DNA of 64,000 nt. It comes from Bacteroidetes bacterium GWF2_43_63. GTDB lineage: Bacteria > Bacteroidota > Bacteroidia > Bacteroidales > DTU049. The position numbers and the translations under genes are program-made. Shown here piece by piece: positions 1-64,000 of this stretch (its first letter is position 1; every line of letters starts with the position of its first letter). The DNA lies in NCBI GenBank assembly GCA_001769275.1, contig MEOQ01000022.1:124001-188000 (forward strand). The letters are read 5' to 3'. Under the pieces are notes generated by a model. It did not search any database. It was given only the letters and a program-made list of their open reading frames with translations, and was not told the DNA's origin.

Positions 1-1005
1 GGTGAACGTATTGTTCAAAAAGGTTTTTGATGCAACGGTCTGGCCGTCATAAATACCATGAGCGGCAGATGTTCCCGACTCTCCAAGTGTGAAGTTATTT
101 CCTATGTAACTAACAATTCCACTTCCGCTCTTAACAGAGTGAAAAACTCCATAAAGCGTTGAGGCATGATCAGTACCGCCGCCGCCCGCATTGTTAATAG
201 TATTGTACTGAATGCTGATATTGGTCTGATAAATCATGTAAATACCCCAGGTAGAGGTGGCACTGCCACCGCCATAATTGACGATTGTGTTTCCGGCACC
301 TGTTTGTCCGATTGCCAGGTTGTTGTCGCCAAAACCTGCAGCTGCAGCGCCTCTGGCATAAATACCTGCATGAACATTACTAATGGTGTTACCAATTATT
401 GTGGTGTTTTCTGTCGCACCCGAAAGGGCTGTTACTGTAACGCCTGTTGAAGAACTAACCGATGTGGTGCCATTGGAAATATATATCCCAAAAACATATC
501 CACTCGTGCCTTTGAACATTGTAATGTTGCTGTTTTTAATGGTCAGAAACTTACAGGCATCGGTGGCTGTTTTTGTAGTGAAGTAGCCGTACTCAATTGT
601 CGAAACCGGTGCAGTAACATCAATACCATCAAAGGTAATGTAATCGCCTGCACTGATGGTTATCACAGCATCGCCAAGACCACCAGCCGTGCTTGTGGTG
701 TTAACGCCGGCGTCGGTTCTTGTAATCAAAGGATTTGCACCAACTCCGGCCGGATCTTTTTGAAAAATGATCGGATCTGTTGCTGTTCCTGTTGCAGTAA
801 CAACAATTTCCGCAGTAGTACTTTCCGTGTATCCGGCAGCAACATTAAAAGTTACACCGCCAGGGCCTACACCAACTGTGTTCAGGTCTGTAACGGCTGC
901 CGTAATGGTGGCATAGTCACCCGGAATAGCCTTTATTCCGGATAGCTGACCGTAGGACATCCCGAATGTCCACAACGCCATGCAAAACAATAGTAGTTTT
1001 TTCAT
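1..1005 (-). CDS. Large secreted beta-helix-type surface protein (N-terminal part)
   Basis: An open frame runs without a stop from the ATG at 1005 out of the left edge, giving 335 codons of N-terminus only. It begins MKKLLLFCMALWTFGMSYGQ, a typical signal peptide. A stretch with PGDYATITAAV and GDYITFDGIDV follows, then repeated Asn/Gly/Thr-rich turns such as TIKNSNITMF and NTISNVHAGIYARG. These are characteristic of parallel beta-helix (pectin-lyase-like) surface proteins of Bacteroidota, which usually carry a T9SS sorting tail. The tail would lie outside the window, so T9SS export is inferred. A TATCTTTG -7 box lies 60 bp upstream. Substrate or adhesion role cannot be read from this fragment. 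Confidence 0.8.
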   Translation of the reverse strand, partial: MKKLLLFCMALWTFGMSYGQLSGIKAIPGDYATITAAVTDLNTVGVGPGGVTFNVAAGYTESTTAEIVVTATGTATDPIIFQKDPAGVGANPLITRTDAGVNTTSTAGGLGDAVITISAGDYITFDGIDVTAPVSTIEYGYFTTKTATDACKFLTIKNSNITMFKGTSGYVFGIYISNGTTSVSSSTGVTVTALSGATENTTIIGNTISNVHAGIYARGAAAAGFGDNNLAIGQTGAGNTIVNYGGGSATSTWGIYMIYQTNISIQYNTINNAGGGGTDHASTLYGVFHSVKSGSGIVSYIGNNFTLGESGTSAAHGIYDGQTVASKTFLNNTFT

Positions 1006-1065
1006 ATTTTAAAATTTAGTTAAGTATTCGCCGGTTATCCCCCCCTAGGGTTTTTGAGCGAAACG

Positions 1066-1073
1066 CAAAGATA
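1066..1073 (-). promoter_or_regulatory. Bacteroidota -7 box (TATCTTTG)
   Basis: The complement reads TATCTTTG, matching the TAnnTTTG -7 consensus of Bacteroidota sigma-ABfr. It lies 60 bp upstream of the ATG at 1005. No convincing -33 TTG was found. The rest of 1006-1274 is AT-rich and shows nothing else. Confidence 0.5.
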
Positions 1074-1275
1074 ATGAATTTCGACTCTAATTAATATCCA
1101 TTTTTTACAAATAGTTTGTATTTCGTGTTAAAAATAGTAAACTACACTCTTTTTAACATAGCCTGTATGCAAATTTATATGCATTTTGCTCCAATACATC
1201 GAATTCAAATAAACTTTTTAACAATATGTTCAATACTTTACGTTTTATGCAACATTTAGTGTTTTTCGAAAAGCA

Positions 1276-1309
1276 AAAAGCGCATCAAACATTTTGCTGA
1301 TGCGCTTTT
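1276..1309 (-). terminator. Intrinsic terminator of the TlpA-DUF6029-Omp28 operon
   Basis: A perfect 12-bp stem (AAAAGCGCATCA / TGATGCGCTTTT) with a 10-nt loop is followed on the minus strand by a T-rich run. It lies 16 bp beyond the stop codon of the Omp28-like gene. Confidence 0.8.
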
Positions 1310-1324
1310 CGCAGCAAAACTGAT

Positions 1325-2173
1325 TTATTTCAGTTTTATTTCCTCGCTTTGAATTACTTCCAGTGTGACTGCATCATAAATGAAAACCACTATATGCATG
1401 TGATCCTTGTTCCAGGTCCCGTTTGTGATGGTGTAACTCAGTGGTTTGCTTACCTGAGAACCGGCTGTTACTCCCGCAGCTGTGAGCGTATCACCCCAGG
1501 TTCCGTTCATGGACCCACGAAGTACATGCATGTGCACATAATCTGCAATGTCCGGTGTTGTGCCGACTGCAGGATCATTGTTTTTCTGATAGTCAACAAT
1601 GCTGTCCTCGGTCAGATAAGCCGAAATCATTACTGGGTTTGAAAACTCTGAAAAGAAATCAACCTTAGCAGTCAAATCAATGGTGGAGGTGCCAGTGTTG
1701 AATGTTTTACTGATATTTATATCTGCATCTGGCGCCAGTGTCAGTAGCTCGGCAATTTTCGAAGCCCAGTCGTCGGGACCAACAACCCTCGAACCGCTGT
1801 ATTCCTTTCGGTTGATAGTCCCGTTCGGATTTCCAATCAAATCGACTCCAAAAAAAGTATTCAGGTCATTTCCGGTGGTGCATTTGAAATCGGTCATGAA
1901 ATTGGGCGAGGCAAAGCCGGCAAAGTAACCGGCGTGAACAGTCACCAGCGTGATCTTCCCGGGATAAAGCTCCATAAGCTGGTGCGCAAGAACTGCCGCT
2001 GTCGGGCAATTTGGACATAAATGTCCGGTATATTCTTCAAGAAGTACTTTTCTGACAACCGTATCGGTTGGATCCGGCGGGACGTAGTTATCGGTGTAAG
2101 GTGGCTCAATAACATCGCATGCTGCGAATATTGAAATGGCAAGAATGACAAATATTTTAAACAGATTTTTCAT
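1325..2173 (-). CDS. Omp28-related lipoprotein with thioredoxin-like CPNC motif
   Basis: The 282-residue protein starts MKNLFKIFVILAISIFAACD. The lipobox IFAAC puts the lipidated Cys at residue 19, so it is an envelope lipoprotein. The segment EEYTGHLCPNCPTAA (Cys53 and Cys56) and the thioredoxin-like layout after it match the Omp28-related family of Bacteroidota, whose exact role is not settled. The C-terminal half is a beta-rich domain ending in EVIQSEEIKLK. It is the last gene of an operon with a TlpA-like thioredoxin and a DUF6029 barrel, only 11 bp after the latter. This suggests an envelope redox or assembly function, but no substrate is evident. Confidence 0.8.
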   Translation of the reverse strand: MKNLFKIFVILAISIFAACDVIEPPYTDNYVPPDPTDTVVRKVLLEEYTGHLCPNCPTAAVLAHQLMELYPGKITLVTVHAGYFAGFASPNFMTDFKCTTGNDLNTFFGVDLIGNPNGTINRKEYSGSRVVGPDDWASKIAELLTLAPDADINISKTFNTGTSTIDLTAKVDFFSEFSNPVMISAYLTEDSIVDYQKNNDPAVGTTPDIADYVHMHVLRGSMNGTWGDTLTAAGVTAGSQVSKPLSYTITNGTWNKDHMHIVVFIYDAVTLEVIQSEEIKLK

Positions 2174-2184
2174 GTCTGGTCGCT

Positions 2185-3825
2185 TTAAAAGTTACTTGTA
2201 ATGGTCACTAGAAATCCATACGAAGCTGGTACATTTCGGCAAACGCCACCCACGCAAACAATGCCTTCGCGCTGTTTTCCGTACGTGAGCGCTATCCGGC
2301 TGCTGTTATTTGTGTAGCCAAATCCTGTGGTGTAATAATGGAGTTTTTTGTTGTTGTCCGGATTTCCATAATTGTAACTGTCACCAGCCATAAAAAACCA
2401 CTTGGGTGCAACGGTGAATTCAAGCATCGCATTGGCCCAGTTCTTTTCGTCTTGTTTCGACAGCAGGTGCTGCACTTCCATGCGGATTGAATTGGTTGGC
2501 GTAATTTTATAGGTCACATCAGCAATTCCAATGTGGTTGTAAAATATCCCATCGGTATGTCCTTCAATCACATCGCTGTTGTAGGTGAGATAAGCCCAGG
2601 TGAAAATCCCTTTTACTTTCTTGCTGAATTTATGGCTGATTTCGACATTGAAGTCCTCGTAATAAAGTTCATCGCCAATAGCAAAGAAATCGCTGGTGTA
2701 GCCAAGTGTTCCGGGCTTCATGAGCGGCGTGGTATCGTTCACCTGCTGCATGTCAATGGCGTTGGCCCTTGAATAATTCACCGCAACGTCGGTTCCGTAA
2801 TGTCCGCCAAGCTTCGTGTCTTTTTTGATTTTGTAATTGATTTGTCCCTGCCATGCCATTTCGCCATTGGGCTGCGATGCATAGGGATAAAAGGCCAGCA
2901 ACGTGTATGAATGCGGTTTTGTCAACGCTGGCAGGTAATTCATGGTAAGCACGTTTCCGGTTGCGGAGCGGTCGGACCGGTAATTCATATTGTCGATGCG
3001 CTTGGCGCTTAAAGTAATTCCAAATCCTTTTTTTGAATAACTCAGTGATGCAAATAAAGCTTCACCGGGCTTGTAAATCATTTTATTTACAGTCGAAGGA
3101 TCGTTGATTTTATAGGCATATTCACCAGTCAGCATCCAGTTTCCATAATTCAGTGTGGTCCGTGCTGCCCAGCCTCCAACGTTTTCCGGAAGCTTATAGA
3201 TTGGATCACGGTCTGCCTGAAATTTACTCACAAAGCTTCCGCCAAAGGTGGCTTTCATTTTCGCCGCCGTCCATTTTTTATTGAATTCGTTGAGGTTTAT
3301 TTCGCCATCGAGGCCGCGCACAATGCCGTCGCCTTTGTCGAAGAAGAAACGCTGCTGCCCGATTAAACCTTTCAGATAAATGCCGTTGTAGGGCTTATAT
3401 CTGAGGCGAATCCCGTCGAGCGAATTATCGATTCCAAGACTGCGTTCTTCGTAGCTGCGCAGCAACAGGCCGGTTCCAAACTGTTCGTAATAATTTCCCA
3501 CCGTAATTTCAAAATCCTTGTGGTTATATGAGGCAAACCGATAGGGGATTCCACTGCCTTTGTAGCGCGGATCGAAGCCCTGCATCACATTGTTGTAGTT
3601 TTCGTATCTGACTCCTGCTGCAAAATTTCCTGAAGTGAACAGTAGATTCAAATACCCGTTGCAAAGCAGTTTTTCAGGGACGGTATCTGCTCCAATTTTT
3701 GCATCGGGCAGATAATACTGAAAGTCAGTCTGAAAGTCGCCATGTATCTGGCTATTCTGCATAACATTCTGAGCGGCACCCATCACTGAACTCAGGATGA
3801 ATGCCGCAGCAAAAAACTTCTTCAT
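2185..3825 (-). CDS. DUF6029-family outer membrane barrel protein
   Basis: I place the start at 3825 (MKKFFAAAFILSSVMGAAQN), which begins directly with a signal peptide; an in-frame ATG at 3837 would add only MIQN. The mature part is about 525 residues of alternating aromatic/polar beta strands, for example GNYYEQFGTGLLLRSYEER and DGIRLRYKPYNGIYLKGLIG. It ends in a strand finishing VTITSNF, typical of an outer membrane barrel C-terminus. The YEQFG..LLLR region is the hallmark I associate with DUF6029, a Bacteroidota family of unknown function. It is co-transcribed with the TlpA-like gene (17 bp upstream) and the Omp28-like gene. Confidence 0.75.
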   Translation of the reverse strand: MKKFFAAAFILSSVMGAAQNVMQNSQIHGDFQTDFQYYLPDAKIGADTVPEKLLCNGYLNLLFTSGNFAAGVRYENYNNVMQGFDPRYKGSGIPYRFASYNHKDFEITVGNYYEQFGTGLLLRSYEERSLGIDNSLDGIRLRYKPYNGIYLKGLIGQQRFFFDKGDGIVRGLDGEINLNEFNKKWTAAKMKATFGGSFVSKFQADRDPIYKLPENVGGWAARTTLNYGNWMLTGEYAYKINDPSTVNKMIYKPGEALFASLSYSKKGFGITLSAKRIDNMNYRSDRSATGNVLTMNYLPALTKPHSYTLLAFYPYASQPNGEMAWQGQINYKIKKDTKLGGHYGTDVAVNYSRANAIDMQQVNDTTPLMKPGTLGYTSDFFAIGDELYYEDFNVEISHKFSKKVKGIFTWAYLTYNSDVIEGHTDGIFYNHIGIADVTYKITPTNSIRMEVQHLLSKQDEKNWANAMLEFTVAPKWFFMAGDSYNYGNPDNNKKLHYYTTGFGYTNNSSRIALTYGKQREGIVCVGGVCRNVPASYGFLVTITSNF

Positions 3826-3842
3826 ATTTTGGATCATAGGTT

Positions 3843-4349
3843 TTATTCGCTGATTTTTTCGCCTCTGTTGAGTTTTCTGATCAGTTCAATCAGTTCCAGT
3901 TCGCCGCCTTCGGTGAACGAAGTGTGCTGCCAGACAATGTTTTTGTCTGCATCAATAATGAATGTATGAGGAACAAGATTCACATTCATGGCGCGCTTGA
4001 AATCGGCATTGGGATCACAAAGCACTTCAAAAGGCCAGTCACGGCCGTTTACAAACGATGCGACATTTGGAAACGTTCTTGAATCGTCAATGCTGATGGC
4101 GTAAAGCTTCACACCTGTCTCTTCCTGCCACTCTTCATACACTTCTGCAAAGGTTGTGAGCTCTTTCACACAAGGCTTGCACCATGTTGCCCAGAAGCTG
4201 ATGATAATCGGCTTGCCGGGGTTTGAAATTGAATCAGTGGAAATCACGCTTCCGTCTGGTTTTTTCAAATCGACCGATGGCAATGTGTTGGTTTGTGCAG
4301 TTACAGCAATGACTGCTAAAAAGGCGAGTATTCCGAAAAATGATTTCAT
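3843..4349 (-). CDS. TlpA-like thiol-disulfide oxidoreductase
   Basis: The reading frame is open to 4469, but I choose the ATG at 4349. It starts MKSFFGILAFLAVIAVTAQ, a clean signal peptide, and a CAAATATA (TATATTTG on the coding strand) -7 box lies between the two candidate starts. The 168-residue product has one thioredoxin fold of the TlpA/ResA/AhpC-TSA type with FWATWCKPC (Cys57 and Cys60) and the later VPHTFIID cis-Pro strand. It is expected to act in the periplasm, reducing or shuffling disulfides. As first gene of an operon with a barrel and an Omp28-like protein, it probably serves those envelope partners. Confidence 0.88.
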   Translation of the reverse strand: MKSFFGILAFLAVIAVTAQTNTLPSVDLKKPDGSVISTDSISNPGKPIIISFWATWCKPCVKELTTFAEVYEEWQEETGVKLYAISIDDSRTFPNVASFVNGRDWPFEVLCDPNADFKRAMNVNLVPHTFIIDADKNIVWQHTSFTEGGELELIELIRKLNRGEKISE

Positions 4350-4413
4350 GTTAATGATTTTGGGGTTCACGCATTTCAAATTTCTTACCAAAAAAGTAAT
4401 TACTTGAACAATG

Positions 4414-4421
4414 CAAATATA
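4414..4421 (-). promoter_or_regulatory. -7 box for the TlpA operon (TATATTTG)
   Basis: The complement reads TATATTTG, 65 bp upstream of the ATG at 4349 and inside the N-terminal extension that a start at 4469 would need. It therefore supports the shorter gene. Confidence 0.55.
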
Positions 4422-4518
4422 ATTGTTTCTTCTTATCGAAAGAAACAGATATGTTTGCTGCTTCAACATTTTTTCAACATTTGTAGCTGAAAATGAACGA
4501 GATATTGAAAAAAGAAAA

Positions 4519-4557
4519 AAATCTGTCTCCGGAATTTATATTAACGGAAACAGATTT
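4519..4557 (-). terminator. Terminator after the first cupin gene
   Basis: The stem AAATCTGT / ACAGATTT, extended inward by TCCG/CGGA, is followed on the minus strand by a T-rich run of about a dozen bases. It lies 34 bp past the stop codon of the cupin gene at 4591. Confidence 0.8.
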
Positions 4558-4590
4558 TATTTGAAAAGGCAAGTCAACACTAGTATTTCC

Positions 4591-4917
4591 TTATCCTTTG
4601 ATCATAAAAAGGAGCATTTTAAATGCTTCCGGTGCTCTTACTGCATGTGGAATATTGGCTGGCATAATGATCAGTTCGCCGGCTTTTACCGTATAAGGTT
4701 CGCCACCGATTATGTATTCTCCGGTCCCTTCAATCACCTGAACAACAGCATCAAATGGGGCTGCATGCTCGCTCAGTGCCTGTCCGGCATCGAAAGCAAA
4801 CAAGGTGAGGTTGCCGCCGGTGTTTTTCGAAACAATTTTACTAACAATGCCACCCGGTGTATAATCAATGGCCGAAGCAACAGCGGTGGCTTTTGAATGT
4901 TCAAATGCGTTTTCCAT
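4591..4917 (-). CDS. Small cupin-domain protein
   Basis: A 108-residue single-domain cupin. It has the first cupin motif region with GQALSEHAAPFDAVVQVIEGTGEYIIGG and the second motif PANIPHAVRAP. A single His sits in each of the two metal-ligand regions (SEHAAP and IPHAV), so a metal site is possible but reduced. Small cupins like this are frequent neighbours of hybrid cluster protein and rubrerythrin genes in anaerobes, and hcp lies just upstream here. No substrate can be assigned. A perfect inverted repeat TGAAGGT/ACCTTCA (4934-4940 and 4954-4960) precedes the gene and could be an operator, which is only a suggestion. Confidence 0.85.
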   Translation of the reverse strand: MENAFEHSKATAVASAIDYTPGGIVSKIVSKNTGGNLTLFAFDAGQALSEHAAPFDAVVQVIEGTGEYIIGGEPYTVKAGELIIMPANIPHAVRAPEAFKMLLFMIKG

Positions 4918-5027
4918 AGAGTTTCAGATTTTATGAAGGTGAATCACAATCCGACCTTCAACGTTAATTTGTGAAATTTGTTTTCAGGTTCTGTATTAGC
5001 CAGATTCTTTATTTACCGTAAATTACT

Positions 5028-5345
5028 TTAAGGTTTTGGCGCTTTAACAACCAGAATCCGGGCTGCAACATCCGATTGATTTGAAAGATGGTGTATAATG
5101 TCTTTTGGACTTTCGATAAGCGTGCCTGACGAAAATGATTCAGTTTCCTCTCCGATATGAACAGTTGCGGTTCCTTCGAAAACAAAAAAGAAAACATCGA
5201 CAGGGGTGGTGTGTGGCTTCAGTGCCTGACCGGGCTGCAGACTAATCATGAGCGCCTGAGCGGTCGGATCGTTATACAACATTTTCACATCGACGCCATG
5301 CGGGTTTTCTTTTGCTCCAGCAGTTGAAAAATGGGTGCTTTTCAT
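5028..5345 (-). CDS. Small cupin-domain protein, paralogue of the next cupin
   Basis: A 105-residue single cupin containing QPGQALKPHTTPVDVFFFVFEGTATVHIGEE and SPKDIIHHLSNQ. The His residues of both cupin motifs (KPHTT and IIHHL) are present. It shares length and organisation with the cupin at 4591-4917, so the two look like an old tandem duplication. It follows hcp after a strong terminator hairpin (5359-5389) and is therefore probably not simply co-transcribed with it, or is expressed at a lower level. A ligand-binding or stress-related role beside Hcp is inferred from position only. Confidence 0.85.
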   Translation of the reverse strand: MKSTHFSTAGAKENPHGVDVKMLYNDPTAQALMISLQPGQALKPHTTPVDVFFFVFEGTATVHIGEETESFSSGTLIESPKDIIHHLSNQSDVAARILVVKAPKP

Positions 5346-5358
5346 AGAATGAGATTAA

Positions 5359-5389
5359 AGAAAAGGGACATTCAGCATGTCCCTTTTCT
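5359..5389 (-). terminator. Terminator between hcp and the second cupin
   Basis: A perfect 13-bp stem (AGAAAAGGGACAT / ATGTCCCTTTTCT) with a 5-nt loop lies 10 bp beyond the hcp stop codon. It is followed by TTAATCT on the coding strand, so the downstream U-tract is weak and partial read-through is possible. Confidence 0.7.
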
Positions 5390-5398
5390 GAATTTTAA

Positions 5399-7048
5399 TT
5401 ATCCGATCATTAAGGCCAGATCTTCGTCAACGGTAGAAATTCCGGCTATTCCGAAGTTTTCAACCAGCACTTTGGCCACGTTGGGCGATAGGAATGCCGG
5501 GAGCGTTGGTCCGAGGTGAATGTTTTTAACACCCAGTGAGAGCAGGGCCAACAATACGGCAACTGCTTTCTGTTCGTACCAGGCAATGTTGTAAACAATC
5601 GGAAGCTTGTTCACATCGTCGAGTCCGAAAACTTCTTTTAGTTTGAGAGCGATAACGGCGAGTGAGTAGCTGTCGTTGCACTGACCAGCATCGAGTACGC
5701 GTGGAATTCCGCCGATGTCGCCAAGTTGGAGTTTGTTGTAGCGATATTTGGCACAACCGGCTGTGAGAATAACAGTGTCTTTTGGAAGTTTTTCAGCAAA
5801 TTCCGTGTAGTATTCGCGCGATTTCATGCGTCCGTCGCAACCGGCCATAACGACAAATTTGCGGATGGCACCTGATTTAACTGCGTCGACAACTTTATCG
5901 GCCAATGCCAGAACCTGTGCATGTGCAAAACCACCTACGATGCTGCCGGTCTCGATTTGAGTCGGTGCCTGACATTTCTTGGCGTGTTCAATAATTGCTG
6001 AAAAATCTTTGCGGCCACCTTCGGGACGATCGGCAATGTGAATTGCACCTTCAAGTCCTGAAGCACCCGTTGTGTAGATGCGGTCGGCATAGTTTGCGTT
6101 TGCACGCGGAGGAACAATGCAGTTGGTGGTGAAGAGGAACGGGCCATTGAAAGTTTCGAAATCATCGACCTGTTTCCACCATGAAGAGCCGTAGTTTCCT
6201 ACGAAGTTTTCGTATTGTTTGAATTTTGGATAATAATGAGCAGGCAGCATTTCGCTGTGAGTGTACACGTCGACGCCGGTACCTTTTGTCTGCTCGAGCA
6301 GATCTTCTAGGTCGCGCAGGTCATGCCCGCTGATGAGAATAGCGGGATTGTTGCGTACGCCAATGTTTACTGAAGTGATTTCAGGATTGCCGTAGGTGCT
6401 TGTGTTGGCTTTGTCGAGAAGCGCCATTGTTTTTACACAGTTTTCGCCGGTTTTCATGGTCAGCGCTACAAGTTCGTCAACACTCATGTCGGTGCGCAGA
6501 AGCTGTGCAAGTGCGTGTGTTGTGAAGTTGATAATGTCTTTGTCGGTGTGATTCAGATTCCATGCGTGTTCTGCATAGGCAGCCATACCTTTGACACCAT
6601 ACATGACAAGCTCTTTCAGCGAACGGATATCTTCGTGTGTTTCAGCCAGAACGCCAATCAGTAGGGCTTTTTTGTCAAAGTCTTCTTCGGTAGTAGCTTC
6701 CCATTGTGCCGCACCGGGAATTTGAACATCATTGAGTTTTGGTTCAACAAGTGCGCGGATTTTTTTCTTGGCAGCCAGTGTTTCATTCACAAGAGCAATA
6801 ATCGCTTTGCGATCGAAGTTGGCATTGGTGATAGTAGCAAAAATGGCATTGAGTACCATTCTGTCAGTTTTGGCATCCAACGTGATTCCAAGTTGGTTGG
6901 CCTTGTCCATCCACCAGCTTAAACCTTTTACATTATATATTAAAAGGTCCTGCATGGCAGAAACGGGTTCTTTCTTTCCACATACACCGGCAATGGTACA
7001 GCCGGTTCCTTTTGCGGTTTCCTGACACTGAAAACAAAACATGCTCAT
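5399..7048 (-). CDS. hcp: Hydroxylamine reductase / hybrid cluster protein
   Basis: The 549-residue product (start at 7048, [10 protein letters not shown]; the frame upstream adds an unlikely extension) is a full-length Hcp. The N-terminal cysteines Cys5, Cys8, Cys17 and Cys23 give CX2CX8CX5C, the class I pattern that binds a cubane cluster in anaerobes rather than the CX2CX12CX6C of enterobacteria. Later blocks typical of the hybrid cluster are present: [36 protein letters not shown] and [10 protein letters not shown]. The protein reduces hydroxylamine in vitro and is linked to NO detoxification. A TACATTTG -7 box (7092-7099) and an inverted repeat TAATG/CATTA (7110-7114, 7124-7128) lie upstream. 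Confidence 0.96.
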
Positions 7049-7091
7049 AGTTCGTTGGGTTTTTAAATTAGCAATTAGGTAAATCAATACG

Positions 7092-7099
7092 CAAATGTA
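7092..7099 (-). promoter_or_regulatory. hcp promoter -7 box with upstream inverted repeat
   Basis: TACATTTG on the minus strand fits TAnnTTTG. Eleven bp further upstream a TAATG-N9-CATTA inverted repeat (7110-7128) overlaps the expected -33 region. That is where a regulator of nitrosative-stress genes could bind; regulation is inference. Confidence 0.45.
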
Positions 7100-7278
7100 T
7101 AAATGTTTTTAATGATATTTTCACATTAACACATCATTAACGCCTGTCATTTTCTTCATTTCTGATAATCATCATTTTATTGAAATGCTAATATACATAA
7201 TTTACTGAAGTTTTGTAACTAAAAGAATGTAAATTCGTCCAAGAAAACATAAAACAACAATTGTTTCGTTTTTGCATC

Positions 7279-9939
7279 ATGATGTTTTTTCGGCTAATTT
7301 CTTTAATAGTGCTTTTTCTGGTTGCCACAACGGCCAGATCGCAGATTGTGAGCGGTATAGTGAAGGATGGCTCGGGCTTACCCGTTCCCGGTGCAACGGT
7401 CATGATCAAGAATTCATACACGGGAGTTGTGGCCGATGAAAATGGCCGGTGGCAACTGAAAGTACAACCGGGCAAAAACGTACTTACTATTTCGATGCTT
7501 GGCTATGTCACCATCGAAAAGGAGCTGGTTGTTCCTCGCACCGGGACCAGCTTTGAAGCGGTTTTACAAAATGCAGTTACCCAATTAAACGAAGCTCTTA
7601 TTGTTGCTGATACGCGCGATCTAGGCAAGGAAATCATGCAGAAAGTTCGCGATAAGCGCCGCCTATATCTCGGCAGCCTCGACAAATACCAATGTCGCAT
7701 CGACCGCAAGTTGTCGCTCATGCGGGATGAGCCGCGCGATATGTACGACAGTATTCGGAAAGCAACCGCTGATAGTTTGGGCGCAGCCACAAATATTGAT
7801 TTGCTGAAAACGCCCAAAGAGCGTCGTGCAGAGCGTAAGGCTGAAAGAAAGCAGCGCAAAGTGGAGCGCAAAAAACGTAAAGAATTGTCCGATTCAGTAA
7901 AAACGCTGAATGATACAGTGAGGGTTCAGCATATTGGTGATCTGAGCGAAACAATTCTTTCGGAAATTTCCGGCAATGGTTCCACGCGCGAAATTATTTC
8001 TGCCGAAAACACGTATGAACTGGCAGACATCGAAGATTTTATTTATGTAAGCATTGGTTACGAAGAAGAAGGGATGGAAATTGATCACATCCAGTTTGTG
8101 TATTCAAGTCCCTATATGATTTTCAGTTCAGCCGAAGACTGGAACTTTAATTTTTACGAAGCGCAGCTGCGAAAAGAGATGCTGTGTCAGCAACCGCTTG
8201 TATCGCCACTTTCGCCCATGGGCCCTACATTATATAAATATGATTATGCCGGCTTGCATTACGACGATTCAACAAAAATATTCAGAATTAAAGTTACTCC
8301 GCTATTCCCGAATGACGCGCTTTTCACTGGTTACATTTACATCCGCGACAGCGTTTTTTGCTTGGACGAGGTCGATCTGACCATTGATCCAAGAGCGTTG
8401 ACGATGGTGAATTCATTCAGAATTCATCAGAAATATGTTTTAATGGGCTCAACACATTCGGTGCCTTCCGAAACTACGATAGAGTATGGGATTATAGAAG
8501 GACGGGTGAACCAGGTTATTACAGGCACGTCGTTATTTTCAGCATACAATTTTAATTCTGATTCTACTGTTTTTCCCAGACATTCGCTTGAAATGGTGCG
8601 TTACGAAGATGTGGCACTGGAGCGCGATTCAACATGGTGGACCATGAACCGGAAAATACCGCTAACCAATCAGGAACTTATTTATTCGGAATATGTTGAT
8701 AGTTTGCGCAATGTTTTTTCCGGCGAAGAATTCACACGAAAACTTGATTCCGCCTACAATCATATCGACGTGTGGAGTTTCCTGATAAAAGGCATCAGAC
8801 ACCGAAATCGTGAAAGGCAGACCGAATATTATATAGGTGCATTACCAACGCAGGTTAACTTTTTCGGAATTGGCGGATATCGTCATAACCTGAATGGGAG
8901 CTTCAATAAAAGATTTAAAAACGATTTCCTGCTCGATGTTGATGGCGATATCAATTATGGATTTTCCAATCAAGATTTGCGCGGACGCGTTGGAGTAGGG
9001 CTCACCTACGTGCCGAAAAAATTTGTCCGCACCTATTTTCGTTTCGGCGATTATTACGACATGATCAACAATAATCCATCCATCACAAGTGCTTTCAGCC
9101 GCAGCAATTATGCGCGCACCAAGATGTTTGCTGTATCTCAGCGGATGGAAATCATTAACGGACTTTTCGGAGAGCTCACGCTGGAGCATTCCGATCAGCA
9201 GGCCATAAGCGATATGAATATGGACTCCTGGTCAAACCTTATTTTTGGAGAAATCAATGAGCCAATCGACTTTGACAGATATGTAAAGAGTGAATTCAAG
9301 CTAAACCTGGTTTACCGAATCCGTCAGCGATATATGTTTAAAGGCAATCGTAAAATACTGCTGGGAAGTAAGTACCCCGATCTGACATTTACATGGCGAA
9401 AAGGTGTTCCCGGGCTGCTCAACAGCGAGGTAAACTATGATTATCTTGAATTTGGCGCCAGCGACTATGTGAAACTTAATAGATACGGTACTTCCAACTG
9501 GAGTTTTCTAATGGGTTCGTACGTCAACAAGAATAATCTACGCATTCTTGAAAATAAATTCTTCCGTGGCAGCGATGATTTTTTCTTCAGCAATCCGCTT
9601 GAATCGTTTCAGTTGCTGGGACCTACACTCAGCACCAATTCCACCTTTGTGCGTGGAAATTACATTCATCATTTCGAGGGAATTTTTGATAAGGTTCCAT
9701 TGCTTGGGCGACTGAAGTTGTCAGTTGCAGCCGGTGGCGGATTCCTGCTGATGGATGAAAACAATTTTCGTCACGGTGAATTTTTTGCCGGACTCGAGAA
9801 ACCGATTCGCATCCGCCGCGAACTTTTCAGACTGGGCGTCTATGCTGTGACTTCGGACAACTCAATCACAAAGGCCGATTTCACATTGAAATTCGGTGTC
9901 AGCTTTTACAATGCATTCCGCAAGAAATGGGACTATTGA
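7279..9939 (+). CDS. DUF5686 / carboxypeptidase-regulatory-like outer membrane protein
   Basis: The frame opens at a TTG at 7261, but I prefer the ATG at 7279 (MMFFRLISLIVLFLVATTARSQ), which starts at the signal peptide and gives 886 residues. The first domain (about residues 23-100) is a carboxypeptidase D regulatory-like module with SGIVKDGSGLPVPGATVMIKN and WQLKVQPGKNVLTISMLGYV. A basic, Lys/Arg-rich low-complexity stretch (ERRAERKAERKQRKVERKKRK) follows, then a long beta-rich DUF5686 region ending FGVSFYNAFRKKWDY, probably an outer membrane barrel. DUF5686 proteins are conserved in Bacteroidota and have no established function. It is monocistronic, ending at a 39-bp palindrome. Confidence 0.85.
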   Translation: MMFFRLISLIVLFLVATTARSQIVSGIVKDGSGLPVPGATVMIKNSYTGVVADENGRWQLKVQPGKNVLTISMLGYVTIEKELVVPRTGTSFEAVLQNAVTQLNEALIVADTRDLGKEIMQKVRDKRRLYLGSLDKYQCRIDRKLSLMRDEPRDMYDSIRKATADSLGAATNIDLLKTPKERRAERKAERKQRKVERKKRKELSDSVKTLNDTVRVQHIGDLSETILSEISGNGSTREIISAENTYELADIEDFIYVSIGYEEEGMEIDHIQFVYSSPYMIFSSAEDWNFNFYEAQLRKEMLCQQPLVSPLSPMGPTLYKYDYAGLHYDDSTKIFRIKVTPLFPNDALFTGYIYIRDSVFCLDEVDLTIDPRALTMVNSFRIHQKYVLMGSTHSVPSETTIEYGIIEGRVNQVITGTSLFSAYNFNSDSTVFPRHSLEMVRYEDVALERDSTWWTMNRKIPLTNQELIYSEYVDSLRNVFSGEEFTRKLDSAYNHIDVWSFLIKGIRHRNRERQTEYYIGALPTQVNFFGIGGYRHNLNGSFNKRFKNDFLLDVDGDINYGFSNQDLRGRVGVGLTYVPKKFVRTYFRFGDYYDMINNNPSITSAFSRSNYARTKMFAVSQRMEIINGLFGELTLEHSDQQAISDMNMDSWSNLIFGEINEPIDFDRYVKSEFKLNLVYRIRQRYMFKGNRKILLGSKYPDLTFTWRKGVPGLLNSEVNYDYLEFGASDYVKLNRYGTSNWSFLMGSYVNKNNLRILENKFFRGSDDFFFSNPLESFQLLGPTLSTNSTFVRGNYIHHFEGIFDKVPLLGRLKLSVAAGGGFLLMDENNFRHGEFFAGLEKPIRIRRELFRLGVYAVTSDNSITKADFTLKFGVSFYNAFRKKWDY

Positions 9940-9940
9940 A

Positions 9941-9979
9941 CTAAGCCCTCGAAGGGTTTCAAACCCTTCGAGGGCTTAG
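9941..9979. repeat. Palindromic repeat C1 (CCCTCGAAGGGTTT family), possible terminator
   Basis: A perfect inverted repeat: 19-bp arms CTAAGCCCTCGAAGGGTTT and its complement flank a single C. It starts one base after the DUF5686 stop codon. Related copies lie at 37762-37794 and 54105-54136. It could terminate transcription in both directions, though it lacks a U-tract. Confidence 0.85.
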
Positions 9980-10025
9980 GAAACAATATTTTCATTCAGT
10001 TATGTGTTTATAATAAATATTTAAT

Positions 10026-10033
10026 TAGGTTTG
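10026..10033 (+). promoter_or_regulatory. -7 box for the lipoprotein pair (TAGGTTTG)
   Basis: TAGGTTTG fits TAnnTTTG and ends 14 bp before the ATG at 10048, implying a very short leader. Confidence 0.45.
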
Positions 10034-10047
10034 TAAAAAATGAAATC

Positions 10048-10461
10048 ATGAAGAAATTCAACATTGTTTTTTCCGCCATCTGCGCTATTTCTTTAATATT
10101 GTCATCCTGCGGAAAGGATGCATCCATCAAGGAAGTTCGGCTTTGCAATCACCCTTCCGGTGACCAATGCGCCGAAGACATGAACAGATTTTTTGGCGTT
10201 GAAACCGATACCGTTCATTTGTTTGCTACATTGGCCGATGCACCTGAAAATGTAAAAGTGGAAGTGAGTTGGTTTTTTCAGGCAATAGACAAAGAGAAGG
10301 AAGAAATTATGCGGGGCAGCTTCGACGGCGATGAGAATTCAACCATCCACGCCATGCTTTATCTCAACACGCCCGGCTGGCCGTCAGGTGAATATACCGT
10401 GAATATTAAAGTCGCTGACAGCGATTCCGAAGCAGTAGAGAAAAAATTCAAAATTGAATAA
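10048..10461 (+). CDS. Small lipoprotein, tandem paralogue 1
   Basis: A 137-residue protein with signal sequence and lipobox ILSSC (Cys21). The mature part reads KEVRLCNHPSGDQC near the start, then ETDTVHLFATLADAPENVKVEVSWFF, and ends GEYTVNIKVADSDSEAVEKKFKIE, which looks like one immunoglobulin-like beta sandwich. It is a paralogue of the next gene, sharing the LCN-P--D--C pattern, the ETDT strand and the GWP-G-Y-V-I motif. The two are separated by 2 bp and form an operon. I do not recognise a named family; a periplasmic or outer membrane binding module is a guess. Confidence 0.8.
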   Translation: MKKFNIVFSAICAISLILSSCGKDASIKEVRLCNHPSGDQCAEDMNRFFGVETDTVHLFATLADAPENVKVEVSWFFQAIDKEKEEIMRGSFDGDENSTIHAMLYLNTPGWPSGEYTVNIKVADSDSEAVEKKFKIE

Positions 10462-10463
10462 AT

Positions 10464-10874
10464 ATGAAAACAAATATTTTTTTAGTCATTGTGCTGGCTT
10501 TTATTGCCGCTTCGTGCAACATGGAGCCAAGTATTGATCATTTGCGGGTTTGCAATAATCCGGATTACGACATCACCTGTCCTTCGGACAACAGTGTGCT
10601 CGAAGCAAGTGAAACCGACACCATCTATGTAACAGCAACCATGAGCCATGTTCCGCAGAATACAGAAATGGTGATTACATGGTTTTATCTCGAAGATGGC
10701 GAAACAGCGATTGACGATGTAACACTCAAGACAGACGAGGAAATGATCGATATGCCGGTCTATTCCTACCTTTCAGAGCCAAATAATGGTTGGCCGCTCG
10801 GCAGTTACAAAGTGAAAATCGACCTAAAAATGGACAATTTTACGCCGGTTGAGAAGGTGTTTTCGATTGAGTAA
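10464..10874 (+). CDS. Small lipoprotein, tandem paralogue 2
   Basis: A 136-residue lipoprotein (lipobox IAASC, Cys18) with the same layout as its upstream neighbour: HLRVCNNPDYDITC near the mature N-terminus, SETDTIYVTATMSHVPQNTEMVITWFY in the middle, and NGWPLGSYKVKIDLKMDNFTPVEKVFSIE at the end. The two conserved cysteines after the lipidated one may form a disulfide. The pair probably arose by tandem duplication and has diverged strongly. Function unknown. Type-A repeat copy 1 starts 12 bp after its stop. Confidence 0.8.
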   Translation: MKTNIFLVIVLAFIAASCNMEPSIDHLRVCNNPDYDITCPSDNSVLEASETDTIYVTATMSHVPQNTEMVITWFYLEDGETAIDDVTLKTDEEMIDMPVYSYLSEPNNGWPLGSYKVKIDLKMDNFTPVEKVFSIE

Positions 10875-10885
10875 TCATATGAGAA

Positions 10886-11075
10886 TGTCTCAAAATAGCG
10901 GTTTGTTACGACATTCCACCGTTGCGGCCGGTGATATGGAATTCTTCCATGCTTTTGAGCCGGAACATGGAACCGTCGTAACAACAGCAAAAACAACGGT
11001 TCCATGTCCTTCAGCTCCTTCGTCGCATCGGACGGTGGAATGTTGTCTTTGCGCTGAATTTTGAATTTTGAGACA
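10886..11075 (+). repeat. Type-A structured repeat, copy 1
   Basis: A 190-bp element bounded by perfect 11-bp inverted ends, TGTCTCAAAAT (10886-10896) and ATTTTGAGACA (11065-11075). Inside, ACATTCCACCGT (10911-10922) pairs with ACGGTGGAATGT (11032-11043), and ACATGGAACCGT (10965-10976) pairs with ACGGTTCCATGT (10996-11007), giving nested stems. An alternative stem joins GTTACGAC (10905-10912) to GTCGTAAC (10975-10982). Three more copies occur at 31172, 37710 and 55771. No conserved coding frame. Confidence 0.9.
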
Positions 11076-11100
11076 GCCTTATAAAGTAGGTTTTTTTTAG

Positions 11101-11108
11101 TAGTTTTG
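11101..11108 (+). promoter_or_regulatory. aroC -7 box (TAGTTTTG), possibly leaderless
   Basis: TAGTTTTG fits TAnnTTTG and ends only 4 bp before the aroC ATG at 11113. If it is used, transcription would begin at or next to the start codon. Confidence 0.45.
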
Positions 11109-11112
11109 TATT

Positions 11113-12198
11113 ATGTCTGCAGGAAATACTTTTGGATCATTGCTTAAACTGACACTTTTCGGCGAGTCGCACGGACCGGCCGTAGGAGGCGTTCTCGATG
11201 GCTTCCCTGCTGGTTTGGAAATCAACCAGGCACTCATCGGTGATATGCTTAAGCAGCGTGCACCAGTTTCGGTACATGAGACCGCGCGCCGTGAAGACGA
11301 CGTAGTTGAGTTTCTGAGCGGTGTCATGAACAATACAACCAGCGGAGGTCCGGTGGCTTTTATCATTCGCAACACAGGCGCCCGTTCTGGCGATTACAAT
11401 GATTTGAAAAGTGTTTTCAGGCCAGGGCATGCCGATTATGTAAGTTTTAAAAAGTATGGAAATCTCCCACAGGCAGGCGGAGGGCGCGCTTCAGGTCGTG
11501 AGACCGCAGCTCGAGTAGTTGCCGGCGCCATGGCGCTTGATTTCCTGCGCTCAGAAAATATTGACATCATCAGCTATGTATCAGCCATTGGCGCAGCTGT
11601 CTTGAAAAACAGCGGACAGTGGTTTGATGAAAAAGTGGTATTCAATTCTTTGTTGCATTGTCCCGACAATACTGCAGAAGCCGCAATGCAACAGCTTATT
11701 GATGATGTTGTTCTTTTGAAAGATTCCATTGGAGGAAAGATTACTACGGTCGTAAAAGGATTGCCGGCTGGAGTGGGCGAGCCTGTTTTTGGAAAGATCA
11801 ATGCTGTTTTGAGTCAGGCGGTGATGAGCATTCCGGGTGCAAAAGGTGTGGACTTTGGCGAAGGGTTTTCCGGAATTTCATTACGGGGAAGTCAGTACAA
11901 CGACGCCATGCAACCGGAAAAGGGAAAAATTTCATTTGCTTCAAATCACAGTGGGGGCATTCAGGCCGGTATTTCAAACGGAAACCTGTTGGTGATGAAT
12001 ACAGCATTTCGACCTGCATCTTCGATCGGAATAAAGCAGGATACGGTCGATGTTGAAAACAATAAAACCACAGTGACCGTTGGCGGCCGGCACGATGCTT
12101 GCTTTGTGCCGCGCGCTGCAATTGTTGTGACATCAATGACTGCGCTGGCATTAATGGATTTGTTGCTGCAGTTTAAATCGTTTGAACGGAAGTTTTGA
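11113..12198 (+). CDS. aroC: Chorismate synthase
   Basis: A 361-residue protein matching chorismate synthase along its length. It opens with AGNTFGSLLKLTLFGESHGPAVGGVLDGFPAGLEI (family signature GESHG), continues with FRPGHADYVSFKKYG and GGGRASGRETAARVVAGA, and later has SNHSGGIQAGISNGN and GGRHDACFVPRA. It converts EPSP to chorismate with reduced FMN in the last step of the shikimate pathway, in the cytoplasm. No other aro genes are nearby. Only 2 bp separate its stop from the next gene's ATG, so the PorE-like gene is probably co-transcribed. Confidence 0.97.
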   Translation: MSAGNTFGSLLKLTLFGESHGPAVGGVLDGFPAGLEINQALIGDMLKQRAPVSVHETARREDDVVEFLSGVMNNTTSGGPVAFIIRNTGARSGDYNDLKSVFRPGHADYVSFKKYGNLPQAGGGRASGRETAARVVAGAMALDFLRSENIDIISYVSAIGAAVLKNSGQWFDEKVVFNSLLHCPDNTAEAAMQQLIDDVVLLKDSIGGKITTVVKGLPAGVGEPVFGKINAVLSQAVMSIPGAKGVDFGEGFSGISLRGSQYNDAMQPEKGKISFASNHSGGIQAGISNGNLLVMNTAFRPASSIGIKQDTVDVENNKTTVTVGGRHDACFVPRAAIVVTSMTALALMDLLLQFKSFERKF

Positions 12199-12200
12199 AT

Positions 12201-14234
12201 ATGAAATATCTGAAATTTACTATTTATACTTTTCTGATTCTTTTTGTTTCTGCAGTCTCTGCGCAGGATGAAGAACCTTGCGGCAAAGTGAGCAAAAAGG
12301 TAGCAAAGCAATTCGAAGAAGCGATGTCAAACTATGGACAGGCACAGAAAATGGCCACCAAGCTGCCTGCAAGTGCCGACCGCTATTATCTCGAAGCAAA
12401 CCGTTTGTTGAAGGAAGTTATTGAAGAAGATGCAGAATTTGCTCCGGCCTATTATTATCTGGGCTGCATCAATGTTTTTAAAAAGGAAAACAATCTGACG
12501 GCTGCAGAAAAATATTTTAATAAAGCAATTGAGTTTTGTCCAGATGGTATGCACGATGCTTATTTTCAATTGGGGAAAATTTATTTCGGGCTTGATAAAT
12601 ATGATCAGGCCGAATTCAATCTGAAAAAATTTCTCGATAAGCCGGAAGAGATCAGCGATGACTCCATTCAACTGGAAGCAAAAGGCATGTACGACTGGGC
12701 GAAAACGGCAATGGAGCTGCTTTCAAAACCGGTATCATTCAATCCGAAAGTTGTTCCCGGCATCAGCAGCCGGTTTGATGAATATCTCGTAATCATTAGC
12801 CCAGACAATGAAAATGCGTTTTATACCCGGAGAATTGAAGAGAAAAACATGAGTTCATGGGCGAGTGAAATGGAATTCAAGGAAAAGTTTTTTGTCAGTA
12901 ATCGCAAACCCCAGCCCGGAAAACAACTTTCTGAAATCCCTTTTGATGCCGGGCAAGCCATGCAGGATCCGTTCAATATGAAACTGAATGAAGGTGGAGC
13001 TACGGTTACTATTGACAACAAGGAACTGATTTATACTATTTGCAACATGCCGGAGCAAACCAGTCAGGATAAGTATATCAACTGTGATCTGTACTATACA
13101 AAATTTGAGTTTGGTGGCTGGAGTGACATCATTCCTATTGATGCAGTTAATACGTCGGACAACTGGGAAAGTCAGCCTTCGATTTCGAGCGATGGAAAGA
13201 CTTTATATTTTATCAGTGATCGTCCGGGAGGAATTGGTGGCTATGATATTTACACCAGCACCCGCGATGAAAACGGCACCTGGAGCGCTCCGAAGAATAT
13301 GGGCAAAATCATTAATTCCAAAGGAAATGAAAAAAGCCCTTTCATTCACACCGATAGTCAGACTTTGTATTTTAGCTCCGAAGGCCGTCCGGGCATGGGT
13401 GGATACGACATCTATTATGTGCGCATGGACGACTACGGTGTGTGGCAAAAGCCGATGAACATTGGTTATCCAATCAATTCCAAATACGATGACGTTGGAT
13501 TTTTTGTAAGTACCGATGGCAAATACGGATATTTCGGTTCGAACAATATGAGCGATGGCCTTGGAGGTTGGGATTTCTATTCTTTTGAACTATACGAAGA
13601 AGCGCGCCCGGAGAAAGTTTTGTTTGTGAAAGGCACAGTGAAAAACGAACAGGATGACAGACCAGTGGAAGCGAAAATTGAAATAAAGAATCTCACCACA
13701 AAAGAAATCAAAGAAATTCCGATCGATCAGGAAACCGGCGAATACGTGGCTGCCATTAAGTTTGAATCTGATTTTATGCTCACAGTGAAGAAGCCGGATT
13801 TTGTTTATGAGAGCACTTATATTTCGCAAGAGGATTCTGTTTTTTCAGAACCTACCAATGTGAATGTTGATCTGGAGCCCGTTGAGCTAGGCAAGGCTTA
13901 TCGGATGAAAGATATTTATTATGAAAGCAACTCTGCTGATCTTACTCCGGAATCGAAAAAAGTGCTGGACGAGTTTACGGAATTCCTGATTGAAAATCCG
14001 AATATAAAAGTAAAGATTCAGGGGCATACCGACAATATCGGAAGCGATGCATTCAATCTCACCCTTTCCGAAAACCGCGCCCACAGCGTGTATAATTATC
14101 TTGTGTCGATGGGCCTAAGCGCATCACGTTTGAGCTACAAAGGTTTTGGCGAGACCAAGCCGGTAGACACCAATGATACTGAAGTCGGTCGCGCTATGAA
14201 TCGCCGCACGGAGTTTCTGATCACGGGCATGTAA
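12201..14234 (+). CDS. PorE-like TPR / beta-propeller / regulatory domain / OmpA-like protein
   Basis: Start at the ATG at 12201 (MKYLKFTIYTFLILFVSAVSAQ, signal peptide), 677 residues. Domain order: TPR repeats (about 25-160, e.g. EFAPAYYYLGCINVFKK and KYDQAEFNLKKFL); a PD40/WD40-like propeller (about 165-470, with SSDGKTLYFISDRPGGIGGYDIY and a second copy SDSQTLYFSSEGRPGMGGYDIY); a carboxypeptidase regulatory-like domain (about 475-560); and a C-terminal OmpA peptidoglycan-binding domain (IQGHTDNIGSDAFNLTLSENRA). This is the architecture of PorE, which tethers the T9SS machinery to peptidoglycan. Unlike PorE it has no lipobox. Bacteroidota encode several such proteins, so identity with PorE is not certain. 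Confidence 0.85.
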   Translation: MKYLKFTIYTFLILFVSAVSAQDEEPCGKVSKKVAKQFEEAMSNYGQAQKMATKLPASADRYYLEANRLLKEVIEEDAEFAPAYYYLGCINVFKKENNLTAAEKYFNKAIEFCPDGMHDAYFQLGKIYFGLDKYDQAEFNLKKFLDKPEEISDDSIQLEAKGMYDWAKTAMELLSKPVSFNPKVVPGISSRFDEYLVIISPDNENAFYTRRIEEKNMSSWASEMEFKEKFFVSNRKPQPGKQLSEIPFDAGQAMQDPFNMKLNEGGATVTIDNKELIYTICNMPEQTSQDKYINCDLYYTKFEFGGWSDIIPIDAVNTSDNWESQPSISSDGKTLYFISDRPGGIGGYDIYTSTRDENGTWSAPKNMGKIINSKGNEKSPFIHTDSQTLYFSSEGRPGMGGYDIYYVRMDDYGVWQKPMNIGYPINSKYDDVGFFVSTDGKYGYFGSNNMSDGLGGWDFYSFELYEEARPEKVLFVKGTVKNEQDDRPVEAKIEIKNLTTKEIKEIPIDQETGEYVAAIKFESDFMLTVKKPDFVYESTYISQEDSVFSEPTNVNVDLEPVELGKAYRMKDIYYESNSADLTPESKKVLDEFTEFLIENPNIKVKIQGHTDNIGSDAFNLTLSENRAHSVYNYLVSMGLSASRLSYKGFGETKPVDTNDTEVGRAMNRRTEFLITGM

Positions 14235-14640
14235 AGACGCAGAGAGAATTCAATCTTCCGCGAATTCTCGCTAAAATTTTTATTATCATCAGCAGGTATG
14301 ATGAAAGCTAATTCGAATCAATCTTCATCTGCCTCGCCGCGGCGAGGAATCTTGATTCAGCTGTGTCTCGCAGAGGGCGCAAAGCCGCAGAGTGAGGTCA
14401 CGAAGATCTCGCGCGGAGATCGCAAAGGCGCAGAGAGAATTCTCAATAGAATCTTGCAGAGGGCGCAGAGCCGCAGAGAATTTCTCTCTTCCGCGAATGA
14501 ACGCAAATTATCGCGAAAATCATTTTTAATTACTCTACACGCCCCTTCGATGAACGCTAATGGAATCATCCTTCACCTGCGGTGAAAACTGATTCAGTGG
14601 GTAGCATCATGCACGCAAAGACGCAGAGAATTTCTCTTTC
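14235..14640. repeat. Degenerate CGCAGAG array with two hairpin elements (D1, D2)
   Basis: The gap after the PorE-like gene contains many variants of cgcagagggcgcaaagccg-type units. Embedded are two hairpins of one family: D1 at 14315-14358 (GAATCAATC...TTGATTC) and D2 at 14563-14595 (CTTCACC tgc GGTGAA core). The array begins in the stop codon region of the gene. The same material recurs at 30371-31045. From 14641 to 14730 a CGCATGCCGCAAGCGGTTACG motif follows, repeated at 16220-16250. No gene seen. Confidence 0.75.
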
Positions 14641-14730
14641 CGCATTGTGCATTGAGCGTAGTCTCTTAAACTTCGCATGCCGCAAGCGGTTACGTCACCT
14701 TTGTACTTTCAACTTTAAAAACTTTACAAA

Positions 14731-15486
14731 CTACAAACAAGATGGCAACGCATCAAGCGACATGCGCTTGATTACTTTAAGCGTATGCGTGTAGCGATTC
14801 AAGTCCTTATTGAAAATGCCGTGATGATCGATGCTGTCGATGCGAACACGGCCGGAGGCATGAATGATTTCTGAGTTGCTAAGCAGGATTCCGGTGTGTG
14901 TGACATCGCCGTTTTCGTTTTGAAAAAAAGCAAGATCGCCAGGCTGCGCTTCCAAAACAAAAGCGATTTCATCACCCAGAAGCACCTGCTGATGCGCATC
15001 GCGTGGCAGTATAAAACCATTGAGCATAAAAACCATCTGCGTGTATCCGGAGCAGTCAATACCAAACGGAGTGCGGCCGCCCCAGCGATAGGGGTTGCCC
15101 AGATAGAATTTTGCCGTCTTAATAACTTCGCTTGCAGAGCTGATTTTATCTGGTGTTTCGAAACAGCCCTTTTCAGTTTGTTCTTCGCGGACGCGGCTCC
15201 CACGCGGCAGATCCAGCTTAATACCTTCTTTCGAAAGTATCATCGAAGAAGCAGTGAAGACAAATCTATAGGGCGTATTGCATTTTCCTGAGATTTCATC
15301 GAGCTTTGTGATTTCCGGAATGAACCCACTGTAGTTGTAATCGAGGCATGTAACAGCGAGCCAGCCATTTTGGACATCCATGATTGCAATGTCTTCGCCA
15401 TAGAGAATTTCATTCACCATTTCTGCACGGTGCGATGGCTCTTTGCGCATCGGAACTACTGTTTCAGCTACTCTGTAAACCTGCAT
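14731..15486 (-). CDS. NlpC/P60 cell wall endopeptidase with SH3-like domains
   Basis: A 251-residue protein. Residues 1-115 form SH3-like cell-wall binding modules (VPMRKEPSHRAEMVNEILYGE and the following strands). Residues 120-245 form an NlpC/P60 domain with the catalytic triad visible as Cys145 (GIDCSGYTQ), His197 (DVTHTGILL) and His209 (IIHASGRVRID). It would cleave the gamma-D-glutamyl-diaminopimelate bond of peptidoglycan or muropeptides. No signal peptide is seen, which resembles YkfC-type cytoplasmic muropeptide recycling enzymes; a different export route is possible. Its start overlaps the end of the WbqC-like gene by 23 bp, so both are translated from one mRNA. Confidence 0.92.
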   Translation of the reverse strand: MQVYRVAETVVPMRKEPSHRAEMVNEILYGEDIAIMDVQNGWLAVTCLDYNYSGFIPEITKLDEISGKCNTPYRFVFTASSMILSKEGIKLDLPRGSRVREEQTEKGCFETPDKISSASEVIKTAKFYLGNPYRWGGRTPFGIDCSGYTQMVFMLNGFILPRDAHQQVLLGDEIAFVLEAQPGDLAFFQNENGDVTHTGILLSNSEIIHASGRVRIDSIDHHGIFNKDLNRYTHTLKVIKRMSLDALPSCL

Positions 15487-16108
15487 AATCTGTTTCCTTT
15501 ATTAAATGATCTCCTGCTTCGGGGCCTAAATTAAACAAAATATCCAACACCGAAAGCGAATTCCTAAATCCATAAATTGTATCGAACGGCTGATAATAAC
15601 TTTGCTGTAATACCCATTCAGCGCTGTTTTTGCACGATGTTCTACAATCAACACCGTTGAATTCTCGCACAAAATCATCGGCAAACGAAACCGATGTTTT
15701 GATGTTCATCCACTTCATGAAAATATTTTGCAGCGCTGCATTCAGGTCAATCAACCGTTTGTGGTCCCGCTCGAATTCAGCAAAAATATAATCAGCGTAA
15801 TACAGAAAAAAGGGACTTTTGGAATAAGCAGTGGTTAGCGTTTTTCTGTGATAAAGTGGCCAGTTTTCGTTGTAATCAATTTCGATTTCACTTGTTTTGG
15901 TGCGATGTCCGTTTGGTTTGTGAACCGGTACCACGAGCGATCTAATGTCGTTCGGACCCCCAATGAAATATCGGTTACGAAGTGTTTGCTTCGGATATGT
16001 TTCATGTGTGTCAATAATTATTTCTTCGGCATGACACATCAGCGCCATTAGCTTCGCAGGCGGCGCCAGCAATGATGGAAGCAATAATTTGTTTGATTGA
16101 CTGCACAT
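15464..16108 (-). CDS. WbqC-like family protein
   Basis: A 214-residue protein with the WbqC family features LLPSLLAPPAKLMALMCHAEEIIIDTHETYPKQTLRNRYFI near the N-terminus, SLVVPVHKP, and PLYHRKTLTTAYSKSPFFLYY in the middle. WbqC-like proteins are linked to polysaccharide or O-antigen biosynthesis in some bacteria, but the biochemical activity is not established. In Bacteroidota the gene is widespread and often sits away from sugar loci, as here. It overlaps the downstream NlpC/P60 gene by 23 bp. A TATCTTTG -7 box ends 5 bp before its ATG, hinting at a leaderless transcript. Confidence 0.85.
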   Translation of the reverse strand: MCSQSNKLLLPSLLAPPAKLMALMCHAEEIIIDTHETYPKQTLRNRYFIGGPNDIRSLVVPVHKPNGHRTKTSEIEIDYNENWPLYHRKTLTTAYSKSPFFLYYADYIFAEFERDHKRLIDLNAALQNIFMKWMNIKTSVSFADDFVREFNGVDCRTSCKNSAEWVLQQSYYQPFDTIYGFRNSLSVLDILFNLGPEAGDHLIKETDYAGLQSS

Positions 16109-16113
16109 GATTG

Positions 16114-16121
16114 CAAAGATA
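16114..16121 (-). promoter_or_regulatory. WbqC-NlpC -7 box (TATCTTTG), possibly leaderless
   Basis: TATCTTTG on the minus strand, separated by 5 bp from the ATG at 16108. The remaining gap to 16304 holds only a GC-rich hairpin near 16170 and the CGCATGTCGCAAGCGG repeat (about 16221-16250). Confidence 0.5.
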
Positions 16122-16304
16122 CAAAATTACGAAAGCCGCCAGCTGTCAGTCGTCAGCCTACAGTCCGCCGCGGCGGATGAGAAGGAGCTGAGAGGCTTTC
16201 CTCTCATGGGCATTGCGTTCCGCATGTCGCAAGCGGTTACGTTACCTTTATAAACTTTCTACTTTAAAAACTTTTTACTATCGAGGAGCGGTTCACAACT
16301 GACA

Positions 16305-16685
16305 TCAGGCGTGCACCTGTATGATAGCCCTTACAAACAGATAGGCCATGTAACCGACTACAGCAAATTTTACAATATTGCTGATGATAATGCCTGGTCT
16401 TGTTTTGCCAAATTGTTTTTCAGCAATGGCTGGTGCCACATAATCAACGCTGATGACAACTATTGTAATTGCTGATAAAATCAGAATCTGAAAAGTATAA
16501 AACGGCGGCTCTTTCATGAGTTGCAGCATCATCAAGCCTGCAAGTCCGAATGGAGTTCCGGGAATTATTTTCACAAAACAACCAACCAGACCAAGAATCA
16601 TAAACACCGCACCGATGATGATCCATATTTTATCGCTCCAGATGAATTCGCTCCATGCGAGTTGCATCGTTATTTCACCCATCAT
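16305..16685 (-). CDS. Short DUF456-like membrane protein
   Basis: A 126-residue hydrophobic protein. Residues 18-45 (IWIIIGAVFMILGLVGCFVKIIPGTPFGLAGL) and 65-95 (ILILSAITIVVISVDYVAPAIAEKQFGKTRPG) follow the DUF456 pattern closely, and the last helix (KFAVVGYMAYLFVRAI) matches the family's final helix. DUF456 proteins are normally about 160 residues, because a glycine-zipper helical hairpin lies between the KFG motif and the last helix. That part is missing here, with no stop or obvious frameshift. Two in-frame ATGs (16685 and 16682) are possible starts. Function of the family is unknown. Confidence 0.75.
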   Translation of the reverse strand: MMGEITMQLAWSEFIWSDKIWIIIGAVFMILGLVGCFVKIIPGTPFGLAGLMMLQLMKEPPFYTFQILILSAITIVVISVDYVAPAIAEKQFGKTRPGIIISNIVKFAVVGYMAYLFVRAIIQVHA

Positions 16686-16830
16686 TTTCTATCAATTTGG
16701 TGGACAAAGATATAAAAGATTTCTCTGTGCCGGAAAAAAATTCATATGGATAAAATGATGGCTTAATACGATTGATTCATCGTAGTTAAGGTATGTTATG
16801 AAAGTAAAATAATTTTCCAGATTGAAATAA

Positions 16831-17445
16831 TCAGAATGCAATCCCAATATTAAATCCGAATTTCACTCTGGTTCCGGTTGCTTTTGAGCCGAGCATGCCC
16901 AGAAAAAATCCTCCTTTGGATAGATTGGTATCGAAATCTTCATTTTTCACATAACTCATGTAAGCTGGTCCCAGAAACAAATCTACAGTAAAACGATTTT
17001 TAAAGAACCATTGATTTCCAATAAGCAATGCGCCGCCGACAGCATGACTCCATCCGGGTATCGGATTGTCATAGCGGTCAAGTGTGGCGTTGGTGCCTTG
17101 TTCGTAACTATATAAAGCAGCCGCATACACTCTGTTTTTATGTCCGTTGATCACATTGTCTGTGAAATAATAGCGCATTTCCGGCGAAATCCCAAAACCG
17201 CCTTGCTCAAAATATGTTTCGCTCATCCCATTGCTCGAGCTTATGATGAAAACATTTGCACTGGCACTGAAATCGTTTGTTATAAAAGCTTCTACACTCA
17301 AAGGAATCATGTTGAGCATAGATGCAAATGGATTTGTCTTGATGTTTATTACCGGCTGTTTTTCTTCCTGCGCATGTACATTTCCCACTAACGAAATCAT
17401 CAGCAATGCGCAAATAAAAATACTTTTTGTAAATTTATTTACCAT
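16831..17445 (-). CDS. Outer membrane beta-barrel protein (DUF3575-like)
   Basis: A 204-residue protein with signal peptide (MVNKFTKSIFICALLMISLVGNVHAQ). The mature part alternates beta strands and ends VKFGFNIGIAF, a classical barrel C-terminus. The IKTNPFASMLNMIPLSVE opening and SPEMRYYFTD strand resemble DUF3575-type small barrels of Bacteroidota; the family assignment is tentative. Its start overlaps the stop of the upstream T9SS cargo gene by several bases, so it is the last gene of the thioredoxin operon. Confidence 0.65.
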   Translation of the reverse strand: MVNKFTKSIFICALLMISLVGNVHAQEEKQPVINIKTNPFASMLNMIPLSVEAFITNDFSASANVFIISSSNGMSETYFEQGGFGISPEMRYYFTDNVINGHKNRVYAAALYSYEQGTNATLDRYDNPIPGWSHAVGGALLIGNQWFFKNRFTVDLFLGPAYMSYVKNEDFDTNLSKGGFFLGMLGSKATGTRVKFGFNIGIAF

Positions 17446-18314
17446 ATAGTTTTTATTGAATAAAATTCTTTGTCACCGGAAACCTGAATTACATAAACAC
17501 CGCTTGAAATGCCAGTCATATCAATGCTGCTCTCATTACCAGATGCCCGCACCGATTTTAATTTCTTTCCGTTGATGTCGATGATCGTGATTACTGACGA
17601 TGTAGGTTCCTTAAAAATCAAATTGATAATTTCATTTTTCTGATCGGAATAAACCTTCACCGGAATGTCAGAAGATTCTCCGATTGACTGCGGATATTCA
17701 AATGTCAGATCATCAATATAAATGGTGCTGCCTGCCTGAGGGTTGTTGCGGTCGGTCGGCATCAGAATAATATTCAAGTGTGTTGGCGTATTGCTGTTGC
17801 GGTAGTCAAAGACAGCTTCGAATTGTGTCCAGGTGAGCACGGTGGCTGATGTTTCGAAACCTGCAATGGCAATGGTGTCCCATGTCCCGCTGTTGTCCTG
17901 CAACAAAAATGCACCAATGAGACAAATGTCGTTGTTGCTGGGCTCGTACTGATACCAGCCGGTCATTTTCTCAGGTCGGCCTGTGAACGGCGTGCCACCA
18001 TCTATTGTTGCAGTCATACTCATCAAATCAAAGCTGAAGTCTCCTAAAGTGAGCATCCCCGGCAGATTTCCGGCAAACGAAGACTGCACAGTGATCATGG
18101 CTGCATAACTGCCTCCGTGAACATACACTTCTTCTTTTTCAACCACGATTTTTCCGAGCGATGATGTTACATCGTTGGGGCTGTCCCATGAATCTGGATT
18201 TTCATAGGTTCCCGATGCCGTCCAGTTTTCGAAACCGGCATTGGGAATTGTTGTCTGAGCAGAGACTGTTGCAAACGCCAATATGGCAATACCGGTTACG
18301 AAAGCTGTTTTCAT
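17439..18314 (-). CDS. T9SS cargo with PCMD-like domain
   Basis: A 291-residue protein with signal peptide MKTAFVTGIAILAFATVSAQ. Residues 20-210 resemble the PCMD (putative carbohydrate metabolism) domain, a jelly-roll module with IPNAGFENWTASGTYENPDSWDSPN and a late TIYIDDLTFEYP strand. Residues 220-291 form a type A T9SS sorting tail: ITIIDINGKKLKSVRA, then GISSGVYVIQVSGDKEFYSIKTIW. The protein should be exported by T9SS and attached or released at the surface. It follows trxA by 4 bp. Substrate unknown. Confidence 0.85.
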   Translation of the reverse strand: MKTAFVTGIAILAFATVSAQTTIPNAGFENWTASGTYENPDSWDSPNDVTSSLGKIVVEKEEVYVHGGSYAAMITVQSSFAGNLPGMLTLGDFSFDLMSMTATIDGGTPFTGRPEKMTGWYQYEPSNNDICLIGAFLLQDNSGTWDTIAIAGFETSATVLTWTQFEAVFDYRNSNTPTHLNIILMPTDRNNPQAGSTIYIDDLTFEYPQSIGESSDIPVKVYSDQKNEIINLIFKEPTSSVITIIDINGKKLKSVRASGNESSIDMTGISSGVYVIQVSGDKEFYSIKTIW

Positions 18315-18318
18315 ATAC

Positions 18319-18672
18319 TTATTGTTTTAATAGAATGTCGTTGATCGCCTGTACAAAAGAAGTCTTGGGGAGTGCTCCCATGGCCATTTGTGGCTGTTCG
18401 CTCATTGGGCAGAACAGAATACTGGGGATACTTTGAATTCCGAATGCAGCGGCCAGTTCCTGTTGCTCTTCTGTATTCACTTTGTAAATGTTGACCTTTC
18501 CTTCATACTCCGTGGAAAGTTCTTCAAGAATTGGAGCAACCATTTTGCATGGACCGCACCAGTCTGCGTAGAAATCGATGATGCAGGGAAGCTGGCCTTC
18601 AAACTTCCATTCCTTGTTGACTTCGTAATTGAAAACTTTTTCTTTAAATGTTTCGTTGGTTAAGTGTTCCAT
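18319..18672 (-). CDS. trxA: Thioredoxin
   Basis: A 117-residue classical thioredoxin with the active site FYADWCGPCKMVAPIL and the cis-Pro loop IQSIPSILFC. It has no signal peptide, so it is cytoplasmic. Compared with typical TrxA, the segment between start and active site is slightly extended (FKEKVFNYEVNKEWKFEGQLP). The same extension is present in the lipoprotein thioredoxin encoded 12 bp upstream, showing that the two are close paralogues. It reduces protein disulfides using thioredoxin reductase, whose gene is not in this window. Confidence 0.93.
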   Translation of the reverse strand: MEHLTNETFKEKVFNYEVNKEWKFEGQLPCIIDFYADWCGPCKMVAPILEELSTEYEGKVNIYKVNTEEQQELAAAFGIQSIPSILFCPMSEQPQMAMGALPKTSFVQAINDILLKQ

Positions 18673-18684
18673 TTTGTGTTGCTT

Positions 18685-19203
18685 TTAATTATTGCCGAAA
18701 ATCACTTCTTTGATCATGCGCTCATACTCGCTTTTGGGAAGAGCACCTGCTGTCATTACGGGTTTGCCTTCAACCGGGCACATCATGATGCTGGGAATGC
18801 TCTGAATGCCGAACGCATTGGCTACTTCCTGTTCCATGTCGGTGTTGACTTTATAGAACTGAATTTTCCCTTTGTATTCTGCAGCCAGGTCATCCATGAT
18901 GGGTGCGACCAATTTACATGGTTTGCACCAGTCGGCATAGAAGTCAACAACACATGGAGTGCTGCTTTTGTACTGCCATTCCTTTTCGTTGCGGAAATCA
19001 AAAATGTGTTTGACAAAATTCTCTGTGTTGAGATAAACAACTTTCCCATTTCCTTCTGTCGAAAATGCAGAGGTAGTTTCCGTTGTTTCTGTGTTTTCGT
19101 TTACAGTTGAATCGGAACCATTGTTTTTGTTTTCTTTGTTTCCTGAACAGGAAGCCATAATTGCGGCTAAAACGAAGACTGATGCGAAGTGTAAAATTTT
19201 CAT
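18685..19203 (-). CDS. Membrane-anchored thioredoxin lipoprotein
   Basis: I place the start at 19203 (MKILHFASVFVLAAIMASC, lipobox IMASC); the frame upstream is longer but a -7 box lies in it. The 172-residue product has a Ser/Thr/Asn/Glu-rich linker after the lipid Cys, then a complete thioredoxin domain with FYADWCKPCKLVAPI and the cis-Pro loop IQSIPSIMMC. It is therefore an envelope-tethered thiol oxidoreductase, closely related to the cytoplasmic TrxA of the next gene but with WCKPC instead of WCGPC. First gene of the operon leading to a T9SS cargo and a barrel. Confidence 0.9.
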   Translation of the reverse strand: MKILHFASVFVLAAIMASCSGNKENKNNGSDSTVNENTETTETTSAFSTEGNGKVVYLNTENFVKHIFDFRNEKEWQYKSSTPCVVDFYADWCKPCKLVAPIMDDLAAEYKGKIQFYKVNTDMEQEVANAFGIQSIPSIMMCPVEGKPVMTAGALPKSEYERMIKEVIFGNN

Positions 19204-19218
19204 GCGAATTTGTTTTTG

Positions 19219-19226
19219 CAAAGGTA
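19219..19226 (-). promoter_or_regulatory. -7 box of the thioredoxin operon (TACCTTTG)
   Basis: TACCTTTG on the minus strand, 15 bp upstream of the ATG at 19203. It supports that start over the longer frame beginning at 19230. Confidence 0.5.
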
Positions 19227-19307
19227 CCAACGATATTATTTAGTTTTTACGGCCCGGTGATGATATAAATCATTGGACAGGGCATTGTCTTTCTTCAGGA
19301 AATTGTA

Positions 19308-21410
19308 TTACATATCTACGTCGAGGTTGAACAATATGAATGACAGGATGTCGGCAGCTTCATCAATTTGTTTGGAAGTGGGCTTGCCGGCGCCGTGTCC
19401 AGCCATGGTTTCAATGCGGATCAGTACCGGATTTTCGCCCCGGTGTTTGTACTGAAGTTCGGAAATGAATTTGTAGGAATGAGCAGGAACCACGCGGTCA
19501 TCATGATCGGCAGTAGTAACAAGCGTTGCCGGATATTGTACCCCTTCTTTTATATTGTGCAGCGGACTGTATTTGTAGATAAAATCGAAATCTTCCTGAT
19601 TGTCGCTGGAGCCGTAATCGCCGGTCCATGCCCATCCGATCGTGAATTTCTGAAAACGAAGCATATCCATTACACCAACTGCGGGCAATGCCACTTTGAA
19701 CAAATCGGGACGCTGGGTCATGCAGGCTCCAACCAGCAGACCACCGTTCGATCCGCCCTGGATGGCGATTTTCGAAGGATTTGTGTATTTGTTTTCAATA
19801 AGATATTCGGCTGCGCCAATAAAATCATCAAAGACATTTTGCTTCTGATGTTTTGTGCCTGCATCGTGCCATTTCTTTCCGTATTCGCCGCCGCCCCGCA
19901 GATTAACAACGGCATATATTCCACCTGCTTCGAGAAACGGAATGGCAGTTAACCGGAAACCCGGTGTCAGACTGATGTTGAATCCACCGTAGCCATATAG
20001 AAGTACTGGTCTTTTCCCATCCATTATCATGTCATTGCGGTAAGTCAGAAACATTGGAATTTGAGTGCCATCCTTGCTTTTGAAAAACACCTGTGTAGTG
20101 GTGAAGTCTTCTGGTTTGAAATCAACGGTAGGACTCCAGTATTTTTCATTGCTTCCAGTTTTCATATCGTACCGGAAAATGCTGTTCGGCATGGTATAGC
20201 TGGTATAGGAATAGAAGAACACTGATTCATCGCGGTTTCCCGAAGGGCCGCCCAGAGTACCGATTCCGGGGAGTTCGATTTTCTTTTCCTGTTTGCCTGT
20301 GGCGGAATAAATGTAGATGCGATCAGAAGCATGCTCAAGATAATTCACAACGAGTTTTTTGTTGATGTGTGACACTGATTGCAACACATGCTCTGATTCC
20401 GGAATAACATCGCGCCAGCTACTGACGCTTGGGTTTGCCGGATCAACGGAAATGAGGCGGTTGTTGGGTGCGCCTTCGTTTGTCAGAATATAAAATTTAT
20501 TCTCAATCACTCCAACAAAATTATAATCGTACTCAAAACCGTCGGCAATTTTTATCCATTCAGTGTCGCCGAGGCCTGCAGCCCTGAACCAGAGCGCATT
20601 TCCACTGGTGCCTTCGCTTTCGCTCAGAAACATATACTTCTCATCTTCATCGAGAAAAACGCCGTAGTTGCGCAGCGGATAATCCTTGTTTTCGTAAATC
20701 AGTACGTCTTTGGCTTGTGATGTCCCAAGTTTGTGATAGAACACTTTATGAAATTCATTTATGGTTGACAGCGATTTGCTTTCATCTTTTACATCGTAGG
20801 CCGAATAGAAAAAGCCGTCTTTATACCAGGCAATGCCTGAGAATTTAGTCCATTTCACTGCATCGGGCAGCATTTTGCCGGTCTTGATTTCCAGTATCTG
20901 AATATCGTTCCAGTCGCTGCCACCTTTCGAAGTCGAAAACGCCATGTATTTATAATCTTTCGAGATCGAATAGTCGCTCAGCGCGGTGGTGCCATCTTCC
21001 GAAAGATTGTTGGGATCAAGCAAAACGCGTTCTTCTCCATCGTATCCTTCGCGGACAAACAAAATGCTTTGATTTTGCAAACCAGTGTTGCGGAAACAAA
21101 ACACCCATGGCCCTTTTTTAAAAGGAATACCTGATTTTTCATAATTCCACAATTTCTGCAAGCGTACACGAATTTTTTCACGCATCGAAATCTGGTCCAG
21201 ATATTCGTTGGTTACTGCATTTTGCTGCTCCACCCATTTTTTTGTTTCATCCGAATTTTCATCCTCGAGCCAGCGATAAGGATCTGCGACTTTAGTGCCG
21301 TGATAGTCATCTGTATCATCGCTCCTGAAAGTCTCCGGGTAGCGGATATCCTGCGCGGAAAGCATTGTTGAAAAAAGAATGAGCGTCATAATTAAAACGG
21401 AATTTTTCAT
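19308..21410 (-). CDS. Prolyl oligopeptidase (S9A)
   Basis: The frame extends to 21668, but the true start is the ATG at 21410 (MKNSVLIMTLILFSTMLSAQ, signal peptide), giving 700 residues. The N-terminal region is the seven-bladed propeller that gates the active site, starting YPETFRSDDTDDYHGTKVADPYRWLEDE. The C-terminal alpha/beta hydrolase carries the catalytic triad: Ser554 in QGGSNGGLL, Asp near 638 in DHDDRVVPAHS, and His672 in MAGHGAGKP. It cleaves peptides after proline, here in the periplasm. The longer reading would overlap the divergent gene at 21460. A TATCTTTG box lies at 21437-21444. Confidence 0.95.
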   Translation of the reverse strand: MKNSVLIMTLILFSTMLSAQDIRYPETFRSDDTDDYHGTKVADPYRWLEDENSDETKKWVEQQNAVTNEYLDQISMREKIRVRLQKLWNYEKSGIPFKKGPWVFCFRNTGLQNQSILFVREGYDGEERVLLDPNNLSEDGTTALSDYSISKDYKYMAFSTSKGGSDWNDIQILEIKTGKMLPDAVKWTKFSGIAWYKDGFFYSAYDVKDESKSLSTINEFHKVFYHKLGTSQAKDVLIYENKDYPLRNYGVFLDEDEKYMFLSESEGTSGNALWFRAAGLGDTEWIKIADGFEYDYNFVGVIENKFYILTNEGAPNNRLISVDPANPSVSSWRDVIPESEHVLQSVSHINKKLVVNYLEHASDRIYIYSATGKQEKKIELPGIGTLGGPSGNRDESVFFYSYTSYTMPNSIFRYDMKTGSNEKYWSPTVDFKPEDFTTTQVFFKSKDGTQIPMFLTYRNDMIMDGKRPVLLYGYGGFNISLTPGFRLTAIPFLEAGGIYAVVNLRGGGEYGKKWHDAGTKHQKQNVFDDFIGAAEYLIENKYTNPSKIAIQGGSNGGLLVGACMTQRPDLFKVALPAVGVMDMLRFQKFTIGWAWTGDYGSSDNQEDFDFIYKYSPLHNIKEGVQYPATLVTTADHDDRVVPAHSYKFISELQYKHRGENPVLIRIETMAGHGAGKPTSKQIDEAADILSFILFNLDVDM

Positions 21411-21436
21411 ATCTTGCGTTTGATTACATTTGTATT

Positions 21437-21444
21437 CAAAGATA
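21437..21444 (-). promoter_or_regulatory. -7 box for prolyl oligopeptidase (TATCTTTG)
   Basis: TATCTTTG on the minus strand, 26 bp upstream of the ATG at 21410, within the 49-bp divergent gap to the next gene. Confidence 0.5.
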
Positions 21445-21459
21445 ATTAAATTCCGGATT

Positions 21460-22362
21460 ATGGAAAAGAAAATAAAATCGGTTAAAGCGACACGCCGGCA
21501 GCAATATCTTGATCGTTTCGATTCAGCGGAACTCAAGGAAATGGTATTTGTAACGGAGGAACAGCATTTTGACGAACAAGGGCGCCTGCTTAGTATTTCG
21601 AAGTACTCCCGGCCCGATGAACTGGAAGAGAAAATCGTGAAATCGTATGACGGGAATACTGTCATCACTGAATATTATATTGACGAAAATGAGCTGAGCG
21701 AAAAATCGGTTGCTGAGATCAACGAAAATGGCCGCATTGTAAGAGAAACCATGTATTATGCCGACAGCACCGAATCGGTCAGCGAGTTTGAATATGACGG
21801 TGAGCGTCCGCTGAAAAAAACAACCATGGACATTGACGAATACGAGCGTGAGCTGAGCGGCGAGCACACATGGACGTATGATGGCGCCGGGAATCTGCTC
21901 AGAGAAGAAGAAAATGAGTACGGAGAGCTCTCATTTTACAGGGAAATGAAATACGATGACAAGAACCGGATGGTAGCGCAGACCACTTTTCATGCGGCCG
22001 ACGGGAAATCATCGCACGATGAAATGGAGTGGGAAGGCGAGGAAGTTTCTCATGTAATAAAAACAGATATTTACGGAAACAAAACTGAGAGTTTTTATAA
22101 ATACAACGCACAAGGCGACGCTGCGCATATTCAATTCAAATCAAAGGCTTTCAATTCGGAAACCGTTATGGAATACGACGCAGACAACAATGCCATTCAC
22201 GAAAAAGAAACCGACGACAAAGACGAAGTTTTGTATGAAGTTTTCAGGCAGTTCCATCCTGAAACAAAAAAGTTGGTGCGTGTGGAGACCTACATCAACC
22301 GCCAGGGACAAGGCACCGACGTACATTATATGCTGGAATACGAATATGAGTTTTTTGAATAA
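21460..22362 (+). CDS. Acidic YD-like repeat protein, function unknown
   Basis: Start at ATG 21460 (MEKKIKSVKATRRQQYLDRF), 300 residues, no signal peptide or membrane segment. The sequence is rich in Glu/Asp/Tyr and built from beta-hairpin units of about 20-30 residues resembling RHS/YD repeats: FDEQGRLLSISKY, EINENGRIVRETMYY, WTYDGAGNLLREEENEY, KYDDKNRMVAQTTFH, EYDADNNAIHEKETD. YD repeats usually occur in secreted RHS or teneurin proteins, so a cytoplasmic-looking stand-alone version is unusual. It is monocistronic and followed by a repeat-rich gap. I cannot assign a function. Confidence 0.75.
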   Translation: MEKKIKSVKATRRQQYLDRFDSAELKEMVFVTEEQHFDEQGRLLSISKYSRPDELEEKIVKSYDGNTVITEYYIDENELSEKSVAEINENGRIVRETMYYADSTESVSEFEYDGERPLKKTTMDIDEYERELSGEHTWTYDGAGNLLREEENEYGELSFYREMKYDDKNRMVAQTTFHAADGKSSHDEMEWEGEEVSHVIKTDIYGNKTESFYKYNAQGDAAHIQFKSKAFNSETVMEYDADNNAIHEKETDDKDEVLYEVFRQFHPETKKLVRVETYINRQGQGTDVHYMLEYEYEFFE

Positions 22363-22536
22363 ACGCATTCACCGGCTTCACTGGCGTGGATTTGTAATCC
22401 GTGACAGTGAACACCTCACTCGGATTCCAAATTCGCGCGAGGTGATTTCCGCTGTCTCCTTCGATACACCGCAAGCAGTTACCTTGCAAAGAGCTACAAG
22501 AGCGGCACTGCTAATGACACACTTGCTTAAAATTCT
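22363..22536. other. Intergenic segment with short hairpins
   Basis: No gene seen. It contains a short palindrome GGATTTGTAATCC (22388-22400), an imperfect hairpin CACCTC...GAGGTG (22412-22444), and a fragment of the CGCAAGC-GTTAC repeat (about 22471-22485). Confidence 0.5.
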
Positions 22537-22621
22537 GAAAATCAACAAAAAAGGCTAATGAAGTTCCCGGTCTCCGAGCCGGGATCTCATCCTATACTAC
22601 AGACTTTTTTTGTTGATTTTC
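22537..22621 (+). repeat. Type-B inverted-end element, copy 1
   Basis: An 85-bp element. The ends GAAAATCAACAAAAAAGGCT and the complement of AGACTTTTTTTGTTGATTTTC pair almost perfectly. A small central hairpin CCCGG...CCGGG is flanked by conserved AATGAAG and CTCATCCTATACTAC. The second copy, in the opposite orientation, is at 39797-39885. From 22622 to 22860 the gap continues with CTTCGACTCCGCTCAGAGTG-type and CCTGAGCCTGTCGAAGG-type short repeats. Confidence 0.85.
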
Positions 22622-23021
22622 GCTGTCGACTCTTCGACGGAGTTTATCCTGCTGTCGACTCTTCGACTCCGCTCAGAGTGACAGTAGCAGGGCTCAGCAT
22701 AACAGCAGCAGGGCTCAGGATGACGGTCGCAGAGCTCAATGTGACAGGGTCGCAGAATCATTTTAAAACCAACACATTAGCAAATCAGCTCAAGATAAAA
22801 GACAAAACTACAAAGACAAAAGTACAAAGCGCAGTCCTGAGCCTGTCGAAGGGACAAAAGTGAATAAAACAGTATTTCAAATTGCCGAATTTTCAAATTA
22901 CCACACTTTCAACCGAACGATGAAATCGTGAGCTCATGAACACCTTTGAAATAAATATTAATGAGTGAATAAATTTTTAAATCAGCATATCCACACATTA
23001 TCACATCAGCACATCATCACA

Positions 23022-24374
23022 TCATTTCCCCGAATTCACCGTCTGCAAGCCGATCAAACGATCGAATACTTCGCCGGGCTCGCGGTAATAGACATAAATG
23101 GTGTAATCATTGTCGGCTTCCGAATGTCGCCCCTCGATGTATGACGCATCAGCTGCGGCTTCGCCGTCTTTCAGATAAACATACTGATAGTTGTAATACC
23201 CTTGTTTCAGCAGCAATGAATCGGCATATCCTTTCAGATTGTAATCGTAATTAAGCTTGTATTTTTCGTTGAATCCCCACTGGGTGAAAGCGCCCTGCAG
23301 AAACACCGATCCTTCGGTGAGCGGGGCATCGTAGCTAAGCAGAAAATGGACCCACACATATTCCGATTCCAGGTCGCTGTCCTTGCCATCATCATTTTTT
23401 ATGAGTAAGCGGCCGTTGATGTCTTCATCGGACATGTAGCGTTCAAAAGGCCTGCGGTAATCGGTTTTCAGATTCACATGAAAAAGATTTTCTTTCCGCT
23501 GAATACTGGCAACTCTGTCGGTGTTGTAGGCAATGCTTTTAATATCGAAATGTCTGAATTCGTTGTTGGCATCGAAAACATTTTCGCTCTCGAAATTATA
23601 TTCAAGTTCATCGCCTTTCACAAGTTTTGGCTTCAAATCGGTAATCAGATTATCAGTCCTTCCGTTTTGCTGCAGAATCACAGTCAGATTGCGGTATGGA
23701 TCAATAATTTCAACACCGCTTTTATTGATTACAAAATCTACTTCGTGCTGATAATTTCGAAGCTCGATGTTTGTTGCCATTTTTATATCTGAAGTAATAC
23801 CAACAATATTTTCGGCAACTAAAAAACGCTTTGTCATCACCGTTTTCTTTTCTCCATTGTCATTGTAATAGACCTGCAGCAGATAGTTTCCGCTTTTCTT
23901 TGGCTTCATATTTTCGGTTGGAAAATTCACCGAATAATGAACATAATTGACGAGAGTGTTTACAGAAAACTGAAAAGAAGTGATTGGGTCCTCAGAAAAC
24001 CCGTCGATATAATCCATTTGCGGAAGATCGACCGGACTCCACAAAGCATCGCAGAGGATAAATGAAAAGAAATAATCTTTTTTGTCATTCGCCAGTTCAT
24101 CAAAGGATAGGGTAAGCTGGTTCTGTTTATTCAGCCAGATTACCGGAGGTCCAAAAACCCATTCCGAGGAGTGGAGCTGTACAGAATGAATGGTTTCGGA
24201 ATACACTTCGTCAGAATATTTCATCCGCGAAGGCTCGTAATATTCCACCGCATCCGGATATGTCACTACAGCATTTGTGCTGTCGGCGATATTTATTTCT
24301 GACACCGCAGGCTTCGAAGTGTGGCAGGAAGCGAGCCCCAGACCGGCTATGATATATATCAGTGTTTTTCTCAT
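23022..24374 (-). CDS. DUF5103 protein (type IX secretion system plug)
   Basis: The ATG at 24374 is chosen because the alternative at 24395 falls inside the -7 box. The 450-residue product starts MRKTLIYIIAGLGLASCHTS, giving a lipobox LASC. It matches DUF5103, the T9SS plug protein, with HSVQLHSSEWVFGPPVIWLNKQNQLTLSFDELANDKKDYFFSFILCDALW and the later YDAPLTEGSVFLQGAFTQWGFNEKYKLNYDYNLKGYADSLLLKQGYYNYQYVYL. In the structurally characterised T9SS, PorV and a plug protein close the SprA/Sov pore. The other T9SS core genes are outside the window; the cargo proteins seen here would depend on the system. Confidence 0.9.
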   Translation of the reverse strand: MRKTLIYIIAGLGLASCHTSKPAVSEINIADSTNAVVTYPDAVEYYEPSRMKYSDEVYSETIHSVQLHSSEWVFGPPVIWLNKQNQLTLSFDELANDKKDYFFSFILCDALWSPVDLPQMDYIDGFSEDPITSFQFSVNTLVNYVHYSVNFPTENMKPKKSGNYLLQVYYNDNGEKKTVMTKRFLVAENIVGITSDIKMATNIELRNYQHEVDFVINKSGVEIIDPYRNLTVILQQNGRTDNLITDLKPKLVKGDELEYNFESENVFDANNEFRHFDIKSIAYNTDRVASIQRKENLFHVNLKTDYRRPFERYMSDEDINGRLLIKNDDGKDSDLESEYVWVHFLLSYDAPLTEGSVFLQGAFTQWGFNEKYKLNYDYNLKGYADSLLLKQGYYNYQYVYLKDGEAAADASYIEGRHSEADNDYTIYVYYREPGEVFDRLIGLQTVNSGK

Positions 24375-24392
24375 TTCATTCCGATTGCTTCG

Positions 24393-24400
24393 CAAATATA
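24393..24400 (-). promoter_or_regulatory. -7 box for the DUF5103 gene (TATATTTG)
   Basis: TATATTTG on the minus strand, 18 bp upstream of the ATG at 24374. Confidence 0.5.
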
Positions 24401-24468
24401 GGAAATATCAGGCAAAGAAAGTGTAAAGCACATATAAAGATGCAGTCAGGCGCTTTTAAAGTGTATCG

Positions 24469-24494
24469 TTGCAACTGATTAATTTCTAAATTTG
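24469..24494 (+). promoter_or_regulatory. Promoter of the nqr operon
   Basis: TAAATTTG (24487-24494) fits the -7 consensus, with TTG at 24469-24471 as a -33 candidate (15-bp gap, slightly short). The nqrA ATG follows at 24513. Confidence 0.5.
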
Positions 24495-24512
24495 CGGAAA
24501 TTCCAGACCTAT

Positions 24513-25865
24513 ATGCGAAAGGTTTACAAAATCCGCAAAGGGCTTGACATAAAACTGAAGGGAGATGTGAATCCGGACGACATTCGGACTCATGCTGCCG
24601 AGCTTTATGCCGTTGAGCCCAGCCGGTTCAGGCTGATGAATCCCCGCCTGCTGGTGCAGGAAGGTGACATCGTTGAATGTGGCACTCCGGTAATTCAAAA
24701 CAAACTTGACGAAAGAATTATTCTCACTTCGCCGGTGTCAGGCATAGTAAAAAGAGTTGTACGGGGCGATAAGCGAAAGCTGTTGGCTGTTGAAATCGAA
24801 CCAGACAAAAGCGAAAGGAAAGTTCATTTTGGCGAAGCAAATCCGGCAATGTGTGAGCGGGAGACCATTGTTTCGAAACTATTGAAATCTGGCTTATGGC
24901 CTTTGCTTCGGCAGCGGCCCTATGCAATCATAGCAAACCCGGACGATACTCCGCGCGACATTTTTATATCAGCATTCGATTCTGCGCCGCTGGCTGTTTC
25001 TGATCATGCATTCATTAAGAAAAACGCAGCTGCATTTCAAACCGGTATCGATGTCCTGAAAAAACTTACTGCAGGAAGGGTACATATAGGACTGCATGCA
25101 GAAAAGACGGACGAGCTGGTGTATGCTGCATTTAAAAATACCGAGCTGCATGTTTTCAGCGGACCGCATCCGGCGGGCAATGTGGGAGTTCAGATTCATC
25201 AGATTGCGCCCATCAACAAAGGCGAAACGGTTTGGTATCTCTATCCGCAGGATGTTGTTGCCATTGGCAAACTATTTATTTCCGGTTATCGCGAAATCAC
25301 ACGATTTGTGACAGTGGCGGGCAGTGAAGTAAAAAACACCTACATGGCAGAAATGCCCGCTGAGTCTTCGCTGGAGTGGTTGCTTGCAGGAAACATAAAA
25401 GAAGGCGATGTGCGTGTTATCAGCGGCAATGTGCTTTCTGGAACCAATGTCGGCAAGCAGGGTTTTCTTGGTTTTTATGAATCAATGATTACTGTAATTC
25501 CCGAAGGCAATTATTTCGATTTCTTTGGTTGGGCCGCGCCGGGTTTCAACAAGCACAGTGCCTCGCGAACTTTTCCTGCTTTTCTTACTCCGAAGCGTAA
25601 GTTTCGTCTCGACACCAATTTCCATGGGTCTGAACGTGCTTTTGTACTGAGTGATCAGTATGACAAAGTTTTTCCCTTTGATATTTTGCCGGTTTATTTG
25701 CTCAAAGCTATTCTGGCTGGTGATATTGAAAAAATGGAAAAACTCGGAATTTACGAAGTGGCCGAAGAAGATTTTGCGCTATGCGAATATGTCTGCACTT
25801 CGAAAATTGAATCGCAACAAATCGTTCGCGACGGAATTGACCTGATGATTAAGGAAATGAGTTAA
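24513..25865 (+). CDS. nqrA: Na+-translocating NADH:quinone reductase subunit A
   Basis: The 450-residue product starts at ATG 24513 (MRKVYKIRKGLDIKLKGD); the frame is open upstream but only from a TTG inside the promoter. It matches NqrA: KIRKGLDI at the N-terminus, the IILTSPVSGIVKRVVRGDKRKLLAVEIE barrel-sandwich motif, and later FSGPHPAGNVGVQIHQIAPINKGETVWYL and GWAAPGFNKHSASRTF. NqrA is the cytoplasmic quinone-binding subunit of the six-subunit sodium pump. First gene of the complete nqrABCDEF operon. Confidence 0.97.
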   Translation: MRKVYKIRKGLDIKLKGDVNPDDIRTHAAELYAVEPSRFRLMNPRLLVQEGDIVECGTPVIQNKLDERIILTSPVSGIVKRVVRGDKRKLLAVEIEPDKSERKVHFGEANPAMCERETIVSKLLKSGLWPLLRQRPYAIIANPDDTPRDIFISAFDSAPLAVSDHAFIKKNAAAFQTGIDVLKKLTAGRVHIGLHAEKTDELVYAAFKNTELHVFSGPHPAGNVGVQIHQIAPINKGETVWYLYPQDVVAIGKLFISGYREITRFVTVAGSEVKNTYMAEMPAESSLEWLLAGNIKEGDVRVISGNVLSGTNVGKQGFLGFYESMITVIPEGNYFDFFGWAAPGFNKHSASRTFPAFLTPKRKFRLDTNFHGSERAFVLSDQYDKVFPFDILPVYLLKAILAGDIEKMEKLGIYEVAEEDFALCEYVCTSKIESQQIVRDGIDLMIKEMS

Positions 25866-25876
25866 TATATAGTTCT

Positions 25877-27055
25877 ATGAAGAAAGGACTCAGAAAAATT
25901 TTAGACAGAATCAAACCATCGTTTCAAAAGGGGAAGAAACTTCATTTTCTTCACTCCACATTCGATGCGTTTGAATCTTTCATGTTTGTGCCTGACAAGG
26001 TAACGAACAAAGGCTCGCATATCCGCGACGCCATTGATCTTAAGCGAACGATGACTGTCGTAATCATTGCACTTGTGCCTGCGCTGCTGTTCGGAATGTT
26101 CAATGTCGGCGTGCAGCATTTTCTGCTGATGAACGAGTACAAAGGCCTGTCGTGGCAGGAAGTAATTTCTGCAGCCGGCATCTGGCCTATGTTCTGGTAT
26201 GGCTTCCTGAAAGTTTTACCCATCATTATTGTTTCGTATGTGGTAGGACTTGGGATTGAATTTGTTTTTGCGCAGGTGAAAGGGCACGAAGTCAATGAAG
26301 GATTTCTGGTCACCGGAATGTTGATCCCGTTGATTGTGCCACCTACAACACCGCTCTGGATGCTGGCTGTAGCTGTTGCTTTTGCAGTGGTTTTCGGCAA
26401 AGAAGTTTTCGGTGGTACTGGCATGAACATCATGAATCCGGCATTACTCGCCCGCGCATTTTTGTTTTTTGCCTACCCGTCGCATATGTCGGGCGATGCT
26501 CCGTGGAGTGTTGCCGCAGATGCGATGAGCGGCCCGACTCCTTTGGCACATGCTGCCGCTGCCAATGTAGAGCAGATGCCTTCACTGACAGATATGTTCA
26601 TTGGTTTTATTCCGGGTTCCATAGGTGAGACATCGGTTGCAATGATATTGCTGGGGGCATTGATTTTGATTTTCACAGGAATCGGTAGTCTGCGCATAAT
26701 GCTGAGTGTTGTTATTGGTGGCGTTCTGATGTCACTGCTCATGAATGCATGGGGCGCCAATCCTTACATGGAGATGACGCCGCTTTGGCATTTGATGGTT
26801 GGCGGATTTGCGTTCGGAACCGTTTTTATGGCAACCGATCCCGTCACCGCAGCGCAGACTCAATGGGGAAAAATCATTTACGGCTTGCTTATCGGAATGT
26901 TCACTATACTGCTTCGGGTGCTCAATCCGGCGTATCCTGAAGGCATGATGCTGGCTATTCTGATGATGAATGTATTCGCGCCGCTTATCGATTATTACGT
27001 TGTGGAATTCAATATCCGTCGTCGTTTGCGAAGGGTAAAACAGGAAAAAATATAG
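25877..27055 (+). CDS. nqrB: Na+-translocating NADH:quinone reductase subunit B
   Basis: 392 residues, multi-spanning membrane subunit. The N-terminal cytoplasmic part (LRKILDRIKPSFQKGKKLHFLHSTFDAFESFMFVP) is followed by about ten helices. The covalent FMN site corresponds to DAMSGPT, with Thr221 as the attachment residue, and the riboflavin/quinone region includes GTGMNIMNPALLARAFLFFAYPSHMSGD. NqrB drives sodium translocation and quinone reduction. Covalent FMN needs the flavin transferase ApbE, whose gene is not in this window. Confidence 0.97.
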   Translation: MKKGLRKILDRIKPSFQKGKKLHFLHSTFDAFESFMFVPDKVTNKGSHIRDAIDLKRTMTVVIIALVPALLFGMFNVGVQHFLLMNEYKGLSWQEVISAAGIWPMFWYGFLKVLPIIIVSYVVGLGIEFVFAQVKGHEVNEGFLVTGMLIPLIVPPTTPLWMLAVAVAFAVVFGKEVFGGTGMNIMNPALLARAFLFFAYPSHMSGDAPWSVAADAMSGPTPLAHAAAANVEQMPSLTDMFIGFIPGSIGETSVAMILLGALILIFTGIGSLRIMLSVVIGGVLMSLLMNAWGANPYMEMTPLWHLMVGGFAFGTVFMATDPVTAAQTQWGKIIYGLLIGMFTILLRVLNPAYPEGMMLAILMMNVFAPLIDYYVVEFNIRRRLRRVKQEKI

Positions 27056-27059
27056 GAGG
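27054..27059 (+). promoter_or_regulatory. Strong Shine-Dalgarno before nqrC
   Basis: AGGAGG ends 4 bp before the nqrC ATG at 27064. A perfect Shine-Dalgarno sequence is unusual for Bacteroidota, where most genes lack one. Confidence 0.7.
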
Positions 27060-27063
27060 CCAT

Positions 27064-27810
27064 ATGTTTAGCAACAGATACATATTTATTTATTCCACCA
27101 TCATGGTTGTGGTGGTTGCTGTTTTGCTGGCACTGGCCGCAACACTGCTTCAGCCCTATCAGGAGAAAAACATCCGGATTGAAAGAATGCGCTATATTCT
27201 CACTGCAATCAATATTGAGAACACTACGGCCAATGCTGAGGAGCTGTATTCAAAATACATTTCTGAAGAGCTTGTCATTAGTGCAGATGGGGAAATTACA
27301 GGCCGCTACAAAGACGGAAAGCTGGAGCAGGGCAGCCGCAGAGCGTTTGATATTGATCTTCGAACGGAAATGAAAAAGCTGAAAGATGGTGGAACAATTG
27401 AATTGCCGCTGTTTATTGCAGTTGCAGGAAATGACACACTGACTATTTTGCCCCTTCAGGGGAAAGGGCTCTGGGGGCCGATTTGGGGATATATCAGTTT
27501 GAAGAGCGATTTGAATACCATAGCCGGTTCTGTTTTCGACCACAAGGGAGAGACGCCCGGACTTGGCGCTGAGATTGCCTTACCTGAGTTTCAGCAACAG
27601 TTTTTTGGAAAGAAAATCTTTGACGAAACCGGAAATTTTGTGAGCGTGAAAGTTCTGAAAGGAGGCGTAAAAAACAGCAAGACACCGGAAGTACACGGAG
27701 TCGATGCTATTTCCGGCGGCACCATTACCAGCGACGGAACTTCGAACATGATTGAAAGCAGCCTTCATTTGTATATTCCTTTCATTAAAAAGAATATAAG
27801 TCATGAGTAA
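27064..27810 (+). CDS. nqrC: Na+-translocating NADH:quinone reductase subunit C
   Basis: 248 residues: one N-terminal membrane helix ([23 protein letters not shown]) and a periplasmic FMN domain. The covalent flavin attachment motif is [13 protein letters not shown], with Thr220 as the FMN-bearing residue. [37 protein letters not shown] is the conserved flavin-binding core. It passes electrons between NqrD/E and NqrB. It is preceded by a perfect AGGAGG and overlaps nqrD by 8 bp, so translation of the two is coupled. Confidence 0.97.
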
Positions 27811-28459
27811 CGAAAATACAACGCGAGAATCTGCATTCTCTGCAAAAAATCTACGTTTGCTTACAGCGCCGCTAAGCAAAGACAATCCGATCACTGTGCA
27901 GGTGCTTGGAATTTGTTCCGCGCTGGCGGTTACAGTGAAACTAAAACCTGCTATAGTGATGGCTTTGGCAGTAACAATTGTAATTGCTCTGGCAAATCTG
28001 ATCACGTCGTTGCTGCGTAAAACCATTCCGCCTCGCATTCGAATTATTGTACAATTGGTCATTATTTCATTGCTTGTAATTTTGGTCGATCAGGTACTGA
28101 AAGCTTTTGTGTATGATGTAAGTAAGCAGCTTTCAGTTTTTGTCGGGCTCATCATTACCAATTGCATTGTGATGGGACGTCTGGAAGCCTTTGCCATGGC
28201 CAATCGCCCGTGGCAGTCGTTTATTGATGGGATTGGCAACGGTCTTGGTTATGGGATAATTCTGATCGTTGTTTCGTTTTTCCGCGAGTTGCTTGGCTCC
28301 GGAACAATCTATGGCTATCAGATAATTCCTGATGGTTTCTATGCGATTGGATATGAAGATAATGGCCTGATGATTCTGCCACCAATGGCGCTTATACTTG
28401 TTGGCGCTATCATCTGGGTTCATCGCAGCAGCAATAAAGACTTGATTGATAAAAGTTAA
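27803..28459 (+). CDS. nqrD: Na+-translocating NADH:quinone reductase subunit D
   Basis: 218 residues with a short hydrophilic N-terminus and six predicted helices. Family motifs include [51 protein letters not shown] (with the conserved Cys that contributes to the intramembrane 2Fe-2S site shared with NqrE), and [29 protein letters not shown]. It overlaps nqrC and precedes nqrE by 12 bp. Confidence 0.97.
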
Positions 28460-28471
28460 AACTGAAAAGCT

Positions 28472-29089
28472 ATGCAGGATTTAATTAATATATTCGTCAA
28501 GAGCATTTTCATCGACAACATGGTGTTTGCCTATTTCTTAGGCATGTGCTCTTACCTGGCCGTTTCAAAAACAGTCAAAACATCGCTGGGACTTGGTGTT
28601 GCAGTGATTTTTGTTCTTTTGATAACAGTCCCCCTCAATTTTCTTCTGGAGACCTATTTTCTAAAGAAGGGTGCTATGGAGTGGATCAGTGCATCGTTTG
28701 CTGATCTCGATTTAAGCTTTTTAAGTTTCATTATGTTCATCGCTGTGATAGCCGGGATGGTGCAACTGGTTGAAATGATTGTTGAGAAATTCAGCCCTTC
28801 ATTATACAATGCGTTGGGAATATTTCTTCCGCTTATCGCAGTGAATTGTGCCATTCTTGGAGCATCACTTTTTATGCAGGAACGCGAACTCGAATCGGTG
28901 GGCGAATCTGTGGCCTTCGGCCTTGGTTCAGGCATTGGCTGGTTACTGGCCATTGTTGCCATTGCTGCTATCCGCGAAAAACTGACCTACTCAAATGTCC
29001 CGGCTCCACTTCGTGGACTTGGAATCACTTTTATTATTACCGGGCTTATGGGCATTGCGTTTATGAGCTTTTTCGGAATATCCATTTAA
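28472..29089 (+). CDS. nqrE: Na+-translocating NADH:quinone reductase subunit E
   Basis: 205 residues, inverted-topology partner of NqrD with six helices. Motifs: [26 protein letters not shown] (conserved Cys of the intramembrane iron centre), [25 protein letters not shown] (second Cys), and [26 protein letters not shown]. The pair NqrD/NqrE carries electrons across the membrane from NqrF to NqrC. Normal length for the family; 15 bp separates it from nqrF. Confidence 0.97.
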
Positions 29090-29104
29090 TTCAAAACAGG
29101 CGTT

Positions 29105-30367
29105 ATGGTTCTGATAGAAATTTCGACGGGAACAATCATTGCAGCAGGTGTTGTTGTTTTTTTACTTATTATATTATTACTGGTGGGCATGCTGCTGTAT
29201 GCGCGAAAAAAACTGATGCCACAAGGGAAAGTAACATTGACAATCAACGATGACCAGAAGATTGAAGTAATGCCCGGATCAAGTGTTTTATCAACAATGA
29301 GTTCCAATGGTATATTTCTTCCATCAGCATGTGGTGGTGGCGGCACCTGTGGTATGTGCAAATGTCAGATTCCAGAAGGTGGTGGTTCGATTTTGCCAAC
29401 AGAAACCGGTTTTTTTACACGAAAACAAATCAAGGAAAATTGGCGTCTGGGTTGTCAGGTGAAAGTGCGCAATGATATGGATATTCAGATTGCACCTGAG
29501 ATATTTGGTGTAAAAAAATGGGAATGCGAGGTTGTTTCCAATAGAAATGTTGCCACTTTTATAAAAGAATTTGTTTTAAAAATTCCGCACGACGAACGTT
29601 TTATTTTCCGCAGTGGCGGCTATGTTCAGGTATATGTGCCAGGTGGCATCGAAGTTCCGTTTAAAGATTTTAACATCGAAGAAGAATACCGTGACGAATG
29701 GGATAAGTTTAAGATGTGGGATTTAATAATGAAGAATCCGGAACAGATGTATAAAGCTTATTCTGTGGCCAATCACCCGGCATTAGACAATATTATCATG
29801 CTCAATGTGCGTATAGCAACCCCGCCCTGGGACAAGAAAACAAACAGTTTCAAAAAGGTGAATCCGGGTATTTGTTCCAGTTATGTCTTTTCTTTAAAAC
29901 CTGGCGATAAGGTTATTGTGAGCGGTCCTTACGGCGAATTCCATATCAAGGACACCAAAAAGGAAATGATGTTCATTGGTGGCGGAGCCGGAATGGCACC
30001 TATGCGGTCGCATATTTTTGATCAGTTCGAAACACATACAACTGATCGTAAAGCTACATTCTGGTACGGTGGCCGTTCGTTGCGCGAGTTGTTTTATGTG
30101 GAGGATTTTAAACGAATTGAAAGTCAGCACCCGAATTTTAAATTCAACATAGCGCTTTCAGAGCCAAAACCCGAAGACAATTGGACCGGCTATACCGGCT
30201 TTATTCACAAGGTAATTCTCGATAATTATTTGAGTAAACATCCGGAACCGGAGGAAATAGAATATTATTTGTGCGGACCGCCGCAGATGAACGATGCTGT
30301 GCAGGCGATGCTTGATAGTTTGGGTGTGCCGCAGGAGAATATTGCATTTGATGACTTCGGTGGGTGA
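29105..30367 (+). CDS. nqrF: Na+-translocating NADH:quinone reductase subunit F
   Basis: 420 residues. An N-terminal membrane helix precedes a ferredoxin-like 2Fe-2S domain with PSACGGGGTCGMCKC and the fourth Cys in RLGCQVKV. A ferredoxin-reductase module follows: FAD-binding YKAYSVANHPA and NVRIATPPW, then NAD-binding MMFIGGGAGMAPMRSHIFDQ and the C-terminal YYLCGPPQMNDAV...FDDFGG. NqrF oxidises NADH and feeds electrons into the pump. The usual RxYS FAD motif reads KAYS here, an Arg to Lys change. Last gene of the operon; no clear terminator before the repeat array. Confidence 0.97.
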   Translation: MVLIEISTGTIIAAGVVVFLLIILLLVGMLLYARKKLMPQGKVTLTINDDQKIEVMPGSSVLSTMSSNGIFLPSACGGGGTCGMCKCQIPEGGGSILPTETGFFTRKQIKENWRLGCQVKVRNDMDIQIAPEIFGVKKWECEVVSNRNVATFIKEFVLKIPHDERFIFRSGGYVQVYVPGGIEVPFKDFNIEEEYRDEWDKFKMWDLIMKNPEQMYKAYSVANHPALDNIIMLNVRIATPPWDKKTNSFKKVNPGICSSYVFSLKPGDKVIVSGPYGEFHIKDTKKEMMFIGGGAGMAPMRSHIFDQFETHTTDRKATFWYGGRSLRELFYVEDFKRIESQHPNFKFNIALSEPKPEDNWTGYTGFIHKVILDNYLSKHPEPEEIEYYLCGPPQMNDAVQAMLDSLGVPQENIAFDDFGG

Positions 30368-30370
30368 GCC

Positions 30371-31050
30371 CGCGATGAGTTTTCACGCGGAGAACGCAAA
30401 GTGATTTCGCGCAGAGGTCGCAGAGACGCTGAGAAATTGCTTGCAGAGGGCGCAAAGACGCAGAGAATAGTTTCACACATAGTTGCACGGCGATTGCTCG
30501 CAGAGGTCGCAAAGGCGCAAAGATATTATGCAATAGTTTCTCGCGGAGAACGCAGAGACGCTAAGAGATGTCACGCAGAGAACGCTGAGACGCAGAGAGA
30601 TTTCACGCTAAGAACGTAAAGACGCAGAGTGATTTCACGCTGAGAACGCAGATACGCAGAGAGATATCGCGTAGAGAACGCTGAGACGCTGAGAAATTGC
30701 TCGCAGAGTGCGCAGAGACGCAGTGAAATTCTTTCGTCCGCGAATGAACGCAAATGACCGCGAATATTTTTGCTTCCCTCAGCAGGTCTTATTAACGCTA
30801 ATTAGAATCAATTTTCATCTGCGATGAACATTGATTCAGTTGTGTCACGCAGAGTTCACAAAGCCGCTGAGAAATTTTTTCATCCGCGAATTACGCTTTT
30901 TATATTCGCCTTCTGATATTGTTTTTTTGGTGCTCATGAGCTCGTGCCTTCCAGGCACTTCGGTTCGCGAAGGATTTGTTGCCGGCAACATTGCATATGG
31001 ACGCTAATTCGAATCCGCCTTCACCTGTGGTGAAGACTGATTCTGTGTGT
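30371..31050. repeat. Degenerate ~32-bp CGCAGAG array with hairpins D3 and D4
   Basis: Roughly 360 bp (30371-30735) consist of a dozen or so imperfect units such as cgcagagaacgctgagacg with spacers like agatttca, a period of about 32 bp. Beyond this lie hairpins D3 (30805-30837, GAATCAAT...ATTGATTC) and D4 (31011-31043, TTCACC tgt GGTGAA core). The units are degenerate and there are no unique spacers or cas genes, so this is not a CRISPR. No gene seen between nqrF and 31443. Confidence 0.8.
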
Positions 31051-31171
31051 CGCTCGAATGGATACAAAGATTCCTCTGGATCCGACTCTTCCATGACCTC
31101 CATTTCATTTCGGACTATGGAAGGTCGCTAGCAAACTCAGTTCGGATTAGTAGTAAAAGTGAAAATGGGGC

Positions 31172-31333
31172 TGTCTCAAAATTAAAAATTGTTACGATAT
31201 TCCATCGTCCGCCGACTGGCGGATATGGAATCGTCGTAACAGCGTCAAAAACAACGATTCCATATCCTTCCGCTCCTGCGTCGCTATCGGACGATGGAAT
31301 ATTGTTTTTGACTAAGCTTGCGCTTTGAGACCG
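31172..31333 (+). repeat. Type-A structured repeat, copy 2 (divergent)
   Basis: About 162 bp with ends TGTCTCAAAAT (31172-31182) and TTTGAGAC (31324-31331). The stems are ATATTCCATCGT (31197-31208) with ACGATGGAATAT (31291-31302), and ATATGGAATCGT (31223-31234) with ACGATTCCATAT (31254-31265). Each stem differs from the other copies at two positions, and in each case the partner strand has changed to match. The variable loop between the two left arms is reduced to a short CCGCC/GGCGG hairpin. Confidence 0.9.
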
Positions 31334-31442
31334 CCTCAGCCAATGATTTCAAAAGACTAAACCGAACTGAGTAAAAGCGAGCTGACAGCTGCAACTTGCA
31401 CCTTTATGGACTTTATAACTTTCTACTTTCCACTTCATAAAC

Positions 31443-31715
31443 TTAGTGTTTCTTTCTGCTACAAACATTCCCTATAAAAACTTTCGCATCGTAGATGCAT
31501 TCTGCAGAGCGGATGATCAGGCAGTAGATGCCTGGTTTAAAGTTTCTGGTTGGAACTGAAACACTGGCCGTATTTTTCTCTTCCGTTAATACAGCCCGGT
31601 TGAAAACCAGTTTCCCTTTTTTGTCCTTGATCGACAGTAAATACACATTGTCACATTTTCCTGCAAAAGAAATAGATGCAGTACTAAAACCATTATTGAA
31701 TAAAAAGTTTTTCAT
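31443..31715 (-). CDS. Orphan T9SS sorting-tail-like small protein
   Basis: A 90-residue ORF (start 31715, MKNFLFNNGFSTASISFAGKCDNVYLLS). Its body reads like an isolated type A T9SS C-terminal domain: VYLLSIKDKKGKLVFNRAVL, then SVSVPTRNFKPGIYCLIIRSAECIYDAKVFIGN, the turn-rich GIY-L-I---- K-F pattern of sorting tails. There is no signal peptide and no passenger domain upstream, since the region to 32282 has no open frame continuing into it. It may be a remnant of a deleted cargo gene or a small intact protein. Expression evidence is lacking. Confidence 0.45.
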   Translation of the reverse strand: MKNFLFNNGFSTASISFAGKCDNVYLLSIKDKKGKLVFNRAVLTEEKNTASVSVPTRNFKPGIYCLIIRSAECIYDAKVFIGNVCSRKKH

Positions 31716-31724
31716 GGCGGTCAA

Positions 31725-32282
31725 ATTAAGTTAATAAGAAATTAATTCTGAAGTATAAAAACTCCCCCCGAAAATCGGAGCGGCTGTTCGGGATTGTTGC
31801 CCTACTTTGCCGCTCCGTAAATTTTGTAAACTATGAACGATTAAGAACTCCCCTCTACATTTCCTTGAATATATTTTGATGATTTCCTGTTGCACTGAAG
31901 AATGACTAATTTAATTCAAACTGACCCGAAAAAAAAGTGAAATATCAGGCGGGTTTTGTAAAACTAAAAACCCGAAAACATTTTCAGGAAAATATTCTGA
32001 TTGAAAAGTTGCTATTTGTGCATTATAGCTGCCTGGTGGGAATAGTTCAGATATGTTAATATGTTTAATTAGTCGATTAATAGGTTTTCTATATTGTAAT
32101 AGTGATGAACAATTTAAGAATTCAATTTAAGGAATTTTGAGCTTTTGCAGAGAAATTTCACAATCCAAAACTGTCAAAACCTCGGCTGGATTCTACTTAT
32201 GTTAATATTTCCGGGAAAAATAATTTTGTCGATAGGCCTTTCGAAATGCAGGCCAACACTTGCTTTTAGAGAATAATAAAAT
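31725..32282. other. AT-rich intergenic region with one strong hairpin
   Basis: I see no gene. A perfect 9-bp inverted repeat CGGAGCGGC (31776-31784) / GCCGCTCCG (31809-31817), overlapping a second one CCCGAA/TTCGGG, lies upstream of the small sorting-tail ORF. The rest is AT-rich without further structure. Confidence 0.5.
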
Positions 32283-32585
32283 CTACATAACGTAATCACA
32301 AGCAACGCGCTGGTCGCGAACAGTGGCAAGATACCTTTTCACTTCTTCGTGGGCGGCATGGGTTTCGTAAATGCGCAGTGAATGCTCGGAGTCGAATGTG
32401 CAATACAGCGCAAGATCCCAGTAAATCTCGTTTTGCGTGATGTTCTCCCCGCACTCTATCGACAAAAGTCCCGGGATTTTTCCCTCCATAGCAAGCAAAC
32501 GATTTTTTGCTTCCACCATATTTTCAGCCTTGCTTTTTCCAGCTGCCGTTTCATGAAATTTCCAAAGGACAATGTGTTTGATCAT
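32283..32585 (-). CDS. Dabb (stress-responsive A/B barrel) protein
   Basis: A 100-residue protein made of one ferredoxin-like Dabb domain: MIKHIVLWKFHE at the start, NRLLAMEGKIPGLLSIECGENI in the middle, and DLALYCTFDSEHSLRIYETHAAHEEVKRYLATVRDQRVACDYV towards the end, the usual hallmark of the family. Dabb proteins are dimeric and mostly of unknown function in bacteria. The gene is 8 bp downstream of the TPR membrane protein and last in that operon. Confidence 0.88.
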   Translation of the reverse strand: MIKHIVLWKFHETAAGKSKAENMVEAKNRLLAMEGKIPGLLSIECGENITQNEIYWDLALYCTFDSEHSLRIYETHAAHEEVKRYLATVRDQRVACDYVM

Positions 32586-32593
32586 GGGTGAAA

Positions 32594-34702
32594 TTATTTA
32601 TCCTGAAACCTCCTGTCACCACTTTTCACCGCCATGTAATAATCTTTATTGAGCGGATAACCGAGCTTTCCGGCTGCATCGAGGTCGGCAATGGCGTGAG
32701 CGAAATCGTTCTGATTGTAATAGGCCACCGATCGGTTCACCAACGCAACCGCATCGCCGGGTTTGAGCTGCAGCGCTTTGCTGTACGTTTCCACAGCCTT
32801 GGAGTATTGTCTCAGATTGGCGTAGGCCATGCCCTGCCAAACCATCACTTCCTGATAGTCGGACTTGAGTTCAATGGCTTTTCCGAAGTGTGTGATGGCC
32901 TCTTCGTTTTTTCCGGTATTGTAAAAACACAATCCTTTCCAGTACCACGCTTCTGCATTTTTTGAATTTAGCTTCAAAGCAATATCGAGATCGGTCATGG
33001 CTTTATCGTACTGCTGCAGATGATGATATGCGGTTCCCCGCCAAACATAGGCCTGTGCAGAGTCGGGATACATTTTCAGATATGCATCGTAATCGGGAAT
33101 GGCCTCTTTGTATTTCTGAAGCGTACTCAATGTATTGGCACGGCCAAGCAAAGCGTCGTTGTAATCTGGTTTGAGTTCCAATGCCTTATTGAAATCACTC
33201 AAAGCTTCTTCGTAGCGGTTGATATTGAACAAAAGAATTCCGCGGTGTGACCATGGCAGAACATAGCTGGCATCGAGCTGCAGCGCCATGGTGTAATCGT
33301 GATAAGCCTTGTCGGTGTAGATTTTCTTTTTAGCTGGATTGTCCTTGTATTTTTTCGAAGCATAAATATCCCAATACAATCCGCCACGGTTGTCCCATGC
33401 ATACGGATTGCGCGGAAACTGTTCCAGCACATTCGAAAACAAGGCATCGCCGCTTTTCCACACGGGTACGCGACTGAATGATGCGACTGAAAATTTAATT
33501 CCAATCAAAATAATAAATACCTGGAAAAGCTTTTTTTTATGGGCACTGCGGCCAAGCCAGAATGCCAATGGAATTGCAAGTCCGATATAGGGAACATAGG
33601 TGTAGCGTTCGGCAAGAACAGCGCCACCAACGGGTTTTAGCTGTAGCACCAGGGCCAGGTTGATGATAAAAAAAGCAAGCCCGAAAATCAGTTCGCGATT
33701 CTTTCGCCCAAGCCAAACAATCAGTCCGATAATTCCAAGTGTTATAAAGGGTGCTATGCTGTAAATCGATGGCAGCACGCCATTGTCCTTGATTGGATAA
33801 GGATAATAACCGGACAGATTTATGGGTACAAAGAATTTATAAAGATAGGTCAGCAATGAGTGATTGACAATTTGCAGTCGCTCCGTAAGCGTGAGCAATG
33901 GAGCCAGATCCTGCATGGCCTCGGTCTGACTTTTCAGTGCGATAATTCCAAACAAAAGCGACAAGGCCAGCATCGGAATTTTTTCGGCAATAAGCATCAG
34001 ATTCAGCTTTCGGCGCTCATACCAATCAATGGCAAACAATGCAACCGGAAATACTACCGCTGCCGATTTAGACATAAGCGACAGCATGAAAAACAGAATA
34101 AGAAGCAGATAAGGTTTCCATTTATTTGTGGTTGCTTCTTTGTAGTCATTGTATTTCAGCAACGCCAACAGAAAAAAGAAAGTGTAGAGCACATCTTTGC
34201 GTTCCGAAATCCAGGCAACACTTTCCACATGCATCGGATGAACTGCAAAAATCATGGCGACGAAAAACGGCACCCAGTCTGATTGAGAGCGAAATATTCG
34301 TTTTACAACCAGAAATACCAGCATGGTATTCAGCAAATGGAACAACAAATTTATTGCATGATACCAGGCAGGATTTTCGCCGGCTATGGCCCAGTCAACT
34401 GCATACGACAATGTGGTAATCGGATGATAGTTGCTCATGTAATAAATTTCGCTGAAAATATTCTGAATGCTTTCGAAGCTCAGTGATTTAATATGTACGT
34501 TTCCGGACACATAGCCTGCATCATCCCAATTGTAAATGAACTCTGTGTTGAATGACATCGAATAGACAAACAACGTCATCAATGCCAGAACGAGGTAGGG
34601 GAGCCATTTTCTGTTGGTTGATTGAATGACTGTTTTTTTCGCAGCCGGATTTTGAACGGCTTTTTTCTGATGCTTCAACTGAGTTTGTTTTTTACCGCTC
34701 AT
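32594..34702 (-). CDS. TMTC-like GT-C membrane protein with C-terminal TPR repeats
   Basis: 702 residues. A Lys-rich N-terminus precedes about ten membrane helices (roughly residues 33-400). The first loop contains FIYNWDDAGYVSGN, the acidic Asp pair typical of GT-C glycosyltransferases, and HPMHVESVAWISERKDVLYTFFFLLALLKY is the signature of the TMTC/DUF1736 group. The C-terminal 280 residues hold at least six TPR units (e.g. YEEALSDFNKALELKPDYNDALLGRANTL). Eukaryotic TMTC proteins are O-mannosyltransferases; bacterial members are likely glycosyltransferases but unproven. It follows the GH3/beta-lactamase gene by 8 bp. Confidence 0.85.
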   Translation of the reverse strand: MSGKKQTQLKHQKKAVQNPAAKKTVIQSTNRKWLPYLVLALMTLFVYSMSFNTEFIYNWDDAGYVSGNVHIKSLSFESIQNIFSEIYYMSNYHPITTLSYAVDWAIAGENPAWYHAINLLFHLLNTMLVFLVVKRIFRSQSDWVPFFVAMIFAVHPMHVESVAWISERKDVLYTFFFLLALLKYNDYKEATTNKWKPYLLLILFFMLSLMSKSAAVVFPVALFAIDWYERRKLNLMLIAEKIPMLALSLLFGIIALKSQTEAMQDLAPLLTLTERLQIVNHSLLTYLYKFFVPINLSGYYPYPIKDNGVLPSIYSIAPFITLGIIGLIVWLGRKNRELIFGLAFFIINLALVLQLKPVGGAVLAERYTYVPYIGLAIPLAFWLGRSAHKKKLFQVFIILIGIKFSVASFSRVPVWKSGDALFSNVLEQFPRNPYAWDNRGGLYWDIYASKKYKDNPAKKKIYTDKAYHDYTMALQLDASYVLPWSHRGILLFNINRYEEALSDFNKALELKPDYNDALLGRANTLSTLQKYKEAIPDYDAYLKMYPDSAQAYVWRGTAYHHLQQYDKAMTDLDIALKLNSKNAEAWYWKGLCFYNTGKNEEAITHFGKAIELKSDYQEVMVWQGMAYANLRQYSKAVETYSKALQLKPGDAVALVNRSVAYYNQNDFAHAIADLDAAGKLGYPLNKDYYMAVKSGDRRFQDK

Positions 34703-34710
34703 GGCTGCTG

Positions 34711-37608
34711 TTAAGGTTTGTCAATGGCCTGATAAAAAAGTGAATGAATTCGTGTGCGGATATTTTGCTCAACAATTTTTTTGTTCTCCGCATCCGGATA
34801 AGTTCTGTTTGAAAGAAAAACATACACAAGACCGTTGCGGGGATCGGCCCAGATAAAGGTGCCTGTGAACCCGCTGTGGCCGAAGCTTTCGGGTGATGCT
34901 TCATCGCAGACATTTCCGTTCGGCGTTCCCGACGGTTTGTCGAAGCCAAGTCCACGCCTGTTTTTGTCGAAATAGGTCGAAGTGAATTTTTGAACGGTCG
35001 ATGCTTCAAAATATTTCGTGCCTGCGTATTGTCCATTGTCGATCAGCATTTGAAGTATCACTGCTGCATCCCAGGAGTTGCCGAAAAGTCCTGCATGTCC
35101 CGAAACACCGCCCAGCATGGCTGCTGCCTGATCATGCACGTAGCCGTGAACTTTTACATCTCTGAATGAAGTGTCTTCTTCTGTAGGCGGGATGCGACTT
35201 TTAGGAAACCTTGACAATGGATTATAGGTCATCCATGAAAGTCCGAGTGGCTGATAAAAATTCTCATCCACATATTTATTCAGAGAGTCAGCGCTTAAGT
35301 ATTCCACCATTTCTTTGAGCAGCATAAAGCCGAGATCGCTGTATTTATAGGTATGTGTAGAATTTATTTTTGAATTCAGAATAGTATTCAGCATGGAGTC
35401 TTTGTAATCGCAGCGCATGAAAAGCGAGTCACTGACACGAATTCCGAAAAGTGAATCTGGCTTTGTCCGGTAATAATTGGTGTCGGGTTTCCCGTTCTTA
35501 ATGGTGGCTGCATACAGTGGAAGCCATGCTGGGAGCCCCGATGAGTGTGTGAGCAGTCGGTCGATCCGCAGATGGCCGGCTGGTGTATTTTTCGCGGCAG
35601 GCAAGTGTTCCTGCAATTCATCATCCAGTCTGAAACGATTTTCTTCGTAGAGTTTCATCACAGAAATGGTCGTGGCTAAAACCTTTGTGACCGAGGCCAG
35701 ATCGAAGAGATCAGTTCTTTTTACCGGAGTCTTTTTGGAATAATCATGATATCCGAAAGCTTTGTTGTAAAATACTTTTCCGTTTACTGCAGCGAGTACC
35801 TGACATCCCGGAAAAACCTGATCTGCGATGGCTTTTTGGATTATTACATCGACAGAATCAAACAATGAATCCTCTAAACCCAGCTCTGATGGCTGCATTT
35901 CGACTAAGCGGCCGTCGCTGGTTTCTGTAATTATGCCGCTTCCTTCCGGATATTTTTCGGAAATTGAAACTGGCAATTGTCCTCTGAAATTCTGAATTCC
36001 GAACAGACTTCGGGCACATGCAATTTCAGCCAGCGTATCCCGCTCATAGGTCACAATCAGCGCTGCAGGCTCGAATTCATAGGTCCAGCTGTGGTATGCA
36101 TATGGATTTCCAAACAGACAAAGAATTGTTTTAGTTTGTTTGCAAATGTTTTCGACAGCCGGCATCACGAGTCCGTTGAAACCATAATTGTTTTTGTTCC
36201 AGTATGCCATGTTCTGCACAGCGGCTATTACCAGATCGTAGTTTTTTATTTTATCGGTAACCGCTTTAACGTCGCGGTTAGTCGCATATTCCGGAATAAA
36301 AAACACATCGGCACTTATATGGCGCATCAACTCTTCATGAAAAATACTTTCGGCTTCGGCACGAAATGAAACAACGGCAATTCTTTTTTTGATATCTTGG
36401 AGCGGAAAATCAATGCCCCGGCTGAAAACGAGCGTAGCATTGCTGTTGAATATCTCTCTTTTCAATTCATACCATTCCGGTTGGTTGATATCACTGGTCA
36501 CATTTCCTTCCGAAACTGGATTATAGGTTTTAAGATTTTCATTGAATTTTGTGACAAGAATTTTTCGCACGCTTTCGTCAATTCTGAAGGAGTCGATCCG
36601 TCCGCTGTCAACCGCGACAACAATGGAATCAATGGCGGTTTTAATTTGTTCGGGCATAAGCAAAACATCGTTGCCGGCAAGCAAAGCTTTCACTTCAATC
36701 TGACCGGGTTTGTTGTGTTTCATCACACCCTGCATGCCAAGCGCATCGGTGATTACCACTCCATTATAATTCATTTCATTTTTCAGAAGTCCTGTCACCA
36801 CCGATGAATTCAGCGTTGTAGGAATATTGCTGGTAGTATCGAGCGCAGGAACAAACACATGAGCCACCATAATTCCCCAGATTCCGGCATCGATCATGGC
36901 CGCAAATGGTAACAGATGTACCGAATCTATCACGTCAATATTATCAGTGACATCGGGCAGTGTTTTATGCGAATCCTGCGATGTATTGCCGTGTCCGGGA
37001 AAATGTTTGGCTACGGCCATCACGCCCTGCGACTGCATTCCACGACAAAAAACCGCAGCGTAAAACGCAACTTTATGCTGATTTTCGCCGAATGAGCGGT
37101 AGTTGATTACCGGATTCAATGGATTATTATTTACATCAACTACAGGCGCAAAATTAATGTGGATGCCGAGTCGCTTGCATTGCATTCCTACGGCCTGACC
37201 ATAGCGGTAAATGAGTGTTGTGTCGTTTGTGGCTGCCAGAGCCATAAGCCGGGGTAGTGGCATAATACTGTCGAGGCGCATGGCAGGGCCCCATTCTGCA
37301 TCCATAGCCACAAGCATTGGAATCTTTGCCTTCTTTTGCCAGCGGTTCATTAGCTTCACTTCCTTTTGTGGAGCGCCCTGAAAGAATACAATGGCTCCCG
37401 GCTGGTAAGCAGAAATTGTATCATCAATCGAAGCTGCATATTTTTCATCCTGATTGGAATAAACGGCAATCATCATCAGCTGCCCGATTTTTTCTCTCAG
37501 CGTCATGGTTCGGATCAGAGAATCCGCCCATTGTTCAGCGTTTTTATTCTGAGCCGAAGAAAAAAGACTGAAGAAAAATATGATGAAAGTGAACCCAAAA
37601 ATGCGCAT
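34711..37608 (-). CDS. GH3 beta-N-acetylhexosaminidase fused to a beta-lactamase-type serine hydrolase
   Basis: 965 residues with signal peptide (MRIFGFTFIIFFFSLFSSAQ). Residues 25-370 are a GH3 domain of the NagZ type: KHFPGHGNTSQDSHKTLP (residues 201-218) is the loop with the catalytic His/Asp pair, and GVVITDALGMQGV holds the nucleophile Asp. A GH3 C-terminal-like linker region follows. Residues about 600-960 are a class C beta-lactamase/penicillin-binding fold with SVTK (SxxK), YSD in place of the usual YxN, and GHSGFTGT. The fusion suggests combined removal of GlcNAc and peptide from cell wall material in the periplasm. It heads the operon with the TMTC-like and Dabb genes. Confidence 0.93.
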   Translation of the reverse strand: MRIFGFTFIIFFFSLFSSAQNKNAEQWADSLIRTMTLREKIGQLMMIAVYSNQDEKYAASIDDTISAYQPGAIVFFQGAPQKEVKLMNRWQKKAKIPMLVAMDAEWGPAMRLDSIMPLPRLMALAATNDTTLIYRYGQAVGMQCKRLGIHINFAPVVDVNNNPLNPVINYRSFGENQHKVAFYAAVFCRGMQSQGVMAVAKHFPGHGNTSQDSHKTLPDVTDNIDVIDSVHLLPFAAMIDAGIWGIMVAHVFVPALDTTSNIPTTLNSSVVTGLLKNEMNYNGVVITDALGMQGVMKHNKPGQIEVKALLAGNDVLLMPEQIKTAIDSIVVAVDSGRIDSFRIDESVRKILVTKFNENLKTYNPVSEGNVTSDINQPEWYELKREIFNSNATLVFSRGIDFPLQDIKKRIAVVSFRAEAESIFHEELMRHISADVFFIPEYATNRDVKAVTDKIKNYDLVIAAVQNMAYWNKNNYGFNGLVMPAVENICKQTKTILCLFGNPYAYHSWTYEFEPAALIVTYERDTLAEIACARSLFGIQNFRGQLPVSISEKYPEGSGIITETSDGRLVEMQPSELGLEDSLFDSVDVIIQKAIADQVFPGCQVLAAVNGKVFYNKAFGYHDYSKKTPVKRTDLFDLASVTKVLATTISVMKLYEENRFRLDDELQEHLPAAKNTPAGHLRIDRLLTHSSGLPAWLPLYAATIKNGKPDTNYYRTKPDSLFGIRVSDSLFMRCDYKDSMLNTILNSKINSTHTYKYSDLGFMLLKEMVEYLSADSLNKYVDENFYQPLGLSWMTYNPLSRFPKSRIPPTEEDTSFRDVKVHGYVHDQAAAMLGGVSGHAGLFGNSWDAAVILQMLIDNGQYAGTKYFEASTVQKFTSTYFDKNRRGLGFDKPSGTPNGNVCDEASPESFGHSGFTGTFIWADPRNGLVYVFLSNRTYPDAENKKIVEQNIRTRIHSLFYQAIDKP

Positions 37609-37709
37609 AGTGGAAAGGTGAAAAGTTTATATTACAAAGTAAGCATGATTTTGCGAAATTTACAAGAATAATTTTTACTTCAAAACCATATAAATTTGAA
37701 GAATGAGGA

Positions 37710-37918
37710 TGTCTCAAAATAGCTGGTTGTTACGACATTCCACCGTTCCGGCTGTTAAAAAATCCCTCGAAGGGTTCAAAACCCTTCGAGGGATGCAACT
37801 TAGCCGGAACATGGAACCGTCGAAACAACAGCAAAAACAACGGTTCCATGTCCTTCAGCTCCTGCGTCGCTTCCGGACGGTGGAATGTTGTTTTTGTTGC
37901 TGAAGACTATTTGAGACA
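37710..37918 (+). repeat. Type-A structured repeat, copy 3, with nested palindrome C2
   Basis: 209 bp with ends TGTCTCAAAAT (37710-37720) and ATTTGAGACA (37909-37918). Both long stems of copy 1 are conserved. The variable loop between CCGTTCCGGC and GCCGGAACATGG contains a complete 15-bp-arm palindrome (37762-37794, ATCCCTCGAAGGGTT and complement) of the same family as 9941-9979. One element is thus inserted inside, or has replaced, the loop of another. Confidence 0.9.
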
Positions 37919-37960
37919 GACTCATGCTTCTGCATCAAATACTTTTTCAGCTTGAGTACC

Positions 37961-39541
37961 TTAATTATGCCTGATCACAACCGCTTTGCGGAAGTTAATC
38001 TTGTCGTTACTGATACGTAAGATGTAGAGCCCGTTTCCGATGTTTTCAGTGTTTAATAATGTGGATTCATTGCAGCGGGTCGATGCTATTACGCGGCCAT
38101 CGGTTGCAATCCATTCAACACTGTATTCACCGATCGGAAGACCTTCGACGTAAAGCACATCAGATGCCGGATTCGGATAGACGTTCACGTTCAGTTGATT
38201 GTCTTCGATCGCCGATGCATACAACACCTCAACTGTTGAAGTGGTAGTATCAACACAGGATCCGTGATGTGCAATCAGCTGAACAATGTAGGTCCCGGTT
38301 GATGAAAAAGTGTGGGAAGGATTTGCAGTAGTTGCAGTACCGCCATCGCCGAAATCCCATGCCCAGCTGGTTGCAGCCGGAATCGATTCATCAGTGAAAT
38401 TTACAAGAGGAGAAACAGTGAGGTAAACTGTATCGGATGACTGACTGAAATCCGAGTAGAAAGAAGCGCAGGTATCAAGCACAAATGTACTTCCGTAATG
38501 TTTAAAAATTCCATCACTGCCATAGTTATTGAATGCGCCGGACCAGCCGGATTTGTGATCAGCAAAGGCAACAGCCAGGTGCTGTGTGGTATCCATACTT
38601 GCGAAGTTTGTCCAGTTCAAGCCGTCGTCGGTAGAATAGGAAATTCCCATAAAAGGAGTCGTTGCATCGGCGCCAACACTAACCCAGGTTGAAGTCGTAC
38701 CCGGCACATAGCAATAGTCGTTGTAATACCAGTTGCCAAAAAAACTAATAAGGTTCCACGTTGTTCCGCCGTCATGTGTGATGTAAGCGGAATAAGGTGA
38801 TTCATTCATGCGAATGATACCGTCGTTGAGCGAGCGAAATTTAATGGCGAATTGCTTACCGGTGGCTATTGGCACTGTGAGCAATGTCCAGGTATGTCCA
38901 TAATCATCTGATTTGTAAATGTGAGATTTATTCGTGCTGAACCAGATTGTGCTCCCAACCACGGAATAGTAGCCGGTAACACCGTATTCGCCTGCCACGG
39001 GAGCTGGGATATTGACGGACGGAACACGAGTCCAGTTTGTACCGCCATTAACGGTGGTGTAGAGTTCGAAATATCCATCGTTGGGATCGCCCATGCAAAA
39101 GCCGGTATCGACATTCCAGAAATGAGCAACATTCGGGAATCCGTTGGGGGCAGTAAAAGTTGCTGTTGTCTGAGGATTCCATGTGGTGCCGCCATCCGAT
39201 GTGCGAAGAATCACTCCACCGCCGGAAGTCGCATTGTAAGCGGGAATCCATGCATTGTTGTTATCAACGGCGCTAATCATACTTATGCCGTATGCAGAAT
39301 AACCAGCAATCACGTACGGAGTCCACGTTGTGCCACCATTGGTGGTTTTTGTGAATTCCTGGATATTGTTGGCGGTGTTTGCACCGTCGTAGGCCGTTGC
39401 CCAAACCGTATTGCTGTCAACAACACTGATGTATTTGATGCCGCGTGCCGCTGTTGCAAATGCGGTGCTTTGCATGGTCCATTGTGCCATTGTGGCAAAG
39501 CTGATAAATGATAAAACAATAAGCGTAAAAATCTTTTTCAT
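37961..39541 (-). CDS. T9SS cargo with YCF48/BNR-like propeller and PKD domain
   Basis: Start 39541 (MKKIFTLIVLSFISFATMAQ, signal peptide; a further Met lies two codons upstream), 526 residues. Residues 20-360 form a propeller of YCF48/BNR-type blades with repeated SDGGTTWNPQT, TVNGGTNWTRV, SDDYGHTWTLL and THDGGTTWNLI. Residues about 370-445 are a PKD domain (TSWAWDFGDGGTATTANPSHTFSSTGTYIVQL). The C-terminus is a type A T9SS sorting tail (NVYPNPASDVLYVEG...NIGNGLYILRISNDKINFRKAVVIRHN). It is a secreted or surface-anchored protein, probably adhesive or sensing; ligand unknown. A TATATTTG box precedes it. Confidence 0.92.
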   Translation of the reverse strand: MKKIFTLIVLSFISFATMAQWTMQSTAFATAARGIKYISVVDSNTVWATAYDGANTANNIQEFTKTTNGGTTWTPYVIAGYSAYGISMISAVDNNNAWIPAYNATSGGGVILRTSDGGTTWNPQTTATFTAPNGFPNVAHFWNVDTGFCMGDPNDGYFELYTTVNGGTNWTRVPSVNIPAPVAGEYGVTGYYSVVGSTIWFSTNKSHIYKSDDYGHTWTLLTVPIATGKQFAIKFRSLNDGIIRMNESPYSAYITHDGGTTWNLISFFGNWYYNDYCYVPGTTSTWVSVGADATTPFMGISYSTDDGLNWTNFASMDTTQHLAVAFADHKSGWSGAFNNYGSDGIFKHYGSTFVLDTCASFYSDFSQSSDTVYLTVSPLVNFTDESIPAATSWAWDFGDGGTATTANPSHTFSSTGTYIVQLIAHHGSCVDTTTSTVEVLYASAIEDNQLNVNVYPNPASDVLYVEGLPIGEYSVEWIATDGRVIASTRCNESTLLNTENIGNGLYILRISNDKINFRKAVVIRHN

Positions 39542-39557
39542 AAGCATAGGTTTTATG

Positions 39558-39565
39558 CAAATATA
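39558..39565 (-). promoter_or_regulatory. -7 box for the PKD/T9SS protein (TATATTTG)
   Basis: TATATTTG on the minus strand, 16 bp upstream of the ATG at 39541. Confidence 0.5.
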
Positions 39566-39690
39566 ATAAATTCAATTTTGAGTTTTCAAATTGCAGAAAG
39601 ACATTTTTAGAAAACATTATTTTGTAGCTATAATTAGAAAAATGACGTTAAAATCGCTGTCATCCTGAGTGTCGCTCATGTAGCGATTCT

Positions 39691-39788
39691 TCATAGGTTA
39701 GGCGTAGTCTTTATAAATATATTTGCCGGGTTGAGTCTCCAGACTCAACCCAACAGATTATCTATTTTAGACTACGCCCAGCCTATGA
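39691..39788. repeat. Compound hairpin-in-hairpin element
   Basis: Outer arms of 20 bp (39691-39710 and 39769-39788) pair at 18 positions, with two G-T wobbles. Nested between them GGGTTGAGTCT (39728-39738) and AGACTCAACCC (39741-39751) form a perfect 11-bp stem with a CC loop. Type-B copy 2 starts 8 bp later. A fragment of the outer arm (GCGTAGTCT) recurs near 14659 and 41286. Confidence 0.85.
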
Positions 39789-39796
39789 TGTACAGG

Positions 39797-39885
39797 GAAA
39801 ACCAACAAAAAAAGTCTGTAGTATAGGGTGAGTTCCCCCGATGGTACCGTCGGGGGAGCTTCATTAGACTTTTTTGTTGATTTTC
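39797..39885 (-). repeat. Type-B inverted-end element, copy 2 (inverted)
   Basis: 89 bp, the reverse complement of the arrangement at 22537-22621. The ends are GAAAACCAACAAAAAAAGTC and the complement of GACTTTTTTGTTGATTTTC. The internal blocks TAATGAAG and CTCACCCTATACTAC are conserved, but the central stem is CCCCCGA/TCGGGGG rather than CCCGG/CCGGG, so pairing is kept while sequence differs. Confidence 0.85.
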
Positions 39886-39979
39886 AATTATTTGAGCACT
39901 TGAGCCATTAGCAGTTTCGCTCCCACAGCGCTTTTACAGCAAGTTGCCTGCGATGTATCTCCGTCAGCATTGTAGCGAT

Positions 39980-40948
39980 TTAGTTGGAATAATGCTCCGA
40001 TATTTTTAAAAAAATGCCGGCGACTTCATCTACACTTAAAGCAGCCATGAGTTCGGCTTTGAATGGCTTGAACCCAACCATACCTTTGAAATACTGCGAA
40101 TATTGTTTTCGCATTTCCACAACAGCCCTGCGTTCTCCTTTCAGCAAAATCGATTCGGCTAAATGCCGACGGCAGGTACTTATTTTATACCCAATTGTGA
40201 TTTCAGGAATGTCTTTATTCTGTAATGCAGCCCTGATCTGTCCAAAAATCCATGGATTGCCAATGGCTGCGCGGCCTATCATGATGCCGTCGGCATGGGT
40301 CATTTCGAGCGCGGCCATGGCTTTTTCCGGACTACTGATATCGCCGTTGACGATGATTGGAATTTTCGCTGCAGCTTTCACTTCTGCAATTGGCTGCCAG
40401 TCTGCGATTCCACCATATTGTTGTGCGCGGGTGCGGCCGTGAATTGTCAGAACTCTGATGCCCGCATCTTGTAATCGTTGTGCTGCTTCATGCACTACAA
40501 TGCTCTGTAAGTTCCAGCCAAGGCGGGTTTTGGCTGTAACCGGAATTTTCACAGCTTTCACTGTGGCTGCTGCAATTTCCTGCATAAGCGGAAGATTCTG
40601 GAGTAGGGCAGCACCATTGCCTTTCGATACAACTTTTCTAACCGGACAGCCGAAATTTAAATCAATAATGTGGGCGCCGTTTTCTTCGGCAACTTTGGCT
40701 GCTTCAGCTACTGATACCGGATTGTTTCCGAAAATCTGTACCCATCGGAGCTCGGCATCGTGAGCGGCATCCATCTTCCTGAGACTTTTTTCCACATTGC
40801 GGATAATGGCCTCAGAAGAAATGAATTCGCTGATGCCCGCATCGGCACCTTCCGACAGACAGAGCCTTCTGAAAACAGTATCGGTGATTCCCTCCATGGG
40901 AGCCAGTATCAGTGGGGTATCTATGTTTTCGAGGCCGGGGAGATTCAT
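39980..40948 (-). CDS. dusB: tRNA-dihydrouridine synthase (DusB-like)
   Basis: 322 residues, FMN-dependent TIM-barrel of the Dus family: PLILAPMEGITDTVFRRLC at the start, IDLNFGCPVRKVVSKGNGAALL with the catalytic Cys in NFGCP, KTRLGWN, TIHGRTRAQQYGG and IIVNGDISSPEKA, then MIGRAAIGNPWIF. It reduces uridines in the tRNA D-loop. The product is close to the DusB length; assignment between bacterial subfamilies is by overall similarity. Directly upstream of the ATG lies an array of GTTACA-containing tandem units (40954-41060). Confidence 0.93.
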   Translation of the reverse strand: MNLPGLENIDTPLILAPMEGITDTVFRRLCLSEGADAGISEFISSEAIIRNVEKSLRKMDAAHDAELRWVQIFGNNPVSVAEAAKVAEENGAHIIDLNFGCPVRKVVSKGNGAALLQNLPLMQEIAAATVKAVKIPVTAKTRLGWNLQSIVVHEAAQRLQDAGIRVLTIHGRTRAQQYGGIADWQPIAEVKAAAKIPIIVNGDISSPEKAMAALEMTHADGIMIGRAAIGNPWIFGQIRAALQNKDIPEITIGYKISTCRRHLAESILLKGERRAVVEMRKQYSQYFKGMVGFKPFKAELMAALSVDEVAGIFLKISEHYSN

Positions 40949-40953
40949 TTTTT

Positions 40954-41060
40954 TCGTTACAAGCGTTACACCTTACAAGCGTTACACGTTACAGTCGTTA
41001 CAAAGTTACAGGCGTGACAGAGTTACAAGGTAACAGGGGTGACGCGGTGCAAAGTTACGA
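40954..41060. repeat. Short tandem repeat of GCGTTACA-type units
   Basis: About ten imperfect units of roughly 10 bp (cgttacaag, cgttacacc, agcgttacac, agtcgttaca, aggcgtgaca). They sit 5 bp upstream of the dus ATG, where the promoter and leader should be. Confidence 0.8.
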
Positions 41061-41630
41061 AGATATGGGAAATGATTTGAGGTCAAGGTCGTATGAACTC
41101 TGAACAAGGAACAAGGAAGTGAGAAAGTTGAAGGATTCTTCACTTCATACTTCAATAAATCCTTGTTCCATGTTCATGATTCAAGGAGGTCGAGTCACGC
41201 GTCGGGAGACGCGCGCCCAGGTCAAGGTCAAGAGGTGAAGCCGTTAAAAATGGGATAGGGTCAATTAAAAAAAATAGTTTACTTTAGCGTAGTCTGAAAA
41301 GGGGGATAGGGACACTCCCACCGTCTCCTTCGACACATTTTTTTACGTTTCACTTCGAAAAAAACACTCAGAATGACAGTGGGAGAAGCACGGCCGCATT
41401 CACATACAATTATGTAAAACTTCGCCTAGAGAAGGAGCCCCTGGAGCGCTCAGCCCAGCACAACCTCTCTGCATCGCAAAGCGAAGCGCCGCGATCTGAG
41501 TGCGTTGTGCTCTGTGCTCTGTGCGTGGAGTTTATCCCAACGAAGGCGGGACGTTGTGCTCTGTGCTCTGTGCCTTGCGCCCCTTGCTTAAACACATTTT
41601 ACTATATTTGTAGTTCAAATAAATCGAATC
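41061..41630. other. Repeat-rich intergenic region before the CPBP gene
   Basis: No gene. It contains an inverted repeat GAACAAGGA (41102-41110) / TCCTTGTTC (41160-41168), a short GC-rich hairpin ACGCGTC/GACGCGC near 41200, CTTCGA-type repeats near 41330, and a divergent copy of the CAACCTCTCTGCATCGCA repeat (41460-41516). The rest is CTCTGTGCTCTGTGC-type simple sequence. TATATTTG at 41603-41610 with TTG at 41584-41586 is a plausible promoter for the gene at 41631. Confidence 0.6.
41603..41610 (+). promoter_or_regulatory. -7 box for the CPBP gene (TATATTTG)
   Basis: TATATTTG 20 bp before the ATG at 41631, with TTG at 41584-41586 giving a 16-bp gap. Confidence 0.55.
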
Positions 41631-42563
41631 ATGCAGATTCCTTTAAAAGACAAACACCCAATTATTCAGCTCATTTCGTTCATCGGATTGTCGCTGGCAG
41701 GCGTGATAGCTGTTATGTTTCTGGGCATGCTGGCCGGTGCTTTAATCTGGGGCCCGTCGTTTACCGATGCGCTGTTAGTACCAGGACAAGGCGGCGAATA
41801 CATCATGCACATGAAATACATTCAGATTCTGAGCCATCTGGGAATGTTCATTGTGCCGGCTTTTGTGTTTGGCCGGCTTGCAGGTGGAAACACAATAAAA
41901 TATTTCTCGCTGAACAGAGGCATGAGCATTGGTTTGTTTTTGACATCAGTGATCCTGATTGTTCTTTCGCAACCGTTGATTAATCTGCTGACCGAATGGA
42001 ACAGCGGTTTTACTCTGCCTGAAAGCATGAGTGCCCTCGAAGCTTGGATGAAAGAAACGGAAGATCAGGCCGCAGCGCTGACCGAATTGTTTATGGCAAC
42101 AACCTCCTGGTCAGGGCTGGCAGTGAATCTCTTCATGATGGCTGTGATTCCCGCTTTGGGCGAAGAGCTGGTTTTTCGTGGGATTTTGCAGCGACTTATG
42201 GTCAAATGGCTGCGTTCGGCATGGGTTGCCATTTTGCTCACAGCCATTATTTTCAGTGCTTTTCACATGCAGTTTTACGGATTTCTGCCCCGCGTGGTGC
42301 TCGGAATTATTTTAGGATATTCATTTTTTGCAACAGGCAAACTGTGGGTGCCAATGCTGATTCACTTTGTCAATAACGGAATGGCAGTAGTTGTGTACTG
42401 GCTAAATGAAAAAGGAATGATTGAAGTGGATCCGGAAACATTTGGCAGTTTCAATGACAATCCGCTCATTCTTATATTATCTTTACTGCTGTTTTCCGCA
42501 TCCTTCTATATCTTTGCACTGCTTGCAAAAAAACAATCCAATGAACAAACCGGAACGGTATAA
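41631..42563 (+). CDS. CPBP-family intramembrane metalloprotease
   Basis: 310 residues with about eight membrane helices. The CPBP (CAAX protease / Abi) motifs are complete: GEELVFRGILQRLMVKWLRS (EExxxR), then FSAFHMQFYGFLPRVVLGIILGYSFFATG (first His) and WVPMLIHFVNNGMAVV (HxxxN). Such enzymes cleave within or next to membranes; roles range from prenyl-protein processing to bacteriocin immunity, and no specific substrate can be given. Its stop lies 23 bp inside the following msrC gene, so the two are translationally coupled. Confidence 0.92.
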   Translation: MQIPLKDKHPIIQLISFIGLSLAGVIAVMFLGMLAGALIWGPSFTDALLVPGQGGEYIMHMKYIQILSHLGMFIVPAFVFGRLAGGNTIKYFSLNRGMSIGLFLTSVILIVLSQPLINLLTEWNSGFTLPESMSALEAWMKETEDQAAALTELFMATTSWSGLAVNLFMMAVIPALGEELVFRGILQRLMVKWLRSAWVAILLTAIIFSAFHMQFYGFLPRVVLGIILGYSFFATGKLWVPMLIHFVNNGMAVVVYWLNEKGMIEVDPETFGSFNDNPLILILSLLLFSASFYIFALLAKKQSNEQTGTV

Positions 42564-43002
42564 CAGAATACATCAGCAGTTGCAGGATCTGCTCGCAAAA
42601 AGCCCGAATTCATTTGCAGCTATGGCTACAACATCGGCAGTGTTGTTTCACAAATTTCCGTATTATTCATGGTGCGGCTTTTATTATCTGCAAAACGGCG
42701 AACTCGTTGTCGGGCCGTATCAGGGGCCGGTTGCCTGCCAGATACTTGGCAAACATAAGGGCGTTTGCTGGGCTGCCATCGACAGCGGAAAGTCGCAGCT
42801 GGTGCAAGATGTTGAAAAATTTCCCGGACACATTGCTTGTGATTCCCGCACCAAAAGCGAGGTTGTGATTCCCCTGCGTAATGCTGAAGGAATTGTTGTT
42901 GCAGTGCTCGATGTCGACAGTCATGCACTGAATTCGTTTGACGATGATGACAAGGCCGGTCTTGAAAAAATTGTTCAGTTACTCGAACCACTTCAGTTAT
43001 GA
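42541..43002 (+). CDS. msrC: Free methionine-(R)-sulfoxide reductase (GAF)
   Basis: Start at ATG 42541 (MNKPERYNRIHQQLQDLL); 153 residues. A single GAF domain with the fRMsr cysteine set Cys66 (GPVACQI), Cys76 (KGVCWAA) and Cys100 (FPGHIACDSRTKSE). The spacing of 10 and 24 is the same as in the characterised E. coli enzyme. It reduces free Met-(R)-sulfoxide in the cytoplasm via a disulfide cycle with thioredoxin. The start overlaps the upstream CPBP gene by 23 bp, and its own stop overlaps the start of the next gene by 4 bp (ATGA). Confidence 0.94.
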   Translation: MNKPERYNRIHQQLQDLLAKSPNSFAAMATTSAVLFHKFPYYSWCGFYYLQNGELVVGPYQGPVACQILGKHKGVCWAAIDSGKSQLVQDVEKFPGHIACDSRTKSEVVIPLRNAEGIVVAVLDVDSHALNSFDDDDKAGLEKIVQLLEPLQL

Positions 43003-43550
43003 CAACATTTATTCTGGCTATGCTGGCCATTGGATTTTTGCAGATTTCGGTTACATACCGTCATGCACTTTTATTCAACAAAGCGAGCATCGGAAAATTG
43101 ATTTTGGTTTCGATGGTTCTCACAACATCTAATGGGCTGATGGCTTGGATTGCTCTTCTTTTCTCTAATGCCATCCGCGAAAACATGTTTTTCGACAGTG
43201 CCTGGGCTGCTCTGTTCATTTTATTCATGCTAGCATTTAAAGCATATTTCAATACCCGGAAAAGCAAACTTGCTGAAAATGTTTTTGACATTACGCAGTT
43301 CAAATTGCTCTTCCTGCTTGGTTTGGCAACTTCGTTCGAAGTATTTATGGCCGTCACTGGTGCCGCTATGATTGAAATACAGCTTCTGTATGCGCTCATT
43401 GTTGCAGTGGTTGTTTCGCTTCTGTTTTCGTTGCTTGGATTTCTCGCAGGTCGCCGTCCGGGTCAGCTGACATCAATAAGAATTTTTATACTTTTTGCCT
43501 CTGTTTTTTATTTATTGGCAGCGTTGTCAACCATATACTTTTTGTTGTAA
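42999..43550 (+). CDS. MntP-like six-helix membrane protein lacking acidic metal residues
   Basis: 183 residues, six predicted helices arranged as two similar halves, the plan and length of MntP (DUF204) manganese exporters. The second half, LLFLLGLATSFEVFMAVTGA...ALIVAVVVSLLFSLLGFLAGRRPGQ, aligns well with the MntP pattern LAxATSIDALAVG...LLGxxLGRRxG. However, the Asp of TSID reads Glu (TSFE), and the first-half metal Asp (SMDAF in MntP) has no counterpart in LQISVTYRHALLF. It may be a divergent transporter of the LysE/MntP superfamily with other specificity. Co-transcribed with msrC (4-bp overlap). Confidence 0.6.
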   Translation: MTTFILAMLAIGFLQISVTYRHALLFNKASIGKLILVSMVLTTSNGLMAWIALLFSNAIRENMFFDSAWAALFILFMLAFKAYFNTRKSKLAENVFDITQFKLLFLLGLATSFEVFMAVTGAAMIEIQLLYALIVAVVVSLLFSLLGFLAGRRPGQLTSIRIFILFASVFYLLAALSTIYFLL

Positions 43551-43583
43551 TTTTGTTGCTTTGTTGCCAGAAAAAATCACAGT

Positions 43584-44024
43584 ATGAAAATCAGAATTTC
43601 CAAAGAGTTTTCCTTCGAAATGGCCCATGCGCTTGATGGCTATGATGGCTTGTGCAGGAATATTCACGGGCATTCATATCAGCTCACAGTGACCCTTTCC
43701 GGCGAACCAATCTCCGATATTGCATCGCCCAAATATGGAATGGTGATGGATTTCGGCGATCTGAAACATGTTGTGCAGAACGCAATCATCAATCGTTTCG
43801 ATCATGCTTTTGTTGTACGCATAGGAACTGTTGGGCATTTTGACAATGACAAACTGTTTTCGCGTCTGTTGGAAGTAGATTTTCAACCTACCAGTGAAAA
43901 TCTGCTTGTTTATATTGCATCGCTCCTGATTCCGGCTTTGCCCGAAGGGGTTTCTCTTTATTCCTTACGTTTACGCGAGACAGGCACATCTTATGCGGAA
44001 TGGTTTGCTGCCGATAATTCATAG
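43584..44024 (+). CDS. queD: 6-carboxytetrahydropterin synthase (QueD)
   Basis: 146 residues. Zinc ligands His15 (EMAHAL), His28 and His30 (NIHGHSYQ) and the catalytic Cys24 (DGLCRNIHGH) are in the QueD/PTPS arrangement. The later FGDLKHVVQ, DHAF and LRLRETGTSYAEW (Glu of the pterin site) complete the family pattern. It converts dihydroneopterin triphosphate to 6-carboxytetrahydropterin, the second step of queuosine biosynthesis. No other que genes are in the window. It lies 3 bp upstream of trkH, an unrelated partner, so the grouping is probably only transcriptional. Confidence 0.93.
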   Translation: MKIRISKEFSFEMAHALDGYDGLCRNIHGHSYQLTVTLSGEPISDIASPKYGMVMDFGDLKHVVQNAIINRFDHAFVVRIGTVGHFDNDKLFSRLLEVDFQPTSENLLVYIASLLIPALPEGVSLYSLRLRETGTSYAEWFAADNS

Positions 44025-44027
44025 ATT

Positions 44028-45857
44028 ATGAAAACCGGCTACTATCTGAGAAAAATACGATTAATGCTGTATGAAAACGTTTCGGGGATTAAACGTCCAG
44101 CGATTCGTGGGTCTTTTATTGGTATACTTGCCGCTTCAATGATTGGTTTTTTTCTGGTGATTGCTGAGGTTGGTTTTGATGTTGATTTTGTTTTACGTGA
44201 GTGGTACAATGAACGACTCGAATGGATCATCAATTTTTTGATGGTGATGTATTCAATTCAGGTTTTAATGATATTTTTCCCCGGGCAGCCGGGCATCACA
44301 AGGACCAATATTGTGATTAAACTACTGATTCTTTTCTTGCTTAGTCTGCATTTTTTCGATTTCATTCCATTCGATATTTCTATTGAAAGCACATCGGGTT
44401 ACAAACTCGAATGGCTTTTCAACTACGGGCTGATTATAATTATTATGTTTCGTTCGTGGAGCCGAATTGCTAATAATCTATATTCGAGTAGTATTACCAG
44501 TGAGAAATTGTTTGTGATTTCATTCATTTCGCTCATTGCAGTTGGCACAATGCTGCTGTTGTTGCCCGTTTCAACCACGCATCAGATTTCTTTCACCGAT
44601 GCTCTTTTCACAAGTACATCAGCCGTTTGTGTTACCGGACTTACAACCCTCGATACCGCAACCGAATTCACCTGGTTTGGCAAAATGGTCATTTTGTTTC
44701 TATTTCAGTTGGGTGGAATTGGTGTCATGACCTTCACTTCATTTTTCGCTTCTGTTGGTCGTTCTAAACATAGTTTATCGGAGGGCAATGCGCTTACGAG
44801 TATGGTTGTAGCCAAAAATATGCGTAAACTTTTTACAGCTTTGTATGCGGTAATTATTGTTACATTTATTGTTGAAATTTTTGGTACAATTTTAATTTAT
44901 CTGCAACTTCCTCAAAGCGAATTTCCCGATAATATCAGCCGGTTTACTTTTGCTTTGTTTCACGCAGTTTCCTCGTTTTGCAACGCCGGATTCTCGCTGG
45001 CTCCCAACGGATTGATGAATAACATCTTTTATCATGAATGGGGAATTCAGATGACCATTGCATGGCTTGTTATTTTTGGAGGTCTTGGTTTTTTCATCAT
45101 CACCAATTATATGGAACGCTTTGGGTTGAGCATGCGTAATTTCATCAAACACACCATCCTGGGCAAAGCAAGCAAGTTTGAACCTAATCTCATCAATATC
45201 AATTCCCGGCTTGTTGTGCGAACAACCTTCTGGCTACTGGTCATTGGCACCGGACTGTTTATGCTGTTTGAAAATAATTCGATGTTAAGCGGACTCAGGT
45301 GGGATGAAAAAATTTATACGGCCTTTTTTAGCACTGTCACTGCGCGGACTGCTGGCTTTAACACAATTGATTACGAGTTCATACTTCTTCCATCCACTTT
45401 ACTGATTATAATTCTCATGTGGATTGGCGCATCACCTGGTTCGACCGGAGGTGGTATAAAAACCTCGACTTTTGCAGTAGCTTTTCTCACGGCTTTTTCA
45501 CTGGGTCGTGGAAAATCAACCACACATTTCCATAATCGTGAATTGAGCCGTCAGTCAGGGCGTAAAGCCATGGTGGTGATTTTCTTTTCCATCTTTGCGA
45601 TTCTGCTTGCCACTATGTTGCTGGCGTGGTTTGAACCCGGAGTCTCGCTCGAACGATTGCTTTTCGAAGCGTTTTCGGCATTTGGAACAGTGGGGTTGTC
45701 AATGAATCTTACTGCCTCGCTTAGCGAGCAATCTAAATACGTTCTTATTTTTCTCATGTTTCTTGGGCGTATCGGAATAATCACCTTGTTTGTTGCTTTT
45801 ATCAGGAAAACAAGATTTTTATTATTCAGTTACCCTGAAGAAGAATTGTTTATTTAA
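44028..45857 (+). CDS. trkH: Potassium uptake channel subunit TrkH/KtrB
   Basis: 609 residues. The N-terminal 160 residues form an extra membrane part (four helices with the signature of a voltage-sensor-less domain). From about 165 onwards the four pore loops of the SKT superfamily can be read: SAVCVTGLTTLDT, FCNAGFSL, TARTAGFNTIDY and FGTVGLSMNL, with the selectivity Gly in each. It forms the membrane pore for K+ uptake gated by the RCK protein encoded 12 bp downstream. The extended N-terminus is common in Bacteroidota TrkH proteins. Confidence 0.94.
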   Translation: MKTGYYLRKIRLMLYENVSGIKRPAIRGSFIGILAASMIGFFLVIAEVGFDVDFVLREWYNERLEWIINFLMVMYSIQVLMIFFPGQPGITRTNIVIKLLILFLLSLHFFDFIPFDISIESTSGYKLEWLFNYGLIIIIMFRSWSRIANNLYSSSITSEKLFVISFISLIAVGTMLLLLPVSTTHQISFTDALFTSTSAVCVTGLTTLDTATEFTWFGKMVILFLFQLGGIGVMTFTSFFASVGRSKHSLSEGNALTSMVVAKNMRKLFTALYAVIIVTFIVEIFGTILIYLQLPQSEFPDNISRFTFALFHAVSSFCNAGFSLAPNGLMNNIFYHEWGIQMTIAWLVIFGGLGFFIITNYMERFGLSMRNFIKHTILGKASKFEPNLININSRLVVRTTFWLLVIGTGLFMLFENNSMLSGLRWDEKIYTAFFSTVTARTAGFNTIDYEFILLPSTLLIIILMWIGASPGSTGGGIKTSTFAVAFLTAFSLGRGKSTTHFHNRELSRQSGRKAMVVIFFSIFAILLATMLLAWFEPGVSLERLLFEAFSAFGTVGLSMNLTASLSEQSKYVLIFLMFLGRIGIITLFVAFIRKTRFLLFSYPEEELFI

Positions 45858-45869
45858 AATTTTGGTCTT

Positions 45870-46550
45870 ATGAAAATAATGGTCATCGGTCTCGGCAATT
45901 TCGGAACTGCGCTTGCAATCAAGCTTACACGATTCGGCAACGAAGTAATTGGTATTGACCGCAGCAGGCATAAAACCGAATCGATCAAAGAATATGTCAC
46001 CACCGTTGTAACGGTTGATATCACCGAAGCCTCGGCTGTAGCGCAGCTCCCCGTTTCGGAGATGGATGTTATTGTTATCAGCATTGGTGAAAACCTGGGT
46101 GATAGTGTTATCGCAACGGCGCTTCTGAAAGACAATGGTGCCAAGCGAATCTGTTGCCGTGCCATTTCTGAAACTCATTTCAGTATTCTGATGAACATGG
46201 GTGTGCATCACATTTTCACTCCCGAAATCGATGCTGCAAACAATTCAGTCAGCACTGTTTTGCACGAACTTGTTCATACTGCTTATGTCATCAGTGATGA
46301 TTACAAAGTCTGTGAAATTTATGTCCCTAAACGCTTTGTTGGATTGAAGGTGAAGGATCTGACACTGGCTAATCACGGACTGAAATTACTTTTGTTTCGG
46401 CAGGCCAAAAGCGAATTACATCCTCAGTACATGGTGAAAATGATTTTCGAGGATATGGTGAAAGATTATGAAGAGATTCTTTTGAAAAAGGATGATCTGT
46501 TGGTTCTCTTCGGATGCAAAAAAGACATTGACAAATTTGTATCTATGTAA
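45870..46550 (+). CDS. trkA: Potassium uptake regulator TrkA/KtrA (single RCK unit)
   Basis: 226 residues: a Rossmann RCK_N domain (MVIGLGNFGTALAIKLTRFGNEVIGIDR, nucleotide-binding GxGxxG) and an RCK_C domain (GLKVKDLTLANHGLKLLLFRQ...DDLLVLFGCKKDIDKF). One RCK unit of this length resembles KtrA, which assembles as an octameric ring, rather than the double-length TrkA of enterobacteria. It binds ATP/ADP or NAD(H) and gates the TrkH pore. The pair ends at a strong terminator hairpin at 46569-46588. Confidence 0.94.
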   Translation: MKIMVIGLGNFGTALAIKLTRFGNEVIGIDRSRHKTESIKEYVTTVVTVDITEASAVAQLPVSEMDVIVISIGENLGDSVIATALLKDNGAKRICCRAISETHFSILMNMGVHHIFTPEIDAANNSVSTVLHELVHTAYVISDDYKVCEIYVPKRFVGLKVKDLTLANHGLKLLLFRQAKSELHPQYMVKMIFEDMVKDYEEILLKKDDLLVLFGCKKDIDKFVSM

Positions 46551-46568
46551 ATATTTCTTCTAAAAAAA

Positions 46569-46588
46569 ACTCCGGCAATCACCGGAGT
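46569..46588. terminator. Bidirectional terminator between trkA and the surface protein gene
   Basis: ACTCCGG CAATCA CCGGAGT with A-run before and T-run after, so it can end transcripts from both the trkHA operon and the converging gene at 46612. Confidence 0.88.
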
Positions 46589-46611
46589 TTTTTTTCGTAT
46601 AAAATAATTTG

Positions 46612-48675
46612 TTACTTCTTTTTTGAGTCAACAACTTTTTTATTCTTTTCTGAAGTTATATTTTGTTTTGAGTTGTCGCGCATTTGAGTTGAGACATCAA
46701 TTTTTGCGCGCTCAGAAGTAGTGACTGGCTTCTCTTCAAGTCTTCCGGGTGCAGCAGGGAATCTGACATCAACAAATTTCGAAGTTACATTTCCTTGTGC
46801 ATCTTTTTCATCAGCCCTGTTTGCAACAACAGTCCACGAAAAGCTCACAGTTGAAGTGCCGCCCTGTAACTCAGTTACATCAAATCCTGTAGCAGTTTTG
46901 TTTGAAACATAAACCCCATTGCAGTCGCCTTCAAGCTGAATGAAAACTTTCATTGGATGGTCTTCGCTCACGTAAACCGCATTTGTAAAAACAGGATCCA
47001 TATCAACATGTGCTTTGCCATTCACTAGCTTTGCGATTCCATAATCCTGGAATAAAACTTCCGGCGCTTCAGGACAAAACATAACAACCTCTTTATTATT
47101 CGGATCTTTTACAATGGTTGATTTTGTACCGGTGCTTAATATGGCATAATTGGTACCGCCTGTTCTTCCGCCAACATAAGCACCAGTGACACCATTAACG
47201 AAATAGCCGCCCCATGAATCATTGGCAGAACTGTTTGCTTTTCCATAAACTCCGAAATTCAGTCCTGTAAATGCGCCACCAGAGCCGGTTGCAGAAAGTG
47301 TGTACCCCGTTTGGGCATTTCCAACACCCATGGTACCCGTACTGACGGCAGCTGTTCCATAATCATATGATCCAACTGTAGTGCCTGTAAAAGCGCCGCC
47401 AGAGCCAGAAGTTAAATATGAACCTGAAGCATTATTTCCAATACCCATAACCCCTGTACCGCTTGTGTGACCGTTCAGTCCATAAAGCGCCAACCCGTTG
47501 CTTTGGTAAGTTATTCCATCAATTCCATCACCTGTAGCTGTGCCTGCAGCGGCAGTGTTGACACCCATAATGGCAATGCCGTCATCTGCAAGAACACCTG
47601 CACCAATTGCTTTGGGTGTTACGGTTTCGTAGGTCGTTCCGTTATAGGCAGATACTGCGCAGTTAGCATAATAAGATGTACTTACCAGCACCGACATGAT
47701 GGTAGCACAACCATATTGGTTTGAAGAAGCATAAACTCCTGTTCCAACACCGGTTCCGGCTGCAGCATTGTTTACAGCATAAACGGCATCACCGCCCGCT
47801 GCGGAGTTTTGCGCATGTGCAGCTGCGTAAGTAGCATTGTTATTCACCGCCATGACTCCGCGTGTAAGTGTGCCGCCTGCACCCCAGACGCCTGCTGCAC
47901 CTGTTTGGCCACTTTCGCCGTAAACACCGGCACCAATTCCAGCTCCGGTTGTAGCAGCATTTAATCCAAAAACACCATCAAAACCAGCAGCTTCAGTATA
48001 TCCGATGGTTCCGGCAGTGTATAAGTCGCCATCGCCAAAAACACCTGATCCGCCAGTCTGTGCTGACAAACCATAAACGCCGCATCCGGCTCCAGCTCCC
48101 GTTGCTGCTGTGTTGCCGCCAAATACGCCGGTTCCGGCAGCCTGATCGGTATATCCGTTTACAGCATCCGGAAATGTTGCATTTCCCTGGGCTTCGAAAA
48201 GATCAGTTGCATAAAGTGCGGTGGTTCGGTTTATCAAAACATTGCCTGCACTCAGAATTCTGGAGCGTTCAGCATTATTTGTCCTCGTTACAAAATCGAT
48301 TGCATCCGTGGTTCCAATAAAATTGGTTGTTGCTACGGTGCCTGCATTGCCAATCAGCTTCCATGCATCGGCCGGCATTGCGCCTGAAAGCAGACGTACC
48401 CATTTGGTGCCATCCCAGTAATAAAAACCAGGAGTAACATCGCCGGCTGTGGCCGTATTAAAAATGAGCAAACTATTGGCAGGCGCAGCTACCGGGGCTG
48501 CAACGGTTGTTGCAGACAGGGCTACACGGGGAATCAAAACGCCAGTATTTGTCGATCGTATTTCAAGCATTGATGATGCATCCGGAGTGATACTGGTTGT
48601 CGAGATCCCCACCTGAGCAACGCTTAAAAGTACTGACAAAAGAAAAAGAAATGAAGCGATAATTTTTTTATTCAT
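46612..48675 (-). CDS. Gly/Ala-rich repetitive surface protein
   Basis: 687 residues with signal peptide (MNKKIIASFLFLLSVLLSVAQ). Residues 22-100 hold the LEIRSTNTGVLIPRV and GFYYWDGTKWVRL blocks common at the start of Bacteroidota tail-fibre-like surface proteins. Residues about 185-500 are a repetitive beta-rich shaft of Gly/Ala/Thr/Asn with recurring GVFG/GVYG steps and TGAGxGxGVYG units. Residues 505-640 form a compact end domain (KDPNNKEVVMFCPEAPEVLFQDYGIAKLVNGKAHVDMDPVFTNAVYV), and the tail is Lys-rich. There is no T9SS sorting tail. Adhesive or structural role is likely but unproven. Confidence 0.8.
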   Translation of the reverse strand: MNKKIIASFLFLLSVLLSVAQVGISTTSITPDASSMLEIRSTNTGVLIPRVALSATTVAAPVAAPANSLLIFNTATAGDVTPGFYYWDGTKWVRLLSGAMPADAWKLIGNAGTVATTNFIGTTDAIDFVTRTNNAERSRILSAGNVLINRTTALYATDLFEAQGNATFPDAVNGYTDQAAGTGVFGGNTAATGAGAGCGVYGLSAQTGGSGVFGDGDLYTAGTIGYTEAAGFDGVFGLNAATTGAGIGAGVYGESGQTGAAGVWGAGGTLTRGVMAVNNNATYAAAHAQNSAAGGDAVYAVNNAAAGTGVGTGVYASSNQYGCATIMSVLVSTSYYANCAVSAYNGTTYETVTPKAIGAGVLADDGIAIMGVNTAAAGTATGDGIDGITYQSNGLALYGLNGHTSGTGVMGIGNNASGSYLTSGSGGAFTGTTVGSYDYGTAAVSTGTMGVGNAQTGYTLSATGSGGAFTGLNFGVYGKANSSANDSWGGYFVNGVTGAYVGGRTGGTNYAILSTGTKSTIVKDPNNKEVVMFCPEAPEVLFQDYGIAKLVNGKAHVDMDPVFTNAVYVSEDHPMKVFIQLEGDCNGVYVSNKTATGFDVTELQGGTSTVSFSWTVVANRADEKDAQGNVTSKFVDVRFPAAPGRLEEKPVTTSERAKIDVSTQMRDNSKQNITSEKNKKVVDSKKK

Positions 48676-48713
48676 AATCCGAATATTTGGTATTTACCTG
48701 AAATTAATGAAGG

Positions 48714-48721
48714 CAAAAATA
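48714..48721 (-). promoter_or_regulatory. -7 box for the surface protein (TATTTTTG)
   Basis: TATTTTTG on the minus strand, 38 bp upstream of the ATG at 48675. In the gap up to 49004 a perfect 8-bp inverted repeat ATCCGGAA/TTCCGGAT (48838-48845 and 48854-48861) is the only other structure seen. Confidence 0.45.
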
Positions 48722-48979
48722 CAAATTAATTTATATCTGTCAAAGAAAAATAGTTGTCGGTAAAAGTATGCGATTGGTAATAAAAAACTGATCAGATGCT
48801 GATAAACCCACGCTTGTTGTGGTTTGTTTACTAAACAATCCGGAAACACACCGTTCCGGATCATGAAAAAGTCGCATAAAAAATCAAGACTTATGAAGCA
48901 AGCGGATTGAAGCGCTCACGCTGACTTCGGGGGCATCTGTAGTTTTTGTTAAAAATGTCCTTACCATTTGATTATGTAT

Positions 48980-48987
48980 TATTTTTG
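48980..48987 (+). promoter_or_regulatory. -7 box for the lipoprotein gene (TATTTTTG)
   Basis: TATTTTTG, 17 bp before the ATG at 49005. Confidence 0.45.
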
Positions 48988-49004
48988 CTGCTCAATTTTG
49001 CAAA

Positions 49005-50141
49005 ATGAAATTTTTGTCTTTGTTATCAATAGCCATAATTGCTGCATTAATGTTTTCGTGCGGCGGAGCCGAAAAACAAAAAATACAGAACACTGACTCT
49101 CTTCCGCAGAAAAAGGAAGTTGTCTTCGACACAGCTCTCACGTCCATGGCGCAGTTAATAGCGGGCATCCAACCTTTTGATTCCACAGGTGGATGTGCCA
49201 TTGTACAGAAAGCTACCTGGAACACACATGCAGATTCAATTCGCGAACTGTTTCAAAATGCAGAAAGGAAAAACCTTCAGTTTATGCGTCAATGGACTGC
49301 CGCTGAACTGCCCGAAGGACGCGACACTGCAGCCACTTTACTGTATGCTTTTTCAGGTCCTGATTATTTATACGCCAATACTTTTTTCCCGGCTGCAAAA
49401 AAATATATTCTATTTGGGCTCGAACCTGTAGGTCGCATTCCGGTTCTTGATACATCGAAAAGTCAGGAACTTTTTTTCAATGCAATCCGGAGATCTCTTA
49501 GAACCTCACTTTCGCGCAATTTCTTTATTACACTTCACATGAGCGGAGACCTTCGGTCCAGCGAATACAATGGTGTCACTTCAATTCTCATGCTTTATGC
49601 AGCCTACACAGGACACAAGATCAAGGACATTTCATATGTGACAGCAAATGAAAATGGTCAATTATCGGCCTGTGCTTTTGACTCACTCAAAATAAAGAAT
49701 CAGACGGGTGGAGTACGGCTCAATCTGATCGATAGTTTAGGGCGCCCGAAGGAATTGATTTACTTTTCTTTCAACGCCGAAAACCAAATGTTTGAAAACT
49801 GCTCAGTCAGAAAATATTTTGAAACGCTGGACGGAAAAATTTACGGCATGCTGAAAGCCGCATCATACCTGATGCATTACGATGGCTTCATGAAGATCCG
49901 CGAAGTGTTTACAGCAAAAGCTTCAACGGTTTTAACCGATGACACCGGGCTTTCCTACCGGACGCTGAAATCACTTTACTCAAAAGTGCAATTATACGGA
50001 AAATTCAGCCAGCCGGTTGATATGTTTCATTATATAAACCTTCAAGATCTGCAGCAGGCCTACGATTCAGTGCCTTCCAAACCCATCAGGTTCACCTACG
50101 GCTATGGCTTCGGACAGAAATTGATGATTGGAAGAAAATAA
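49005..50141 (+). CDS. Conserved-type lipoprotein of unknown function
   Basis: 378 residues with lipobox LMFSC (Cys19). The mature protein has a Gln/Lys/Asp-rich linker, then a mixed alpha/beta body with DSTGGCAIVQKATWNTHADSI, FSGPDYLYANTFFPAAKKYILFGLEPVG and HMSGDLRSSEYNGVTSILMLYAAYTGHKI, ending GFGQKLMIGRK. I recall such proteins as conserved hypotheticals in Bacteroidota and know no function. It is monocistronic and converges on the buk gene; a terminator hairpin lies just past its stop codon. Confidence 0.8.
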   Translation: MKFLSLLSIAIIAALMFSCGGAEKQKIQNTDSLPQKKEVVFDTALTSMAQLIAGIQPFDSTGGCAIVQKATWNTHADSIRELFQNAERKNLQFMRQWTAAELPEGRDTAATLLYAFSGPDYLYANTFFPAAKKYILFGLEPVGRIPVLDTSKSQELFFNAIRRSLRTSLSRNFFITLHMSGDLRSSEYNGVTSILMLYAAYTGHKIKDISYVTANENGQLSACAFDSLKIKNQTGGVRLNLIDSLGRPKELIYFSFNAENQMFENCSVRKYFETLDGKIYGMLKAASYLMHYDGFMKIREVFTAKASTVLTDDTGLSYRTLKSLYSKVQLYGKFSQPVDMFHYINLQDLQQAYDSVPSKPIRFTYGYGFGQKLMIGRK

Positions 50142-50145
50142 AAAA

Positions 50146-50174
50146 AAGCCGGCATCGCATTCACGAGCCGGCTT
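50146..50174 (-). terminator. Terminator of the ptb-buk operon
   Basis: Stem AAGCCGGC / GCCGGCTT with a 13-nt loop. The A-run on the plus strand (50141-50147) becomes the U-tract of the minus-strand transcript. It lies 16 bp past the buk stop and 4 bp past the convergent lipoprotein stop. Confidence 0.82.
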
Positions 50175-50190
50175 GTGTAGAAAGATTATT

Positions 50191-51270
50191 TTACGAATAC
50201 ACTTTCACATCGGCTTCGCCATTCAGATAGCAAACTCCATTAAAGGCCAGCGCCTGCATTTCGTCTTCGCCTGGATAAACAAATACCGGAGCGATGAAAG
50301 AAACATGTTCGCGGATCCATTCAACAAAACCTTTGTCGTAGGCAATTCCACCGGTGAGCAGAATGCCATCGACCTGACCTTTGAGAACCGCTGCTGCGGC
50401 TCCGATTTCTTTCGAAATCTGATAAGCCATGGCTTTGTAAATAAACGTTGCTTTCTGATCGCCGTCCTTCACCCGGTTTTCAACTTCCTGCGCGTCGTTG
50501 GTGTCAAGATAAGCTACTAATCCACCTTTTCCGGTAATCATTTTTTTGACTTCATCGAGCGTGTATTTTCCGCTGAAGCAAAGTTTCGCCAATGCACCAA
50601 CCGGAAGCGTGCCGCTGCGTTCAGGCGAGAACGGACCTTCACCGTCGAGGGCTTGATTCACATCGACTACCATTCCCTTGCGATGCGCACCAATGCTGAT
50701 TCCGCCACCAAGATGAACCACAATCAGATTTAATGAATTGTAATCTTTTTCCTGGGCTTTGGCGTGCGATTTCGCAATGGCTTTCTGATTCAGTGCGTGA
50801 AAAATGCTGATTCGTTCAAATTCGGGATGGCCCGAAATGCGCGCCAGATCCTGCAATTCGTCAACAACTACCGGGTCGGCAATAAAGGCTTTCGCATTTC
50901 CGATGGTTTTTGCGATATCATCGGCAATGAGCCCGCCCAGGTTGCTGGCATGCTGTCCAAGAACACCCACTTTCAGGTCGGCCTTCATGGCTTCGTTTAC
51001 TTCGTACACCCCTGACGGAATCGGCTTTACAAGGCCACCACGTCCAACAACAACTTTGATGGAAGCGATATCAATATCAGCGTCAGCTAATTCTTTCAGA
51101 ATGTTGTTTTTTCTGAATTCATACTGGTCCGTAATGGTCGCAAAAGGAGCGAGTTCTTCGGCCGAATGCTTCAGATTTTTCTGAAACAATTTGGTATTAT
51201 GAATATCAAAAACCGCAATTTTAGTTGATGTGGAGCCGGGATTGACTGCCAGTATCAGAGTTTGACTCAT
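50191..51270 (-). CDS. buk: Butyrate kinase
   Basis: 359 residues of the acetate/butyrate kinase (ASKHA) fold: LILAVNPGSTSTKIAVFD at the N-terminus, then VGRGGLVKPIPSGVYEVNEAM, IFHALNQKAIA, NLIVVHLGGGISIGAHRKGMVVDVNQALDGEGPFSPERSGTLP and the ATP-binding DGILLTGGIAYDK. It interconverts butyryl phosphate plus ADP and butyrate plus ATP. It follows ptb by 6 bp. The set is the classical butyrate-forming or butyrate-activating pair; branched acyl substrates are also possible. Confidence 0.96.
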   Translation of the reverse strand: MSQTLILAVNPGSTSTKIAVFDIHNTKLFQKNLKHSAEELAPFATITDQYEFRKNNILKELADADIDIASIKVVVGRGGLVKPIPSGVYEVNEAMKADLKVGVLGQHASNLGGLIADDIAKTIGNAKAFIADPVVVDELQDLARISGHPEFERISIFHALNQKAIAKSHAKAQEKDYNSLNLIVVHLGGGISIGAHRKGMVVDVNQALDGEGPFSPERSGTLPVGALAKLCFSGKYTLDEVKKMITGKGGLVAYLDTNDAQEVENRVKDGDQKATFIYKAMAYQISKEIGAAAAVLKGQVDGILLTGGIAYDKGFVEWIREHVSFIAPVFVYPGEDEMQALAFNGVCYLNGEADVKVYS

Positions 51271-51276
51271 AGAAAT

Positions 51277-52182
51277 TTATTTTGCAATTAAACAGGCAAG
51301 TGCGATGGAATAGGTTTTTGTTGCAGCGCTGTCGCCACGTGAAGTGAGGATGGCAGGACATTTGGCGCCCATAACCACGGCAGCGAGTTCACCTTTTGCC
51401 AGCTTGGTCGAAGCTTTAAAAAAGACATTACCTGATTCAATGTTAGGGAATACAAGACAGTCTGCTTCGCCGGCAACGGGGCTTACCAGTTTTTTGATTT
51501 GAACGCTTTCCGGATCAACAGCTACGTCCAGCGCAAGCGGTCCGTCAACGATACCACCTGTGATCTGTCCGCGGTCAGCCATTTTACTGATTATAGCGGC
51601 ATCGACGCAAGCGGGCATACCGGCCGACATTTGTTCGGTGGCAGCAATGAGAGCCACTTTTGGTTTTTCAACGCCAAGAGCCTGTGCTACTTTAATCACA
51701 TAATTGGTGATGGCAACTTTCTGATTGAGGTCTGGTGCAGGAATAATGGCAACATCACTAACAATAAGCAGTTTGGGATAGGTCGGTATTTCAATTACAG
51801 TTACATGTGTGAGAATACCTTTTGGAGGCAGTAATCCTTTTTCCTTGTCAAGGATGGCACGCATGTATTTATCGGTGCTGAGCGAGCCTTTCATCAGAAC
51901 GTCGGCTTCACCGGCATTGATTATTTCAACAGCTTTTTTCGCAGCCGCAATTTCGCCAGGTTCGTTGACGATTTTAAATTTGCCTGCATCAATCTTTTCT
52001 TTTTCACAAACTTCCCGAATGGTTTTTTCATCACCGACAAGAATCGGATCAATAATACCAAGATCGGTTGCAGCAGAAACTGCTTCGATGGTATGTGAGT
52101 CGGTTGCATTGGCAGCAACAAGACGTTTTTTCGGTTTGCCCTGCAGGGCGGTAATCATTTGTTCGAGCTTAGTTATACTCAT
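51277..52182 (-). CDS. ptb: Phosphate butyryltransferase
   Basis: 301 residues of the phosphate acetyl/butyryltransferase family: RLVAANATDSHTIEAVSAATDLGIIDPILVGDE, DVLMKGSLSTDKYMRAILDKEKGLL, THVTVIEIP, LIVSDVAIIPAPDLNQKVAI, and the late ADCLVFPNIESGNVFFKASTKL. The KG-L-TD and SD-A--- P elements distinguish Ptb from the larger Pta. It transfers butyryl between CoA and phosphate, coupled to Buk. Translation starts after a perfect AGGAGG (52187-52192), unusual in this phylum. No crotonyl-CoA pathway genes are in the window. Confidence 0.95.
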   Translation of the reverse strand: MSITKLEQMITALQGKPKKRLVAANATDSHTIEAVSAATDLGIIDPILVGDEKTIREVCEKEKIDAGKFKIVNEPGEIAAAKKAVEIINAGEADVLMKGSLSTDKYMRAILDKEKGLLPPKGILTHVTVIEIPTYPKLLIVSDVAIIPAPDLNQKVAITNYVIKVAQALGVEKPKVALIAATEQMSAGMPACVDAAIISKMADRGQITGGIVDGPLALDVAVDPESVQIKKLVSPVAGEADCLVFPNIESGNVFFKASTKLAKGELAAVVMGAKCPAILTSRGDSAATKTYSIALACLIAK

Positions 52183-52186
52183 TTTT

Positions 52187-52192
52187 CCTCCT
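52187..52192 (-). promoter_or_regulatory. Strong Shine-Dalgarno before ptb
   Basis: CCTCCT on the plus strand, i.e. AGGAGG on the coding strand, 4 bp upstream of the ptb ATG. The same sequence and spacing occurs before nqrC. Confidence 0.7.
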
Positions 52193-52281
52193 GAAATTTT
52201 GATTTATTATTAGGCGACTAAGGTATAAAAAATTGCGCAGCAGCTGAAAAAAAAGTCAGGTGCCTGACACAATTTTTTCAC

Positions 52282-52289
52282 TAAGTTTG
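52282..52289 (+). promoter_or_regulatory. -7 box for the MORN-type protein (TAAGTTTG)
   Basis: TAAGTTTG, 27 bp before the ATG at 52317. It supports that start over the open frame beginning at 52260. Confidence 0.5.
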
Positions 52290-52316
52290 CATTTTACATT
52301 TATCAAATCTCGAACT

Positions 52317-54098
52317 ATGCAAAGGATTCTTTTGATTGTCGCTTTCTTTCTGTTGTCTGATGCAATTATTGCTCAGATTCCTTATTCCGAAAAATTCCCG
52401 AATGGCAATGTGCGAGTTAAAGGTCGCATGCTGACTGATAGTACAAGAATTGGCATCTGGAAATTCTTTTATGAAACAGGCGAATTGAAAGCTGAAGGCG
52501 AATACAGCAAAGGAAATGAGATCGGGGTTTGGAAGTTCTATTACCCAAACGGGGAACTCTGGAAAGAAGAAGCTAAAATTGATGGTGAAGTGAAGGCGTA
52601 TTACAATTACCCAGACTCCCTTGAATTTAAAGGTCTGATGAAAAACGGCAAAATGCATGGTGCCTGGATATATTGGTGGGAAAACGGCAACAAGCAAAGC
52701 GAGCAGTTTTACAACGAAGGCGTTAGAACCGCTCAGTGGAAATTTTGGTATGAGGACGGCAAAGAATGGAAGATAATAAGTATGGAAAACGGCCCTGTGA
52801 CTATATTTGACACAACAGGGCAAAAGTTCGAAGAGTGGATGGTAGCCGATGGTAAGATGGACGGAATGTATCGGAAATACGACTTCTTTGGTACCGTACT
52901 CGAAGAATCCATGTATAAAAACGATCTGCACGACGGACAATACAAACTCTTTCATGGCAATGGCAGGCCAGCCGTTGACGGGCAGTATCTGGCAGGTGAA
53001 AAGTCTGGTGTCTGGAAGTATTATTACACCGGCGGCGCAAAATGGAAAGTCGTGGAAGCTCAGAATGGGCCTTGCACCTCATGGTACGAAACCGGTGAGA
53101 AATGGGAGGTCTGGACTCATAAAAATAGTTTGAATGAAGGTTTGTATTCAGCCTGGTTTCTCAACGGCAAAAAGAAGGAAGAAACATATTATAAAAATGG
53201 TTTGCGTGAGGGCATCAGCTACCTGTGGCATGACAACGGCAACAAAAGTTTTGAAGGTGCTTTTCTGAATGATTCGCTCAACAGCTATTGCCGCTGGTGG
53301 TATGCCGATGGCAAGATGGAAATGGAAGGCAATCTAAAAATGGATAAGCACGATAGTATCTGGAAGTTTTATTATCCATCAGGAAAACTGGGAAGTACCG
53401 GAAATTTCGTCAACGACCTGCAACACGGCAATTGGACATATTTCTACGAAACGGGTGAGAAATGGCGTCAGGGGAATTACGAAAACGGCATGCGCTCTGG
53501 CAATTGGACAGCATGGTTTGAGTCCGGAGCTATTCAACGCGAAGGCAATTTTGTAGCCGATAAAGAAGACGGTCACTGGATCAGCTGGTTCGAAAACGGC
53601 AATATCGAAAATGAAGGATATTTCGATATGTCTGTGATGGATGGTGAATGGAAAGGGAATTATCAAAACGGCAATCTTCGCTACGAAACCGCCTACAAAA
53701 AAGGGGTGAAGGATGGCCATGATGTTTTTTACCGGCAGAACGGAATTAAATTGTATGATGCCACATATTCCAAAGGAATGAAAAATGGCTTCTGCACCGA
53801 ATATGGTGAGACCGGCAAACCGGTTGAAGAGGGCTTTTACTCTATGAATATCAAAACCGGCAAATGGACTTTTTACGATAAATACGGTTCAAAAATCCGC
53901 GAACAGATGTTCCGCAACGGACGTCCTGACGGGAAAATCACGGAATTTTTCGCCAACGGGAAAGTGGCTTCCACAGGCACGTATGACGACACCAAGCGGG
54001 TAGGTCAGTGGACATATTTTGATGAAGAAGGCAAGCCGATTTACAAAGTGACTTTCGACAGCGAAGGCAAAAAAATCAAGGAGTGGCGCCCGGAATAA
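52317..54098 (+). CDS. Long MORN/YwqK-type repeat protein
   Basis: Start at ATG 52317 (MQRILLIVAFFLLSDAIIAQ, signal peptide), 593 residues. The whole mature protein is built from about two dozen units of roughly 23 residues of the form GxWKFYYxxGxLxxExxYxxGxxxG, for example TGELKAEGEYSKGNEIGVWKFYY and SGAIQREGNFVADKEDGHWISWFENG. These are MORN-like / YwqK-type hairpin repeats. Many annotation pipelines call this family YwqK antitoxins, but nothing here suggests a toxin partner: the protein is secreted and monocistronic. Probably a surface or periplasmic beta-solenoid with unknown ligand. Confidence 0.85.
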   Translation: MQRILLIVAFFLLSDAIIAQIPYSEKFPNGNVRVKGRMLTDSTRIGIWKFFYETGELKAEGEYSKGNEIGVWKFYYPNGELWKEEAKIDGEVKAYYNYPDSLEFKGLMKNGKMHGAWIYWWENGNKQSEQFYNEGVRTAQWKFWYEDGKEWKIISMENGPVTIFDTTGQKFEEWMVADGKMDGMYRKYDFFGTVLEESMYKNDLHDGQYKLFHGNGRPAVDGQYLAGEKSGVWKYYYTGGAKWKVVEAQNGPCTSWYETGEKWEVWTHKNSLNEGLYSAWFLNGKKKEETYYKNGLREGISYLWHDNGNKSFEGAFLNDSLNSYCRWWYADGKMEMEGNLKMDKHDSIWKFYYPSGKLGSTGNFVNDLQHGNWTYFYETGEKWRQGNYENGMRSGNWTAWFESGAIQREGNFVADKEDGHWISWFENGNIENEGYFDMSVMDGEWKGNYQNGNLRYETAYKKGVKDGHDVFYRQNGIKLYDATYSKGMKNGFCTEYGETGKPVEEGFYSMNIKTGKWTFYDKYGSKIREQMFRNGRPDGKITEFFANGKVASTGTYDDTKRVGQWTYFDEEGKPIYKVTFDSEGKKIKEWRPE

Positions 54099-54104
54099 TC
54101 AACG

Positions 54105-54136
54105 GTCTTCGAAGGGTTTCGAACTCTTCGAGGGCT
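54105..54136. repeat. Palindromic repeat C3 (degenerate)
   Basis: TCTTCGAAGGGTTTCGAAC and its imperfect complement, 6 bp after the stop of the MORN-type gene. Same family as 9941-9979 and 37762-37794. Like C1, it follows a stop codon directly. Confidence 0.7.
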
Positions 54137-54141
54137 TGAAT

Positions 54142-54621
54142 TTAATCAAAAGCATTTGATTTAATTTGCCGGTCTTCGATCCGGCGATGCATTTCCTGAA
54201 ATTCCATTTCAGAAAGAATATGTCTGAATTCATCCAGCTGTTTGCCTGTAAGCAGCGTAAGCAGCGTGATTCCAGGGATGCGTTTTATCTCCTGCATCCA
54301 TTTATTCACTTCAGCTTCTTCGGGCGATTCGCTGAATACAACAAAATAATCGATGGTAGAAAGCGTAGGAAAAAGCTGAACGTTTTCGTTCCGGTTATTC
54401 AGAAACAATATCTCAGCGTGTTCCGGACAACGGAAAACTGCGTAATCAAAATGCTGTTTTAGTTTTTTGTGAGGCCAGTTGAAAGGCATGTCCTGCGAAA
54501 AATGCACATCAAGATGATTGTTTAAATGCCAGATGAACCGGTAGTCGCGCATGGGCGCACAAACAGCAATTACACTGATTTCAGCGTAAGGCAATACATC
54601 AAGCTTTAACTTTGCGGCCAT
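54142..54621 (-). CDS. IPExxxVDY-family protein
   Basis: 159 residues, no signal peptide. It has the layout of the small Bacteroidota IPExxxVDY family: an N-terminal DYRFIWHLNNHLDVHF, the central FRCPEHAEILFLNNRN, and the naming motif as FPTLSTIDYFVVFSE, where FPT-STIDY replaces IPE-xxVDY. The family has no known function. Its start overlaps the end of tatC by 23 bp, an arrangement that suggests translational coupling to the Tat export genes. Confidence 0.75.
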   Translation of the reverse strand: MAAKLKLDVLPYAEISVIAVCAPMRDYRFIWHLNNHLDVHFSQDMPFNWPHKKLKQHFDYAVFRCPEHAEILFLNNRNENVQLFPTLSTIDYFVVFSESPEEAEVNKWMQEIKRIPGITLLTLLTGKQLDEFRHILSEMEFQEMHRRIEDRQIKSNAFD

Positions 54622-55408
54622 GGCGTTTTTCTTTTCTGGCTACCGACAGAATACTGATTTCGAACAGCAAATATAATGGAATTGCAACAATGGTCATCGT
54701 AAAAGGATCGGTCGAAGGGGTGATAATGGCAGAAAGGATGAGACCTGCAACAACAGCATGCTTTCTGTATTTGCGAAGTAAAGAAGCGCTCACCAGGCCG
54801 ATCCGGCTAAGCACAATCAGCAGCACCGGCAGTTCAAACAACAGCCCGGTCAGAAAAAGTGTACTATTGAAAACACTCATATATGAACTCAGCGATATGG
54901 TGTTGCTTACTTTGTCGCTGACTTCGTAATTTCCAAGAAATAAAACGCTCAGTGGTGTAATTACAAAATACGCAAACGCGCATCCAATCAGGAAAAGGAA
55001 TACAATCACAACAGCGTTTCGGGCTATTATTTTTCGTTCGTTGGCAAACAGAGCGGGTTTGATAAAGAGCCAGAGCTGAAAGACAAGAAAAGGCAGCGTC
55101 AAAATGCCGGCAGCCAGTGCCGAAATGGATATATGAGCCGTGAATTGGCCGGCCAGTTTGATGTTGATGAGTTTGAAGTCCAGTACTATTTTCTCCGCAC
55201 CACTGATTCCGAAATATTCGGCCAGCGCCGAAAACCAGCGATAGGTAATGAAATCAGGTTCCAGCAGTCTGAACAGAAATTGATCGAACAATATTTCGCG
55301 AAACGAAAAGGCAGCAATGAACAATACGAAAAACACAAGAATGCTGCGAATCACATACTTTCGCAACTCATGCAGATGATCCCAGAAACTGAGGTCTTCA
55401 TCTTCCAT
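54599..55408 (-). CDS. tatC: Sec-independent (Tat) translocase subunit TatC
   Basis: 269 residues. It opens SFWDHLHELRKYVIRSILVFF, the cytoplasmic LxELRxR motif recognised by twin-arginine signal peptides. Six helices follow, with FQLWLFIKPALFANERKI (the conserved FxxxGL / KPGL region, here KPAL) and FELPVLLIVLSRIGLVSASLLRKYRKHAVV. With TatA it forms the twin-arginine protein translocase in the inner membrane. The gene is 13 bp downstream of tatA. The insertion with PDFITYRWFSALAEYFGI in the first periplasmic loop is common in Bacteroidota. Confidence 0.96.
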   Translation of the reverse strand: MEDEDLSFWDHLHELRKYVIRSILVFFVLFIAAFSFREILFDQFLFRLLEPDFITYRWFSALAEYFGISGAEKIVLDFKLINIKLAGQFTAHISISALAAGILTLPFLVFQLWLFIKPALFANERKIIARNAVVIVFLFLIGCAFAYFVITPLSVLFLGNYEVSDKVSNTISLSSYMSVFNSTLFLTGLLFELPVLLIVLSRIGLVSASLLRKYRKHAVVAGLILSAIITPSTDPFTMTIVAIPLYLLFEISILSVARKEKRHGRKVKA

Positions 55409-55421
55409 TTCTTGCGGAGTC

Positions 55422-55610
55422 TCAGTCCTGTTTTTTCTGTTCGTCTTCGTTCACTCCTCTGGAGGCGTCTTTGAATTCACGCACACCGCGGCCCAGGCCA
55501 CGCATGAGCTCGGGGATTTTCTTTCCACCGAAAAGCAGCAGGACCACGAGCACAATTACAATTATCTCGGTGGTTCCCAACATTCCCATTTCATTCAGAA
55601 TAATATTCAT
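55422..55610 (-). CDS. tatA: Sec-independent (Tat) translocase subunit TatA
   Basis: 62 residues: a short N-terminus, one membrane helix ([24 protein letters not shown]) with the FGxKKIPEL hinge typical of TatA/E, then an amphipathic helix [17 protein letters not shown] and a charged tail. TatA polymerises to form the Tat pore. Two internal Met residues could serve as alternative starts, of which the first gives the usual length. First gene of the tatA-tatC-IPExxxVDY operon. Confidence 0.95.
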
Positions 55611-55691
55611 GACGCATTGACTTTGAATACAAACTTACGAAAATTATAGAATCAAATTTCGCAGATGCTGAAATCAATTGAAAATAGTTTA

Positions 55692-55731
55692 TTCTTCAGG
55701 CCAACCTCTCTGCGTCGCAGGATGCGACCTG
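55692..55731. repeat. 40-bp direct repeat, left copy
   Basis: The 40 bases starting TTCTTCAGGCCAACCTCTCT are identical to 55971-56010. They contain a hairpin GCGTCGCA gga TGCGAC. A divergent copy is found at 41460-41516. Here it is followed by a further hairpin TCACGAT agcc ATCGTGA. Confidence 0.9.
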
Positions 55732-55770
55732 TCACGATAGCCATCGTGAGCGTTGGGTTCACTTAGAGAC

Positions 55771-55959
55771 TGTCGAAAAACAGCTCATTGTTACGACATT
55801 CAACCGTTCCGGCTACCAATAGAGATTTAATACTGAAATTTTTGCCGGAACATGGAACCGTCGTAGCAACAGCAAAAACAACGGTTCCATGTCCTTCAGC
55901 TCCTGTGTCGCTTTCGGACGGTGGAATGTTGTTTTTTGCTGAAAATGAAATTTTAGACA
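55771..55959 (+). repeat. Type-A structured repeat, copy 4
   Basis: 189 bp; the ends have diverged to ACTGTCGAAAA and TTTTAGACAGT but still pair in GAGACTGTC / GACAGTTTC. Both long stems are present, with one mismatch in the outer one (ACATTCAACCGT). It lies between the two copies of the 40-bp direct repeat. Confidence 0.88.
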
Positions 55960-55970
55960 GTTTCTTAGTT

Positions 55971-56010
55971 TTCTTCAGGCCAACCTCTCTGCGTCGCAGG
56001 ATGCGACCTG
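55971..56010. repeat. 40-bp direct repeat, right copy
   Basis: Identical to 55692-55731, 11 bp after type-A copy 4. It is followed by AGTGCGTTGGCTCTGGCAGC and further GC-rich palindromic sequence up to about 56110. From 56110 to 56183 nothing is seen. Confidence 0.9.
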
Positions 56011-56187
56011 AGTGCGTTGGCTCTGGCAGCATTTCCACAACGCAGAGAGCTCGTTTCACGAGGCTCCCGATAATTATCGGGACAGGTTGTGGAAATCCGA
56101 TAATTGCTGTCAACCTGTTTTTGTTAGCTTATAAAATGGAATTCAAAGAAAGCGTCCAGCGCAAATTGGTTTTGGGGAAAATAAAAA

Positions 56188-56209
56188 AACCCGCCTCAAA
56201 GGACGGGTT
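56188..56209 (-). terminator. rpsT terminator
   Basis: AACCCG / CGGGTT stem with inner CC/GG pairing, followed on the minus strand by seven T residues, 18 bp past the rpsT stop. Confidence 0.8.
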
Positions 56210-56226
56210 CAGTAAGATTGCTGAAA

Positions 56227-56478
56227 TTACATTGCGTTGACTTTCTTGGTCAGCTTTGATTTCAGGTTGGAAGCTTTATTCTTGTGAATAATGCCTCGCT
56301 TGGCATTTTTGTCGATCAGTGAGAGAATTGGGCTCAGTTTCTGGGCAGCATCCGATTTCTCGGTCAGTGCTCTGAAAATGCGAATAGCATTACGCATGGT
56401 TTTGCTGTAATAACGATTGTACACCCTTTTGCTGTTGTTGGTGCGAATTCTCTTTAATGATGACTTATGGTTTGCCAT
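56227..56478 (-). CDS. rpsT: 30S ribosomal protein S20
   Basis: 83 residues, highly basic and helical: MANHKSSLKRIRTNNSKRVYNRYYSKTMRNAIRIFRAL, then LSLIDKNAKRGIIHKNKASNLKSKLTKKV. This is the standard S20 pattern, with the AKRGIIHKNKAxxxKSxL signature. It binds 16S rRNA in the small subunit. It lies 17 bp downstream of tRNA-Glu on the same strand, so both may share a primary transcript. Confidence 0.97.
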   Translation of the reverse strand: MANHKSSLKRIRTNNSKRVYNRYYSKTMRNAIRIFRALTEKSDAAQKLSPILSLIDKNAKRGIIHKNKASNLKSKLTKKVNAM

Positions 56479-56495
56479 AATCTTTTTAATTTTTG

Positions 56496-56570
56496 TAGTC
56501 CGTAGGGGATTCGAACCCCTGATTTCTAGGATGAAAACCTAGCGTCCTAGGCCGACTAGACGAACGGACC
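56496..56570 (-). tRNA. tRNA-Glu (anticodon TTC)
   Basis: The reverse complement folds as a full cloverleaf. The acceptor stem is GGTCCGT with ACGGACT, the anticodon stem CTAGG/CCTAG encloses the loop TTTTCAT with anticodon TTC, and the T arm AGGGG TTCGAAT CCCCT is perfect. Discriminator base A; CCA is not encoded. 75 nt. Confidence 0.95.
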
Positions 56571-56633
56571 GGTTGTTTTGGGACTGCAAAATTACAATAT
56601 TTTTTGAATCCACAAATATTTTTCGAAAAAAAA

Positions 56634-57329
56634 TTAAAAAATATTTCCTTCTTCAGCCTGAAACCTGAACCCGAGTTTTTTGCTGGTCTTCAGTTGCATC
56701 TGATCTACAGCGCTTTCAAAGTCCATCACATTAACTTCCTGGACAAGTTCGAATGGCGGCATAGGCAGATCGAAATTAAGCGTATAGAGTAAAGAGGCCA
56801 TCAAAGTCTGCCTTATTTTGGAAGAACTGATGCGGTCGCTTTCAAAACTTACACCGACAAGATTCATTTCGCGGCGCCCTTCAATAAAGAAATGATTATC
56901 CTTATTGATAAAAATCCGGCCAATCAACACTCCCGAGTCGTTCATTCGCTTGTATTTGAAGGAGTCAGACAGAAAATTATAAATATGTATAATGCCGCAG
57001 TAGCGTCTTTCGTCGTCCGACCGTAAATAGTGGGTCCTCATTTCTTCATGGTGGGTTCCAATATCAAAGACATTGCTGTGCATGAAGAAAACCAGCACAT
57101 CACCAGCAAATCGCAGTTCAAATTCAAATTCTCCTTTATTCTCAAATTCAAGCGGAATAACACGCTTACGGTTGGCCATATTGTTGCGCAGATCCTTTAC
57201 GATAAATTCAGACTCGGCCTTCAGCATATTCAATGCTGTAAGTGTGTTGGTATAAATATCCTGTTTCAGATTTGCTTTGGCCTCAAGCAGGCGGGCCAGC
57301 TTCTTCATTCTGCTCAGTTCTGCCGACAT
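56634..57329 (-). CDS. Conserved Bacteroidota protein of unknown function
   Basis: Start at 57329 (MSAELSRMKKLARLLEAKANLKQ) preferred over 57350; 231 residues, no signal peptide. An N-terminal helical part carries charged residues. The body has FEFENKGEFEFELRFAGDVLVFFMHSNVFDI, HYLRSDDERRYCGIIHIYNFLSDSFKYKR and GRIFINKDNHFFIEGRREMN, and the C-terminal helix contains VMDFESAVDQMQLKTSKKLGFRFQAEEG. I recognise this as a conserved hypothetical of the phylum but know no function. Possibly a nucleotide- or envelope-stress-related cytoplasmic protein, which is speculation. Confidence 0.75.
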   Translation of the reverse strand: MSAELSRMKKLARLLEAKANLKQDIYTNTLTALNMLKAESEFIVKDLRNNMANRKRVIPLEFENKGEFEFELRFAGDVLVFFMHSNVFDIGTHHEEMRTHYLRSDDERRYCGIIHIYNFLSDSFKYKRMNDSGVLIGRIFINKDNHFFIEGRREMNLVGVSFESDRISSSKIRQTLMASLLYTLNFDLPMPPFELVQEVNVMDFESAVDQMQLKTSKKLGFRFQAEEGNIF

Positions 57330-57522
57330 AGTGTTCGTTAGTTTATACAAATGTAGATAAAAAGTACAAAGTTTGAAACTTTTAAGGGCGGATCAAAAAT
57401 ATTATTATTCATGCTGGCCTGATGCAATCAGCCTTGTCGTGTGTAAAAACACTGTTCTTATCTAAACCATTGTTAATTGCACGTGACTGATTGCGACTGT
57501 ATTTTAATTTAATGAATAATAT

Positions 57523-57530
57523 TACCTTTG
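57523..57530 (+). promoter_or_regulatory. -7 box for the oxoamine synthase gene (TACCTTTG)
   Basis: TACCTTTG, 24 bp before the GTG start at 57555. The gap 57351-57522 shows nothing else. Confidence 0.5.
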
Positions 57531-57554
57531 CAGAAATTTTTAAACTGAATTACC

Positions 57555-58805
57555 GTGGATATTTTTGAAAAACTCGACATTGACAAAACCGCGCTGGGAG
57601 CATATTTTAAGTTTTCACACGGGTATTTTACATTTCCTAAACTAACCGGAGAAATCGGGCCGCACATGCAATTCCGCGGTAAAGATGTACTGGTTTGGAG
57701 TCTTAACAATTACCTTGGCTTGGCCAATCACCCTGAAGTTCGCAAAGCCGATGCTGAAGGTGCCGCTAAATACGGTATGGCTTACCCAATGGGTGCCCGC
57801 ATGATGTCTGGCCAAACCGAACTGCATGAGCAGCTTGAGCGCGAACTGGCCGATTTTGTTGGCCGCGAGGACGCTTATCTTCTCAACTACGGTTATCAGG
57901 GAATGGTCAGTATTATTGACAACCTCGTTGACCGCAAGGATGTAATCGTTTATGATGCTGAAGCACATGCTTGTATCCTCGACGGAATGCGCCTTCATAT
58001 TGGGAAACGCTTTGTTTATGCCCATAATGACATGGCCAGCCTCGAAAAACAGCTGCAGCATGCCGAAAAAGTGGTTGCTGAAACCGGCGGCGGCATTCTC
58101 GTTATCACCGAAGGCGTTTATGGAATGACTGCCGACCTCGGTGATCTGAAAGGTATTGTCGAACTCAAGAAAAAATACAAATTCCGCTTCCTGATCGACG
58201 ATGCTCATGGTTTCGGAACAATGGGCCCGAAAGGCGAAGGAACAGATGCGCATTTTGGTGTTCGCAATGACGTGGATCTCTATTTCGGAACCTTTGCCAA
58301 ATCAATGGCTGGTATCGGTGGTTTTATTGCCGGCCCGAAAAAAATCATTGACTATTTGCGATACAATATGCGTTCTCAGGTTTACGCCAAATCGCTGCCG
58401 ATGCCAATGGTAGTGGGTGCGCTGAAACGTCTCGAGTTGGTGCGAACTCAGCCCGAACTTCGCGAGAATCTTTGGAAAATCGTTAATGCAGTTCAGGATG
58501 GTTTCCGTGCTGAAGGTTTTGATCTCGGTCAGACCAAATCACCGGTAACACCTGTATATATTAAAGGTGGTGTGCAGGAAGCAGCCAATATTATTGTGGA
58601 CGTTCGCGAAAAATTCAGCATTTTCTGCTCTGGTGTTACTTATCCGGTAATCCCTAAAGGACAGCTGTTGCTCCGCATTATTCCTACTGCGGTTCACACC
58701 ATGGAAGATGTTGAGTACACGCTCGACTGCTTTAAGAAACTCAAGAGCAAGCTGCAGGATGGGGGATATGCCAATATGGAAATTCCAGATATCACGAAGC
58801 TTTAA
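57555..58805 (+). CDS. Alpha-oxoamine synthase, serine palmitoyltransferase or cysteate acyltransferase type
   Basis: 416 residues from a GTG start (MDIFEKLDIDKTALGAYFKF); no ATG fits the family's N-terminus. PLP-dependent fold type I: His138 in YDAEAHACILDG stacks on the cofactor, Asp215/Asp216 lie in LIDDAHGFGTMG, and Lys249 in FGTFAKSMAGIGGF carries PLP. The NNYLGLANHPEVRKA and YPMGARMMSGQTELHEQLE blocks mark the oxoamine synthase family. The sequence is nearer, from memory, to the Bacteroidota branch that includes sulfonolipid (capnine) enzymes than to Bacteroides Spt, so the amino acid substrate (serine or cysteate) is open. It ends at a clear terminator. Confidence 0.88.
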   Translation: MDIFEKLDIDKTALGAYFKFSHGYFTFPKLTGEIGPHMQFRGKDVLVWSLNNYLGLANHPEVRKADAEGAAKYGMAYPMGARMMSGQTELHEQLERELADFVGREDAYLLNYGYQGMVSIIDNLVDRKDVIVYDAEAHACILDGMRLHIGKRFVYAHNDMASLEKQLQHAEKVVAETGGGILVITEGVYGMTADLGDLKGIVELKKKYKFRFLIDDAHGFGTMGPKGEGTDAHFGVRNDVDLYFGTFAKSMAGIGGFIAGPKKIIDYLRYNMRSQVYAKSLPMPMVVGALKRLELVRTQPELRENLWKIVNAVQDGFRAEGFDLGQTKSPVTPVYIKGGVQEAANIIVDVREKFSIFCSGVTYPVIPKGQLLLRIIPTAVHTMEDVEYTLDCFKKLKSKLQDGGYANMEIPDITKL

Positions 58806-58824
58806 TTGAATATAACTTTCTAAA

Positions 58825-58847
58825 AAGACTGCCTTTAAAGCAGTCTT
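58825..58847 (+). terminator. Terminator of the oxoamine synthase gene
   Basis: AAGACTGC CTTTAAA GCAGTCTT followed by a T-run, 20 bp after the stop codon. Confidence 0.88.
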
Positions 58848-58908
58848 TTTTTTACCATTGTATCATTTTTTTGTCCAACTTGCGTTATTACTTGAAAATT
58901 CTCCACCT

Positions 58909-60483
58909 ATGAAACGAAACACTCTGATTTTGGCGATTTCAACATTGCTTTTCAGTTTCTTTTTTTATGAGCAAGGCGCCGGTATTAATTTCACTCTATT
59001 CTCGTTGGCACTCGTTACCATGCTTGCTTTCGATGATCTGAAAAGATTGAAAGATACACGATGGGTTTTGTTTGCATTCATCAGTCTTATTTCAGGATTC
59101 TTTGTTGCCTGGCACGGGACGGTCATTTCAGTTGCGGCTAATATCACGGCGCTGTCTGTACTGGCTTGCCATACGCTTTTGCCGAAAACTTCGTTTTTTC
59201 CCGCTTTCATCTTTTCGGTGTATTCATATTTGTCGTCGTTTGTTTACATGATTATCGATTTATCTGATCGCTCATCAGCTGGCAAGCCAAGATACAATCC
59301 AGCATATCCTCCCGGAAATTATCGGCCGGGCGCAGAAATGGCTTCCGGTCCCGATGTTCAGAATAATATTCCAAATCCGCCAGTGGCCAAAAATCCAAAA
59401 CTCGATACCGGCGCTAAAGTCGTTATTGGTGTGATCGGGTTAGCCGTGCTTATTGTTTTCATAAGTCTGTACCGCAAAGCCAGTCCTGTTTTCAAGGAAT
59501 TTACCGATAACATCAATCTTGATTTCATTTCGATGCAATGGCTGTTTTTCACATTCCTCGGATTTCTGCTGATGTACGGATTTTTCTTTATCCGCCACCA
59601 CAAGCAGCTTCACGAAAACGATGTGAACGCTCCTTCAATATTATCGGCTGAAAAAATGGATACTGAAAGCGGTTCATTCCTTGGCTTCCGCATGGATATG
59701 AGATCTGAAGCGGTTATTGTAATGATTTTTCTTGGCTTGTTGAATTTGCTTTTATTATTGTTGAATGTTATCGACATTTCATTCATGGCAAGCGGCGGCG
59801 ATTTACCAACCGATGTTACCTATGCCGATTTTGTTCATAAAGGCGTCGGAACGCTGATTGTAAGCGTCATTTTCGTGATTGCCATTGTCATGTATTTTTT
59901 CCGGGGTGCTTTGAATTTTTACAATAAATCTGCATCGGTGCGACTATTGGCCAACATCTGGCTCATTCAGAATCTGATATTACTCGTTGCAACAGCATTT
60001 CGCAATTCAGTATATGTTGCCGAATATGATCTTACCTATAAACGTATCGGAGTTTATGTCTGGCTTCTGCTCACGGCTTTCGGTCTTGTGACTACCTTGT
60101 ATAAAGTAATGAAAAAGAGCAGCGCCTGGTATCTGATTCGCACCAACGGATGGGCATTCTTTGCTGCAGTCCTGCTGCTGGGCACCGTCAACTGGGATAT
60201 TATGATTGCAAAATACAACACGCGCGACGTGAATGATTTCGATTATGAGTATTTGTCGCGCATGAATGACAATACGATTCCTGCAGTGTATCATGCTTTA
60301 CAGCAATCAAAACCGGAACATGTTTTCAGTTTCGACACCGATCATCATAACAGCATGTTCGGACTCAATAATTCGAAAGACGAAGTAGATTCACGCATCC
60401 GAACATTCAATAACAAATACGAAAACATGAACTGGAAATCGTGGAACTACGATGACTGGGTCACTTATAATAATTTGCCGTAG
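58909..60483 (+). CDS. DUF4173/DUF4153 family membrane protein
   Basis: Start at ATG 58909 (MKRNTLILAISTLLFSFFFYE); 524 residues with about a dozen predicted helices and a Pro/Gly-rich soluble insert near 135-175 (PRYNPAYPPGNYRPG). The block FVHKGVGTLIVSVIFVIAIVMYFFRG...LANIWLIQNLILLVATAFRNSVYVAEYDLTYKRIGVYVWLLLTAFGL is the signature of DUF4173. The C-terminal 110 residues are soluble. Family function unknown. Monocistronic; the following gap (60484-60745) holds GCATGCGGCAT-type simple repeats and no gene. Confidence 0.85.
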   Translation: MKRNTLILAISTLLFSFFFYEQGAGINFTLFSLALVTMLAFDDLKRLKDTRWVLFAFISLISGFFVAWHGTVISVAANITALSVLACHTLLPKTSFFPAFIFSVYSYLSSFVYMIIDLSDRSSAGKPRYNPAYPPGNYRPGAEMASGPDVQNNIPNPPVAKNPKLDTGAKVVIGVIGLAVLIVFISLYRKASPVFKEFTDNINLDFISMQWLFFTFLGFLLMYGFFFIRHHKQLHENDVNAPSILSAEKMDTESGSFLGFRMDMRSEAVIVMIFLGLLNLLLLLLNVIDISFMASGGDLPTDVTYADFVHKGVGTLIVSVIFVIAIVMYFFRGALNFYNKSASVRLLANIWLIQNLILLVATAFRNSVYVAEYDLTYKRIGVYVWLLLTAFGLVTTLYKVMKKSSAWYLIRTNGWAFFAAVLLLGTVNWDIMIAKYNTRDVNDFDYEYLSRMNDNTIPAVYHALQQSKPEHVFSFDTDHHNSMFGLNNSKDEVDSRIRTFNNKYENMNWKSWNYDDWVTYNNLP

Positions 60484-60745
60484 AGGCATGCGGCATTGAG
60501 CATGCGGCATGCGGTATAAAGCATGTGCGGTATAGAGCATTGAGTATGGAGTCGCTTCGCTCTCACACTGTTCACTCGCTCTGAATTGGGCATGGATCAT
60601 TAGGCTCAATGTACGACAGCGGGTTTTGCTGTTTATCCTTCGGTACGTGGAAATCAGACGTGAAGTCCGATCATGTCATCACGTGAAACGTGACAAGCTG
60701 TTTTACGTGAATGTAGAAAAAGCTTCTTTGAGTAATGTGAAAAAC

Positions 60746-60810
60746 TCAACCTTGATCTTAACCTTAACCTCAGCCTTAACCTCAACCTCAACCTTAACCT
60801 CAACCTTAAC
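60746..60810. repeat. Tandem AACCTC/AACCTT repeat abutting rsmI
   Basis: About ten imperfect 6-bp units (AACCTT, AACCTC, AGCCTT) that end directly at the rsmI stop codon (60811-60813). On the coding strand they read GGTTAAGGTTGAGG and so on. Confidence 0.85.
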
Positions 60811-61485
60811 CTACTCACCACTGACCACAACCACAATCTCGCCTTTAATAGCTTCGCGCTGTTCAAAATTGAGTTTTACTTCTGCAATGGTTCCACGCAC
60901 ATATTCTTCGTGCATCTTGCTTAGTTCGCGGCAGACGCAGATTTTGCGATCGGGTCCGAAATAATTTTCAAGTTCGCCCAACAGCTTAATCAAACGATGC
61001 GGCCCTTCGTACAGCACAATGGTGACCGGCATTTTTGATAGCCATTCCAATTGTTTCTGACGTCCTTTTTTTAAGGGCAAAAATCCTTCAAAATAAAAAC
61101 GGTCGCAGGGCAGTCCCGATGCGGCAAGAGCGGGAACAAACGCTGTGGCTCCCGGCAAAACTTCCACATCAATATTATTTTCAATGCACGCCCGAACAAG
61201 CATGAATCCCGGATCGCTGATGCCAGGCGTCCCCGCGTCGGTTACCAATGCGGCCATGTTCATTGCGGCAATGAAGCGAACCACCTGTTGAGTCATCTGG
61301 TGCTCATTGTTCTGATGATAAGCCATAAGTTTTTTCCCGACAATGCCATACATTTCAAGCAGGCGATGCGTATTGCGTGTGTCTTCACAGTAAATCACCT
61401 CTGCATCGCGCAGGCAGTCCAGGGCTCGTTGTGTGATGTCGGACTTGTTGCCAATCGGAACGGGTATGAGTACAAGCTTTGCCAT
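60811..61485 (-). CDS. rsmI: 16S rRNA (cytidine-1402-2'-O)-methyltransferase
   Basis: 224 residues of the tetrapyrrole methylase fold: KLVLIPVPIGNKSDITQRAL at the start, then VIYCEDTRNTHRLL, MNMAALVTDAGTPGISDPGFMLVRACIENNIDVEVLPGATAFVPALAASGLPCDRFYFEGFLPLKKGRQKQL, and LYEGPHRLIKLL. This matches RsmI, which methylates the 2'-O of C1402 with SAM. The upstream gene ends 1 bp before its ATG, so they are co-transcribed. The length is about 60 residues shorter than E. coli RsmI, at the usual size for Bacteroidota. Confidence 0.95.
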   Translation of the reverse strand: MAKLVLIPVPIGNKSDITQRALDCLRDAEVIYCEDTRNTHRLLEMYGIVGKKLMAYHQNNEHQMTQQVVRFIAAMNMAALVTDAGTPGISDPGFMLVRACIENNIDVEVLPGATAFVPALAASGLPCDRFYFEGFLPLKKGRQKQLEWLSKMPVTIVLYEGPHRLIKLLGELENYFGPDRKICVCRELSKMHEEYVRGTIAEVKLNFEQREAIKGEIVVVVSGE

Positions 61486-61486
61486 A

Positions 61487-62191
61487 TCAGAAAATTATTC
61501 CAACGCCACCAACCAGATAGAGCCCTTTGGTGACGGGATTTAACGTGAGTTCTGAAATAAATTTCAATCCGAAATCCTGCGGAAATTCAATTTCTCTTTC
61601 CATGCGGAATGCTGCTTCGCAGATATTGGCTTTGTCGGCATACATGCCTTCAGCAGGCGTGAATCCAAGACGTAATTCCGAATTGAATTTTTTCAGTGTG
61701 AACAAATATGAGACTTCAAGAAAAGTGCTGTAATATGGATTATCATCATCATCGTCATCGCCGAAAACAGCTGTGGCGGCCAAAAAACGGAAAGGAATTT
61801 TTTCGTTGCCCGGAAATCCGGCGTAGGCCTCAAGCATATGGCCGCTTGCTCCTGGTTGGTAGTTGAAATAGTCGTCCAGCACGTAATTTGACGATGTGTA
61901 GTAATCGGTAATTCCTGCCATCACATAGTCGTTTTCATAGCCGGCATACAAATCAATTTCGCTCCAGCCCGAGAAAAAATGCCACGACGACCAGGCGCCG
62001 ACAGAAACATTTTTAAAAGAAACCTCCATGGATGGCTGTACTGCAGGTGATGTAACATAACGGATTCCCCGCCATACATACGAACTCATTACATCGACGC
62101 CAGCTTCTGCATCGAAAAGTGAATCGCATTTATTTGTTTGAGCCATGGATGATGTTGCTATGAGAAAAAGCAGAATAGTAATTATTTTCAT
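61487..62191 (-). CDS. Outer membrane barrel-like protein (TorF/Gcw_chp-type)
   Basis: 234 residues with signal peptide (MKIITILLFLIATSSMAQ). The opening AGVDVMSSYVWRGIRYVTSPAVQPSMEVSF resembles the DVxSRYVWRGxxxSxxPxxQP motif of TorF/Gcw_chp-type small barrels. Alternating strands end with KGLYLVGGVGIIF. A run of five Asp (DDDDD) lies in a loop. A role in the outer membrane is likely, specific function unknown. Operon: the M28 peptidase gene is 9 bp upstream and rsmI 1 bp downstream. Confidence 0.75.
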   Translation of the reverse strand: MKIITILLFLIATSSMAQTNKCDSLFDAEAGVDVMSSYVWRGIRYVTSPAVQPSMEVSFKNVSVGAWSSWHFFSGWSEIDLYAGYENDYVMAGITDYYTSSNYVLDDYFNYQPGASGHMLEAYAGFPGNEKIPFRFLAATAVFGDDDDDDNPYYSTFLEVSYLFTLKKFNSELRLGFTPAEGMYADKANICEAAFRMEREIEFPQDFGLKFISELTLNPVTKGLYLVGGVGIIF

Positions 62192-62200
62192 GCGTTTAGT

Positions 62201-63475
62201 TTAAAATGAGTAAATGAAAGTCTCGATCAAGCGAAACAGCCCGTTGTATGCGGTCATTGGAACTGCCTCAGGTTTATCATTCACGTTGTGATATTCCTGA
62301 TAATCCTTTCCGGTTGTGTATATAAAAAACGAGGGAACCCCTTTCTGATAAAACGGACAATGGTCGCTGTTGCACGATTCGCCGCGTTCTTTCACACCAT
62401 TGATGAATTTATTTTCGTCATTCAATGTCACCAATTTCTGAAATTCGTTTTTAAATTTCGTTCCGTTCACTACAGTGATACCGCTGGATCCGGTTCCAAC
62501 CATATCCAGATTCAGGAGAAAACGCACTTGTTTGAGATTCATCATTGGATGCTCTGCAAACCAGGTACTGCCGTACAATCCGGCTTCTTCCGATGCGAGT
62601 GCAATAAAAATAATTGAATAGCGTGGTCTGAAATTTTGCGTTTTCAGATGACGCGCCAGATCAAGCATCATGGCTACACCGGATGCGTTGTCGTTGCCGC
62701 CCGGGAACAGAGCCTCACCCAGCATTCCAATATGATCGTAATGCGCAGTAATGACAATGAAGCTATCGGCGTATTCCTGTCCCTGAAGATAAGCCACTAC
62801 ATTTTTTACCGGATATTTCGGAATAAAATCATTGCTGATGTTGCAGCTGACCGATTTTGCAGGTGTAGCGGGAAACGCATCAGGAGCCAGTTGCGCAGTG
62901 AAATGTTTGAAGATATTATCGTATAAGGCAACACTGTATGAAAAATTTCCTGAGTCCAGCACAATGATTCCAGCTGCTCCAAATGGATTGGAATGCGCTA
63001 CGGCATCGTACCATTGCAGCGCTTCTTTATCTTTCGTTTCATATCTATTCAGGAAAAGAATTTTCCCTTTTACTTTCGGCGCTAGTTTATTGAGTTTCTT
63101 TTTTGAAGAACGAATTTTTTCATCGATGATAATTGTTTCGAAATCACCGGAAATAGAGCTGCTGTGCGCATTCAGAATAAAATCGACTCCCGGTTTCAAT
63201 TTTTTCCCATCGATTGAAAGTTCTGCCGCAGTGAAATTGTTGACCGGAATCTCGAAAGTCTGAGAAAAGTTTTCGCCAATGGGTTTAAGGCCAAGACGAC
63301 TGAATTCGTTTTCAATGTAAGTGGCTGCCGAATCAATGCCTCCGTTTACGTATCCGCGACCCGAGAATTCTGCTGAACCCAGCTTCATCATTACATTTCG
63401 CGCATAGACAGAATCCTGAGCAATTGCATTTGAAAAGAGAGAATAAAGCAGCAAAAAGAAAAAGAATTTCTTCAT
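62201..63475 (-). CDS. M28-family metallo-aminopeptidase
   Basis: 424 residues with signal peptide (MKKFFFFLLLYSLFSNAIAQ). After an N-terminal protease-associated-like region, the M28 domain has all metal ligands in order: His in VITAHYDHIG, Asp in GGNDNASGVAMML, Glu-Glu in LASEEAGLYGS, Asp in LNLDMVGTG, and His in YQEYHNVND. It would be a secreted two-zinc aminopeptidase or carboxypeptidase in the periplasm or outside. It heads the operon with the small barrel protein and rsmI. Confidence 0.94.
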   Translation of the reverse strand: MKKFFFFLLLYSLFSNAIAQDSVYARNVMMKLGSAEFSGRGYVNGGIDSAATYIENEFSRLGLKPIGENFSQTFEIPVNNFTAAELSIDGKKLKPGVDFILNAHSSSISGDFETIIIDEKIRSSKKKLNKLAPKVKGKILFLNRYETKDKEALQWYDAVAHSNPFGAAGIIVLDSGNFSYSVALYDNIFKHFTAQLAPDAFPATPAKSVSCNISNDFIPKYPVKNVVAYLQGQEYADSFIVITAHYDHIGMLGEALFPGGNDNASGVAMMLDLARHLKTQNFRPRYSIIFIALASEEAGLYGSTWFAEHPMMNLKQVRFLLNLDMVGTGSSGITVVNGTKFKNEFQKLVTLNDENKFINGVKERGESCNSDHCPFYQKGVPSFFIYTTGKDYQEYHNVNDKPEAVPMTAYNGLFRLIETFIYSF

Positions 63476-63494
63476 TGATTATGGAGTAGGGTTA

Positions 63495-64000
63495 TTATGC
63501 AAATCGTCTCTGAATGAAGCGTTCCAGCTTCATGCGAATGTCTGTTTTTTCCAGCGTTCCCCGCTTTTGAAGATTTTCGTGCAAGATAGACATGGCAGCT
63601 TGTTCGCTTTCCACCTCGTTTATCGTATTCAACACCAGATCATAATCTTTCATTTCACCTTTGAAAAGTTCATTGACAAAAATGAATTTATCATTGATTC
63701 CGATGGCGGCTTTAAGATTTTGTATCGGGCTTCCAATCAGCTTTTCGTTTCTTACCGCGTTGTTGTTCATCAGTTGTTGATTGATGCTGTTGTCTTCTTT
63801 TTTCAATTTCTCAGCAATGGTCACTGGCTGTGAAAACAAATCGCCGCCATTATTTTCTTTTATCGGATTTTGATTGAATTCCACCACAGTTTCATGCTGC
63901 ATTTCTACAACTTCGGCTTCTCGTTTTTCTTCAGCGGGTTGTGTTTGCGATATTATTTCAATGGGTTTTTCCTCCGAAACTTCAACAACAGTCTCTATTA
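63495..64000 (-). CDS. Conserved Bacteroidota protein with C-terminal INDKF domain (N-terminus cut)
   Basis: The frame is open to the right edge; the visible part is 168 residues. The upstream portion (EVSEEKPIEIISQTQPAEEK and before) is Glu/Pro-rich and probably a flexible linker. The C-terminal segment NLKAAIGINDKFIFVNELFKGEMKDYDLVLNTINEVESEQAAMSIL is a conserved Bacteroidota motif that I recognise from hypothetical proteins with unknown role. A Met at 63902 could start a shorter protein, but the linker continues through it, so the true start is outside the window. Confidence 0.75.
   Translation of the reverse strand, partial: IETVVEVSEEKPIEIISQTQPAEEKREAEVVEMQHETVVEFNQNPIKENNGGDLFSQPVTIAEKLKKEDNSINQQLMNNNAVRNEKLIGSPIQNLKAAIGINDKFIFVNELFKGEMKDYDLVLNTINEVESEQAAMSILHENLQKRGTLEKTDIRMKLERFIQRRFA

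Follow-up and report, generated by a model that had tools for sequence, protein, structure and literature searches.

The window analysed here, a stretch of 64,000 nucleotides from Bacteroidetes bacterium GWF2_43_63, contains a repeat with four internal arms that can pair either as one nested structure or as two adjacent hairpins. A sequence-only reading of the window had seen in this repeat the mark of selection on a folded single strand. This raises the questions of which fold has been selected and whether the repeat belongs to an RNA, to a conventional insertion sequence or to relatives of the REPINs, which are inverted REP doublets mobilised by a RAYT (Bertels and Rainey 2011, PMC3116915).

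The sequence-only reading had called for a search of the whole genome and its relatives. There are four copies of the repeat in the window, and the search retrieved at least 59 full copies in the genome itself (G000) and at least 8 in a congeneric genome of a different species (G002), both counts being lower bounds, whereas a DNA search of 38 other relatives found the repeat in none. No match was obtained in the plasmid or viral contigs searched. A covariance-model search of the order (393 genomes, strict filters) gave, among the matches listed, strong matches in the own genome only and three weak ones; hairpins related to those of the element were seen in this order-wide search in G207 (locus L254) and, by eye, in G173 and G235. 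The extent first assigned to the repeat, 10886-11075, proved too short, since its real bounds are 15-bp terminal inverted repeats (TIRs) with the consensus GAGGCTGTCTCAAAA (Table 1). Both ends were present with at most four mismatches in 54 of 67 copies, compared with none of 65 control windows.

Table 1. Coordinates of the repeat copies in the window and of their parts
Feature	Position	Strand	Remarks
Copy 1, left TIR (GAGAATGTCTCAAAA)	10881..10895	+	
Copy 1, hairpin H1 (arms 1 and 2)	10905..10982	+	A/CC double-bulge form on + strand
Copy 1, hairpin H2 (arms 3 and 4)	10988..11051	-	Same double-bulge form on - strand, inverted to H1
Copy 1, right TIR	11066..11080	-	
Copy 2 (T-type subfamily)	31167..31337	+	TIR 31167-31181, H1 31191-31240, H2 31246-31310, TIR 31323-31337
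Copy 3 (C-type; L014)	37705..37923	+	TIR 37705-37719, H1 37729-37826, H2 37832-37896, TIR 37909-37923
Copy 4 (C-type, decayed; L020)	55766..55964	+	TIR 55766-55780, H1 55790-55867, H2 55873-55937, right TIR 55950-55964
Other RAYT-type hairpin (CCCTCGAAGGGTT...AACCCTTCGAGGG) in H1 loop of copy 3	37764..37792	.	Kind that flanks RAYT gene G000:C40:9634 (L118)

Several other repeats were noted in the window. The palindrome CCCTCGAAGGGTT...AACCCTTCGAGGG is also present at 9946-9974 and in the H1 loops of many copies (e.g., L010, L012, and L019), giving a REP inside a REP. Copy 4 is bordered on both sides by an identical 40-bp direct repeat (CTCTCTGCGTCG...CGACCTG; 55692-55731 and 55971-56010), which is similar to the palindrome that surrounds the RAYT gene L113. 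An array at 30405-30760 and 14453-14520 is built of 32-bp units in which GCAGAGACGCAGAGA is abundant and which in places precede CGCGAATGAACGCAAAT, and the segments 22463-22626 and 39792-39959, about 17 kb apart, are mutually inverted copies with 75-91% complementarity. A 965-aa open reading frame (ORF) at 34711-37608 joins a beta-N-acetylhexosaminidase-like half to a beta-lactamase/PBP4B-like half.

The four arms of copy 1 are as they had been reported. Arm 1 (ACATTCCACCGT, 10911-10922) and arm 4 (11032-11043) are exact reverse complements, and so are arm 2 (ACATGGAACCGT, 10965-10976) and arm 3 (10996-11007); both members of the flank pair, GTTACGAC at 10905-10912 and GTCGTAAC at 10975-10982, are present. 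The stem given as TTCCGGC/GCCGGAA reads TTGCGGC/GCCGGAA in copy 1, with one mismatch. None of 2000 shuffles of the element contained a 12-bp inverted repeat, and the DNA fold was more stable than dinucleotide shuffles by 5.9 s.d. (copy 1) and 7.3 s.d. (copy 2). Each hairpin is composed of a stem, a 1-nt/2-nt bulge, the 5-bp centre TTCCA/TGGAA, a mirror 2-nt/1-nt bulge, and a second stem. The H1 consensus on the + strand is GTTACGAC-A-TTCCA-CC-GTTCCGGC ... GCCGGAAC-A-TGGAA-CC-GTCGTAAC, and that of H2 on the - strand is CAAAAACAAC-A-TTCCA-CC-GTCC ... GGAC-A-TGGAA-CC-GTTGTTTTTG. The same unpaired bases are thus found beside the centre on both strands, A opposite YC and then YC opposite A (flanks Y-A-N5-YC-G). 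H2 is the H1 motif on the opposite strand, and the H1-H2 spacing is 21 nt between arms in 62 of 67 copies. Since the paired centre of a stem is bordered by identical flanks on both strands, arms 1 and 2 are alike save for the reverse-complemented centre, and because H2 is H1 turned round, arms 1 and 4 and arms 2 and 3 are complementary. That arms 1 and 2 differ by a reverse-complemented 5-base centre had been correctly recognised; however, this centre is better explained by pairing within each hairpin, as part of its stem, than by arms switching partners.

The copies of G000 fall into two subfamilies, with 34 copies reading CC, CC, GG, GG and 19 copies reading TT, TT, AA, AA. Among the C-type copies, identity amounted to 0.986 in the arms, 0.95-0.98 in the H2 stems, and 0.89-0.95 in the H1 stems, compared with 0.71-0.76 in the TIRs, 0.41-0.58 in the linkers, and 0.49 in the middle of the H1 loop. 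Across copies, arms were 97-99% and linkers 41-76% identical, the arm values being biased upward because copies were recruited by arm similarity (the parser tolerated three mismatches per arm, of which few were used).

The hairpins were also found next to transposase genes. One ORF in G002, which has the HUH motif NHFH and a YINRNP motif, is preceded by the match L087/L105 at a distance of about 55 bp, and the next best RAYT from the protein search, L109 of the same genome, is flanked by T-type versions of the element's hairpins. At L105 and L109 alike, the A/CC (H1) form is upstream of the RAYT gene and the inverse (H2) form downstream, an arrangement seen again in other Bacteroidota beside the RAYT genes of L161 and, by eye, L156. 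The linked proteins carry NHFH and YINxNP motifs and have an HUH and single-tyrosine core related to TnpA_REP; they match the NCBIfam model REP_Tyr_transpos (NF047646) with E values of 3e-7 to 7e-17, below the curated cut-off. The best structural match of the model of the relative L156 (mean pLDDT 85) was PDB 4er8 (E 4e-8), a complex of the E. coli RAYT with a REP hairpin. The RAYT link by hairpin is therefore present in the sister genome, but the element's own genome offered no exact match: a RAYT with exactly these hairpins was not found in G000, where the closest RAYTs in the protein search were 47-49% identical. Related hairpins accompany the nearest G000 RAYTs at L110 (GAC-A-TTTTA-CC-GTC...GAC-G-TGGAA-TC-GTC) and L106, and other hairpins those at L113 and L118. 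The cognate RAYT of the family may be missing from G000, may have been lost, may fall in an assembly gap, or may be supplied by a relative.

At L109 (G002:C144, 1390-2420) we also observed the tandem arrangement H1-RAYT-H2-H1-(first 18 codons)-H2, in which a deletion derivative adjoins the unit it came from. The deleted copy is near-identical in sequence, but between its two hairpins the gene is reduced to roughly its first 18 codons; a hairpin-gene-hairpin unit has here given rise to a short element of two hairpins.

We consider it probable that the repeat is a non-autonomous REPIN-like mobile DNA, in which two inverted RAYT-type hairpins are enclosed in a 15-bp TIR shell. Its copies are many and essentially all intergenic, the palindromes are short, and the spacing of the inverted doublet is constrained. 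The element would be mobile on this evidence; no new insertion was observed among the copies, and the one observation that bears on movement by the RAYT is the internally deleted copy at L109. Neither foot of the hairpins carries a GTAG/GTGG or CGTC tag, the left linkers reading TAGCGGTTT, TTAAAAATT and similar.

A possible, though less likely, explanation is that the repeat is a MITE belonging to a conventional (DDE) insertion sequence, in which case recognition and movement would act on the 15-bp TIRs, with the hairpins as passengers taken over from a REPIN. This is suggested by the TIRs at both ends of 54 of the 67 copies and by three elements of about 45 bp that consist of two TIRs without hairpins (G000:C38:96416, G000:C20:30204, and G002:C368:7229). 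The family relative G005 has an identical repeat end that starts with the 15 TIR bases and adjoins different flanks at contig ends, as expected of an insertion-sequence end. The conservation of the TIRs gives a divided picture, since they are conserved as much as the arms in G002 but far less than the arms in G000. A 3-bp target duplication was in weak excess (0.388 versus 0.302 ± 0.031, one of nine lengths tried), but one G002 site, which is filled by a different hairpin in other copies of the host repeat, shows no target duplication. Moreover, similar TIRs enclose two double-bulge hairpins at L254, a locus of a different family in the order, so that the pairing of hairpins with TIRs is not a one-off capture. 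The search for a DDE transposase covered the family PF13751, which is absent from G000 and G002. An IS1182-type transposase of this family was rejected as the mover; it is likewise absent from G013 and G016, and one fragment in G005 lacks matching TIRs.

Target-site duplications and an empty-site comparison in the G002 host repeat gave no clear duplication. In this other G002 repeat (CCACGAAT...ATTCGTGG; L236, L242, L243, and L246), one position holds either the TIR element or a different small palindrome, with identical junctions for both fillings and no duplication. No TIRs were seen in the readable flanks of the RAYT loci L105 and L109, the upstream flank of L105, which is near a contig end, being read in part. 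The TIR shell being absent from these RAYT loci, deletion of the gene from a REPtron does not by itself account for the G000 unit. Early on, a TIR element may have captured the doublet, or else the TIR may belong to the mobile unit, and the target duplications do not decide between the two. REP dimers in palindromes and TIRtrons/TIRYTs (PMC3733652) are a precedent for REP dimers inside longer palindromic flanks, although the TIR described here does not flank a RAYT gene and exists in three hairpin-less pairs.

Returning to the fold of the REPIN-like doublet, covariation supports the two hairpins. The sequence-only reading had proposed a covariation test, which in 37 aligned copies gave a result beyond chance for the two hairpins but not for the nested fold. 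The two-hairpin structure had 12 two-sided pairs, six per hairpin, against a shuffled mean of 3.3, and no shuffle out of 500 was as high; the nested structure had 4 against 3.6 (320 of 500 shuffles). Because related sequences were counted more than once in these shuffles, the hairpin covariation also rests on private compensations and on different outer stems. Such compensations occur in H2 of G002, where TGCCA/TGGCA (L081 and L083) and TTTCA/TGAAA (L088) restore the hairpin and break the nested pairing. All four covarying pairs of the nested structure, on the other hand, sit at the C/T positions that divide the two subfamilies.

The compensating changes noted between copies 1 and 2 are real, as copy 2 reads ATATTCCATCGT/ATATGGAATCGT/ACGATTCCATAT/ACGATGGAATAT at 31197, 31223, 31254, and 31291, with two changes per arm, all matched. 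Yet the difference is a single block switch between subfamilies, involving 8 positions and shared by the 19 T-type copies, and for this reason the comparison comes close to the refutation that had been named for it, namely compensating changes confined to a single gene-converted copy. Selection on a folded single strand is nevertheless supported by the conservation of the arms relative to the divergent linkers and by covariation above every shuffle. Of the proposal of two alternative folds, it holds that both are possible and nearly equal in energy, whereas the covariation of the nested fold does not exceed the shuffles and three G002 copies break it.

These data make it improbable that the nested, long-hairpin fold is itself selected, with the four arms co-evolving by mutual pairing. 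Consensus folding of the alignment prefers this fold, 97% of its cells are paired, and its 51 two-sided cells exceed the shuffles; however, all 51 are confined to four pairs and arise from one C/T switch, on which ground the nested fold was rejected as the main covarying structure. In G002, 8.8% of the nested cells are broken, compared with none in the central stem of H2 and 1.8% in that of H1. Furthermore, L053 pairs a T-type H1 with a C-type H2, which argues against co-evolution of the arms in the nested fold, and the outer stems, which are incompatible with it, covary too. The mean DNA energies of the two folds on the + strand were nearly equal (-33.0 versus -33.2 kcal/mol), the nested fold was favoured on the - strand (-34.7 versus -33.1 kcal/mol), and folding of single copies often preferred it. 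The nested fold may well form, but the data do not show selection for it, and covariation does not support it as an independently evolving structure.

With ORFs called by a simple longest-ORF rule (the few overlaps concerned short, spurious-looking ORFs), 20 of 63 copies were placed between convergent genes, 38 between tandem genes (13 in the same and 25 in the opposite orientation), and 5 between divergent genes. This agrees with REPs in other phyla, which are found preferentially between convergent or co-directional genes (PMC3733652), and speaks against a regulatory leader. A known RNA family was rejected, since no curated Rfam covariance model was matched. That the repeat is a cis-acting RNA (attenuator, terminator, or switch), with the nested and two-hairpin folds as alternative states controlling neighbouring genes, is highly improbable: the two folds are nearly equal in energy and part of the copies lie between tandem genes, but orientation to the genes is inconsistent, the copies are scattered among unrelated genes, many of them convergent, no Rfam family fits, and the covariation of the nested fold is one subfamily switch.

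As REPIN-like DNA, the doublet would be recognised by a RAYT where the DNA is single-stranded, such as at the replication fork, through its bulged hairpins, with both bulges of each hairpin possibly serving as the recognition feature. The RAYT would then copy or move the hairpin pair, and recognition and copying would keep the arms conserved; the inverted doublet might also fold as a whole into a single long hairpin, an alternative proposed for REPINs. REPINs form one long hairpin or a clover, the latter being the suggested substrate (PMC3116915). The element shares with REPINs/BIMEs two inverted palindromes at fixed spacing, an extragenic location, many copies, arms more conserved than the spacer, and the two alternative folds, long hairpin or clover (PMC3116915, Figure S11). 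It differs in the absence of a GTAG foot, in its dyad-symmetric double-bulge stems and TIR shell, in that no cognate RAYT was found in the genome, and in the phylum. RAYTs bind REP in folded, single-stranded form and on one strand, and E. coli TnpA_REP requires the stem bulge in an unpaired state (PMC8266576). The E. coli system (PMC8266576; PDB 4er8) resembles the present one in its imperfect stem and transposase fold, and there unpaired stem bases decide recognition in a strand-specific manner. However, the E. coli REP has one AA/GC mismatch bulge and the GTAG tetranucleotide, whereas the element has two mirror bulges around a 5-bp centre. IS200/IS605 elements, like the RAYT loci, have a Y1/HUH transposase gene between two hairpins (H1-gene-H2), but the hairpins described here are mutually inverted instead of on one strand, and the protein is of the RAYT type.

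Also close are the Bacteroidota RAYTs of TnpA_Y1 subclass 2.6, for which PMC6006769 reports "atypical" structures without GTAG. Common to both are a Bacteroidota RAYT with non-canonical flanking hairpins lacking GTAG, copies elsewhere in the genome, and a protein with NHxH and YIxxNP-type motifs, a likeness by description that would also allow subclass 2.4. The 1/2-2/1 bulge geometry, the rule of H1 upstream and H2 downstream, and the TIR shell are not described in the text considered from that source.

The double-bulge geometry recurs beside other RAYT genes. Among 82 RAYT loci, nearly all from Bacteroidota and most of them lacking this geometry, the mirror 1/2-2/1 form with a 5-bp centre was detected in 7 upstream and 9 downstream flanks and its inverse in 5 upstream and 9 downstream flanks, compared with 0-4 flanks for each of eight other bulge geometries. 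The centres vary, for example TGACA/TGTCA (L166 and L206), TTTCA/TGAAA (L162 and L184), TACCT/AGGTA (L159), and TTCCA/TGGAA (L157, L158, and L161). The arm-and-bulge detector was designed after the element family had been seen, and the matches at L163, L197, L214, and L221 look like chance; a version with fixed flanking C and G had no match in 164 shuffled flanks. A detector for a 1/1-1/1 geometry was dropped, as many of its matches were merely perfect palindromes. The recurrence is a lead and not a survey. As a tentative idea, which we hold to be rather doubtful, many Bacteroidota RAYTs might recognise a shared shape and not a sequence, namely a hairpin whose 1/2 and 2/1 mirror bulges enclose a 5-bp centre of unconstrained sequence; the two-fold axis of the mirror bulges could seat a RAYT dimer, and the long hairpin of inverted pairs would hide both sites and act as a switch of mobility.

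Read as a REPIN-like element, the repeat is of a Bacteroidota kind that is already known but only scantily described; what it adds is a defined double-bulge hairpin, the inverse arrangement of such hairpins on either side of RAYT genes, and a TIR shell. It also teaches caution, since two inverted-doublet copies can mimic compensatory evolution between distant arms when a recognition motif has changed in all its copies. REP-like elements of Bacteroidota have so far been recorded only as "atypical structures", recognised by eye (PMC6006769). A defined geometry beside RAYTs of unrelated sequence provides a means to search for such elements and predicts which bases the transposase reads, and it makes the idea of a two-fold REPIN switch testable.
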